Shown here: positions 1 through 33,945 of the stretch, piece by piece
How positions within the stretch are numbered: the stretch's first letter is position 1
How the letters are laid out: every line of letters begins with the position of its first letter
Source of the DNA: Candidatus Saccharimonadota bacterium
GTDB taxonomy: Bacteria > Patescibacteriota > Saccharimonadia > Saccharimonadales > Saccharimonadaceae
NCBI GenBank assembly: GCA_017510425.1
Contig: JAFWNJ010000005.1
Span: 1-33,945, forward strand
Reading direction: 5' to 3'
Length of the DNA stretch: 33,945 bases
The notes under the pieces: model-generated
Seen by the model: only the letters and a program-made list of their open reading frames with translations
The model's database searches: none
What the model was told of the DNA's origin: nothing
Position numbers and translations under genes: made by a program

Positions 1-5
1 TTCAT
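1..5 (-). CDS. Start of a leftward gene, cut by the window edge
   Basis: Only the start codon (complement of 3-5) and two more bases are in the window, so nothing can be said about the product. The call rests on a good Shine-Dalgarno site, AAGGAG on the minus strand (complement of 13-18), 7 nt before the ATG. The terminator at 51-89 lies just upstream, so the gene would begin a new transcription unit. Confidence 0.45.
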
Positions 6-50
6 GTGCTATCTCCTTGTTGTATTAGTTTCAATTACAAGAATAGCACG

Positions 51-89
51 AAAAAGGACCACTTGTTTTTAGGAGCTGTGGTCCTTTTT
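51..89. terminator. Bidirectional-looking intrinsic terminator
   Basis: A perfect 12-bp inverted repeat, AAAAAGGACCAC at 51-62 and its complement at 78-89, encloses a 15-nt loop. Each strand ends the stem in five T. From about 90 to 280 I see no gene or convincing element, apart from a weak 6-bp hairpin near 160-176. Confidence 0.7.
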
Positions 90-280
90 CTTGTGGTTCT
101 ATTTAAGCGTTAGCATACACACATTTTGTCTATTTAACCCGGATTTTTATTTTTTCTCCAATAGCATGTATTGGAACCTAGTCTGTGGTTGATTTACTCA
201 TTAAAAGGTACCTTAGCTAGATGGTGAAAGAACACAACGAATACGGTTTTGCTCTGTTCTTGATGTGTTTATTAAACCGC

Positions 281-340
281 AAAAGTGCCATTCCCTTCTC
301 CGGGGACTGACAGGCGCCTGCGGGAGGAAATGGTACTTTT
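281..340 (-). terminator. Hairpin with GC-rich structured loop after the surface gene
   Basis: The arms AAAAGTGCCATT (281-292) and AATGGTACTTTT (329-340) pair over 12 bp with one G-U. The loop is GC-rich and contains the palindrome CAGGCGCCTG. Read leftward it lies 50 nt past the stop of the surface gene and ends in four T, so it probably terminates that operon. Confidence 0.55.
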
Positions 341-390
341 CTAGTCTGTTCTTACCGGGGATGATGGATGGAATTAGGCGGCTAGCTAGA

Positions 391-2898
391 CTATGAGCCT
401 GGGGCTAGGCAGCGCACGGAAAAACCATAATTTTTATACCAGGCACCTGAATCAGAAGCAGGTTCGATGTAATCATTCTGTATGTTCAATCTGTCAGTAA
501 ATATATTAATGACTGCCCTGCTTGACCAATAAACACCTGAATAACCACGACTTTCTGCTACAGAGTTCTCCCATCCGCCGGAGTAGAGGAAATTATTTGG
601 GTAGCTTCGCCATCTATTAGAAGCCTCGACGGTGGATTGGTAACTCCCAGTACCACCTAAATCAATGTCTAGTGCTATATATTGACCATCATTACCACCA
701 GTTGGCATAAACCAGCCATTTGGGCATATACTACCAGTAGCATTACCACTATTCTGGTTGTGGGCATAAGTCCCAGTTCCAGCTGTAGCAGTGTACCAGT
801 TATAATAGTTGCCATATGAGTACCAGCTGTAATTGTTGCCAATAGAACCTTTGATACCACCATTCACATTACTACCATTGTACAGACCTGGACCATTGAT
901 GAGTGGAGTATTAGAAGCATTGATACCACCTAGGTTTGTATTGTTGGTGTTTAATTTGTTCTGATTGATGCAGGTTTCATTGTCGTCAGTACACCATTCA
1001 TCAGTGGAAGCTGCAATACTAGTGAATCCTGATGCGGGATTATTAGTGTTTGAGCTGCTTAATGTTGCTGTATTATCTAGTCTTAAGTTCTCCATCATCC
1101 AACAGTTGCCATCAGCTAGTTTTCCTACTGTGTAGACATTATTATCACGTGTATCGGTAAGAGCAGTGACTTGGTTAGCGTTTAGAGTGCTACAGGAGAA
1201 GTTCTGCATATTGCCATTAGACTGTACCCATACAGCATATAGTACAGCAGATTTGTTATTGTCCTCATCGTAAGTTAGAGTTCCAGCATTGATGTTTTGG
1301 TTAGGTCCATAGATAGTATCGCTACCATTTACTGTGGCATTCGGATTCTCACTCCAACCAGCAAAGCCATAACCTGTCTTCTTGTAGTTAGGAGCCATCA
1401 GATCTACCGTATTATTTACGCCACTAGCATCATTGGGATTAGCTGGGTCTGGAATAGTGACGAAACCATTCATAGTACCAGCAGTATTGGCGTTCCCATC
1501 GTAGACTATAGCATATGGATTGCCGGCTGTAACAGTAAGGCCAGTACTAGCTACTTCCTCAGCATGTTCACCAATGTAGGCTTCAACATCTGCTTCGTCA
1601 GTGAAAGTATTAGTCCCCATAGTCCAAGTACCTTTGAAATGGTTTGGCTCTATGTAAGTACCATCTCCAGCAGTATAGTTACAAATAGCAGTGATATCTA
1701 TGCCGGCTGGTTCGGTATTGTAGATAGGATAGACCTCGGCAAAGTAGCCATAATCTTGCCCATCTGTAGCTGTAGGTGCACTATTTGCCATCATGCCAAA
1801 AGTAACCGTATCGCCATTAAAGGTATATGTAGCAGTACCAGTGGCTGGACCTTGCAGCATTTCGTAGTTGCCTGGAGCACTTTGGCCATCATAGTTTCCT
1901 TCTATTACTGCAAGCATAGTATCACCAGATAGTCCATAACGGATTACGACCTTCATTTTATCAGCACCAGTAGCAGTGATTGGGGTTAGTGTAGTTCCTG
2001 TTGGATAAGAGCCACTTTGATTACCGTCATTATCAACATTAGAGGTCTTAGCAATTAGTGGTGTAGCAGCTATATAGATCGCATTAGTACAATCCTCCGT
2101 ATAAATAACTCGGTTAGTAGTAGCCCCACCAGCGAATTGAAGTTCTCCACTGTTATAAGTAACCTGTATACCAGTGCCCGGAGCAGCATGAGAAGCTGGA
2201 TGGACCAACGTATAGATTACTTGTCCTGTATAGGTATCCGCAGCTTGAGTCTTAGAAATGTAGGCAGCATATGTAGTGGTAAGTTTAACTCCACCAGTAG
2301 TATTAGTCATGTCAGTAGCTGAGTTCTTATGAGCGACTTTAGTGTATTCGTTTGGGACTACATGGTACTCAGAGAATGATGCAGGTGTAGCAGATTGTTC
2401 TGCTTGGCTTGGAAGGTCTACATTCGGAGCAGAATCAATGACGAATGCATTGGTTTCTGATGTATCACCAGAATCTTGTGTGATGGCTAGTTTCATCGCC
2501 CAGTTAGATACATCAGGATTTCCTGCTGATGTGGCTAATCCTGATTCTATAGCGGCATTACCACTGGAAGATGTTCCGACTAGCTTATTACTATTAGTCC
2601 CACCTATTTCATCTCCTGTATATCCTGCTGCATAGATAGCAAATCCTGCATTATCATTACAGAATACATGCATAGTAGTAGTACCAATGTCTGGTGTATA
2701 GGTACCATTATTAATATTAGCATTATGAGTGTCCATTCCAGTACCGGACATAGTACAGGACATAGGGACAGTAATGTTAATTTGATCTACAGTAGAATTA
2801 TCATCGGCCGAGACAATAGAAGAAGCTAGAATGGTACCAGCAAGGATAGTGAGACTTGCTAGGCTTAGTGGGATTAGATTTAGTTTATTTGTATTCAT
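391..2898 (-). CDS. Secreted modular surface protein with C-terminal FISUMP domain
   Basis: The protein has about 835 residues. The ATG at 2898 is preferred over one five codons upstream because AAAGG sits 8 nt before it, inside the longer frame. An N-terminal signal peptide ends near SIVSADDN. Then come a conserved module of about 220 residues with paired cysteines (VPMSCTMSG, HVFCNDN), shared with two other proteins here; a second module shared with the protein at 14473-16728; a Listeria-Bacteroides repeat (YAIVYDGN to GFAGWSEN to LYAVWVQ); and a FISUMP (TIGR02145-type) domain marked by GKLADGNCWMMENLRL, ICPNGWFMPTGG and GFSVRCL. It is probably cotranscribed with the upstream surface gene, 28 nt away. 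No LPXTG anchor is visible. A role in adhesion or host contact is inferred. Unlike its relatives, its C-terminus does not show the NNC-codon variable pattern. Confidence 0.85.
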   Translation of the reverse strand: MNTNKLNLIPLSLASLTILAGTILASSIVSADDNSTVDQINITVPMSCTMSGTGMDTHNANINNGTYTPDIGTTTMHVFCNDNAGFAIYAAGYTGDEIGGTNSNKLVGTSSSGNAAIESGLATSAGNPDVSNWAMKLAITQDSGDTSETNAFVIDSAPNVDLPSQAEQSATPASFSEYHVVPNEYTKVAHKNSATDMTNTTGGVKLTTTYAAYISKTQAADTYTGQVIYTLVHPASHAAPGTGIQVTYNSGELQFAGGATTNRVIYTEDCTNAIYIAATPLIAKTSNVDNDGNQSGSYPTGTTLTPITATGADKMKVVIRYGLSGDTMLAVIEGNYDGQSAPGNYEMLQGPATGTATYTFNGDTVTFGMMANSAPTATDGQDYGYFAEVYPIYNTEPAGIDITAICNYTAGDGTYIEPNHFKGTWTMGTNTFTDEADVEAYIGEHAEEVASTGLTVTAGNPYAIVYDGNANTAGTMNGFVTIPDPANPNDASGVNNTVDLMAPNYKKTGYGFAGWSENPNATVNGSDTIYGPNQNINAGTLTYDEDNNKSAVLYAVWVQSNGNMQNFSCSTLNANQVTALTDTRDNNVYTVGKLADGNCWMMENLRLDNTATLSSSNTNNPASGFTSIAASTDEWCTDDNETCINQNKLNTNNTNLGGINASNTPLINGPGLYNGSNVNGGIKGSIGNNYSWYSYGNYYNWYTATAGTGTYAHNQNSGNATGSICPNGWFMPTGGNDGQYIALDIDLGGTGSYQSTVEASNRWRSYPNNFLYSGGWENSVAESRGYSGVYWSSRAVINIFTDRLNIQNDYIEPASDSGAWYKNYGFSVRCLAPGS

Positions 2899-2926
2899 TA
2901 TATGACCTTTCATTAATTTAAAAGCT

Positions 2927-4606
2927 TTATGGCTGGGCGATAGTGAATGATTTGCCGGATGGGGGAATTACGTATGTAGATGTAGTTTGTCCATAAAGAC
3001 GGCTAGTAGTATTGTTAATACTATTCCCGTTTGTTTGAGGAATGGTTACAGACCAGGTGGTGGCGGAGTTGCCGGCGCTAGAGAACATGAAGCTCATGTT
3101 TGTTACGTTGGAAGTATTCCAGGAGGAGAGGTCCAAAGTAAAGGTGGTGGCGGAGTAGCCAGCGCGATAAAACATGGAGTTCATGTTTGTCACGTTAGAA
3201 GTATTCCAGGAAGAGAGGTCCAAAGTAAAGGTGGTGGCGGAGTAGCCGGCAGATTCGAACATGTTGATCATATCTGTCACGTTGGAAGTATTCCAGGAGG
3301 AGAGGTCCAAAGTAAAGGTGGTGGCGGAGTAGCCGGCATAATAGAACATGTGGTCCATACCTGTCACGTTGGAAGTACTCCAAGAGGAGAGGTTGCCGAT
3401 AGACCAGATGGTGGCGGAGTAGCCGGCAAAATAGAACATGCTGTTCATATTTGTTGCGTTAGTAGTATCCCAATCGTTGATACCAGAAATCTCAGAAAGA
3501 TTATTAATCATATAAAACATAAAAGACGAATCAGAGGGTAGGAAGATTTTTTCTCCTTCTGTATAGAAATGCATAATACCAGCATCGTTAGTATTATCAA
3601 AGACGATATAAATCGGCTTCTTAGATGCTGTAGACGAGATAGTGTTCATTTCGGAAGGACTAAAACCTGCAGGAGCAGGGGTGTTTAAGTGGATACTGAT
3701 GGATTTAATATATCTATCATTTGCGTAATTCCAATCGTAACTACTACTTGGGTTAAATTCTGGAGTAATGGTGGTTTCTTCACCACTTACAACAGAAGCG
3801 GCAAGAGATTTCAATTTGGAGTTAACTACTTTTCCGGTATCCAACATAGCAGGATTAGCAATAGGTGCATCATGATTGCTTGGATGAACCAGAGTATAGA
3901 TTACTTGTCCCGTATAGGTATCAGCAGCTTGAGTCTTGGAAATGTAAGCAGCATAGGTAGTAGTAAGCTTTACTCCACCAGTAGTTGTGGTCATATCAGT
4001 GACTGAGTTCTTATGAGCAACTTTAACGTATTCATTTGGTACTACATGGTAGTCTGAGAAGGAGGCACTGGTGGCTCCTGATTCTGCTTCACTAGGTAGT
4101 GATACATTAGGAGCAGAGTCTATCACGAAGGCATTAGTACCAGACGTATCACCAGAATCCTGTGTGATAGCTAGTTTCATCGCCCAGTTAGATATGTCAG
4201 GATTACCAGCCGATGTAGCTATGCCAGATTCTATGGTACTATTTCCACTAGCATTGGTTCCAACTAGTTTATTACTATTCTCTCCACCTATTTCATCTCC
4301 TGTATATCCTGCAGCATAGATAGCGAAACCTTCATTATCATTACAAAATACTTTTAGTGTAGTAGTCCCTATACCATCAGGATAATAATCATTCCCCCTC
4401 GAGTCTACACCATTTGGTATCTCTGCAGTATGTGGAGTCGTGGTATTCCCGGTCATGGAGCAAGCGAGAGAGACTTTCACGGAAGCTGAGGAAGCACCAG
4501 AACCATTCGCTGTTACCCCAGGTACGGTTAATAATCCGCCTATCAACATCGTCATGCCCACCATACCACCAGGTAACAAGAAATTCGCAAATCTAGATTC
4601 CTTCAT
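2927..4606 (-). CDS. Secreted surface protein with DUF285 (BspA/Listeria-type) repeats
   Basis: The protein has 559 residues. A signal peptide (MKESRFANFLLPGG, then a hydrophobic stretch ending near VTANG) is followed by the same ~220-residue N-terminal module as the neighbouring surface genes. The C-terminal part consists of DUF285-type repeats with the core SSWNTSNVTNMNSMF and the tail AGYSATTFTLDL, in a 29-residue period rather than the usual 26. Such repeats occur in surface proteins of Listeria, mycoplasmas and gut bacteria. The start codon lies exactly 6 nt after a TATAAT box, so the mRNA is probably leaderless. The gene likely heads an operon with the next surface gene. A C-terminal anchor was not recognised. 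Confidence 0.85.
   Translation of the reverse strand: MKESRFANFLLPGGMVGMTMLIGGLLTVPGVTANGSGASSASVKVSLACSMTGNTTTPHTAEIPNGVDSRGNDYYPDGIGTTTLKVFCNDNEGFAIYAAGYTGDEIGGENSNKLVGTNASGNSTIESGIATSAGNPDISNWAMKLAITQDSGDTSGTNAFVIDSAPNVSLPSEAESGATSASFSDYHVVPNEYVKVAHKNSVTDMTTTTGGVKLTTTYAAYISKTQAADTYTGQVIYTLVHPSNHDAPIANPAMLDTGKVVNSKLKSLAASVVSGEETTITPEFNPSSSYDWNYANDRYIKSISIHLNTPAPAGFSPSEMNTISSTASKKPIYIVFDNTNDAGIMHFYTEGEKIFLPSDSSFMFYMINNLSEISGINDWDTTNATNMNSMFYFAGYSATIWSIGNLSSWSTSNVTGMDHMFYYAGYSATTFTLDLSSWNTSNVTDMINMFESAGYSATTFTLDLSSWNTSNVTNMNSMFYRAGYSATTFTLDLSSWNTSNVTNMSFMFSSAGNSATTWSVTIPQTNGNSINNTTSRLYGQTTSTYVIPPSGKSFTIAQP
3024..3480 (-). repeat. 87-bp tandem repeats encoding DUF285 units
   Basis: About five units of 87 bp (29 codons) lie head to tail, for example starting at 3110, 3197, 3284 and 3371. 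They are nearly identical at the DNA level, so recent duplication or slippage is likely and copy number may vary between strains. The flanking units are more diverged. Confidence 0.85.
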
Positions 4607-4612
4607 GATTTT

Positions 4613-4618
4613 ATTATA
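4613..4618 (-). promoter_or_regulatory. -10 box of the DUF285 surface gene (leaderless type)
   Basis: TATAAT on the minus strand ends 6 nt before the ATG at 4606, which would place transcription start on the A of the start codon. No Shine-Dalgarno site is present. Confidence 0.65.
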
Positions 4619-4715
4619 ACATAATCATTATGAAATCAACCCTGCAATAACTGAATTCTATTTTAAATCTTGGGCTCTAAACGTGTAGGGTTAACGAGCA
4701 ATGGACTAAGTGTGA

Positions 4716-4721
4716 TATAAT
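4716..4721 (+). promoter_or_regulatory. -10 box of the APH-fold kinase gene (leaderless type)
   Basis: TATAAT (4716-4721) is followed by six bases and then the ATG at 4728. No Shine-Dalgarno sequence fits in the gap. Confidence 0.65.
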
Positions 4722-4727
4722 TCGGAC

Positions 4728-5546
4728 ATGAGTGATTTTTTTACTATATCTGACCCGCTGGATACAATTATCGCAGAGACACTGAGCGACAAAAAAGTCT
4801 TAAAGACCAAGCATATTTTGACAGGATGGACCAATATTGTTATAGAAGTAACGACCGACAAGGGTTCGTATTTTTTCCGGTTCCCGAGAAACCCCTTCTG
4901 GTCGCGAATGATAGTAAAGGATGCGGCGGTTTGTAATTTCGTGGATGGGAAAACCTCCTACTATACCCCACAAATGAAGTTACATTACGATGCGAAAGGA
5001 AGGCCGTTCTCGGTCCACGAGAAGATTGAAGGGTATACGCTAGGGGATAGGATTTATCACTTATCGCACACGGCGATTACGAGCGTGGCATACGATGCAG
5101 CGAAGTTTATTAAGGAATTATCTGGAATTGACTTACGTGGGGCGCCGAAGGAGGTGAAGTTTCCTTTGTCTGAGTTTTTGCACGAGCTAGATTACGAGCA
5201 TTATGATAAGCATATCGATGCAGATCATGAGTATATCCGTGAAACGGAAGGTAATTCCCTGGTGCATGGGGATTTGAACCTTGGGAATATACTGTTAGAC
5301 GAGAACGACAAGATGATTGGCGTGATTGATTTTGCTTTTGCCGGGACTGGGAATCCGAATATGGACGTGGCGCGAATGGTATCACGACCAGCACCGGAGG
5401 AGTTTGAGAGAAAGTTCCTAGAGCAATTCGGCGAAAATGACACCAAAGAAATTTCGCGCATGAAAGAGGCGTGGCGGCATATCGACAACGGTTATGCGGA
5501 ACACATCCGGGCGCATTTCCCGGAGATTAATCTGAATCAGTTGTAG
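4728..5546 (+). CDS. Aminoglycoside-phosphotransferase-fold (APH) kinase
   Basis: The product of 272 residues has the APH/choline-kinase fold. The catalytic loop LVHGDLNLGNILLD (about residues 177-190) carries the Brenner-type HGDxxxxN signature, and VIDFAFAG (about 198-205) supplies the metal-binding Asp. A VRFP-like segment (FFRFPRNPF) stands where the N-lobe lysine region is expected. Family members phosphorylate small molecules such as sugars, choline, amino acids or antibiotics. The substrate cannot be read from sequence, and resistance should not be assumed. The gene is transcribed alone from a leaderless-type promoter and overlaps the next gene tail to tail by 20 bp. Confidence 0.8.
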   Translation: MSDFFTISDPLDTIIAETLSDKKVLKTKHILTGWTNIVIEVTTDKGSYFFRFPRNPFWSRMIVKDAAVCNFVDGKTSYYTPQMKLHYDAKGRPFSVHEKIEGYTLGDRIYHLSHTAITSVAYDAAKFIKELSGIDLRGAPKEVKFPLSEFLHELDYEHYDKHIDADHEYIRETEGNSLVHGDLNLGNILLDENDKMIGVIDFAFAGTGNPNMDVARMVSRPAPEEFERKFLEQFGENDTKEISRMKEAWRHIDNGYAEHIRAHFPEINLNQL

Positions 5547-6345
5547 TGAGGTTCGTCAAGTATTCTATCTTGGCTTCGCGGCGGGCATCGTCGTCTTTTT
5601 TTGGTAAGTCGGCGCAGGTGGAATATTTGTCAAAGGTGGTTCGACAATTTACAATAGGGCCATCGTAGATGGGTGACTTATCATAAACACTCCAGAGAAT
5701 GATGTGAGTATCGGGAGCGTTATTAGCATAGAATTCGAGAGCTTTATCCGTGGCGCGGATGAACTCCTGCTCGGTCTCCTTAGTATGGCGCCAAGCACGA
5801 CCGGAGAGATATTGCTCGGTAACGGTGGGAGAAACCGCAATCATAAGAATCAACATCTCGTAATTCCCTGCCTTTAAGAGCTTCAAGAGAATACTCTCCA
5901 TCTCAGGATCAAGCAGAGTAACATCCAGCAAAATATCGTATCCGCCTTTAATTAATTCCGATAGGGTCAGAAACAACATAATAGTCGCAAACTCGTCCGT
6001 ATTCTTGCGCAAGTTTTCGTCGCCATAGTATTCTTTGATTTCTTGAAAATGTGGATGATATTCGATAAACCTGCGTGCCGCCATCAGGATTGGCTCGTAG
6101 TTATTCTTCTTGCAATATGCCTCCACGGCGGGGAGGATTTGAGTGGTTTTACCAGAACCGGAAATACCAGCGATGCGAATCAAGCGGTGATTCTTGGTGG
6201 CGGAGAGGGTGAAGTCCTTGACGGCCTGTTCTAGAATGGCGGAGTATTCAGCTAGCCCTACTTGCCACTCTGGCTTCACTTGGCTGGGCCAGTGAGCCTT
6301 CATGTATTTAATGATTTGTTCTAGTTCTCGATTACTTTCAGACAT
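5527..6345 (-). CDS. Zeta-toxin-like P-loop kinase
   Basis: The protein has 272 residues. A Walker A motif GISGSGKTT lies at 60-68, followed by a region typical of zeta/PezT kinases: ILLDVTLLDPEM and RAWRHTKETEQEFIRATDKAL. Classical zeta toxins phosphorylate UDP-N-acetylglucosamine. Chromosomal relatives may instead be housekeeping or regulatory kinases. No epsilon-like antitoxin gene is adjacent. Its 5' end overlaps the 3' end of the DAGK-like gene by 25 bp, so the two are probably translationally coupled. The name is a family-level assignment only. Confidence 0.65.
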   Translation of the reverse strand: MSESNRELEQIIKYMKAHWPSQVKPEWQVGLAEYSAILEQAVKDFTLSATKNHRLIRIAGISGSGKTTQILPAVEAYCKKNNYEPILMAARRFIEYHPHFQEIKEYYGDENLRKNTDEFATIMLFLTLSELIKGGYDILLDVTLLDPEMESILLKLLKAGNYEMLILMIAVSPTVTEQYLSGRAWRHTKETEQEFIRATDKALEFYANNAPDTHIILWSVYDKSPIYDGPIVNCRTTFDKYSTCADLPKKDDDARREAKIEYLTNLTTTDSD

Positions 6346-7265
6346 TTTTTGCTCTTTCTGATTTCAATTGTTTTGACATTTTTAAAAGTTTGCGACTCGC
6401 CTTCAGACTGGAGCGTGACGGTGGCTGGACAGGTGAATTCTAATACGTCACACTGGGTTGAACTGCCGGGAATGCGAGAGAGGATGCTTCTCGACATTAA
6501 TTTGGTCAGGCGCCAAAAGTTAGCCAAGCGATCCGTCTCACTGCGGAAGAACACTGGGTCGTGGAAATCTTCCCCGCCCTTCATCACGCGAGCCATGGAG
6601 CGACCGTTGACTGCTGCGTAATCCGTAGTCTTAATGGATTGGAGCTTGCCGTTAATGGTGAACTCGGGAATGAACTGCTTGAGGCGGCGGTTTTTGAAAT
6701 ACCAGCTAGCTAGGTTGGTGTAAGAGCTGACTTTGCGGCCGAATTTGGTTTTCAACTTGGCACGCATCTCAGGCGAATTGTAAAGGCTGACGGCCTCGGC
6801 GGTCATGCCGATGGTGACGTAACAAGTAGCGTAGCGGAAGAACTTGCTGTTGACAAAAATCTCCAAAGGATAGAAGTTACGCTGTGGCTGGTCGTTTCTT
6901 TCGGTGGGTCCTGCCGCCGATGTTAATGCTTTATCCATAACGCTTTCTAAGGATTTAGTTCCTAGAGTCCTGGAGAGGTCGTTAAAGTTACCATACGGCA
7001 GGGCGGCAAGGGTGGCATTTTTGCCGGATTTTAAAAGCGCATTTGAGGCGATGATACCCGTAGCATCGCCGCCAGCAGAAATAACCAGGTCGTCATCTTT
7101 AATGAACTGCGAGAGCTTCGTGATGTTGTCGTCAAGATTAGTCGGAGCGACTTCGTATCTTCCTATCATGCAGCCTTTGAACTGCCCTAGCCGATCCAGC
7201 ACTTCGCTCCGGACATCGCTGGCGCGTGACGAGCGCGGATTGTAGACAATAAGAAGACGTTTCAT
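6321..7265 (-). CDS. Diacylglycerol/lipid kinase catalytic-domain protein
   Basis: The 314-residue protein begins KRLLIVYNPRSS, the usual start of the DAGK_cat/LCB5 family. It has GGDATGIIASNALL (family GGDGTxxxxxNGL, with Gly to Ala) and LPYGNFNDLSRTLG (family PxGTGNDFAR). It probably phosphorylates a lipid or lipid-like alcohol at the membrane. The Ala in the nucleotide-binding GGDG motif is unusual and might alter activity. It lies 8 nt after the pilin gene and overlaps the zeta-like gene, so it sits inside an operon. I see no strong Shine-Dalgarno site, and coupling to the pilin stop is likely. Confidence 0.75.
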   Translation of the reverse strand: MKRLLIVYNPRSSRASDVRSEVLDRLGQFKGCMIGRYEVAPTNLDDNITKLSQFIKDDDLVISAGGDATGIIASNALLKSGKNATLAALPYGNFNDLSRTLGTKSLESVMDKALTSAAGPTERNDQPQRNFYPLEIFVNSKFFRYATCYVTIGMTAEAVSLYNSPEMRAKLKTKFGRKVSSYTNLASWYFKNRRLKQFIPEFTINGKLQSIKTTDYAAVNGRSMARVMKGGEDFHDPVFFRSETDRLANFWRLTKLMSRSILSRIPGSSTQCDVLEFTCPATVTLQSEGESQTFKNVKTIEIRKSKKCLKVIEN

Positions 7266-7273
7266 GGTGATAT

Positions 7274-7756
7274 TTAATGAATAATGCCAATAATGGTATT
7301 CAAATTGCTTATCTTATCTGTCGCTTCGGAAAAACCTGGTAATAGCCAATTAAGGATTGCAAAGAAGGCGGCATAAATGACCAGGCCTAGGATGATTTCA
7401 AACATGCGGCGCTTGGCCTTGCGGGTCTGCTCTTCGTTCCCACCAGCCGTGAGATATTGAACACCGACGACGGTGATACCAATAATACCCAGAATACCAA
7501 TGCCAATAGTCATAATGTTGACCACTAGTCTCAATATGTCAAAAATGGAGTCACCGTCTGTGTCGCAAGAACAGTTATATTCGCCCTCATTCAACTTAGA
7601 GCCATCAGTCCTATCACGTAATTTCGTCCCATCCGCGTTACAAATAGAGTTACCAAGGATGGAGGTAAGAGCGCATTTTTCACTAGCATAGACAGGAGCT
7701 ACAGCGACAATAAAAGCCGTAAAGATTGTAATTATGCTTAATATGAGTTTTTTCAT
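7274..7756 (-). CDS. VirB2/TrbC-like type IV secretion pilin
   Basis: The protein has 160 residues. A signal peptide (MKKLILSIITIFTAFIVAVAPVYA) precedes a short cysteine-bearing ectodomain (EKCALT, SICNAD, NCSCDTD). Two membrane segments follow, with GGNEEQTRKAKRRM between them. This is the arrangement of the T4SS_pilin (VirB2-like) proteins common in CPR bacteria. No other T4SS gene is nearby, so it may serve a conjugation-like or competence apparatus encoded elsewhere. AGGAGG lies 5 nt before the ATG. The gene follows rpoD by 7 nt and may be partly read from its transcript. Confidence 0.8.
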   Translation of the reverse strand: MKKLILSIITIFTAFIVAVAPVYASEKCALTSILGNSICNADGTKLRDRTDGSKLNEGEYNCSCDTDGDSIFDILRLVVNIMTIGIGILGIIGITVVGVQYLTAGGNEEQTRKAKRRMFEIILGLVIYAAFFAILNWLLPGFSEATDKISNLNTIIGIIH

Positions 7757-7763
7757 GTGCCTC

Positions 7764-8738
7764 CTATCTTAAATATTCGTGTAGTTTCTTAGTGTCTTTG
7801 TTTTTGCGAAGCTTGGAGAGGGCTTTAGCCTCAATCTGGCGGATACGCTCGCGAGTAACGTCAAATTCATTGCCAACCTCTTCCAAAGTGTGTGGCCTGC
7901 CACCGCCAATGCCAAACCGCAGACGGATAATCTTCTGTTCACGATCGGTCAGGGTGGCAATGATTTCCGACAATTGTTCCTTCAATATTTGATTGGAGGC
8001 GGCCTCCTCGGGAGAGTCGCGCTCTTCGTCCTCGACAAAATCACCTAGCACCGAATCTTCATCATCACCATCGCGCCCGACTGAAGCATCGAGCGAAGCG
8101 ATGTCCTGCTTAATACGCATGACGTAATCGACTTTCTCTGGCTCCATATCGAGGGCCTTAGCGATCTCCTCATTGGTCGGCTCACGGTTAAGCTCGGTAG
8201 TGAGCTTGCGGGTGGTGCGGAGGACTTTATTAATGGTCTCTACCATGTGGACTGGAATACGAATGGTACGGGCCTGATCGGCGATGGCCCTGGTGATAGC
8301 TTGGCGTACCCACCAGGTGGCATAAGTTGAAAACTTGAAGCCTTTATCAGGGTCGAATTTCTCGACAGCACGTAGAAGTCCGGTGTTTCCTTCCTGGATT
8401 AAATCAAGAAAATCTAGACCACGGCCACCATATCTCTTAGCGATGGACACGACGAGGCGCATGTTCGCTTCGACCATTTTGTCCTTGGCCTTCTTGTCGC
8501 CTTTTACGATTCTTTGCGCTAGATCGGCTTCTTCCTCGGGAGTTAAGAGTGGGATTTTACCAATCTCGCGTAGGTATAACCTAACGGAATCATCGGCAAA
8601 GGCATCCACATTCTCAGCCGTAATGGCTAAATCTTCGTCAGTTAACTCTTCTTCGTTTTCAAGATCGCCAGATTCTGGCTCATCAAAATCAAGTGCTAAA
8701 TCTTTTGCATTCAAAATATCGTCATTTTTAGAGTTCAT
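7764..8738 (-). CDS. rpoD: Primary sigma-70 factor RpoD
   Basis: The protein has 324 residues. Region 1.2 ([20 protein letters not shown], about 51-70), region 2 with the -10-reading helix [18 protein letters not shown] (128-145), region 3 and the region 4.2 helix-turn-helix [20 protein letters not shown] are all present. The inhibitory region 1.1 is replaced by a short acidic leader, so the protein is compact. It lies behind dnaG in the classical dnaG-rpoD order, with its own TATAAT box 7 nt before the ATG. This factor would read the TATAAT boxes seen throughout the window. Confidence 0.95.
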
Positions 8739-8745
8739 TACGTGA

Positions 8746-8751
8746 ATTATA
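8746..8751 (-). promoter_or_regulatory. -10 box of rpoD (near-leaderless)
   Basis: TATAAT on the minus strand begins just after the dnaG stop codon and ends 7 nt before the rpoD ATG. Predicted leader is 0-1 nt, so rpoD can be transcribed apart from dnaG. Confidence 0.6.
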
Positions 8752-8753
8752 TG

Positions 8754-10391
8754 CTATTTTTGGGATTTTTGCAACTCGTTTATTTCGTGAAGCACACTCA
8801 AAAACTCTTCTGAATCCTCTTCGAGTTCAGAGAGTTTATCGTTTAATTCGGAAATTTTTTGTTTGGCAATTTCCTGTTTATAAAGAGATAGTAATTCTTT
8901 AGCTTCTTTTTCATAATTATCAGAGTCGGCTAATTCGTGTTCGGAATTAAAAACTAGTTCAAGCTCGGCCAGCCTGGCATCGTCTTCGGGGACCTCAAGT
9001 GGGATTTTGGTCTTAACTATGCCGCCGTAGATTTTAAGGGCTAGCAGTGAGTTCTCCAGTTTTTCGAGCCGATCGCCTTTGACTTTGGTTTTTGGCTTCT
9101 TTAAGAAGCGTTTTGGGGCCTGTTCTAATTTTTTATTCAGGCGTTCACCCTTCTCACGTAGGGTCGCGACATCAATGCCCAGTATCTTAGCGACTTTAGT
9201 CTCATAGCTGGCTCGCTCAACTTCGTCTTTGACATACTCTAGGAGCTTAAGGGCAATGTCTGAATATTTGCGCTTGCCGGGAGCGGAAGAGAGGTCGAGA
9301 TTCTCTTCGTATTTCTGAAGCAACCAATCCACCGCCGGGACACTGTGGCTGACGGCATCTTGCCAGAGCTTAGGGTCTTTCTGAATGAGTTCGTCTGGGT
9401 CCTTGGCGCCATGGTAATCCGAAATCACGGTGAGGTCGATACCGAGATCACCGGCCAGCATGATGGCGCGCTCAGTGGCATTAATACCGGCTGCATCACC
9501 ATCGTAGGCCAGCCGAATGTCACTCGTGAGGTTAGAGAGAATCTTCAAATGCTGCTCGGTCATAGCGGTACCGGAAGTGGCGACTGCGCTTTTTACGCCG
9601 GCTTGGTGTGACGAAATCACGTCCATGTTCCCTTCCACTATCACGACATAGCCTTCTCGGCGAATAGTTTCCTTGGCTTGATAAAGTCCGAAAACAAATC
9701 TTGATTTGTTAAAAAGTAGAGTTTCGGGCGTATTAAGATATTTCGGCTCGCCTTTCTTTAAAATACGGGCGGTAAAACCGATAATATTGCCAGAAGTGTC
9801 AATAAATGGGACCATCATGCGATCGCGAAATAGGTCTTTTTTATACTGATTAAGTAGGCCGGCGGCCTCTAGTTCGTCTAGCTTGAAACCTCTTCTCTGC
9901 AGGACTTCGATCAAGGCTTTACCACTTGCTGGAGAATAGCCGATTTTGAACTCAGCTACGGTTTTACGATTAAGGTTGCGCTTATAAAAAACATATTCAC
10001 AGACATCACGATTGCGAACTAAGCAGGCTTGATAATACTTCGCGGCCAGATTCAGGGCATCGTGAGCGCGAGATTTCTTCCGGGCGACCGCCGGATCGCC
10101 ACCATGGTATTTAGATATATCTACACCGGCTCTGGCGGCAAGTTTTTCTAGAGCTTCTTTAAAACTAATGCCCTCAACCTCCATGACGAAGGTGAAAATA
10201 TCGCCACCTTTGTTGGCAGAAAAATCGTGCCAGATACCCTTCTCAGGAGAGACCATGAAGCTCGGAGTTTTATCAACACCCCACGGCGAACGGCCTTTGA
10301 GATTGCGGCCGGCCCTTTTTAGCTCAATGTATTGACCCACCACATCTTCCACACTGAGGCGTGATTTTATCTCCTCCTTCAGGTCGTTCAT
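8754..10391 (-). CDS. dnaG: DNA primase DnaG with degenerate zinc-binding domain
   Basis: DnaG makes RNA primers at the replication fork. The protein has 545 residues (E. coli 581). The N-terminal CHC2 domain is clear from KTPSFMVSPEKG and KGGDIFTFVM, but the zinc ligands are gone. CPFH is SPWG (35-38), and HCFGC is HDFSA (55-59). Thus the expected Cys35, His38, Cys56 and Cys59 are Ser, Gly, Asp and Ala. The TOPRIM catalytic core is intact, with EGNMD (253-257), DGDAAG (297-302) and DPDE (331-334). The C-terminal helicase-binding region is short and charged. The ATG lies 8 nt after a TATAAT that is part of a palindrome shared with the divergent gene. Confidence 0.95.
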   Translation of the reverse strand: MNDLKEEIKSRLSVEDVVGQYIELKRAGRNLKGRSPWGVDKTPSFMVSPEKGIWHDFSANKGGDIFTFVMEVEGISFKEALEKLAARAGVDISKYHGGDPAVARKKSRAHDALNLAAKYYQACLVRNRDVCEYVFYKRNLNRKTVAEFKIGYSPASGKALIEVLQRRGFKLDELEAAGLLNQYKKDLFRDRMMVPFIDTSGNIIGFTARILKKGEPKYLNTPETLLFNKSRFVFGLYQAKETIRREGYVVIVEGNMDVISSHQAGVKSAVATSGTAMTEQHLKILSNLTSDIRLAYDGDAAGINATERAIMLAGDLGIDLTVISDYHGAKDPDELIQKDPKLWQDAVSHSVPAVDWLLQKYEENLDLSSAPGKRKYSDIALKLLEYVKDEVERASYETKVAKILGIDVATLREKGERLNKKLEQAPKRFLKKPKTKVKGDRLEKLENSLLALKIYGGIVKTKIPLEVPEDDARLAELELVFNSEHELADSDNYEKEAKELLSLYKQEIAKQKISELNDKLSELEEDSEEFLSVLHEINELQKSQK

Positions 10392-10395
10392 ATGC

Positions 10396-10405
10396 TATAA
10401 TTATA
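10396..10405. promoter_or_regulatory. Shared palindromic -10 element between dnaG and a divergent gene
   Basis: TATAATTATA is self-complementary and offers TATAAT on both strands. Each start codon (dnaG ATG at 10391, divergent ATG at 10410) lies 8 nt beyond its -10 hexamer, predicting leaders of about 2 nt for both. Confidence 0.6.
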
Positions 10406-10409
10406 TCAT

Positions 10410-11039
10410 ATGGATAATCAGGAGTATTTGAACCAAATATCGGCTACTAGTCGGCCGGTGGGAATTAAGAAAAAGAGGCTAGGTGGCGGATTTTTCTCCT
10501 CGAAATTCTTTATCTTAGGGGTGGTATTTGTCGTGGCATTAATTCTAATGGCAATTGTTGGCGCAGTACTAGGTAGTGGCAAAGGGGCTAAGAAGGAGAA
10601 GATTTACGCACTAAGCGCGCACATTGCCTATGACATGCAGGTGATTAACGAATACCAGGACCTTGTGAAATCATCGGATTTGCGCTCCGATAGCGCTTCT
10701 TTAAACAATGTACTTTCGGCTACTAACCGAGATCTCGAAGCATTCTTTGAAGAAACTTATAATAATAGCAATCCAGAAAAGGTTCTCGGCGAAAGTAAGA
10801 TGAACGAACTAGAGCTTGCTCGAGATGATTTATTATCTGAACTATTCAATGCCAAGATTAACGGAACGCTAGACATAATATATGCAAGGAAACTCACCTA
10901 CGAGATATCTCTCCTGATGAGCGAAGAGGAGCAGGTATATGATAATGCGAAGGATGAGACCCTGCTTAATACTTTAAGCACATCTTACAATAGTCTGAAA
11001 AATTTATACGATAAGATCAATGGTTTTTCAGAGACATAA
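10410..11039 (+). CDS. Single-pass membrane protein of unknown function
   Basis: The product has 209 residues. A short cytoplasmic N-terminus rich in Lys and Gly (IKKKRLGGG) is followed by one membrane segment (about 31-55, FFILGVVFVVALILMAIVG). The extracytoplasmic domain of about 150 residues is mostly helical and acidic, without cysteines. I do not recognise the family. It is divergent from dnaG, shares a palindromic -10 box with it, and lies 21 bp before mscL, suggesting a two-gene envelope operon. Confidence 0.75.
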   Translation: MDNQEYLNQISATSRPVGIKKKRLGGGFFSSKFFILGVVFVVALILMAIVGAVLGSGKGAKKEKIYALSAHIAYDMQVINEYQDLVKSSDLRSDSASLNNVLSATNRDLEAFFEETYNNSNPEKVLGESKMNELELARDDLLSELFNAKINGTLDIIYARKLTYEISLLMSEEEQVYDNAKDETLLNTLSTSYNSLKNLYDKINGFSET

Positions 11040-11060
11040 TTAACAATGAAAGGAAGCTGT

Positions 11061-11504
11061 ATGGCTAAAAATGAAGAGGTGGAGAATAAAAGTTCAAAAT
11101 CTGAGCGTGCGAAAGAGCGCCTGCGCAAGGCGCGCGAGAAAAGTGGTGGCTTTAAAAAAGAATTTATTGAATTTATCAACCGCGGTTCGGTGATTGATCT
11201 CGCCGTAGGCGTGGCGGTAGGTGGTGCGTTTACCGCCATCGTTAATTCCCTGGTGAATGACATCGTAATGCCGGTGGTTGGCCTGCTGGCAGGCGGAGTT
11301 GATTTCACGGGGCTTGCCATCCGCATCCCTAATTTCTTTGGAAATGGTGACGAGGCGGTGATTGCCTATGGTAACTTCATCCAGAACGTGATTCAATTCT
11401 TGATTATCGCCTGGGTAATCTTCATGATTATTAAGGCCATGAACCGCCTAAACAGAAAGCGCGACAAAAAAGAGGCAAAAGAAGCCGAGAAATCTTCTAA
11501 ATAG
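11061..11504 (+). CDS. mscL: Large-conductance mechanosensitive channel MscL
   Basis: MscL releases solutes upon osmotic downshock. The body begins [43 protein letters not shown], an excellent match to the first transmembrane helix and its glycine-rich pore face. The second helix is [20 protein letters not shown], followed by a Lys/Glu-rich tail. The start at 11061 is chosen because AGGA lies about 7 nt upstream and falls inside the longer frame. Length is 147 residues, slightly long because of a charged N-terminal extension of about 30 residues. It overlaps the convergent YjbR-like gene by 8 bp. Confidence 0.95.
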
Positions 11505-11784
11505 TTAGATTATAACTTAGCCTGATTAAGTCCTGAAGCTCTTCGGGACTTAATTGGTTGGCGAGCACGATTTCGATACCACCCCTACCGAAGTAGCGGG
11601 AGTCCATGACCGTCTCGTATTTGGATTTTAAATTTTCACTAAGCAAGGTGTCACAGCGGACTTCGATGGTGTTTTTGTTGACAATGAGAAAGGCCTTGTC
11701 CGACTTTAGATAAATCTGCCGAGTTTTTTCGGGCTTAACCGTAAACTCAGATATGCCGCTTATTTTAGAAACGTCAGGTACCAT
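11497..11784 (-). CDS. MmcQ/YjbR-like small protein
   Basis: The product has 95 residues and matches the MmcQ/YjbR family pattern: [18 protein letters not shown], then [23 protein letters not shown] and a C-terminal [16 protein letters not shown]. Family members have a CyaY-like fold and have been called DNA-binding, but their role is unsettled. Its start overlaps the 3' end of orn by 25 bp, so translation is probably coupled to orn. Confidence 0.7.
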
Positions 11785-12284
11785 TTCAACTCCTCAATTG
11801 AACCATTAATATCATCCAAAGCGCGGTGATTCTCAGACTTTACGAATTTCTTATCCAGAGCGTTTTCGAAATAAACTTTCCAGGCAGAGACATCAAGCAT
11901 GCGGTAATGTAGCCTCTTATTCAACTCTGGCATTTCCCTTTCGATAAACTTACGATCTTGATGGATGGAATTGCCGGCAAGATAAATCTCCTTGCCAAAA
12001 TGCCGATCGATAAAGCCTAAGAGTTCTTTCTCGACTTGTTTTACGGGCTTGCCCGTCTGGTTTTGAAGTTTTAAGGCATCGCGAGATTTAGAATTTTTAT
12101 CCCAGAATTCGCCGACCATGCGCTTGTCCATGAGGGACTTATTAACCTTTACTACAGCCTCATAAGTAGCGATTCTATTTAGCTCCATATCTGTAGCGAT
12201 TGCGGCCACCTCACAGATTCTGTCTTTTATGGGATCGAGGCCGGTCATTTCGAGGTCGATCCAAAGTAACTTAGCTTTATTCAT
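11760..12284 (-). CDS. orn: Oligoribonuclease Orn
   Basis: The product is a DEDDh 3'-5' exonuclease that degrades short RNAs of 2-5 nt. The ExoI motif is LLWIDLEMTGLDP (D10, E12). Later come LAGNSIHQDRKFI and HYRMLDVS, then HRALDDINGSIEEL with the catalytic His and Asp. The length of 174 residues is typical. Shine-Dalgarno AAAGGA lies 6 nt before the ATG, directly after the large palindromic element at 12304-12385. It is followed by the overlapping YjbR-like gene. Confidence 0.95.
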   Translation of the reverse strand: MNKAKLLWIDLEMTGLDPIKDRICEVAAIATDMELNRIATYEAVVKVNKSLMDKRMVGEFWDKNSKSRDALKLQNQTGKPVKQVEKELLGFIDRHFGKEIYLAGNSIHQDRKFIEREMPELNKRLHYRMLDVSAWKVYFENALDKKFVKSENHRALDDINGSIEELKWYLTFLK

Positions 12285-12303
12285 GACATCCTTTCATTTT
12301 TTC

Positions 12304-12385
12304 TGGGCGGGTCCTGCCGGACCTTCTCCTCCCCCACGTCGCAAAGGCTCCGCGGGGGACCCCCTCCAGGTCCGTCACCCGCCCA
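12304..12385. repeat. Nested GC-rich palindromic element between argS and orn
   Basis: The outer arms TGGGCGGGT (12304-12312) and ACCCGCCCA (12377-12385) pair perfectly. Inside them GGACCT (12319-12324) pairs with AGGTCC (12368-12373), and CCCCC (12331-12335) with GGGGG (12354-12358). No T-run follows on either strand, so this is not a simple terminator. GC content is far above the surroundings. It may be an intergenic repeat or a structured mRNA processing site just upstream of the orn ribosome-binding site. Confidence 0.65.
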
Positions 12386-12407
12386 TGTAAAACTGTTCCT
12401 ATCATAA

Positions 12408-14303
12408 CTACATTTTCTCCGGAATATTAATACCCAACAAACCTAAGCCATGAGTCATGGTGTTTAAATATAGTTCGACAAGTCTGAGGCGGGCGGATTC
12501 TTCGTCGCTGCCGATGACTTCACAGTTCTCGTAGAAGCGGCTGAAGACCTGAGCGAGTTCGTATAAGAAACTCGCTACTTTATGAGGAGCAAATTCGGAT
12601 ACTGCCTCGTCTAAAACTGTGCGGTACTCGAGAAGCTTCTTGATTAAATCTCTCTCCGGTGCCATAATGCACGCTCGTTCGCCGCTTCGCTCACGCCCGT
12701 CGTTACGGGGTTCGCTCGCTAGTGCTCCCCGTTGGTCGCACATGCTCACTCGCCGTGCATTATTAGCACTGTTGACAGACTTCTTCGCTAAGATCTTCTT
12801 GGCGCGGACACAGGAGTAGAGGAGGTAGGGGCCGGAGTTGCCAGTCATTTTGACGGATTCTTTAGGGTCGAATATGATGTCGCCGCCCATTTTGTATTTG
12901 AGGAAAGCATACTTGGTGGCAGCGAGAGAAACTATTTCATCTTCGGAACCATGTTCTTCTTTCAGTGCGGTGCGGACCATGTCAAGAACGTCGACGGCTT
13001 TTAAGAAATTACCTTTTCTAGAGGACATTTTAACGCCACCAGGGAGTTTGACGAGACCGTGAGTTAAGTGAGTGGTTTTCTCGACTAATTCTGGGGCGTA
13101 TTGCTCAACGGATTTGAGAACTACTTTCATGTAATCTAGCTGCTCGGAACCAGTGATGACAATGGACTTGTCAAAATGATAATCCTGCCATTTCGTGAAG
13201 ATGAGGCCGACGTCTTTGGCTTCGTAAGTAGGAACGCCTTCTTTATTGATGAAGACTCTAGTATGGAGGCCGTATTTATCGCCATTGAAAATCACGGCAC
13301 CGTCGGAATATTCGTAGACACCTTTTCCCAACTGTTCTTTAACCTTTTCTAGGCCTAGGTTTGCTACGGTGGACTCGGGGTAATACTTGTCGAATTTTAC
13401 ACCGATGGAATCGTAGAACTGGTCGAAATATTGATAGGATAATTCCCTGCCACGCCAATACAACTCCGTAAGTGCAGGAACCGAAAAAGATTCTTTCTCG
13501 GAACGCTCCCTCACGCCCGTCGTCACGGGGTTCGGTCGCTCCGTAAATGGCCCGTCGCCATTTATGCTCCTCGAAAGAGCTTTTTTCGGTTCTCCGGCGG
13601 CGTTGATGGCGTAGATTTCCTTGTTGAGCTCGGTAATCTTTTGATGCGCCTTTTCATCGTCTTCGTAAAGAGCGGTGCCTTCTACGTAGCATTTGGCAAT
13701 GTCTTCGATGGTGAGATTGTCGATGGGTTTTTGCTGGAGGGCATACATGGTCTTAGCGACATGGAGGCCAACGTCGCCGCCAAAATTGGCGCGAATGACT
13801 TTGGCGCCGGCGTATTCGTAGAGTCTTGCAATAGAGTCGCCAACGATGCTAGTATAAAGATGGCCAACATGGAGGACTTTGAACGGATTGGGGTCGCTGA
13901 ATTCACAGATTACTGTCTGACCTTTATACTGCTCTGATGAGATGCCCGTATCGAATACATCAATAGAATCACTTAAATAATCGTCTGATAATGTGAAATT
14001 TAAGAAGCCTGGCGCTGAAATGCTCGCAATAGTGCTTTTTCGGAACGCTCCCTCGCTCCCGTCGTTACGGGGCTCGGTCGCTCCGTATTTGGCCCGTCGC
14101 CAAATATGCTCCTCAAAAGCACTATTTGCGAGCTTTTCGGCGATAGCCATTGGATTCTCATGCAATTCCTTTGCAAGTTTCAATGGGGCGTTTGATGAGT
14201 AGTCGGCATCGATATTATCAGGGGAGGGGGTGAGGTCGGGTTCAAAATCAAGGCCATAGAGGTCGTGGATAAGCTGCTTTAGTGTTGCCTTGATGTCTTG
14301 CAT
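12408..14303 (-). CDS. argS: Arginyl-tRNA synthetase with three in-frame palindromic insertions
   Basis: This class I synthetase charges tRNA-Arg. The HIGH motif is HVGH (145-148) within FKVLHVGHLYTSIVGDS, and the KMSKS-like motif is KMSSRKG (about 424-430). A C-terminal helical anticodon-binding domain ends in the window. Length is 631 residues against about 560-580 in the family. The excess is mostly three GC-rich inserts at about residues 58-94, 238-276 and 512-549, which encode EPRNDG- or NPVTTG-like peptides and fold as palindromes at the DNA level. All fall in likely linkers: before the APGFLNF strand, after EIYAIN, and between the catalytic and anticodon domains. Both signature motifs are intact, so the enzyme is probably functional. 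The start follows TATAAT by 6 nt. Confidence 0.93.
   Translation of the reverse strand: MQDIKATLKQLIHDLYGLDFEPDLTPSPDNIDADYSSNAPLKLAKELHENPMAIAEKLANSAFEEHIWRRAKYGATEPRNDGSEGAFRKSTIASISAPGFLNFTLSDDYLSDSIDVFDTGISSEQYKGQTVICEFSDPNPFKVLHVGHLYTSIVGDSIARLYEYAGAKVIRANFGGDVGLHVAKTMYALQQKPIDNLTIEDIAKCYVEGTALYEDDEKAHQKITELNKEIYAINAAGEPKKALSRSINGDGPFTERPNPVTTGVRERSEKESFSVPALTELYWRGRELSYQYFDQFYDSIGVKFDKYYPESTVANLGLEKVKEQLGKGVYEYSDGAVIFNGDKYGLHTRVFINKEGVPTYEAKDVGLIFTKWQDYHFDKSIVITGSEQLDYMKVVLKSVEQYAPELVEKTTHLTHGLVKLPGGVKMSSRKGNFLKAVDVLDMVRTALKEEHGSEDEIVSLAATKYAFLKYKMGGDIIFDPKESVKMTGNSGPYLLYSCVRAKKILAKKSVNSANNARRVSMCDQRGALASEPRNDGRERSGERACIMAPERDLIKKLLEYRTVLDEAVSEFAPHKVASFLYELAQVFSRFYENCEVIGSDEESARLRLVELYLNTMTHGLGLLGINIPEKM
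12659..12769 (-). repeat. Palindromic element copy C inside argS
   Basis: The arms GTGCCATAATGCACG (12659-12673) and CGTGCATTATTAGCAC (12754-12769) are inverted repeats. The 80-bp core shares about 33 nearly identical bases with copies A and B, around the hairpin whose stem is CCCGT/ACGGG. Its first hairpin differs in sequence but keeps a stem (GTGC/GCAC). It is translated in the same frame as copy A (EPRNDG). Confidence 0.8.
13478..13592 (-). repeat. Palindromic element copy B inside argS
   Basis: Its 20-nt inverted arms (13478-13497 and 13573-13592) match at 17 positions. The 74-bp core (13499-13572) has the same length as that of copy A and is identical at about 66 of 74 positions. It is translated in a different frame from A and C (giving NPVTTG). 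Confidence 0.85.
14022..14133 (-). repeat. Palindromic element copy A inside argS
   Basis: The arms GCTCGCAATAGTGCTTTTT (14022-14040) and AAAAGCACTATTTGCGAGC (14115-14133) pair with a single-base bulge. The 74-bp core (14041-14114) contains a TATTTGG/CCAAATA hairpin and a CCCGT/ACGGG hairpin. It adds about 30 residues to the synthetase without breaking the frame. Confidence 0.85.
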
Positions 14304-14309
14304 AGAATA

Positions 14310-14315
14310 ATTATA
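14310..14315 (-). promoter_or_regulatory. -10 box of argS (leaderless type)
   Basis: TATAAT on the minus strand ends exactly 6 nt before the argS ATG at 14303. No Shine-Dalgarno site is present. Confidence 0.65.
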
Positions 14316-14374
14316 TCATAATTACAGGGATATCGAACTAGGAAATGGCTATCTGCAGTATAGATTAGTATTCC

Positions 14375-14423
14375 GCGCCACCTGTTTCTCATTTCGCTTT
14401 GGGCTCATGAGAAACGGGGGCGC
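14375..14423. repeat. Inverted repeat between argS and the third surface gene
   Basis: The left arm GCGCCACCTGTTTCTCAT (14375-14392) pairs with ATGAGAAACGGGGGCGC (14407-14423) apart from a single-base bulge and one A-G mismatch. The loop is 14 nt. No T-run follows on either strand. It could still end transcription of the leftward surface gene, or be another palindromic unit. The rest of 14304-14472 holds only the argS promoter and a short GGGTT/AACCC stem near 14437. Confidence 0.5.
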
Positions 14424-14472
14424 ATTATTCCTTAGTGGGTTCTAGGGAAGGACAACCCGCGAAGCAACCGAC

Positions 14473-16728
14473 CTACTCAGATAGCAAGCATCGCATAGAC
14501 TGACCGTAGAAGCGATTGGAGCTATTGTTCGGGTCCACATAAGTCGGCTCGACGCCCAGGCGGTACATGTGGTCGCTACTGTCGTAAGTAGACGACCACC
14601 AGATACCGTAGCTACCCTGAACGCTCGCGGCATTACCGTGGTAGTCGCCCGACAGAGGCGTAGATAAGTTATATTGGAGACTATTGGTTTCTGTAGCAGT
14701 ATTAGTGTATTTTTGAGCTAAAGTGGAGTATTCTCCAGTCTTGCCACCAGTAGGCATTCTCCAGTTAGCTGGACAGATGTCTTGCGGAGCGTCAATGATG
14801 GTATCTGGTACATCTATGCCTTGTCTACTTGCATAACAGTAAGTACTAGCCGATGCGGCACAGTAGTTGTAGTAGAGACCTACTTTGGCCTGTCCATTAG
14901 TGGAAGCTGAGCCATAGCTAGTGACGAGAGTATTTTTACTAGCATTGTTAATGCGTGGTTGGATATAGCCATCATTATTATCGAAGTTTGTCGTAACATT
15001 AGCTACCGCAGTATTACTCCAACCAGTGTTAGTACTACCACCATGAAGGAGGTTATATATGGCTTCTTCTGTAGCATTAGTATTAGACTCATTCATGTTT
15101 TGTGCGGTAGTGGAATCAGTTGGATCAAGTGCTAGGTTATCTAACATCCAACAGTTACCGTCTTTTAGTTTGCCTACCATATAGGTATTATTATCTCTTA
15201 CATCTTTTAGTGTTTGGTTCTGAGTAATGGCTATTGTGTTGCACATACTCTTAGTGAGTTCTTGTTGCTTATAATAACCGCCATCTTGTGATTTATTCGC
15301 CCTAGTGTAGGCTTCGATAAAGGTAAGACCACGATAGAGATCTATAGTAGAACCACTAAGAGTAGATATGTTTTCCGATAAGAAGTTAGTGACTTCGGCC
15401 TCGTTCATAAAATCATAATGTCCACCATTAATATCACCATACCAAGAACCATACCAATCCGTAGTAGTAGCATAAGTGCCGGTACTCGCAACAAAGGTGG
15501 TAAATTCATCTGAAGCTTCAGTGTCAAATTGCTCAGTAGTATAGATTGGATATACTCTAGCCCAGAAACCATAGTCGTAGTCTGCAACCGGAGCAGAACC
15601 AGAGAAATTATTCAGATAAAACGTTACCGTATCACCATCAAAGACATAGGTTTCAGTTCCAGCTAGATTTTCACTTTGTGCGATTATAATATCGGGCATA
15701 CTACTCATACCATCCCAATTACCTTTTGCGATAGCTAGTCCAGTACCATTAGTGACACCATAAGTTATCACAACTTTCATTTTAGTAGCACCAGTTGCAG
15801 CGATTGGAGTTAGGACATTAACATCAGATGCATAAGCAGTATTCTTTGTCCCGTCATCTGCTACATTGGGAGATTTAGCAATTAGCGGGGTGGTAGCTAT
15901 GTACATTGGATTATTAGCATACACTACATTGTTTGTTGTGCCGCCTCCAGCAAAGGTAGAACCATTAGCGTGATAAGTCACACCAACCTTCCCTGCACCT
16001 ACTGGAGCTGGAGCGGTAGATGGATGAACTAGAGTATAGATCACTTGTCCTGAATAAGTATCAGCAGCTTGAGTTTTAGAAATGTAAGCAGCATAAGTAG
16101 TAGTAAGCTTAACTCCACCAGTAGTTTCAGCCATATCAGTATCAGAGTTCTTATGGGCTACTTTAACGTATTCATTTGGGACTACATGATAATTACTAAA
16201 TGGAGCTTGAGTAGCACCAGATTCCGCAGTACTCGGAAGAGCTACATTTGGAGCAGAATCAATAGCAAAAGCATTGGTTTCTGTTGTATCACCAGAATCT
16301 TGTGTGATGGCTAGTTTCATCGCCCAGTTAGATACGTCTGGATTTCCTGCCGAAGTAGCTAATCCTGATTCTATAGCGGCATTACCACTGGCAGATGTCC
16401 CGACTAACTTATTACTATTAGTCCCACCTATTTCATCTCCTGTATATCCAGCAGCATAGATAGCGAATCCTTCATTATCATTACAGAATACATGCATAGT
16501 AGTAGTACCAATGTCTGGTGTATAGGTACCATTATTAATATTAGCATTATGGGAATCCTGTCCAGTACCGGACATAGTACAGGACATAGGCACAGTAATA
16601 CTAATTTGATCTACGGTAGAATTATCATCGGCTGAGACAATATTAGATGATAACATAGTCGCTACCGTTATTAATACAATAACGGGTAGAGATGGTAGTA
16701 AATTATTTTGTTGTGGTGAAGATTTCAT
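14473..16728 (-). CDS. Secreted modular surface protein with FISUMP domain and variable-looking C-terminus
   Basis: The protein has 751 residues. A signal peptide ends near SNIVSADDN. It is followed by the ~220-residue N-terminal module almost identical in DNA to that of the protein at 391-2898, by a second shared module (TPLIAKSPNV to RVYPIYTTE), and by a FISUMP domain (GKLKDGNCWMLDNLAL, ICPANWRMPTGG, QSMRCLL). The last ~60 codons change character abruptly: GC content rises and codons ending in C dominate (GAC, TAC, CAC, AGC), unlike the T/A-ending codons before. Asp, Tyr, Ser and His are enriched, as expected if adenine-rich template codons had been mutated. Shine-Dalgarno AAGGG precedes the ATG. 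Surface exposure is inferred. Confidence 0.83.
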   Translation of the reverse strand: MKSSPQQNNLLPSLPVIVLITVATMLSSNIVSADDNSTVDQISITVPMSCTMSGTGQDSHNANINNGTYTPDIGTTTMHVFCNDNEGFAIYAAGYTGDEIGGTNSNKLVGTSASGNAAIESGLATSAGNPDVSNWAMKLAITQDSGDTTETNAFAIDSAPNVALPSTAESGATQAPFSNYHVVPNEYVKVAHKNSDTDMAETTGGVKLTTTYAAYISKTQAADTYSGQVIYTLVHPSTAPAPVGAGKVGVTYHANGSTFAGGGTTNNVVYANNPMYIATTPLIAKSPNVADDGTKNTAYASDVNVLTPIAATGATKMKVVITYGVTNGTGLAIAKGNWDGMSSMPDIIIAQSENLAGTETYVFDGDTVTFYLNNFSGSAPVADYDYGFWARVYPIYTTEQFDTEASDEFTTFVASTGTYATTTDWYGSWYGDINGGHYDFMNEAEVTNFLSENISTLSGSTIDLYRGLTFIEAYTRANKSQDGGYYKQQELTKSMCNTIAITQNQTLKDVRDNNTYMVGKLKDGNCWMLDNLALDPTDSTTAQNMNESNTNATEEAIYNLLHGGSTNTGWSNTAVANVTTNFDNNDGYIQPRINNASKNTLVTSYGSASTNGQAKVGLYYNYCAASASTYCYASRQGIDVPDTIIDAPQDICPANWRMPTGGKTGEYSTLAQKYTNTATETNSLQYNLSTPLSGDYHGNAASVQGSYGIWWSSTYDSSDHMYRLGVEPTYVDPNNSSNRFYGQSMRCLLSE
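14480..14655 (-). other. Candidate diversified (variable) segment at a FISUMP C-terminus
   Basis: The coding strand runs through many codons of form NNC (GAC, TAC, CAC, AGC, ATC, CGC, GTC, TTC) with invariant-looking TGG and CGA TGC TTG at the ends. This resembles the variable regions at 25685-25858 and 27601-27770 but is not homologous enough to align as a copy, so a different template would be needed. Confidence 0.35.
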
Positions 16729-16755
16729 GCATGCCCTTGTTTTATGTTGCTATAT

Positions 16756-16761
16756 ATTATA
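16756..16761 (-). promoter_or_regulatory. -10 box of the third surface gene
   Basis: TATAAT on the minus strand, with predicted start near 16749, gives a leader of about 20 nt containing AAGGG. This gene therefore uses an ordinary Shine-Dalgarno leader. Confidence 0.5.
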
Positions 16762-16809
16762 TGTTAGCATAAGGTTTATTATTTTTAAACACTTTGTGGA
16801 AAATTATGA

Positions 16810-16815
16810 TATAAT
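16810..16815 (+). promoter_or_regulatory. -10 box of the tRNA-Gly gene
   Basis: TATAAT lies 11 nt before the mature 5' end of the tRNA, which predicts a precursor with a leader of about 5 nt. Confidence 0.55.
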
Positions 16816-16826
16816 TCGTTTATTAC

Positions 16827-16901
16827 GCGGGTATCGTATAGCGGCTATTATGTATCCTTCCCAAGGATGAGATCAGGGTCCGACTCCCTGTACCCGCACC
16901 A
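16827..16901 (+). tRNA. tRNA-Gly (anticodon CCC)
   Basis: The 7-bp acceptor stem pairs GCGGGTA with TACCCGC. The anticodon loop TTCCCAA has stem TATCC/GGATG, and the T arm is CAGGG/CCCTG with loop TCCGACT. The discriminator A and CCA are encoded. The CCC anticodon reads GGG glycine codons. Confidence 0.92.
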
Positions 16902-16927
16902 GTGTAAGATTAATAAGAATAATTACA

Positions 16928-16957
16928 AGCGCTCTGGGTGCGCTATTTTTATTTTTA
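16928..16957 (+). terminator. Intrinsic terminator after tRNA-Gly
   Basis: A short stem AGCGC/GCGCT (16928-16932, 16940-16944) with a 7-nt loop is followed by ATTTTTATTTTT. It separates the tRNA from the acyltransferase gene. Confidence 0.75.
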
Positions 16958-16970
16958 ATCGGAGAGATGA

Positions 16971-16976
16971 TATAAT
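16971..16976 (+). promoter_or_regulatory. -10 box of the acyltransferase gene
   Basis: TATAAT is followed by a leader of about 17 nt with GGAG 7 nt before the ATG at 17000. Confidence 0.55.
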
Positions 16977-16999
16977 CAAACCATAATTGGAGATAAATA

Positions 17000-17833
17000 A
17001 TGGCAAAAGCAGAATTATTTCAAAAAGATATTCCAGAAAACGAACGGGTTTTTTACTACGAAAATGAAGAAGATGATCCTATTAAGACGAATGAGCAAGA
17101 AAGCAAAATTGAAGTCGGCTTGCCGAAGGATTATCAGTTCATCCCTAAAAATCCGTTTACGAGACTATATAGTTCGATTCTCTTTCGCTGCTTTAAGCTT
17201 TTTGGGCAATACTATGAGCGAGGATATTGGCAAGCAAAATTTTACGGTAGGGAGAAGCTAAAAACGGCTCGCGGCAAGGGCTATGTAATCTATGCGAATC
17301 ATACGAACCCATTTCATGATGTGTTTGGGCCAGCCCTCGCGGCAAATAGGCGGATATTCACGATAATTAGCCCAGTAAATCTATTGGTGCCGGGTATCGG
17401 CAAATACTTGCCACTCATTGGCGGGTTGCCACTCGGTAAAAGTAAAGAAGAAAAAGCCGCCTTTAATGAGGCCGTGGATAAGAGATTAGCTCAGAAGAAT
17501 TGTTTAGTGATTTATCCGGAAGCACATGTTTGGCCTTTTGCTACAAATATCCGCAAGTTCCCTGCTGGCGACCGCTCGTTTAAATATGCCGTACGCAACA
17601 ATCTTCCGATTTTTACGATGACTACAACTTATCATAAACGTAAGGACAAGAAGCGCGGCGACTTGCCGAGAATGGATATTTATATTGATGGGCCGTTCTT
17701 CCCTGACCCAAAGAAATCCGAAGACGAGAATCGTGCCATGCTGGCCGAGAAGGCATATGACAGCATGCAAAAGATGAGCAAGCATAATAGCTATGAATAT
17801 TTTAAGTACATCAAAAAGGACAGTAAGAAATAA
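17000..17833 (+). CDS. PlsC-family lysophospholipid acyltransferase-like protein
   Basis: The product has 277 residues and the acyltransferase fold of PlsC, which acylates 1-acyl-glycerol-3-phosphate at the membrane. Motif I is YANHTNPFHDVFG (N100 to D107). Here five residues separate His101 from Asp107, instead of the four in the classical HX4D. IGGLPLGKSKEEKAAF gives motif II, and YPEAHVWPF (about 167-175) motif III, where PEGxR is usual. A hydrophobic anchor may lie at about 55-72. The changed catalytic spacing makes the exact acceptor uncertain. CPR bacteria often lack fatty-acid synthesis, so host lipid remodelling is a reasonable inference. Confidence 0.75.
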   Translation: MAKAELFQKDIPENERVFYYENEEDDPIKTNEQESKIEVGLPKDYQFIPKNPFTRLYSSILFRCFKLFGQYYERGYWQAKFYGREKLKTARGKGYVIYANHTNPFHDVFGPALAANRRIFTIISPVNLLVPGIGKYLPLIGGLPLGKSKEEKAAFNEAVDKRLAQKNCLVIYPEAHVWPFATNIRKFPAGDRSFKYAVRNNLPIFTMTTTYHKRKDKKRGDLPRMDIYIDGPFFPDPKKSEDENRAMLAEKAYDSMQKMSKHNSYEYFKYIKKDSKK

Positions 17834-17864
17834 TAGATAATTGGGTCGTGAGCGACTGAGGTTG

Positions 17865-18905
17865 TTACTCTGCTGGTTCGTCGATGGCGGATTCGACAAG
17901 ATCGGGATCCTTGATGGTGATGAATTCGGAAATCTTACCCTCGTCCTCTAAGAGCTTGAAACGCCTATTAAACTCGGTAAATGGGACTTTGATGGAGACA
18001 AAATTCACTTCGGCATCAGTTTTCTTAATCAGTTTTACAAAGTAGTAGCCATCGCCATTCATGGAGACAAACTTACCACTACTCTGGCCTGGCTCTAGCT
18101 TCATGGCTTCAGTGGCACGACCGCCGTCGATATTCTTATTGTCGACTAGGCCACCGGTCTCCTCAAGGATAATCGAATCGCCTAGCTCATTAGCTACGGC
18201 GTGATAATCGTTACCGTTCTCCGAAAGCTTCTGCTCGACCTTAGCAGCGATACTACTGGCGGTTTCGTCAATTGCGATTTCGACTTTGGCTTTAATGAGT
18301 GTCAAATAGAGCATGCGGTTATACTCATCTTTATTGAGGCCAAAATTATCAGAGATGATTTTAAGAAAACCCTCCTCGGAGCGATCAATGCCGCCGGTCT
18401 TAAGATGACGATTAAACTCGGTGTCGATTTCTTCGTCAGTGACAGTGATGCCTAATTCCCTGGCTAACTTCAGAGCGAAGGCGTAGGTCTCAGACTCGGT
18501 AAGCGCTGAGCGCTTATACTCGATCGATAGCTGCCTAGCGGAATCGCTATCAAATTGGCTGCCAGACTGACGCTCAATGGACGTCATGCTGCTGCGATAG
18601 AACATTAAATAATCGGAAAAGCGAACATCCTCATTGTCAACCCTAGCGACTGGAACTGGGATAATCTCAGTAACTTTAAAGAGTAAATCATCCGTCATGC
18701 CTAACTGATAGAGCGCTAGCCAGCCGCCCATAACAATAAGAGCGGAAACTATAATAGCAATTAAAATAGTGTTAATGACAACACGGTGCCTGGTCCATTG
18801 CAAAGGATACTTAAACTTGCGGCCTTTTGCGAGAATTTCTTCGCGCCGCTCGGCGACCTTTTCTTGTTCGGTCTTGACTGTATCTTTCTTCTTGAACAGG
18901 TTCAT
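17865..18905 (-). CDS. Membrane-anchored SurA/PrsA-like foldase
   Basis: The protein has 346 residues. A basic N-terminus (MNLFKKKDTVKTEQEKVAERREE) is followed by one membrane segment (VVINTILIAIIVSALIVMGGWLALY). A SurA_N-like helical domain comes next, then a parvulin-like part with GGLVDNKNIDGGRATEAMKLEPGQSSG and GYYFVKLIKK. Such proteins chaperone or isomerise secreted proteins outside the membrane and may help fold the large surface proteins encoded here. Parvulin catalytic residues are not all evident. The ATG at 18905 is chosen over one six codons upstream because it lies exactly 6 nt after TATAAT, and the earlier codons overlap that promoter. Confidence 0.75.
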   Translation of the reverse strand: MNLFKKKDTVKTEQEKVAERREEILAKGRKFKYPLQWTRHRVVINTILIAIIVSALIVMGGWLALYQLGMTDDLLFKVTEIIPVPVARVDNEDVRFSDYLMFYRSSMTSIERQSGSQFDSDSARQLSIEYKRSALTESETYAFALKLARELGITVTDEEIDTEFNRHLKTGGIDRSEEGFLKIISDNFGLNKDEYNRMLYLTLIKAKVEIAIDETASSIAAKVEQKLSENGNDYHAVANELGDSIILEETGGLVDNKNIDGGRATEAMKLEPGQSSGKFVSMNGDGYYFVKLIKKTDAEVNFVSIKVPFTEFNRRFKLLEDEGKISEFITIKDPDLVESAIDEPAE

Positions 18906-18907
18906 GG

Positions 18908-18917
18908 TATAATTATA
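18908..18917. promoter_or_regulatory. Shared palindromic -10 element between foldase and tRNA-Arg
   Basis: TATAATTATA gives TATAAT on both strands. Leftward it lies 6 nt from the foldase ATG (leaderless). Rightward it predicts tRNA-Arg transcription starting about 8 nt before the mature 5' end. Confidence 0.65.
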
Positions 18918-18927
18918 GCACAAATGT

Positions 18928-19003
18928 GGCCTGGTAGCTCAATGGATAGAGCAGCTCCGTCCTAAGGAGAAGGTTGCGCGTTCGACTCGCGCCCGGGTCA
19001 CCA
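18928..19003 (+). tRNA. tRNA-Arg (anticodon CCT)
   Basis: The acceptor stem pairs GGCCTGG with CCGGGTC, including two G-T pairs. The D arm is GCTC/GAGC. The anticodon stem CTCC/GGAG carries the loop GTCCTAA, and the T arm is GCGCG/CGCGC with TTCGACT. CCA is encoded, and TTTTT follows as a minimal termination signal. CCT reads AGG. Confidence 0.92.
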
Positions 19004-19019
19004 TTTTTGTTAATTATAG

Positions 19020-19748
19020 TCATTTCACAGGAGGAATAGCATCGAGAAGTGGGCGATATAAATCCTCCTCGGGAGAAACTTTAAATCCTTTCATAGATGC
19101 ATTGTCATCAAAAGTGAGATGATGACAACCTCGCACAATCACAATCGGTGTGCACTCGTTAGATTCACCCATAATATTGACTGCCATGGCGGCGAGAGGA
19201 TCGACCATATCAATCTTGGTAATCCTCATTTTGCGACCAAAAAGGTCTGGCTCACCGCGAATATCTTTAATAGGCTCGATACCAGCAAGGCCGATTGAAA
19301 TGCCTGTAACGCCTCGGCGCAATGGAGTTGAATGAGAATCGGTTGCGACCACACCGAGACGAGAGAGGTGTAGTCTCTGCATAATTCGGGCACGTATTGT
19401 TTGGCAGAGTTCGTCTATCTGCTCTGGCCACAGAACATAATAACCATCGGCGTTACTTTCATCAATACCGGCAGCTGGAATTAACATACCGTGGCTAATG
19501 GTCAAATTAACATTGTAGCCATCCTCCTCATTGGTGTAACGTAGGTAGCGGGTGGCCTCGGATTTAATTAATTCCTTCTTGGTGGTACTGCCGGCCTTGG
19601 CCGTCCTTCCCTGATGAATAGCAAGGATTTTAGAAGTAATAAAAATCACGTCGCCGTCTGTGGCCTGCAAGGAATCAATGAGGTCCCAGATTTCATCTTG
19701 CGGTGGGTGGACGATGCGAGTTTTGACCGGTATAAAATCAATTTTCAT
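19020..19748 (-). CDS. CofE-like (F420-0:gamma-glutamyl ligase family) protein
   Basis: The protein has 242 residues. Family landmarks are in order: DGDVIFITSKILAIHQGR, PAAGIDESNADGYYVLWP, DSHSTPLRRGVTGISIGLAG, then DIRGEPDLFGRKMRITKIDMVDPLAAMAVNIMGE and PIVIVRG. CofE adds glutamates to coenzyme F420-0 using GTP. No other F420 genes are visible, and CPR bacteria are not expected to make F420, so a different gamma-glutamyl acceptor is possible. The start lies 6 nt after TACAAT. Confidence 0.75.
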   Translation of the reverse strand: MKIDFIPVKTRIVHPPQDEIWDLIDSLQATDGDVIFITSKILAIHQGRTAKAGSTTKKELIKSEATRYLRYTNEEDGYNVNLTISHGMLIPAAGIDESNADGYYVLWPEQIDELCQTIRARIMQRLHLSRLGVVATDSHSTPLRRGVTGISIGLAGIEPIKDIRGEPDLFGRKMRITKIDMVDPLAAMAVNIMGESNECTPIVIVRGCHHLTFDDNASMKGFKVSPEEDLYRPLLDAIPPVK

Positions 19749-19754
19749 GCGAAT

Positions 19755-19760
19755 ATTGTA
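19755..19760 (-). promoter_or_regulatory. -10 box of the CofE-like gene (leaderless type)
   Basis: TACAAT on the minus strand ends 6 nt before the ATG at 19748, with no Shine-Dalgarno site. Confidence 0.55.
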
Positions 19761-19780
19761 GCATGAAATCGAGAATAGTG

Positions 19781-19786
19781 TATAAT
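19781..19786 (+). promoter_or_regulatory. -10 box of the ABC transporter operon (leaderless type)
   Basis: TATAAT ends 6 nt before the ATG at 19793. It faces away from the CofE-like promoter only 20 bp to the left. Confidence 0.65.
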
Positions 19787-19792
19787 TAGATT

Positions 19793-20644
19793 ATGCATAA
19801 GGTTAAAGGCATCGTGTATATTGCTTTGTTCCTGCTGGTTACGGTAGGAATGGGGGTGAGTGTGTGGCAATCAATTCAGGAAGAGGTTGATTATGACTAC
19901 GTAGTCGAGACAAACGTACCGTTTGCACCGTTTGAGTTTTATGAGAATCGGCAAATTGTGGGGGTGGATGTTGACATTGTGAACCGAGTGGCCGAGAGGA
20001 CAAACAAGACTATACAAATAAAAAATGTAGAGTTTGATGTGATCATTGATAATGTCGAAGCGGGACGAATCGCGGATGCGGGAGCGGCTGGGCTCACTAT
20101 TACGCCGGCACGAGCGGAGAAAGTAAATTTCACAATTCCCTATTATGATTCGGTGCAATATGTGATTTTTAATCGTGAAATGCCACCTTCACTACGAGAC
20201 GATCATGTGGTATGGGAGGCTTTAGCCGGTGCGAAGCTCGGTTCGCAGATTGGTAGTACCGGGTATTTGTTCGTAGATGACGAGATTGAAAATGGTGTCT
20301 TGTCGGGGACTGGAGCGACGATTAAAGGAATCGATTCGCATCAGCTAGCGGCGGATGCGATTCTGGCACACATTATAGATTATGCGATAGCGGACGAGCT
20401 GGTGGCGAAATTTATCGTAGAAAAGAACCCGGGGCTTGAGGCGTTGCCGCTCTATTACTCGGGAGCGACGAGGGAGGAGGATTACCCAGTCGAAGAATCA
20501 TATGCAATTGCTGTGAATAAAGAGCGAACGGAACTCCTCGAGGCCTTCAATGAGGTGCTGGGCGAAATGTTAACCGAAAACGAGGAAGGTGTCACCGAGA
20601 TTGATAGATTAGTATTAAAGTATATGGGGCTTTTAGATGAGTAA
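19793..20644 (+). CDS. Amino-acid ABC transporter substrate-binding protein
   Basis: The product has 283 residues and belongs to the SBP_bac_3 family that captures polar amino acids outside the membrane. An N-terminal hydrophobic helix (about 5-25) has no lipobox cysteine, so it is probably a membrane anchor or an uncleaved signal. The binding domain starts VVETNVPFAPFEFYENRQIVGVDVDIVNRVAER and continues with AGAAGLTITPARAEKVNFTIPYYDS, which are the classical family segments. The next gene, the permease, starts inside its stop (8-bp overlap), so the operon is translationally coupled. Confidence 0.9.
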   Translation: MHKVKGIVYIALFLLVTVGMGVSVWQSIQEEVDYDYVVETNVPFAPFEFYENRQIVGVDVDIVNRVAERTNKTIQIKNVEFDVIIDNVEAGRIADAGAAGLTITPARAEKVNFTIPYYDSVQYVIFNREMPPSLRDDHVVWEALAGAKLGSQIGSTGYLFVDDEIENGVLSGTGATIKGIDSHQLAADAILAHIIDYAIADELVAKFIVEKNPGLEALPLYYSGATREEDYPVEESYAIAVNKERTELLEAFNEVLGEMLTENEEGVTEIDRLVLKYMGLLDE

Positions 20645-21341
20645 TTTCTTTGAAAAAATAGTAGAACTCTTTAGCACACCGGAATACATTGATTCCCTGC
20701 TGCATGGGTTCTTACTGACTTTACAAATCTCATATTTCGCACTACTGATTGGGATACTGTTTGGTACCATTATCGCGCTAATTGATACGGCAAAGCCATC
20801 AAGGTGGCTCATAGTGCCGAAATTTATCTGCCGTGTTTATGTGGGGATTATCCGGGGGACACCGATGGCGCTGCAACTGTTTATTATGTTCTTCGTGATT
20901 TTCGCGGTCAAGGGCTTCCCTAGTATCATTACGGCGATTATAGCTTTCGGATTAAATTCGGCAGCATATGCAGCGGAAGTAATCCGTGGTGGGATACTGT
21001 CAGTAGATAGCGGACAGACGGAAGCGGGATTAGCACTGGGATTGTCACGGTTTACGATTTTTGCGAAGATTGTGGCACCGCAGGCGATTAAAAACATCAT
21101 CCCGGCGCTCGGAAATGAAATCATCACTGTGATTAAGGAGACAGCGATTGTAAGTATGGTGGGGATGTACGACCTCAACATGGCAGCAAAGGACATCGGC
21201 TCGGGACAGAACATGGCGAGCTACATTGCACCGATGTTCGTGGCGGCACTTTTCTATCTCGCGACGATTTATCTGATTACCTTCATTGTCGGCAGGATTG
21301 AGAAGAATCTAAGACGAAGTGACTTAAGAGTGGAGAAATAA
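20637..21341 (+). CDS. Amino-acid ABC transporter permease
   Basis: The product has 234 residues with about five membrane segments and belongs to the HisM/GlnP (HEQRO) family. LHGFLLTLQISYFALLIGILFG begins the fold. The EAA loop, which contacts the ATPase, is SGQTEAGLALGLSRFTIFAKIVAPQAIKNIIPALGNE. It overlaps the binding-protein gene by the 8 bases ATGAGTAA. A single permease gene suggests a homodimeric channel. Confidence 0.92.
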   Translation: MSNFFEKIVELFSTPEYIDSLLHGFLLTLQISYFALLIGILFGTIIALIDTAKPSRWLIVPKFICRVYVGIIRGTPMALQLFIMFFVIFAVKGFPSIITAIIAFGLNSAAYAAEVIRGGILSVDSGQTEAGLALGLSRFTIFAKIVAPQAIKNIIPALGNEIITVIKETAIVSMVGMYDLNMAAKDIGSGQNMASYIAPMFVAALFYLATIYLITFIVGRIEKNLRRSDLRVEK

Positions 21342-22076
21342 ATGGAAGACAAAAATACGGATTTGGTGGTCAAGAACTTGAGAAAATCTTTCGGAAAGAA
21401 TAAGGTTTTAAATGGAATTAATTTCGAACTGAAGGAAGGCGAGCGAGTGGTAATACTGGGACCGTCGGGTTCGGGTAAGTCCACGTTCCTAAGGTGCATT
21501 AACTGGATGGAGGAGCCAACGTCGGGGGAGATCATATTTGACGGTGAGCTGGTGACCGAGAAGAACATCCGGCGAGTGCGGCGAAATCTTGGCATGGTAT
21601 TCCAACATTTTAACCTGATTTCGAATATGACCGTGATGGAGAATTTGACCCTGGCACCAGTCAAGCTGAGACTAATGAAGCGTGCAGCGGCGGAAAAGCG
21701 TGCCATGGAGCTACTCCGTCATATCGGGTTACCGAGTAAGGCGCAGGCTTATCCTGCTTCCCTGTCGGGCGGGCAGAAACAGCGCGTGGCAATCATCCGA
21801 GCGATGATGTTGTCGCCGGAAGTATTGCTGTTTGACGAGCCGACTTCGGCACTGGATCCGGAATCGATTGGTGACGTGTTATCTCTAATTCGCGAACTCG
21901 CAGACCGTGGTATGACCATCATGATCGTGACACACGAGATGAGTTTTGCCAAGGAAATCGCCACCAGAGTGGTGTTTCTCGATAAAGGCAAAATCATTGA
22001 GGAAGGAACTCCGGGAGAGTTCTTCTCACATCCAAAAACTCCTAGAGTCCAGGAGTTTTTGAAGAAAGTCTTATAA
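21342..22076 (+). CDS. Amino-acid ABC transporter ATP-binding protein
   Basis: The product has 244 residues and is of GlnQ/HisP type. Walker A is GPSGSGKST, the signature motif LSGGQKQRVAIIRAMM, Walker B LLFDEPTSALDPE, and the H-loop MIVTHEM. It starts directly after the permease stop, with GGAG in the last permease codons. The gene ends one base before the convergent Pro-Ala-rich gene, leaving no room for a separate terminator. Confidence 0.95.
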   Translation: MEDKNTDLVVKNLRKSFGKNKVLNGINFELKEGERVVILGPSGSGKSTFLRCINWMEEPTSGEIIFDGELVTEKNIRRVRRNLGMVFQHFNLISNMTVMENLTLAPVKLRLMKRAAAEKRAMELLRHIGLPSKAQAYPASLSGGQKQRVAIIRAMMLSPEVLLFDEPTSALDPESIGDVLSLIRELADRGMTIMIVTHEMSFAKEIATRVVFLDKGKIIEEGTPGEFFSHPKTPRVQEFLKKVL

Positions 22077-22077
22077 A

Positions 22078-23022
22078 TTAAGCTGCTGGCGCTGGGGGAG
22101 TGGGGGGAGTTTCTGGTACTGGAGTAGGTGTGGGGGCTGGCTGCCCGGGAGCTGGAGTTGGAGATGCTGGCTGCTCGGGGGTCGGGGTTGGAGCTTCAGG
22201 TGTGGGGGCTGGAACTTCGGGAGTAGGAGCCGGAACAGGAGCCGGTGGAGTTACTTGGGCAGGTGCCGGAGCAGGTTGTGCAGGAGTGGAGGCTGGAGCT
22301 GGTGCGGGTTGTTCAGGTGCAGGTGCAGGAGCGAGGACTGACTGTTCTGGAACTGGAGCTGGGGCAGGAGCTGGCTCGGCATAGTTTTCCGAAGGACCTT
22401 CGAGTGCAGCTTGCTTTTCTACAAGCTCGGCATCCTCTTCTTTCTGAATCTCGACATAAGCCTTGGTGAGCTTTTTGATATGTTTTGACGTGATGATGAT
22501 TTTAATCACTAGGTAAATTAAACAAATCGGGCCGAGCATTAAGGCAATCATGGACTTGAACAGGAACCAAGCTATTGAGACGATAGTCATGATGGTGCCC
22601 TTGCCTTGGTATGAGACGTAGCCGTATTCGGTTTCTATGGTGTAGACATCGTCATTGTAGCCTTTGTTAGGGTCGCCACCTTTATTGAAATTCATAGCGA
22701 AGAAACCGACTGGAGCAAGAGCGATTGCGATGAGAAATGGCCAAAAATCATTGAAATTCGGTCTGTTAGCGAAGAAGAAAACGACGGCAATAATGATACC
22801 GAGCGCCAGACCACCGAAGAGCTTCATGTATAATTTGGTGCGGTAGTGAATCAGATCGTTTAATAATTGATTGTATTTGTCTTCGAAACTGGCGGAGTTG
22901 GCATCGTGCAAACATTCGTTGCAGATACCTCCGTTTTGTTGGAAACAGTCCTTACAGAGACCCTTGCCACAGTTTTTACATTGTCCAACCGCTTCGCGAT
23001 CGGTGTGGTTAAAACATTTCAT
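22078..23022 (-). CDS. B-box-like zinc-finger membrane protein with Pro-Ala tail
   Basis: The product has 314 residues. An N-terminal Cys/His cluster (CFNHTDREAVGQCKNCGKGLCKDCF and ICNECLHD) resembles a B-box zinc finger. Three or four hydrophobic segments follow (about 67-85, 93-110 and a broad region at 145-175). The last ~110 residues are a low-complexity tail of Pro, Ala, Glu and Thr (PAPAPEQPAP). B-box plus membrane architecture recurs in CPR genomes with unknown function, and the tail may span the cell wall. AAGGAT lies 5 nt before the ATG. Confidence 0.8.
   Translation of the reverse strand: MKCFNHTDREAVGQCKNCGKGLCKDCFQQNGGICNECLHDANSASFEDKYNQLLNDLIHYRTKLYMKLFGGLALGIIIAVVFFFANRPNFNDFWPFLIAIALAPVGFFAMNFNKGGDPNKGYNDDVYTIETEYGYVSYQGKGTIMTIVSIAWFLFKSMIALMLGPICLIYLVIKIIITSKHIKKLTKAYVEIQKEEDAELVEKQAALEGPSENYAEPAPAPAPVPEQSVLAPAPAPEQPAPAPASTPAQPAPAPAQVTPPAPVPAPTPEVPAPTPEAPTPTPEQPASPTPAPGQPAPTPTPVPETPPTPPAPAA
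22080..22380 (-). repeat. Low-complexity Pro-Ala coding repeat
   Basis: Degenerate short repeats encoding PAP, PTP and PEQP units fill this stretch. The opposite strand is open and Gly-rich as a by-product. Length changes by slippage are likely. Confidence 0.8.
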
Positions 23023-23098
23023 GGATAATCCTTATGTTATTTGCTTTAATTATAACGTTATTATATATAATGGTCAACAAATATTCCCTGATTCGTGG

Positions 23099-23104
23099 TA
23101 CAAT
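23099..23104 (+). promoter_or_regulatory. Extended -10 box of ackA
   Basis: TGGTACAAT has an extended -10 form. The leader of about 18 nt contains AAGGAG, 6 nt before the ATG at 23128. Confidence 0.45.
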
Positions 23105-23127
23105 AAAGTAAATAAGAAGGAGCAAAA

Positions 23128-24321
23128 ATGAAAGTATTATGTGTTAATGCTGGTTCGTCATCTTTGAAATTCCAGCTTTACGAAATGCCGGCAGAAATAT
23201 CAATTATTGGTGGCTACGTGGAGAAGATTGGGGCGCCGGATAGTTTCTATACTATCAAGTTCGAGGGTAAGAAGACCGAGAACAAGAAGTTGATTAAGGA
23301 TCACTCTGCGGCAGTGAAGGTTATGCTAGAGGAGCTAGTGAACTATGGCGCAGTCAAGGCCCTAGATGAGATTCGTGGTGTGGGACACCGCGTAGTACAT
23401 GGTGGTGAGAAGTATGCTAAATCGGTGGTGATTGATGAGCAGGTGATGAAGGACATCAAGGAGTTTACGAAATTTGCGCCGCTACATCACCCTGGAAATA
23501 TTGCGGGGATTAAGGCAATGCAGAAGGCTTTGCCAGATGCTGTGCAGGTGGCAGTGTTTGATACGGCATTTCACCAGACGATTCCGAAGGTGCAGTATAT
23601 GTATCCAATTCCAATGGAATGGTATGAGAAATATGGTGTAAGAAAATACGGCTTCCACGGAACAAGTCATAAATATATCACCGAAGTAATGCAGAAGAAG
23701 CTCGGCAAGGAGAAGGTGAATCTGATTGTGTGCCATGTGGGCTCGGGAGCTAGCATTACGGCCGTGAAGGACGGTAAGAGTTATGATACCACCATGGGCC
23801 TGACACCGCTCGATGGTCTAATGATGGGGACGAGGTCTGGCTCGATCGACCCATCAATCATTAAATACATGATTGATGAGGCTGGTATGACCTATGACGA
23901 GATTGATAATGCACTAAATAAGAAGTCTGGTCTACTCGGGGTTTGCGGATTTAATGATAACCGTGATGTAGAAAAAGCGATCTCAGAGGGTGATAAGAAT
24001 GCGCGTCTAGCACTCGATATGTACGTGGACCGAATTGACCGATACATTGCTGAGTACTACTTGGAGCTAGGCGGCAATGTGGATGCGATTGTGTTTACGG
24101 CTGGAGTGCTGGAGAACGGTGCGGAAACTCGTGAGACGATTATCAAAGGACTGGCGCCACTTGGAATTAAAATTAACCGCGAAGTAAACAATGCGATTGC
24201 AAGTTTCAAGGAAATTACGAGCGGGATTATCACGGCGGAGGATTCTACCGTGCCGGTGTACGTAGAGCCAACCAACGAAGAAGTGATGATTATACGCGAT
24301 GCGTATAAGATGTGTAAATAG
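23128..24321 (+). CDS. ackA: Acetate kinase AckA
   Basis: The enzyme interconverts acetyl phosphate plus ADP and acetate plus ATP, giving substrate-level ATP in fermentative cells. Length is 397 residues, as usual. Visible motifs are VNAGSSSLKFQLYE, GHRVVHGGE, FDTAFHQTIP, YGFHGTSHKY, GLTPLDGLMMGTRSGSIDPS and, near the C-terminus, FTAGVLENG. It stands alone: no phosphotransacetylase gene is adjacent. In CPR bacteria it may be linked to phosphoketolase or a remote pta; that is inference. Confidence 0.97.
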   Translation: MKVLCVNAGSSSLKFQLYEMPAEISIIGGYVEKIGAPDSFYTIKFEGKKTENKKLIKDHSAAVKVMLEELVNYGAVKALDEIRGVGHRVVHGGEKYAKSVVIDEQVMKDIKEFTKFAPLHHPGNIAGIKAMQKALPDAVQVAVFDTAFHQTIPKVQYMYPIPMEWYEKYGVRKYGFHGTSHKYITEVMQKKLGKEKVNLIVCHVGSGASITAVKDGKSYDTTMGLTPLDGLMMGTRSGSIDPSIIKYMIDEAGMTYDEIDNALNKKSGLLGVCGFNDNRDVEKAISEGDKNARLALDMYVDRIDRYIAEYYLELGGNVDAIVFTAGVLENGAETRETIIKGLAPLGIKINREVNNAIASFKEITSGIITAEDSTVPVYVEPTNEEVMIIRDAYKMCK

Positions 24322-24377
24322 TTCAGGGTATTGCTTACTATATTATATATAGTGATATATATATGGTGAGCGTGAGA

Positions 24378-24437
24378 TTCCGAAAAAGTCTGGATAATTT
24401 TGGATTTGATTCCAAAAAAGTCTGGACTTTTTTGGAA
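24378..24437. promoter_or_regulatory. Operator-like palindrome and half copy before the ATPase gene
   Basis: A 28-bp palindrome at 24410-24437 has 13-bp arms, TTCCAAAAAAGTC and its complement, around a TG centre. A near-identical half site (TTCCGAAAAAGTCTGGA) begins 32 bp upstream at 24378. The palindrome covers the expected -35 position (TGGACT at 24423-24428, 17 bp before the -10), so a bound protein would block the promoter. An AT-rich stem near 24340-24362 lies between ackA and these sites. Confidence 0.5.
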
Positions 24438-24445
24438 TGGAGTGC

Positions 24446-24451
24446 TATAAT
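24446..24451 (+). promoter_or_regulatory. -10 box of the ATPase gene (leaderless type)
   Basis: TATAAT ends 6 nt before the ATG at 24458. This spacing also decides the start codon against one seven codons upstream. Confidence 0.65.
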
Positions 24452-24457
24452 AGGGTT

Positions 24458-25600
24458 ATGATTAAACGAAGTGCAGAAAAAACAATTAAGGGGTACCTGA
24501 AGAAGAATAAGAGAATTATCGTGATTTTTGGTGCTCGCCAAGTGGGTAAGACCACTTTGCTAGAGTCAGTTTTTAAGAAAACTCCTGACACAATATGGTA
24601 CAGTGGGGATAATGTGAGCACACAGGAGCTTTTTTCTCGTGCTGATTTGAATGATTTGGCTCCGCTGGTTAAGGGATATAAGACCGTAATAATTGATGAG
24701 GCGCAAAGAATTGAGGATATTGGTATTAAGTTAAAAATTTTACAGGATAATTTTGGAGATAAGATTCAGATTGTGGCGACCGGGAGTTCTTCTTTTGATT
24801 TGGCAAATAAAGTCAATGAGCCGCTGACTGGCCGCAAACGTACCATTACACTATTCCCTCTTGCCGTGTCGGAGTTACTCAATGAGTATGGCTATGCCCA
24901 CGAGAAGATAAACCTTGCGAACAGATTGGTCTTTGGGTCTTACCCGGCGGTTGTGACGGGACTGGAGGATGCTAAGGAAACCATCACGGAGCTGGCTTCC
25001 GAGAATTTGTTTAAGGATATCTTGAACTTGGGTGAAATTATTAAGACCGACAAGCTGCGTAAGATTTTGCAGGCTCTCGCGATGCAGGTCGGGAGCCAAG
25101 TAAGTATGAGCGAAATTGGACAGCTGGTCGGGCTAGACAGTAAAACAGTGGATAAATACATTGCATTGCTTGAGCAGTCCTTTATCATCTTTCGGCTTCC
25201 TTCCTTTGCACGTAATCTAAGAAATGAGCTGAAAGCATCTCAAAAAATCTTCTTCGTGGACTGTGGAATACGGAATGCTATCAGTGCGGATTTTCGGCCG
25301 ATAGATTTGAGACCAGATCTCGGCTCGTTGTTTGAGAATTATGTGATTTCGGAGCTGAAGAAGCGATTCCCGAATGATAATATTTATTTTTGGCGAAATA
25401 AGAACCAGCAAGAGATTGACTATGTGATCGAGAAAAATGGTGAGATAACAGCAATAGAGGTGAAGTGGAATGAAAAGAAGGCCGGGAAGCTGCCAAGCAG
25501 CTTTGTGGAGACATATCATCCGGCACATAGCTTTACTATAACGAGCGAGAACTATCTTGACATATTGGGAGGAGATGTGCTGGGGTATCTAGATAACTAG
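24458..25600 (+). CDS. AAA ATPase with DUF4143 C-terminal domain
   Basis: The product has 380 residues. An AAA_14 ATPase core has Walker A GARQVGKTTLLE and Walker B KTVIIDEAQRI, plus VATGSSSFDL as sensor 1. A winged-helix segment (SMSEIGQLVGLDSKTVDKYIALLEQSFII) follows. The DUF4143 domain has a PD-(D/E)XK-like signature, WRNKNQQEIDYVIEKNGEITAIEVKW. The family is widespread and often multicopy in host-associated bacteria, but its function is unknown. An operator-like palindrome and a leaderless-type -10 box precede it, and autoregulation is possible. Confidence 0.85.
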   Translation: MIKRSAEKTIKGYLKKNKRIIVIFGARQVGKTTLLESVFKKTPDTIWYSGDNVSTQELFSRADLNDLAPLVKGYKTVIIDEAQRIEDIGIKLKILQDNFGDKIQIVATGSSSFDLANKVNEPLTGRKRTITLFPLAVSELLNEYGYAHEKINLANRLVFGSYPAVVTGLEDAKETITELASENLFKDILNLGEIIKTDKLRKILQALAMQVGSQVSMSEIGQLVGLDSKTVDKYIALLEQSFIIFRLPSFARNLRNELKASQKIFFVDCGIRNAISADFRPIDLRPDLGSLFENYVISELKKRFPNDNIYFWRNKNQQEIDYVIEKNGEITAIEVKWNEKKAGKLPSSFVETYHPAHSFTITSENYLDILGGDVLGYLDN

Positions 25601-25682
25601 GACGAGAATGGAAGCTATTCTTGAGCTATACCTTTCTGCGGGGACAACATGGGTAGATATTCGCACTAACTTCCTATCAAGC

Positions 25683-27015
25683 AACGGACACTAAATCCGT
25701 AGTACTTAATGCCGTAGTTGGACGGGTACAAGCTCGTAGAGTTTAGGTAGAGGATGTAAGAGAGGCTGTCGTTGCTGTAGTACGCCGACCTACTCCAATA
25801 GTCGCCGCTCGAGCCACGATTGTTCGCGGACGAGCCATTGAAGTAGCCGGAGTAAAGGAAGTTATTCGGGAAGCTTCTAAAGCGATTACTCATAATATCA
25901 CCAGTGCCAATACCGCTCTGGTTATCGCCACTCCCGCCGTATCTTTGAGAAAGAGTACTATATTCTTTATTAGTACCATTACTACTAGGTAAGTGCCAAC
26001 CGGATGGGCAAATGGAAGTATTTGCTGCTTCGGAGGTAGATGAGGATGTATAGTAGTTGGTATTTGCCATAGCGGCAGACCAGGTGTAGTAGTTACCATA
26101 GGATGAGACTGTGGAAGTTTTATAGGTACCACTGGTGGATGGACTTGTAGCATTGGCGTAGTTCTCAGTATAGGTGGGGCTAGACAAGGCGCTAGAATTA
26201 TTGCTGTTATTATAACGTGGGAAGCGGTAACCTGGGCTGTTGGATGTGCCGATATCCTCCAGTACATTGTTGGTGGGATCATAAGTATCTACTGGAGGGT
26301 TGGCAGAGGATTTGTAAATAGTGTTTGCGGTGGTAGAATTGCTAAAGTTAGCAGATTCGGGGTTAGCTAGACCGACGAAATTACCATAAGTACCAGTAGT
26401 ACCACCGTAGCCTTGAGCTAGACTTTGGTTAGTGACGTTACCGTCATTCTTATTATTACCTACAGTCCCAGCTGCTTCCAGCCTTAAGTTCTCTATCATC
26501 CAGCAGTTATCGTCGGCAAGTTTCGCAATAGTATAGACTTCATCATCACGTTTATCGGTTAGGGCAATGATACTATTCTTGTTAACAGTAATCTCACCAG
26601 TGGTACTATTGAAGGTAGTAGAAGCAAGAGCAGCACAAGCATCTGTAGCATCAGTTGGGTCGTCCCATTCTTGAAGATAGACTGGATTATTGTTACCATC
26701 TTTCTCAGCTGGGACCCAGACGGCATACATAGTAATAATATTAGTACCATTAGTAGGATATGCGGGAGCAGAGATAGTCTCCATCGGACCATAGATAATT
26801 GGGTCATTAGTACTGTCATTGTCAGTGAAGTGAGTCCAAGCATCAGGATCGGTAGACCAGCCAGCGAAGCCACTACCAGCTTTTTTGAAGTTAGAAGCGA
26901 GGAGGATTACGGGGTCACCTTCGCCAACATTGGTTTGAGTAACGCTCTTGATGCCGGTAGTTGCATTAGTAGTACCCATACCATTAGGATTATCTGCGCT
27001 GTTGCCATCATATTG
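25683..27015 (-). repeat. Second copy of the internal 1.3-kb duplication
   Basis: It encodes the C-terminal Listeria-Bacteroides/FISUMP unit and aligns along its length with 27597-28985. Differences outside the last ~170 bp look largely conservative, whereas that terminal segment differs mainly by amino-acid replacements. Confidence 0.8.
25685..25858 (-). other. Candidate DGR-type variable region 2
   Basis: Aligned with 27601-27770, this segment differs at codons such as TAC/AAC, AAC/AGC, AGC/GGC, GAC/CTC, ATC/TAC, AAC/TTC, ATT/AAT and CTA/CTG. Nearly all aligned differences can be derived from an adenine in a common template, and third-position C or T is kept. Framework codons such as TGG AGT AGG TCG GCG are identical. 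Confidence 0.6.
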
Positions 27016-27596
27016 GATGGAGTAGACCGGTACCCAATGAGCATATAGTGTAATACCACTTCCTGCGCCGGAGCCACTAGGGACTGTGTAGGTCTTGCCT
27101 ACACCGTATTCGGTATTGGAATTATCTGAATTATCTGCTACGGTAGACCAGCCTTTAATCTTCCAGCCAGTCATGGTGAACTTATTATAGGTGCCAAGAG
27201 TGGCGGCCTCGGTACCAGTACTTGGATTATTAGTAAGATTAATCTTTTGACTATCGGTACCATCTGAAACAGTCTGAGTACAGGAGCTATTAGCACTGGC
27301 GTAAGTTTGGCAGTTGTTGACGTAGGTGATAGTGTATTGTGGATCCCATTGAGCATAAAGAGTTTCGCCAGTAGAACCAGCAGGAATAGTAAAGCTAGAT
27401 GTATAAGAAGTCCCAGAACCATCAGGAGCTGTATTCCAGTTTTTAAATGCATAACCTGGCTTAGCAATAGCAGCAGATGGATTAGAAGAAGAAGGCAAAG
27501 TAATAGTACTACCCGCAGCCCCAAAGGCTATAGAAACCGCGCCAGTGCCATTGTTAGAATCCAGAGCGACCTGCACATCTGCTGAGCCAATAAGAC

Positions 27597-28985
27597 AACG
27601 GACACTAAATCCGTTGCCCTTACTATTGCCGTAGCTGGACGGGTACAAGTACGTAGAGAACAGGCTCAGGTAGTAAGAACCGTAGTTGCTGCCCGCCGAC
27701 CTACTCCAATAGAGGCCGCCCGAGCCACGATTGCTCGCGGGTGAGCCAGTGAAGTTGCCGGAGTAAAGGAAGTTATTCGGGAAGCTTCTAAAGCGACTAC
27801 TCATAATGTCGCCAGTACCAGTACCGCTCTGACTACTGCCTGTGCCACCATAGCGTTGAGAAAGAATACCGTATTCTTTAGTTGTAGTGCCACTAGAAGG
27901 TAAGTGCCAGTTAGATGGACAGATAGAAGTGTTAGCAGCCTCTGAAGTAGATGAGCTGGTATAGTAATTGGTATTAGCCATAGCAGCAGCCCAGGTGTAG
28001 TAATTGCCATAGGATGAGATTGTAGAGGTTTTATAAGTGCCACTGGTGGATGGGCTGGCGGCATTGGTATAGTTCTCGGTAAAGGTGGGACTAGAGAGGG
28101 CGCTGGCATTATTACTATTATTATAGCGGGGGAAGCGATAGCCTGGGTAGTTAGAGGTACCAATATCTTCTAGGGTACTAGTGGACGGATTATAAGTATC
28201 AGTAGGTGAAGCAAGCGAGGACTTGTACATACCGCCATCAGCAAAGCTTAGAGAAGTAGTGGAATTGCTGAAGTTTGCAGATTCTGAAGCAGCTAGACCA
28301 ACGAAATTGCCATAGGTACCAGTAGTACCGCCATAACCTTGAGAGAGGCTTTGGTTAGTGACAGTACTATCGTTCTTATTGTTCCCTACGGTGCCTTCAT
28401 GTTCTAGACGTAGGTTTTCTATCATCCAGCAGTTACCATCAGCTAGTCTAGCTACAGCATAGATCTCATTATCACGTTTATCAGTTAAAGCTACTACACT
28501 GTTTTTATCTACTTGGATCTTACCTTTTTCGTCAGTAATAGTATCATCAAAGATAGTTTGGGTGAGAGTGCTACAACCATCATGCGGGAGAGTAGTATTT
28601 GGATTATCCCAGTTTTGGAAGTAGACTGGAGTACTACTAGGATTAGACGGATCTGTCTTTAGAGCTGGTATCCAGACTGCATACATATTGATTTGGTTTC
28701 TAGTATTAGCTTTACTTGTTAATGTAGAGTCTATTACTACATCTTCCATCGGACCATAGATAATTGGATCATTAGTATTATCATTATCAGTAAAGTGGAT
28801 GTAGGCATCACTATCAGTACTCCAACCAAGGAAGGCGTGTCCAGCTTTTTTGAAGTTAGGAGCTAGAAGGGTGATCTTAGTATCTTCTGCTATATTAATT
28901 TGTCTAACACTTTTCTCACCAGTAGTATTATCTGTAGTACCCATACCACTAGGATTATCTGCACCATTGTCTTGGTATTGGACAG
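27597..28985 (-). repeat. First copy of the internal duplication
   Basis: It encodes the N-terminal Listeria-Bacteroides/FISUMP unit of the giant surface gene. It is slightly longer than the second copy because of a few extra codons, for example around SLSFADGGMYKSS. Confidence 0.8.
27601..27770 (-). other. Candidate DGR-type variable region 1
   Basis: This is the partner of the region at 25685-25858, encoding YSGNFTGSPASNRG to KGNGFSVRC. It has two fewer codons between GCG and TCT but one more near the end. Its position at the end of a lectin-like domain is typical of retroelement-diversified proteins. Confidence 0.6.
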
Positions 28986-29134
28986 AATAAACAAGACAGG
29001 ATGGGTCCATAGTAACAGTATATGTAATGGACGTATTATTGGAGAAAGTATAGCTACCAGGAGACATGGTTTTATCTACAGAAGTTGTATCGGCTACAAT
29101 AATTAAAACAACTAAATTAGGACGTATCACCTGA

Positions 29135-29140
29135 TATAAT
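29135..29140 (+). promoter_or_regulatory. -10 box for the IS transposase
   Basis: TATAAT lies at the left end of the element, with AAGGA upstream of the ATG at 29164. The overlapping minus strand reads TATTAT, 5 nt before the GTG at 29130, so the junction might also promote the truncated surface gene. Confidence 0.45.
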
Positions 29141-29163
29141 ATGTCCAAGGAAAGGATTATTGT

Positions 29164-29499
29164 ATGCCAGAAGAAAAGTATATCGTTGATAAAAACGGTA
29201 ATAAGCGACGAATGCGACGAGCTTATACTGACGAGTTCAAGCAACAAATAGTAAATCTTTATAACACAGGCAATTATACTCGTGCCGATTTAATACGTGA
29301 ATACGAGCTAACAGAAACTGCACTATCTAGATGGATACGCCAAGCAAAGAACAGTGGTTCATTCAGGGAAAAGGATAATCGTACTCCGGAAGAAAACGAG
29401 TTAATTCGGCTAAACAAAGAATTAAAACAACTCAGGATGGAGAACGACATTTTAAAACAGGCGGCACTGATATTCGGAAGAAAGGAAAACCAGCATTAA
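29164..29499 (+). CDS. IS3-family transposase OrfA
   Basis: The product has 111 residues. A helix-turn-helix (YTDEFKQQIVNLYNTGNYTRADLIREYELTETALSRWIRQ) is followed by a leucine-zipper-like helix (ENELIRLNKELKQLRMENDILKQAALIF). Both are standard for OrfA, which binds the IS ends. Shine-Dalgarno AAGGA lies about 10 nt upstream of the ATG. A canonical slippery heptamer lies near its 3' end. Confidence 0.92.
   Translation: MPEEKYIVDKNGNKRRMRRAYTDEFKQQIVNLYNTGNYTRADLIREYELTETALSRWIRQAKNSGSFREKDNRTPEENELIRLNKELKQLRMENDILKQAALIFGRKENQH
29451..29457 (+). promoter_or_regulatory. Candidate -1 ribosomal frameshift site
   Basis: TTTAAAA is read in frame as T TTA AAA, the X XXY YYZ pattern. Slipping back one base joins OrfA to the orfB frame, which is open from here. 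This would yield the fused OrfAB transposase known for IS3 elements. A stimulatory structure downstream was not evaluated. Confidence 0.55.
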
Positions 29500-29552
29500 G
29501 AGCGTTTGTTGATAATCTAAGCAACAAATACAGTATCAGTGCCATATTAAAA

Positions 29553-30389
29553 GTGCTGGAAATACCAAGAAGCGCCCTCTATTATAAAAGCAAGCAAAAG
29601 ATGCCGGACCTGAAACTAGAATCCGAGATCAAACGAATTTTCAAAGAGAGTCGTAGTAATTATGGTACTAGAAAAATACAGGCAAAACTAAAAGAGATAG
29701 GTATCACCACTTCCAGACGTAAAATTGGAGAGATTATGGCAAAGCATAATCTAGTGAGTAATTACATCAAACATCGCCCAAAACAAGGTAGAACAAAATG
29801 TAATGACGATAACTGCCCAAATGTCTTGAATCGTGAGTTTAACAGGGGTAATTCATTTGATGTAGTAGTAAGCGACTTAACCTATGTGAAGGTAGCTGGT
29901 ACTTGGAATTATATCTGTTTAATTGTGGATTTGTGGAACCGAGAGATTGTAGGTTTTGCTGCTGGGGGAAACAAAACTGCGGAGCTAGTTTACGAGGCGA
30001 TAGGCGCTATTCCGTATAATCTAAATCGTATTAATATTTTTCATACCGATAGGGGCAATGAGTTTAAGAACAAACTAATTGATGATGTGATTTTAAAATA
30101 TGGCTTTACGAGGTCACTTAGTAATAAGGGAACGCCACTAGACAATGCCGTTATAGAATCAACGAATCACATTTTGAAAACAGAATTCATAAAACCACAC
30201 GGCAATTTTTCTTCCTTAGAAGAATTAAAAATATTACTGTGGGATTATGTTCACTGGTACAACTACGAGAGATTGCACGGATCACTAAATTACGTATCGC
30301 CAATTCAATATCGGCGACAATGTGAACAAGTAGCTGATGCGAATTTTGTTTATGCTAATTCCTTAAAAAATTGTACGAAAAAGTGTTGA
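29553..30389 (+). CDS. IS3-family transposase OrfB (DDE integrase core)
   Basis: The product has 278 residues from the GTG. The frame is open further upstream and reads ALRAFVDNLSNKYSISAILKVLEIPRSALYY, so the natural product is the frameshift fusion with OrfA. The catalytic triad is D108 (VSDLTYV), D166 (HTDRGNEF) and E202 (NAVIEST), a DD(35)E arrangement. The C-terminus has WYNYERLHGSLNYVSPIQY. The stop TGA is part of the TTGACA that may end the element. It appears intact. Confidence 0.93.
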   Translation: MLEIPRSALYYKSKQKMPDLKLESEIKRIFKESRSNYGTRKIQAKLKEIGITTSRRKIGEIMAKHNLVSNYIKHRPKQGRTKCNDDNCPNVLNREFNRGNSFDVVVSDLTYVKVAGTWNYICLIVDLWNREIVGFAAGGNKTAELVYEAIGAIPYNLNRINIFHTDRGNEFKNKLIDDVILKYGFTRSLSNKGTPLDNAVIESTNHILKTEFIKPHGNFSSLEELKILLWDYVHWYNYERLHGSLNYVSPIQYRRQCEQVADANFVYANSLKNCTKKC

Positions 30390-30409
30390 CATATCAAACC
30401 TTATACGCA

Positions 30410-30973
30410 CTATAATAGGTGCTTAGAGGTAGAAAACTGAAATAGGCTACCGATGGCCGTAAGACCAATTAAGACTGGCCAGTAGAAAACCTGCATACTA
30501 AACTGCGGAAAGAAGGCAAAAATCACCAAAGTAAGAGCATACGCCCCAGCGATGGAAGTTGCAACAATAATCGCAGGTCGCATCATTGTAACCGCGAGAC
30601 CTGCGAGGATTATAGCTACAATCGCACCAATCGCCAATATTTGTATTTCCGTTCCAAAATACCTTACCGTGACAATCATAGTAAGGGCGAAACAAATCCC
30701 ACCAACGCAGAGTTTCTCAATCGTAAATCCCAGCATGGCAAGCAGTAGCCCGCCGGCGATAGGCAGAAGATTCTGCCACAATGCATTATTTATAACGTCG
30801 GGTGCAATCTTGCCGATTGTGGGAAGTAGAATCGTCACGAGATTAAATCCTAGAATAAACCATATTATAAAGAATGCAATTCGCTTAATCCGATAACCGA
30901 ATAGCAACACAGTAAGACCAAGCAATATAAAGATTATGAGTTGATAAGTTTCCATTTCAATGATTGTGTCCAT
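30410..30973 (-). CDS. Polytopic membrane protein of unknown function
   Basis: The product has 187 residues and six or seven membrane helices with short loops. A central GGLLLAMLGFTIEKLCVGGICFAL contains Gly-rich helix packing faintly like DUF4203/TMEM198-type proteins, which I offer only as a possibility. The ATG at 30973 lies exactly 6 nt after TATACT, the leaderless pattern. It runs toward the IS element and ends about 20 bp from it. Confidence 0.75.
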   Translation of the reverse strand: MDTIIEMETYQLIIFILLGLTVLLFGYRIKRIAFFIIWFILGFNLVTILLPTIGKIAPDVINNALWQNLLPIAGGLLLAMLGFTIEKLCVGGICFALTMIVTVRYFGTEIQILAIGAIVAIILAGLAVTMMRPAIIVATSIAGAYALTLVIFAFFPQFSMQVFYWPVLIGLTAIGSLFQFSTSKHLL

Positions 30974-30979
30974 AAACTA

Positions 30980-30985
30980 AGTATA
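30980..30985 (-). promoter_or_regulatory. -10 box of the polytopic membrane protein gene (leaderless type)
   Basis: TATACT on the minus strand ends 6 nt before the ATG at 30973. Confidence 0.55.
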
Positions 30986-31004
30986 GCACGAATAGGCTTA
31001 TTTT

Positions 31005-31142
31005 GGTAATGCCATTAACTTAAGCATATTTAAGCCCAACAAAAAAAAGTACTTTCAGGAACATGAAGACTTGGCCAGAGCGGCCTGGAGCGTGTCCTGA
31101 AAGTACTTTTTTGTTGGGCATGCTTAAGCTAATGGCATTGCC
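31005..31142. repeat. Very long inverted repeat / terminator after rplA
   Basis: Matching blocks in order from outside in are GGTAATGCCATTA with TAATGGCATTGCC, CTTAAGCAT with ATGCTTAAG, GCCCAAC with GTTGGGC, then an A-run with a T-run, and GTACTTTCAGGA with TCCTGAAAGTAC. The centre has a small GGCC/GGCC hairpin. The arms are about 55 nt with a 6-nt bulge and one mismatch. Read leftward the inner stem ends in eight T, so it can terminate rplA. It is much longer than a terminator needs to be. Confidence 0.75.
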
Positions 31143-31157
31143 TTTAGCAAGGATTAT

Positions 31158-32099
31158 TTAGTTATATAGATTCTCAACCATAATCGAAGGACCCATAGTG
31201 GTAGTCATGAAAACTGACTTCACATAGGAACCTTTAAGCGAAGCTGGTTTCTGAGCTTTCAAAGAATCGAAGAATGCAGTGGCATTTTCCAATATTTTAT
31301 CAGCGCCGAACGAAACTTTACCGATACCAATATGAACAATTGATTGCTTGTCGACACGGTATTCGACTTTGCCGGCCTTAGATTCTTTAACGGCTTTTTC
31401 AATGTCATTGGTAACCGTACCGGCCTTCGGGTTAGGCATGAGGCCTTTCGGACCAAGCACGCGAGCATATTTACCGAGCTTCGGCATGTACTGAGGAGTA
31501 GAAATGAGAACATCGAAATCAATCGTTCCCTTCTCAAGCTTCTTTAGGAACTCTTCATCCTCGGCGTAATCGGCACCGGCTGCCTTCGCGGCTTTACAAA
31601 TATCAGCTGGAGCAAAAACAGCTACCTTCACGCTCTTGCCGTTACCATTTGGTAGCACCAATGTCGAGCGGATGTTCTGGTCAGCTTGCCTTGGGTCGAT
31701 ACCAAGCCTCACATGTAGTTCAACGCTGGCATCGAATTTAACTGGACTGGTCTTAATGGCTAGCTCGGTAGCATCCTTTAAGGAATAAGCCTTACCCTTC
31801 TCAATTAGTTTTGCCGACTCTTGATACTTCTTGCTGCGGCGCTCTAACTTAGGACGTACGATTGGGGCAGCACCCTTTGGCTTAACTTCTTTATCCAGAG
31901 CTTTGCGCTCTTCTTTGCGAGCCTGGCGTTCCTCTTCGGCTTTAACTTCTTCAATGTGTTTCTTTGACTTCTTGCCGGATTTGGCAAATTTCTCTGGCTC
32001 AGCTTCAGTAGCCTCAGCAGGAGCTTCAGTTGTTTCCTCGACAGAGACAGGCTGCTCTTCTGGAACCTGCTCCTCGGCTTTGACTTCTTTTTTAGTCAT
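31158..32099 (-). CDS. rplA: Ribosomal protein L1 with long charged N-terminal extension
   Basis: L1 forms the mobile stalk near the ribosomal E site and often represses its own operon. The L1 body starts at about residue 83 ([24 protein letters not shown]) and is complete, including [21 protein letters not shown] and the C-terminal [13 protein letters not shown]. Before it lies an extension of about 80 residues rich in Glu, Ala and Lys, making 313 residues against about 230. The start at 32099 follows AAAGGA by 5 nt; a longer upstream frame lacks support. The gene has its own promoter. Confidence 0.95.
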
Positions 32100-32154
32100 G
32101 ATTTCCTTTCTGTGGTGCAAACGAATTAATCTCCCACAATTAAATAATGACAAT

Positions 32155-32182
32155 ATTATAACAAATTATTAAGATTTTGCAA
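32155..32182 (-). promoter_or_regulatory. Promoter of rplA
   Basis: On the minus strand TTGCAA (32177-32182) and TATAAT (32155-32160) are separated by 16 bp. This would transcribe rplA with a leader of about 50 nt, independently of rplK. Confidence 0.6.
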
Positions 32183-32193
32183 GGTATGGAAAT

Positions 32194-32211
32194 GGGAGGC
32201 CGAAGCCTCCC
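32194..32211 (-). other. Stable tetraloop hairpin between rplK and rplA
   Basis: On the minus strand GGGAGGC and GCCTCCC enclose TTCG, the very stable C(UUCG)G tetraloop. No T-run follows. It lies upstream of the rplA promoter. A role as RNA 3'-end protector or as part of a protein-binding site is speculative. Confidence 0.5.
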
Positions 32212-32270
32212 AGCATGATTAGTAGTATCGTCGATGAATTTTTTCCTCATGGCCAATAAATAAAAGTCAA

Positions 32271-32294
32271 AAATACCTCCAGAAGGAGGTATTT
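32271..32294 (-). terminator. Intrinsic terminator after rplK
   Basis: AAATACCTCC and GGAGGTATTT form a 10-bp stem with a 4-nt loop. Leftward transcription ends in five T. It separates rplK from rplA. Confidence 0.75.
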
Positions 32295-32314
32295 AAGAAG
32301 GATTTTAATTACAA

Positions 32315-32743
32315 TCAATCGACTACTTCAACGCCCATCGAACGAGCGGTACCAGCGACAATCTTGATTGCACCATCGATATCGACAGCATTTAACTGCT
32401 CCATCTTCTTCTCGGCGATTTCCTTTAGCTGGGCCTTGGTAATCTTACCGACTTTGTCGACATTTGGCTTACCGGAGCCCTTATCAATCTTGATCGCTTC
32501 ACGAATTAGGTCGTCAACTGGCTGGCCTAAGCAAGTCCAATCAAAGGAACGATCTTCGAATACTCTAATATGGACAATCACATTCTTGCCCATCAGGTCT
32601 TTAGTCTTTTCATTAAATGGATTGATAAAATCCATCATGTTTAGACCCCACTGACCAAGTGTCGAACCTACCGGAGGACCTGCGGTCGCTCTACCGGCTG
32701 GAATACGTAGTTTCAAATTTCCAATAACTTTCTTTTCTGCCAT
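32315..32743 (-). CDS. rplK: Ribosomal protein L11
   Basis: The product has 142 residues. L11 forms the GTPase-associated centre with 23S rRNA. The body matches (KLRIPAGRATAGPPVGSTLGQWGLNMMDF; C-terminal GTARSMGVEVVD), but the normally conserved PPVGPALGQHG reads PPVGSTLGQWG. It has AGAAAGG upstream and its own -10 box next to the nusG stop. Its terminator follows, so it is probably expressed from both the secE promoter and its own. Confidence 0.95.
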   Translation of the reverse strand: MAEKKVIGNLKLRIPAGRATAGPPVGSTLGQWGLNMMDFINPFNEKTKDLMGKNVIVHIRVFEDRSFDWTCLGQPVDDLIREAIKIDKGSGKPNVDKVGKITKAQLKEIAEKKMEQLNAVDIDGAIKIVAGTARSMGVEVVD

Positions 32744-32771
32744 AAAAACCTTTCTAGTGCGTAACGATAAT

Positions 32772-32777
32772 ATTATA
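32772..32777 (-). promoter_or_regulatory. -10 box of rplK
   Basis: TATAAT on the minus strand begins directly after the nusG TGA stop. The predicted leader is about 22 nt and contains the AGAAAGG site. Confidence 0.5.
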
Positions 32778-33323
32778 TCACAATTGCTTTACTTGTAAAG
32801 CATCGAGCTCGACCGGAGTTTCGCGCCCAAACATTGAGACCATCACCTTGAGCTTACCCTTATCAGCATCAATCTCGGAAATCGAACCATCGAAACCTTT
32901 AAATGGACCATCAGTAATCGAAACCACTTCACCGACTTCATATTTAACTGAGAACTTCGGATCTTCTACGCCCATGCGTTTCTTAATCTTGGCAATTTCC
33001 TTGTCAGAGACAGGAGTTGGCTGAGTACCGTTGCCAATAAAACCAGTCACACCAGGTGTATTGCGGATAATATACCAAGTCTCATCCGAGAGCTTCATGT
33101 CCACAAGTACATAACCCTGCAGAATCTTACGGTCGACAATCTTGCGCTTACCGTTTCTGATTTCGATTTGTTTTTCCTTCGGGACGATGGCCTCGAAAAT
33201 CTTATCCGCCATCTCCACGGTGTTGACACGTTGATTGATTGAGTCAGCTACCTTGTCCTCATAACCAGAATAGGTTGAGATTGCATACCAGGCTCTTGTG
33301 TCATCATATCTATTTACTGCCAT
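32778..33323 (-). CDS. nusG: Transcription elongation/antitermination factor NusG
   Basis: The product has 181 residues. The NGN domain starts ARAWYAISTYSGYEDKVADSINQRV (after the initial tag) and includes GYVLVDMKLSDETWYIIRNTPGVTGFIG. The KOW domain is YEVGEVVSITDGPFKGFDGSISEIDADKGKLKVMVSMFGRETPVELD. AAGGAAAGG lies before the ATG. It sits 12 nt after secE, the conserved bacterial order. Confidence 0.97.
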   Translation of the reverse strand: MAVNRYDDTRAWYAISTYSGYEDKVADSINQRVNTVEMADKIFEAIVPKEKQIEIRNGKRKIVDRKILQGYVLVDMKLSDETWYIIRNTPGVTGFIGNGTQPTPVSDKEIAKIKKRMGVEDPKFSVKYEVGEVVSITDGPFKGFDGSISEIDADKGKLKVMVSMFGRETPVELDALQVKQL

Positions 33324-33335
33324 TTTTTCCTTTCC

Positions 33336-33725
33336 TTATTTACTTAATAATAAACTAAATATCCATGAGAAGAACATATCAAGTAGCGTAATAATAATCA
33401 TAAAAAGTGCGGTGTATATTATTACAGCTAGTACCATCTTCCAGGTAGCCTTACGATTTGGCCAACGAACCTGCCTTAGTTCACGCCAAGAATCGCGCAA
33501 ATATCTGCCAAGATAAACAAAGGGTCGAATTAGTATGAAAGGCTTACGTTCCTTAGAAGAAGATTGCTTCTTGGCAAGCTTCTCGGCCTTCTTAGCATCT
33601 TTACGATTAATCTTTTCGAGCTTTTTGTCTTTGACGACAACTTTCTTACGAGTAATTGTCGGCTCACTAGGTTCCTCTTTTTTAGAAGAATCATCGCTTG
33701 CTTTAATTCTGGTTATTTTAGCCAT
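33336..33725 (-). CDS. secE: Preprotein translocase subunit SecE with lysine-rich N-terminus
   Basis: SecE clamps the SecY channel. The C-terminal half is typical (YLRDSWRELRQVRWPNRKATWKMVLAVIIYTALFMIIITLLDMFFSWIF) with one membrane helix. About 75 lysine- and serine-rich residues precede it. The ATG at 33725 is chosen because AAGGAG lies 5 nt upstream; a frame seven codons longer overlaps that site. It heads the secE-nusG-rplK cluster. Confidence 0.95.
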   Translation of the reverse strand: MAKITRIKASDDSSKKEEPSEPTITRKKVVVKDKKLEKINRKDAKKAEKLAKKQSSSKERKPFILIRPFVYLGRYLRDSWRELRQVRWPNRKATWKMVLAVIIYTALFMIIITLLDMFFSWIFSLLLSK

Positions 33726-33748
33726 CTTACTCCTTATATGTATCAAAA

Positions 33749-33766
33749 AAGTCTGATACCAGACTT
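33749..33766 (-). other. Hairpin at the very 5' end of the secE transcript
   Basis: AAGTCTG and CAGACTT pair over 7 bp around GTAT, followed by a T-run on the minus strand (33745-33750). The predicted transcription start is at its first base. It resembles a terminator, but at about 20 nt from the start it is more likely a 5' stabilising stem or a pausing site. Confidence 0.5.
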
Positions 33767-33772
33767 GTCAAT

Positions 33773-33801
33773 AGTATACTACTTCGGGAATAAATAGTCA
33801 A
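33773..33801 (-). promoter_or_regulatory. Strong sigma-70 promoter of secE-nusG
   Basis: On the minus strand TTGACT and TATACT (33773-33778) are spaced by 17 bp, close to consensus. The -35 box contains the TGA stop codon of the upstream transposase fragment. Confidence 0.75.
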
Positions 33802-33945
33802 GGTAATGTATGCGTCCATAACATATTGGACTTTTCCTGGTTCAATTTTAACATATAAACATAGGCTTTGAGCGGTGGAATTTGCATAGTTTTATCATTA
33901 GGATCGCGATGGCTGAAATGTGGCCTTTTGGTATTATAAAAGACA
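33798..33945 (-). CDS. C-terminal end of an integrase-core (IS481/rve-type) transposase, partial
   Basis: The minus-strand frame is open from the window edge to the TGA at 33798-33800. It reads VFYNTKRPHFSHRDPNDKT near its start; YNTxRPH is the hallmark just after the catalytic glutamate in IS481/IS3-type rve transposases. Only about 48 residues are visible, so family and intactness are uncertain. The tail (IPPLKAYVYMLKLNQEKSN) resembles the usual TP-x-x-Y ending only weakly. Confidence 0.6.
   Translation of the reverse strand, partial: VFYNTKRPHFSHRDPNDKTMQIPPLKAYVYMLKLNQEKSNMLWTHTLP

Follow-up and report, generated by a model that had tools for sequence, protein, structure and literature searches.

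Palindromic elements with site-specific arms and shared cores, carried in frame within argS and other genes of Candidatus Saccharibacteria

The window analyzed here is a stretch of 33,945 nt (contig JAFWNJ010000005.1 of assembly GCA_017510425.1, from a Candidatus Saccharimonadota bacterium) and corresponds to contig C10 in a genome of 840 kb that comprises 30 contigs. It carries an argS gene, the relatives of which are found in gut and rumen Candidatus Saccharibacteria, Ca. Nanosyncoccus among them, and three copies of a palindromic element lie within this gene:

12408..14303, minus strand: argS (arginine--tRNA ligase), 631 aa; TIGR00456 at 287.8 bits, above cut-off
13478..13592, minus strand: element copy 1 (argS site A); arms at ~13478-13499 and 13572-13592; covariance model match 13486-13584, 107.2 bits
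14022..14134, minus strand: element copy 2 (argS site B); arms at ~14022-14039 and 14116-14134; covariance model match 14028-14126, 117.2 bits
12665..12762, minus strand: element copy 3 (argS site C); covariance model match 12663-12764, 38.5 bits

An earlier note on this DNA, made from its letters alone, had described copies 1 and 2, and both were found to be present where it placed them. It had overlooked their in-frame position inside argS and their membership of an element spread over the genus and family.

The argS reading frame is open across all three elements, each copy adding 27-35 residues (87, 105, and 81 nt) relative to the modal empty loop. The same core is read in different frames in copies 1 and 2, and in other argS genes the element lies in the opposite orientation (L032/L116, L110), so that frame and strand are free and only openness is kept; this variation points to selection on the DNA and not on the peptide. 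The predicted structure of ArgS has pLDDT values below 50 at residues 64-87, 241-274, and 520-542, which correspond to the three elements. These are thus predicted to form disordered loops, although other stretches of ArgS also have low pLDDT and the prediction serves as supporting evidence only.

Folding indicated that the element, of ~115-120 nt, consists of an outer stem of ~20 bp closing a core which bears two hairpins. The outer stems are specific to each copy, at ~17-22 bp in copies 1 and 2 and ~9 bp in copy 3. Copy 3 is more diverged and represents a separate subfamily, its second hairpin differing from that of the other two. The 74-nt cores of copies 1 and 2 are 89% identical with ~8 differences, four of which sit in a single stem that reads TAAATGG/CCATTTA in copy 1 and TATTTGG/CCAAATA in copy 2 (the copy called A in the earlier note). 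This T/A-flipped stem, which that note had recognized, forms hairpin 2; of its eight pairs, two are invariant and six show double changes. The note's wider claim of a conserved hairpin was borne out by a consensus of 13 argS copies, with 20 of 36 pairs changed on both sides and 97.2% of cells paired. Neither value was matched in any of 500 shuffles, and sliding the alignment by 1-3 columns left at most 51% paired. This covariation is decisive evidence that the structure of the element is conserved.

The genome-wide collection with a covariance model that the earlier note had proposed was carried out with a model of the element (R1), which detected 29 copies in this genome; four relatives had 14-19 each. 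Matches (E <=1e-4) were detected in 18 of 197 sampled genomes of the order, all within the same family; 14 of them belong to the same genus, counting this genome, and four to one other genus. When 15 further copies in this genome were examined, 13 were found to sit within ORFs, and across the genus and family most copies are intragenic. In a set of 88 distinct argS sequences, nearly all of the large internal insertions are confined to three loops (alignment consensus positions 68, 225, and 462), with one or two insertions at each of three further positions. The loop inserts are mostly palindromic elements of several families, and all 88 sequences reach the normal C-terminus through them.

Orthologous sites in sister genomes mostly hold either the same element, with core and arms nearly identical, or an unrelated one (core identity 0.44-0.7, arms at or near background, flanks 0.71-0.94 identical). 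In several cases the elements at one site could be independent insertions instead of converted ones. A second palindrome family (L245, L246, L251, L252, L253, L263), with outer CGGGTGAC...GGCAGGACCCG or the reverse and often an inner GGGGG/CCCCC hairpin, was seen to hold the same orthologous sites as the studied element in sister genomes.

A further observation concerns a 75-nt hairpin nested in the loop of hairpin 1 with an apparent 5-nt duplication (CCGTC/GACGG), which was noticed on comparing L193 (G084) with L210 (G086) and also in the argS insert of L060. It looks like another small element at the same insertion position in two species. Save for this nested insert, the outer element and arms of L193 and L210 are identical by eye in flanks of ~83-88% identity, a likeness which suggests a recent exchange between species.

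The complementarity of each arm to its own partner, also reported in the earlier note, was confirmed, exceeding the 99th percentile of wrongly partnered arms in 55 of 67 copies. Between copies, sequence identity drops to background a few bases past the core. The arms had been called private to each copy; they are indeed specific to the site, but they are common to orthologous insertions, and nearly the same at four places in one relative (G220). Average arm identity is 0.74-0.79 at the same site against 0.47-0.51 at different sites, and among 80 copies of five genomes every close two-sided arm match was an orthologous pair. At argS site A the cores do not follow this pattern, their identity within the site (0.818) being no higher than that across sites (0.826). 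Different places with cores 95-99% identical have arms at background, as with L210 and L049 (core 0.99, arms unrelated). In G220, the cores of L273 and L274/L275 are identical (75/75) with unrelated arms, while L274-L277, at four different places, have nearly the same 20-nt arms. It follows that arms can travel with the element, and that cores can be shared without them, apparently being exchanged or homogenized independently of the arms. Carriage of the arms from a donor was accordingly rejected as the sole explanation, given unrelated arms on cores 95-100% identical. For argS site A, fast evolution of the arms was rejected as well, since arms (0.806) and cores (0.818) of its orthologues diverge equally.

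The cleanest views of insertion come from two loci. At L272, comparison with five empty relatives showed that the whole palindrome, both arms included, is inserted DNA; at L276, pairwise comparison with L296 gave an insert of ~117 nt with both arms. No clear direct duplication was found at either. Occupied and empty alleles were compared 19 times over 10 orthologous sites, and the empty alleles contained neither arm above background (1/19 below p 0.05 on each side). Together with the inserted arms of L272, this speaks against the suggestion in the earlier note that one arm is a newly made inverted copy of the flank. Most empty/occupied pairs are unpolarized and some empty alleles resemble losses. 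For at least the intergenic site G085:C5:31487, a reading as an insertion was set aside in favor of a likely loss by G055/G084, since an insertion with the same arms is present in the outgroup G086. At the orthologues of G086:C14:85039 (L256-L258), two of three 'empty' alleles keep an arm-like stretch and the start of the core, and may be deletion remnants. Since no genome close to G220 occurs among the 173 of the genus, many contiguous empty alleles were available at one site only.

Many argS copies have a net insertion that falls short of the palindrome length (palindrome minus net insertion of ~22-31 at site B, 40-50 at site C, and 14-19 at site A), so part of the arms there occupies host length, and host-length sequence may contribute to the arms at these loops. 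As loop length varies, this accounting fits either one or two new arms.

Taken together, we consider it probable that these are non-autonomous mobile palindromes resembling the Rickettsia palindromic elements (RPE), inserted as whole units, with arms inherited with the site, cores shared, and stems kept paired. The palindrome would insert in one piece with both arms, as in the cleanest cases (one polarized, one pairwise). It would persist in intergenic DNA, and in genes where the insertion keeps the frame within a tolerant surface loop, the peptide being translated as a disordered insert. Thereafter the arms are inherited with the site and remain complementary, and the core is common to copies at various places, in one genome or several, largely irrespective of their arms, putatively by gene conversion or core exchange. 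Such exchange is read from sequence patterns and not from an event between near-identical genomes. Cores at different sites in G220 are 0.897 identical within the genome and 0.752 to other genomes; concerted evolution of cores is clear in G220 and weak in G084, and was not seen in G055 or G003. The stems would probably be kept paired by hairpin-templated correction during replication, aided by an apparent lack of SbcD, and/or by a need of the hairpin for mobility. Quasipalindrome template switching is a documented process which makes inverted-repeat arms more alike (PMC8604942, PMC7202029, PMC3820800), and here it is proposed as the keeper of arm pairing.

In E. coli, SbcCD cuts hairpins and limits long palindromes. 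A search for SbcD alone gave no match over the cut-off in 60 genomes of the genus, with 8 of 14 controls positive, and the best reading is that the elements are tolerated where SbcD is not detected.

A different account, which we regard as unlikely though deserving of weight, is that the core alone is mobile, with new arms synthesized at every insertion by inverted copying of the target flank (through inverted target duplication or template switching primed by a hairpin). It would explain why cores that are 95-100% identical carry unrelated arms from place to place, and why net insertions in argS are short. It also fits a 1-nt bulge which lies most often 4-6 nt from the anchor and mostly on one arm (left alone in 35 of 66 copies, right alone in four). 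However, neither arm is found in the empty alleles, both arms are inserted in L272, and nearly the same arms occur at the four G220 places. That the core is the mobile unit and that hairpin-templated synthesis makes a new ~20-bp stem, with the bulge at a fixed place on one arm, is in our estimate less likely still. If it were true, core-only mobility would leave inverted and not direct duplications.

The elements might instead be ordinary host features whose stems stay paired because every site is under strong selection for a functional RNA or DNA structure, and the massive compensatory change, which extends to the outer arms at orthologous sites, is what such selection would produce. This is improbable for structures that are patchy at orthologous sites, lie in many unrelated genes and intergenic places, occur in both orientations and several frames, and are replaced by different families at one site.

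If the elements inserted into palindromes already present in the host, complementary private arms would be accounted for, and the earlier note had raised the targeting of inverted host sequence. The empty argS sites A, B, and C did not exceed the remainder of the gene in self-complementarity (mean upper-tail percentiles of 0.64, 0.70, and 0.43) and empty sites do not carry the arms, which disfavors this explanation at argS and leaves it very improbable. Removal of the inserts from RNA, or their skipping by ribosomes, as an intron or bypass element, would suit the interruption of essential enzymes, yet it is equally improbable, as in every argS gene examined the inserts preserve the frame and contain no stops, a constraint that their removal would make needless.

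Several known systems resemble these elements. In two articles (PMC3733652, PMC10969869), RPE (Ogata et al., 2000/2002) are described as palindromes of ~100-150 bp in several families, without a known transposase, many of them in frame within unrelated protein genes where they encode an extra peptide. The Saccharibacteria palindromes likewise lie in frame inside unrelated coding genes, but differ in host, in having insertion-site-specific arms with a shared core, and in recurring strongly at the same three ArgS loops. They may be said to work like RPE, the likeness drawn here being one of behavior.

GTAG- and CGTC-tagged REPs are short dispersed palindromes; the CGTC types include RPE-4 and RPE-6, and no dedicated transposase has been found for them (PMC3733652). 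CGTC REPs are defined by a CGTC tag at one end and a short unpaired tail, mostly CCA. The core of the present element contains CCCGTCGTTACGGG, with CGTC positioned in the stem-loop of hairpin 1 instead of terminally, and it shows no CCA tail. Its ~117-nt compound hairpin and site-specific arms differ from both REP types. GTAG REPs (REP/RAYT) are associated with a Y1 transposase in the genome, and no Y1 (RAYT/IS200) transposase (PF01797) was detected in this genome (G000, 94% complete), with 5 of 14 controls positive. Yeast mitochondrial GC clusters are GC-rich mobile palindromes for which merger, shuffling, and between-species exchange have been reported (PMC4478555), whereas the present elements are bacterial, lie in frame in protein genes, and have a longer compound structure. 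Assignment as a MITE, which needs conserved TIRs and a TSD, was rejected, as the arms are not conserved between sites and no clear direct duplication accompanies L272 or L276. In Rfam, the matches over the gathering score in the window were two tRNAs only, and no element family.

No earlier report of in-frame palindromic repeats in Saccharibacteria was found in the literature searched, which mostly excluded subscription journals. Selfish palindromes carried in frame are known mainly from Rickettsia; the present ones extend through a genus of Saccharibacteria with tiny genomes and reside in enzymes such as ArgS. The repeated striking of the same loops by different families provides many naturally occurring insertions of peptides into housekeeping proteins, and the separate evolution of core and arms offers a means of testing how palindromes are moved and kept paired where SbcD is not detected.

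Other repeats were noticed in the window. Long direct repeats, 71-80% alike, lie at 2180-4370, 16004-16510, and 25770-28992 in apparent paralogous surface-protein genes. An 87-90-nt coding repeat is present in five tandem copies at 3034-3473 (66-89% identical to the reference copy), and a degenerate tandem repeat at 22126-22363 falls in a coding stretch that looks Pro-rich.

Follow-up and report, generated by a model that had tools for sequence, protein, structure and literature searches.

Two segments of a FISUMP-domain gene in the window (the whole stretch of 33,945 nucleotides that was analysed, contig C10 in a draft genome assembly) are very probably variable regions (VRs) of a diversity-generating retroelement (DGR) that acts in trans, from contig C15, on FISUMP proteins. 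We put the probability of this reading at roughly 0.9. A reverse transcriptase (RT), a template repeat (TR), five VRs, an adenine bias in the VRs, and a framework made uniform among genes that have otherwise diverged were observed directly. By analogy with known DGRs, an RNA would be read from the TR on C15, and the DGR RT, together with an accessory protein predicted to contain an Avd-like bundle, would copy this RNA and misread its adenines. The mutated cDNA would then replace the homologous segments in FISUMP-domain genes, as in the retrohoming of known DGRs. The targets rewritten in this way would be four genes, each on its own contig, with five segments in all, two of them in the window gene.

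The target gene in the window is an open reading frame (ORF) at positions 25666 to 29247 of the minus strand, with 1193 aa counted from a TTG. The sequence-only reading had placed two near-copies at 25685-25858 and 27601-27770. Both are present, at 25666-25860 (C10a) and 27583-27771 (C10b), in one common reading frame of this ORF on the minus strand. C10a is C-terminal and extends to the stop codon; its 195 nt correspond to the template plus two codons. C10b is internal to the same protein. Each copy is inside a FISUMP domain on the minus strand, at 25678-26166 for C10a (TIGR02145, 54.9 bits) and at 27592-28074 for C10b (TIGR02145, 50 bits), both above the cut-off. The whole protein scored 127.3 bits against TIGR02145 and 48.3 bits against PF09603, where the curated cut-offs are 41.65 and 33.9, respectively, and the model search also found List_Bact repeats in it. 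The framework is common to the two copies, and the variation between them is mostly at template AAC/AAT codons. On the 3' side of C10b the homology to the TR is short, a point against the DGR reading; it stops about 17 nt after the last variable codons, where the sibling genes have a stop codon. The earlier remark that two VRs in one protein are unusual is only partly right. Among the loci examined, two VRs per ORF were seen only in the window gene, but an earlier survey reported several VRs in a single ORF for 31 of 271 multi-VR DGRs (PMC6642488).

The RT, the Avd gene and the TR are absent from the window, as had been stated, and the predicted machinery in trans was found elsewhere: the RT, the only one in the genome, an accessory protein with a predicted Avd-like bundle, and the TR are all on contig C15. 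The draft genome amounts to 840,325 bases on 30 contigs and is 94.15% complete. Its estimated contamination of 5.37% counts against the DGR reading, yet C10 and C15 share a stretch that is 97% identical. One DNA search with C10a returned five other long matches, namely the TR, the VRs on C15, C18 and C3, and C10b. The TR is the AAC-rich near-copy that had been anticipated beside a DGR-type RT. It starts 30 nt beyond the RT stop codon, downstream of the RT and on the opposite strand, not on the RT strand as in the canonical BPP-1-like cassette, and 21 of its 63 codons are AAY. The five VRs are distributed among four genes on four contigs, all for FISUMP-domain proteins. Four are C-terminal and one is internal to the protein, with the domain assigned as FISUMP by model; one is in cis and four, including the window pair, are in trans. 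The cis gene on C15 has 1055 codons from its listed ATG, and its frame runs longer upstream. A sequence-based search for a solved structure related to the FISUMP domain gave no match. The 3' segment TTTAGTGTCCGTTG is common to the TR and the VRs, with a difference of one base in C18.

The alignment with the TR showed that the mismatches of both window segments concentrate on template adenines, in agreement with the footprint proposed from the window alone. In C10a, 17 of 58 adenines and 5 of 133 other bases are changed (p = 1.8e-6), and in C10b, 23 of 56 and 5 of 127 (p = 1e-9). The corresponding numbers are 18/63 and 0/154 for the C15 VR, 25/62 and 6/151 for the C18 VR, and 26/63 and 8/153 for the C3 VR. 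When the five copies are pooled, the changes affect 109 of 302 TR adenines versus 24 of 718 other bases (p ~1e-41, and p < 2e-6 for each copy); these p values were computed with positions taken as independent, and the pooled copies are related. Two third-position changes had also been attributed to a template adenine. This holds for TCA/TCG, where the template has A, but not for CTG versus CTC and CTA, where the present TR has G.

Identity among the VRs follows the same division. The mean identity among the five VRs is 93% at non-adenine TR positions and 53% at adenine positions, while the 300 nt upstream of the VRs are 77% identical. Such a pattern indicates one template writing several genes, as duplication alone would not leave it. 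Between C10b and the C15 VR, the upstream sequences are 97% identical and the template adenines only 63%. C10a and the C3 VR both depart from the TR at three non-adenine sites (TR positions 105, 111 and 144), two of which are in CTG codons. These shared departures suggest that C10a and C3 were last written from an earlier template, with A at the two CTG sites. The trans copies may be older than the cis copy, as each window copy shows five non-adenine differences and the cis copy shows none.

The window gene was written by the DGR, and its 5' end is cut at an IS3-like element, whose two transposase genes, orfA (29164-29499) and orfB (29553-30389), occupy 29164-30389 on the plus strand. The element is outside the DGR but affects the target, at whose 5' end it lies; its family name comes from gene layout and sequence rather than from a model search. 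A possible 3-nt duplication (ACC) flanks this copy in the region 29095-30410. The homology of the window protein to its siblings begins only at about 29095, just ahead of the transposase genes, and the listed start of the target gene is therefore provisional. No signal-peptide N-terminus is present upstream of the window gene in the present assembly. In the C15 target, the start resembles a signal peptide. Contigs C7 (L132) and C5 (L133) both begin with a copy of the last 139 nt of the element, and in each of them this IS end is followed by an orphan FISUMP N-terminus with a signal-peptide-like start. Due to the cut at the element and these orphan N-termini, the window protein may be the product of truncation, rearrangement or mis-assembly.

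It is conceivable, although rather unlikely, that the window gene is a former DGR target, from which IS insertion or rearrangement took the signal-peptide end, and that its copies record old rewriting. The upstream region without a signal-peptide N-terminus, the element at the 5' end and the same IS end beside orphan N-termini on C5 and C7 are consistent with such a relic. So are the non-adenine differences of the window copies, five in each against none in the cis copy, and the departures from the present TR shared by C10a and C3, as if an older template wrote them. However, the frame is open across both copies for 1193 codons, and the IS repeat may just be the site of an assembly error. The differences between C10b and C15 are mainly at template adenines despite the 97% identity upstream, which points to fairly recent rewriting. 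The window copy might be a trans target that is still being rewritten.

It is very improbable that the copies came to differ without a retroelement, through gene conversion between FISUMP paralogues, selection or ordinary divergence. The FISUMP family is indeed large, with 63 matches to the FISUMP model (counted as pieces) in the 0.84 Mb of the genome, and paralogues can be homogenised by gene conversion. Conversion, however, would not leave the framework intact while scrambling template adenines alone. The changed positions correspond to adenines of a template that is non-coding and adjoins an RT, with the pooled significance given above, and the combination of RT, TR and VR recurs at 83 related loci. 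The template footprint is present in only five segments; elsewhere in this genome, FISUMP stretches gave poor alignments with the TR and do not show the pattern. A FISUMP C-terminus at the 3' end of contig C13 resembles the TR. It was not counted as a VR, as its bias is weak (27/58 versus 36/136).

The RT on C15 matched RVT_1 with 54.7 bits (cut-off 29.6). Its closest solved sequence is the DGR RT of Bordetella phage BPP-1 (8ub7, E = 1.4e-23), and the next is a group II maturase (3e-4). The C15 RT is, by these sequence matches, a DGR-type RT. An RT of another class (group II intron, retron or DRT defence RT) that stands beside the repeats by accident is hardly credible, as the sub-threshold matches to models of these classes are far under the curated cut-offs (for example, group II TIGR04416 at 79.9 bits versus a cut-off of 300), the closest relative of solved structure is a DGR RT, and kin RTs adjoin TR/VR pairs with the same adenine bias at 83 of 102 loci.

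The accessory protein of 341 residues is encoded upstream of the RT, with an overlap of four bases with the RT start. Its structure was modelled with AlphaFold2 using 38 relatives (mean pLDDT 92). The predicted fold consists of an N-terminal XRE helix-turn-helix (HTH), an alpha/beta domain (residues 97-201), and a helical bundle (residues 234-341). The N-terminus matched HTH_3 with 27.7 bits, above the cut-off. Pfam HTH_3 was found in 8 of the 38 family members, and most of the others start close to the middle domain. In the Pfam search with the accessory alignment, no trustworthy match was obtained outside the HTH, including the bundle. In structural comparison, the bundle resembled S23-type proteins (Z 15-17) and Avd (8ub7 and 4dwl, Z 13.6-13.8), while unrelated bundles reached 11.9 at most. 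The model thus indicates that the accessory protein carries an Avd-like bundle. An Avd-type accessory is usual in DGRs, though not universal. MutS was considered for the middle domain and rejected: when the domain was modelled alone, the best Z was 4.8, and three MutS structures gave Z of 3.9-4.4, which is too weak.

In a family-wide search, RT matches were found in 118 of 394 genomes. From these, 102 RT loci were taken, 83 of which have a recognisable TR/VR pair; the loci were chosen by similarity to the C15 RT, and the counts thus describe one lineage. In 77 of the 83 loci, the TR is downstream of the RT and on the opposite strand, mostly within about 100 nt of the RT stop codon. Two arrangements are distinguished. 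In type I (61 loci), the target is upstream and on the RT strand, and in type II (16 loci), it is downstream and on the TR strand. The types interchange repeatedly on the RT tree, for which a midpoint root was used for drawing only. The canonical layout was seen at only two loci, both in other genera. The direction in which the template is transcribed was derived from base bias and not from RNA data: because it is adenines of the template that DGR RTs misread, transcription of the template RNA has to run toward the RT gene. Two loci, L074:1219-3960 and L091:7359-10198, resemble type I loci in which the block of accessory and RT genes has been inverted between TR and VR. Their TR and VR constitute inverted repeats of about 220-260 nt, and recombination could flip the block.

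The 190 nt at the 5' side of the TR contain the motif AAGTNGCTYCT, with one mismatch at most, in 12 of 73 loci, where 0.6 would be expected (p ~1e-12, uncorrected for relatedness). Examples are L056:7964-7974 and L071:8946-8956, both on the minus strand, and in some loci the motif is followed by bases that can pair with the segment adjoining the TR. The TR leader of the window genome itself fits the motif poorly. The motif stretch is perhaps a structured leader of the template RNA. No consensus RNA structure was obtained for the TR leaders, as they are too diverse. A template convergent with the RT, which is almost universal in this lineage and rare in earlier surveys, separates the template RNA from the RT mRNA and provides a natural test of what DGR template RNAs need.

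The same locus is carried by a relative of the same genus, Candidatus Saccharibacteria bacterium from sheep ileum. G261 is the nearest relative when RTs are compared. It has one TR and 19 VRs in FISUMP-type C-termini on many contigs, each VR with an adenine bias of p < 1e-5. Among 16 of these copies, the VR framework is 94% identical versus 81% upstream. G261 (L053, L194-L219) is a 1.1 Mb draft, in which the 19 VRs belong to separate FISUMP genes and two more RTs have their own TRs. Several VRs were found in G295 and only one in G282, and the number of targets thus differs by species. A wider proposal is that, in one genus, the DGR is a genome-wide diversifier of a secreted FISUMP family, with an independent template unit facing the RT, a conserved 5' leader, a fused Avd-like accessory and up to 19 trans targets. 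We regard this as tentative, at slightly below even odds. If it is true, the system could vary host attachment or help escape phages. Saccharibacteria, with genomes of less than about a megabase, presumably live on other bacteria. With one RT and one template serving 5 to 19 genes, they would obtain a repertoire for attachment or escape at little cost. To judge from the signal peptides and the domain type, the varied proteins might bind partners at the cell surface.

The BPP-1 DGR (brt, avd, TR, and VR in mtd) resembles the C15 system in the DGR-type RT, the Avd-fold bundle (predicted here), the AAC-rich TR, and the adenine-directed differences in a C-terminal VR. In the C15 system, however, the TR faces the RT from the other strand, the accessory has two extra domains, and five VRs, one of them internal, are served in FISUMP targets of a cellular genome. 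A hairpin after the VR was described for BPP-1 targets (PMC3240598). When such a hairpin was sought 3' of each VR here, a perfect 6-bp hairpin was found past the C15 VR only. Inverted DGRs (DiGReF group 4, three RTs, PMC3521204; pattern G5, Yan et al. 2019, PMC6642488) likewise have RT and TR on opposite strands. They were reported as rare in those surveys, whereas here, within one RT lineage, the arrangement accounts for 77 of 83 loci, with the target mostly on the RT strand (61 versus 16).

The DGRs of Thiohalocapsa PB-PSB1 (PMC10907252) are similar in their remote trans targets, several VRs per target gene, and IS elements around the targets. They differ in having nine DGR loci and conflict-system targets, in contrast to one RT, one TR and FISUMP targets here. 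DGRs are common in CPR/Patescibacteria (clade 2, Roux et al. 2021, PMC8144416), the same broad bacterial group. Clade 2 DGRs are described as mostly aquatic, with targets without recognisable transmembrane or other domains (PMC8144416), whereas the C15-system targets have FISUMP domains, the siblings have signal-peptide-like starts, and the same-genus relative named above is from sheep ileum. The DGR is a known kind of system, and there are precedents for two VRs per protein as well as for remote targets (PMC6642488, PMC10907252). What sets it apart is the layout typical of one lineage, an accessory with fused domains and, in a relative, the large family of trans targets. In the literature covered, no paper joins DGRs with FISUMP, or Saccharibacteria with FISUMP; the layout may nevertheless have been described earlier.

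Several further features of the window genome were observed. A 13-bp perfect hairpin (CACTTTTGATATCCGAGGATATCAAAAGTG) is directly 5' of its own TR (L014:5830-5860), and few relatives have similar ones. A GC-rich segment with the core GGTCGC-CTCA-GCGACC, in variants, occurs past the C15 VR and near the TR (L014:8430-8500 and 5540-5575) and past the C3 VR (L016), and does not follow the window VRs. Possibly it is a repeat dispersed in the genome. Two ATPase-like genes with a P-loop start, alike by eye, are next to the target in the window (24437-25600, plus strand) and next to the TR on C15 (L014:4132-5346, minus strand). In the window, an imperfect inverted repeat with arms of about 50 nt, recognised by eye, is at 31008-31145, 3' of a ribosomal protein gene (31158-32153, minus strand).
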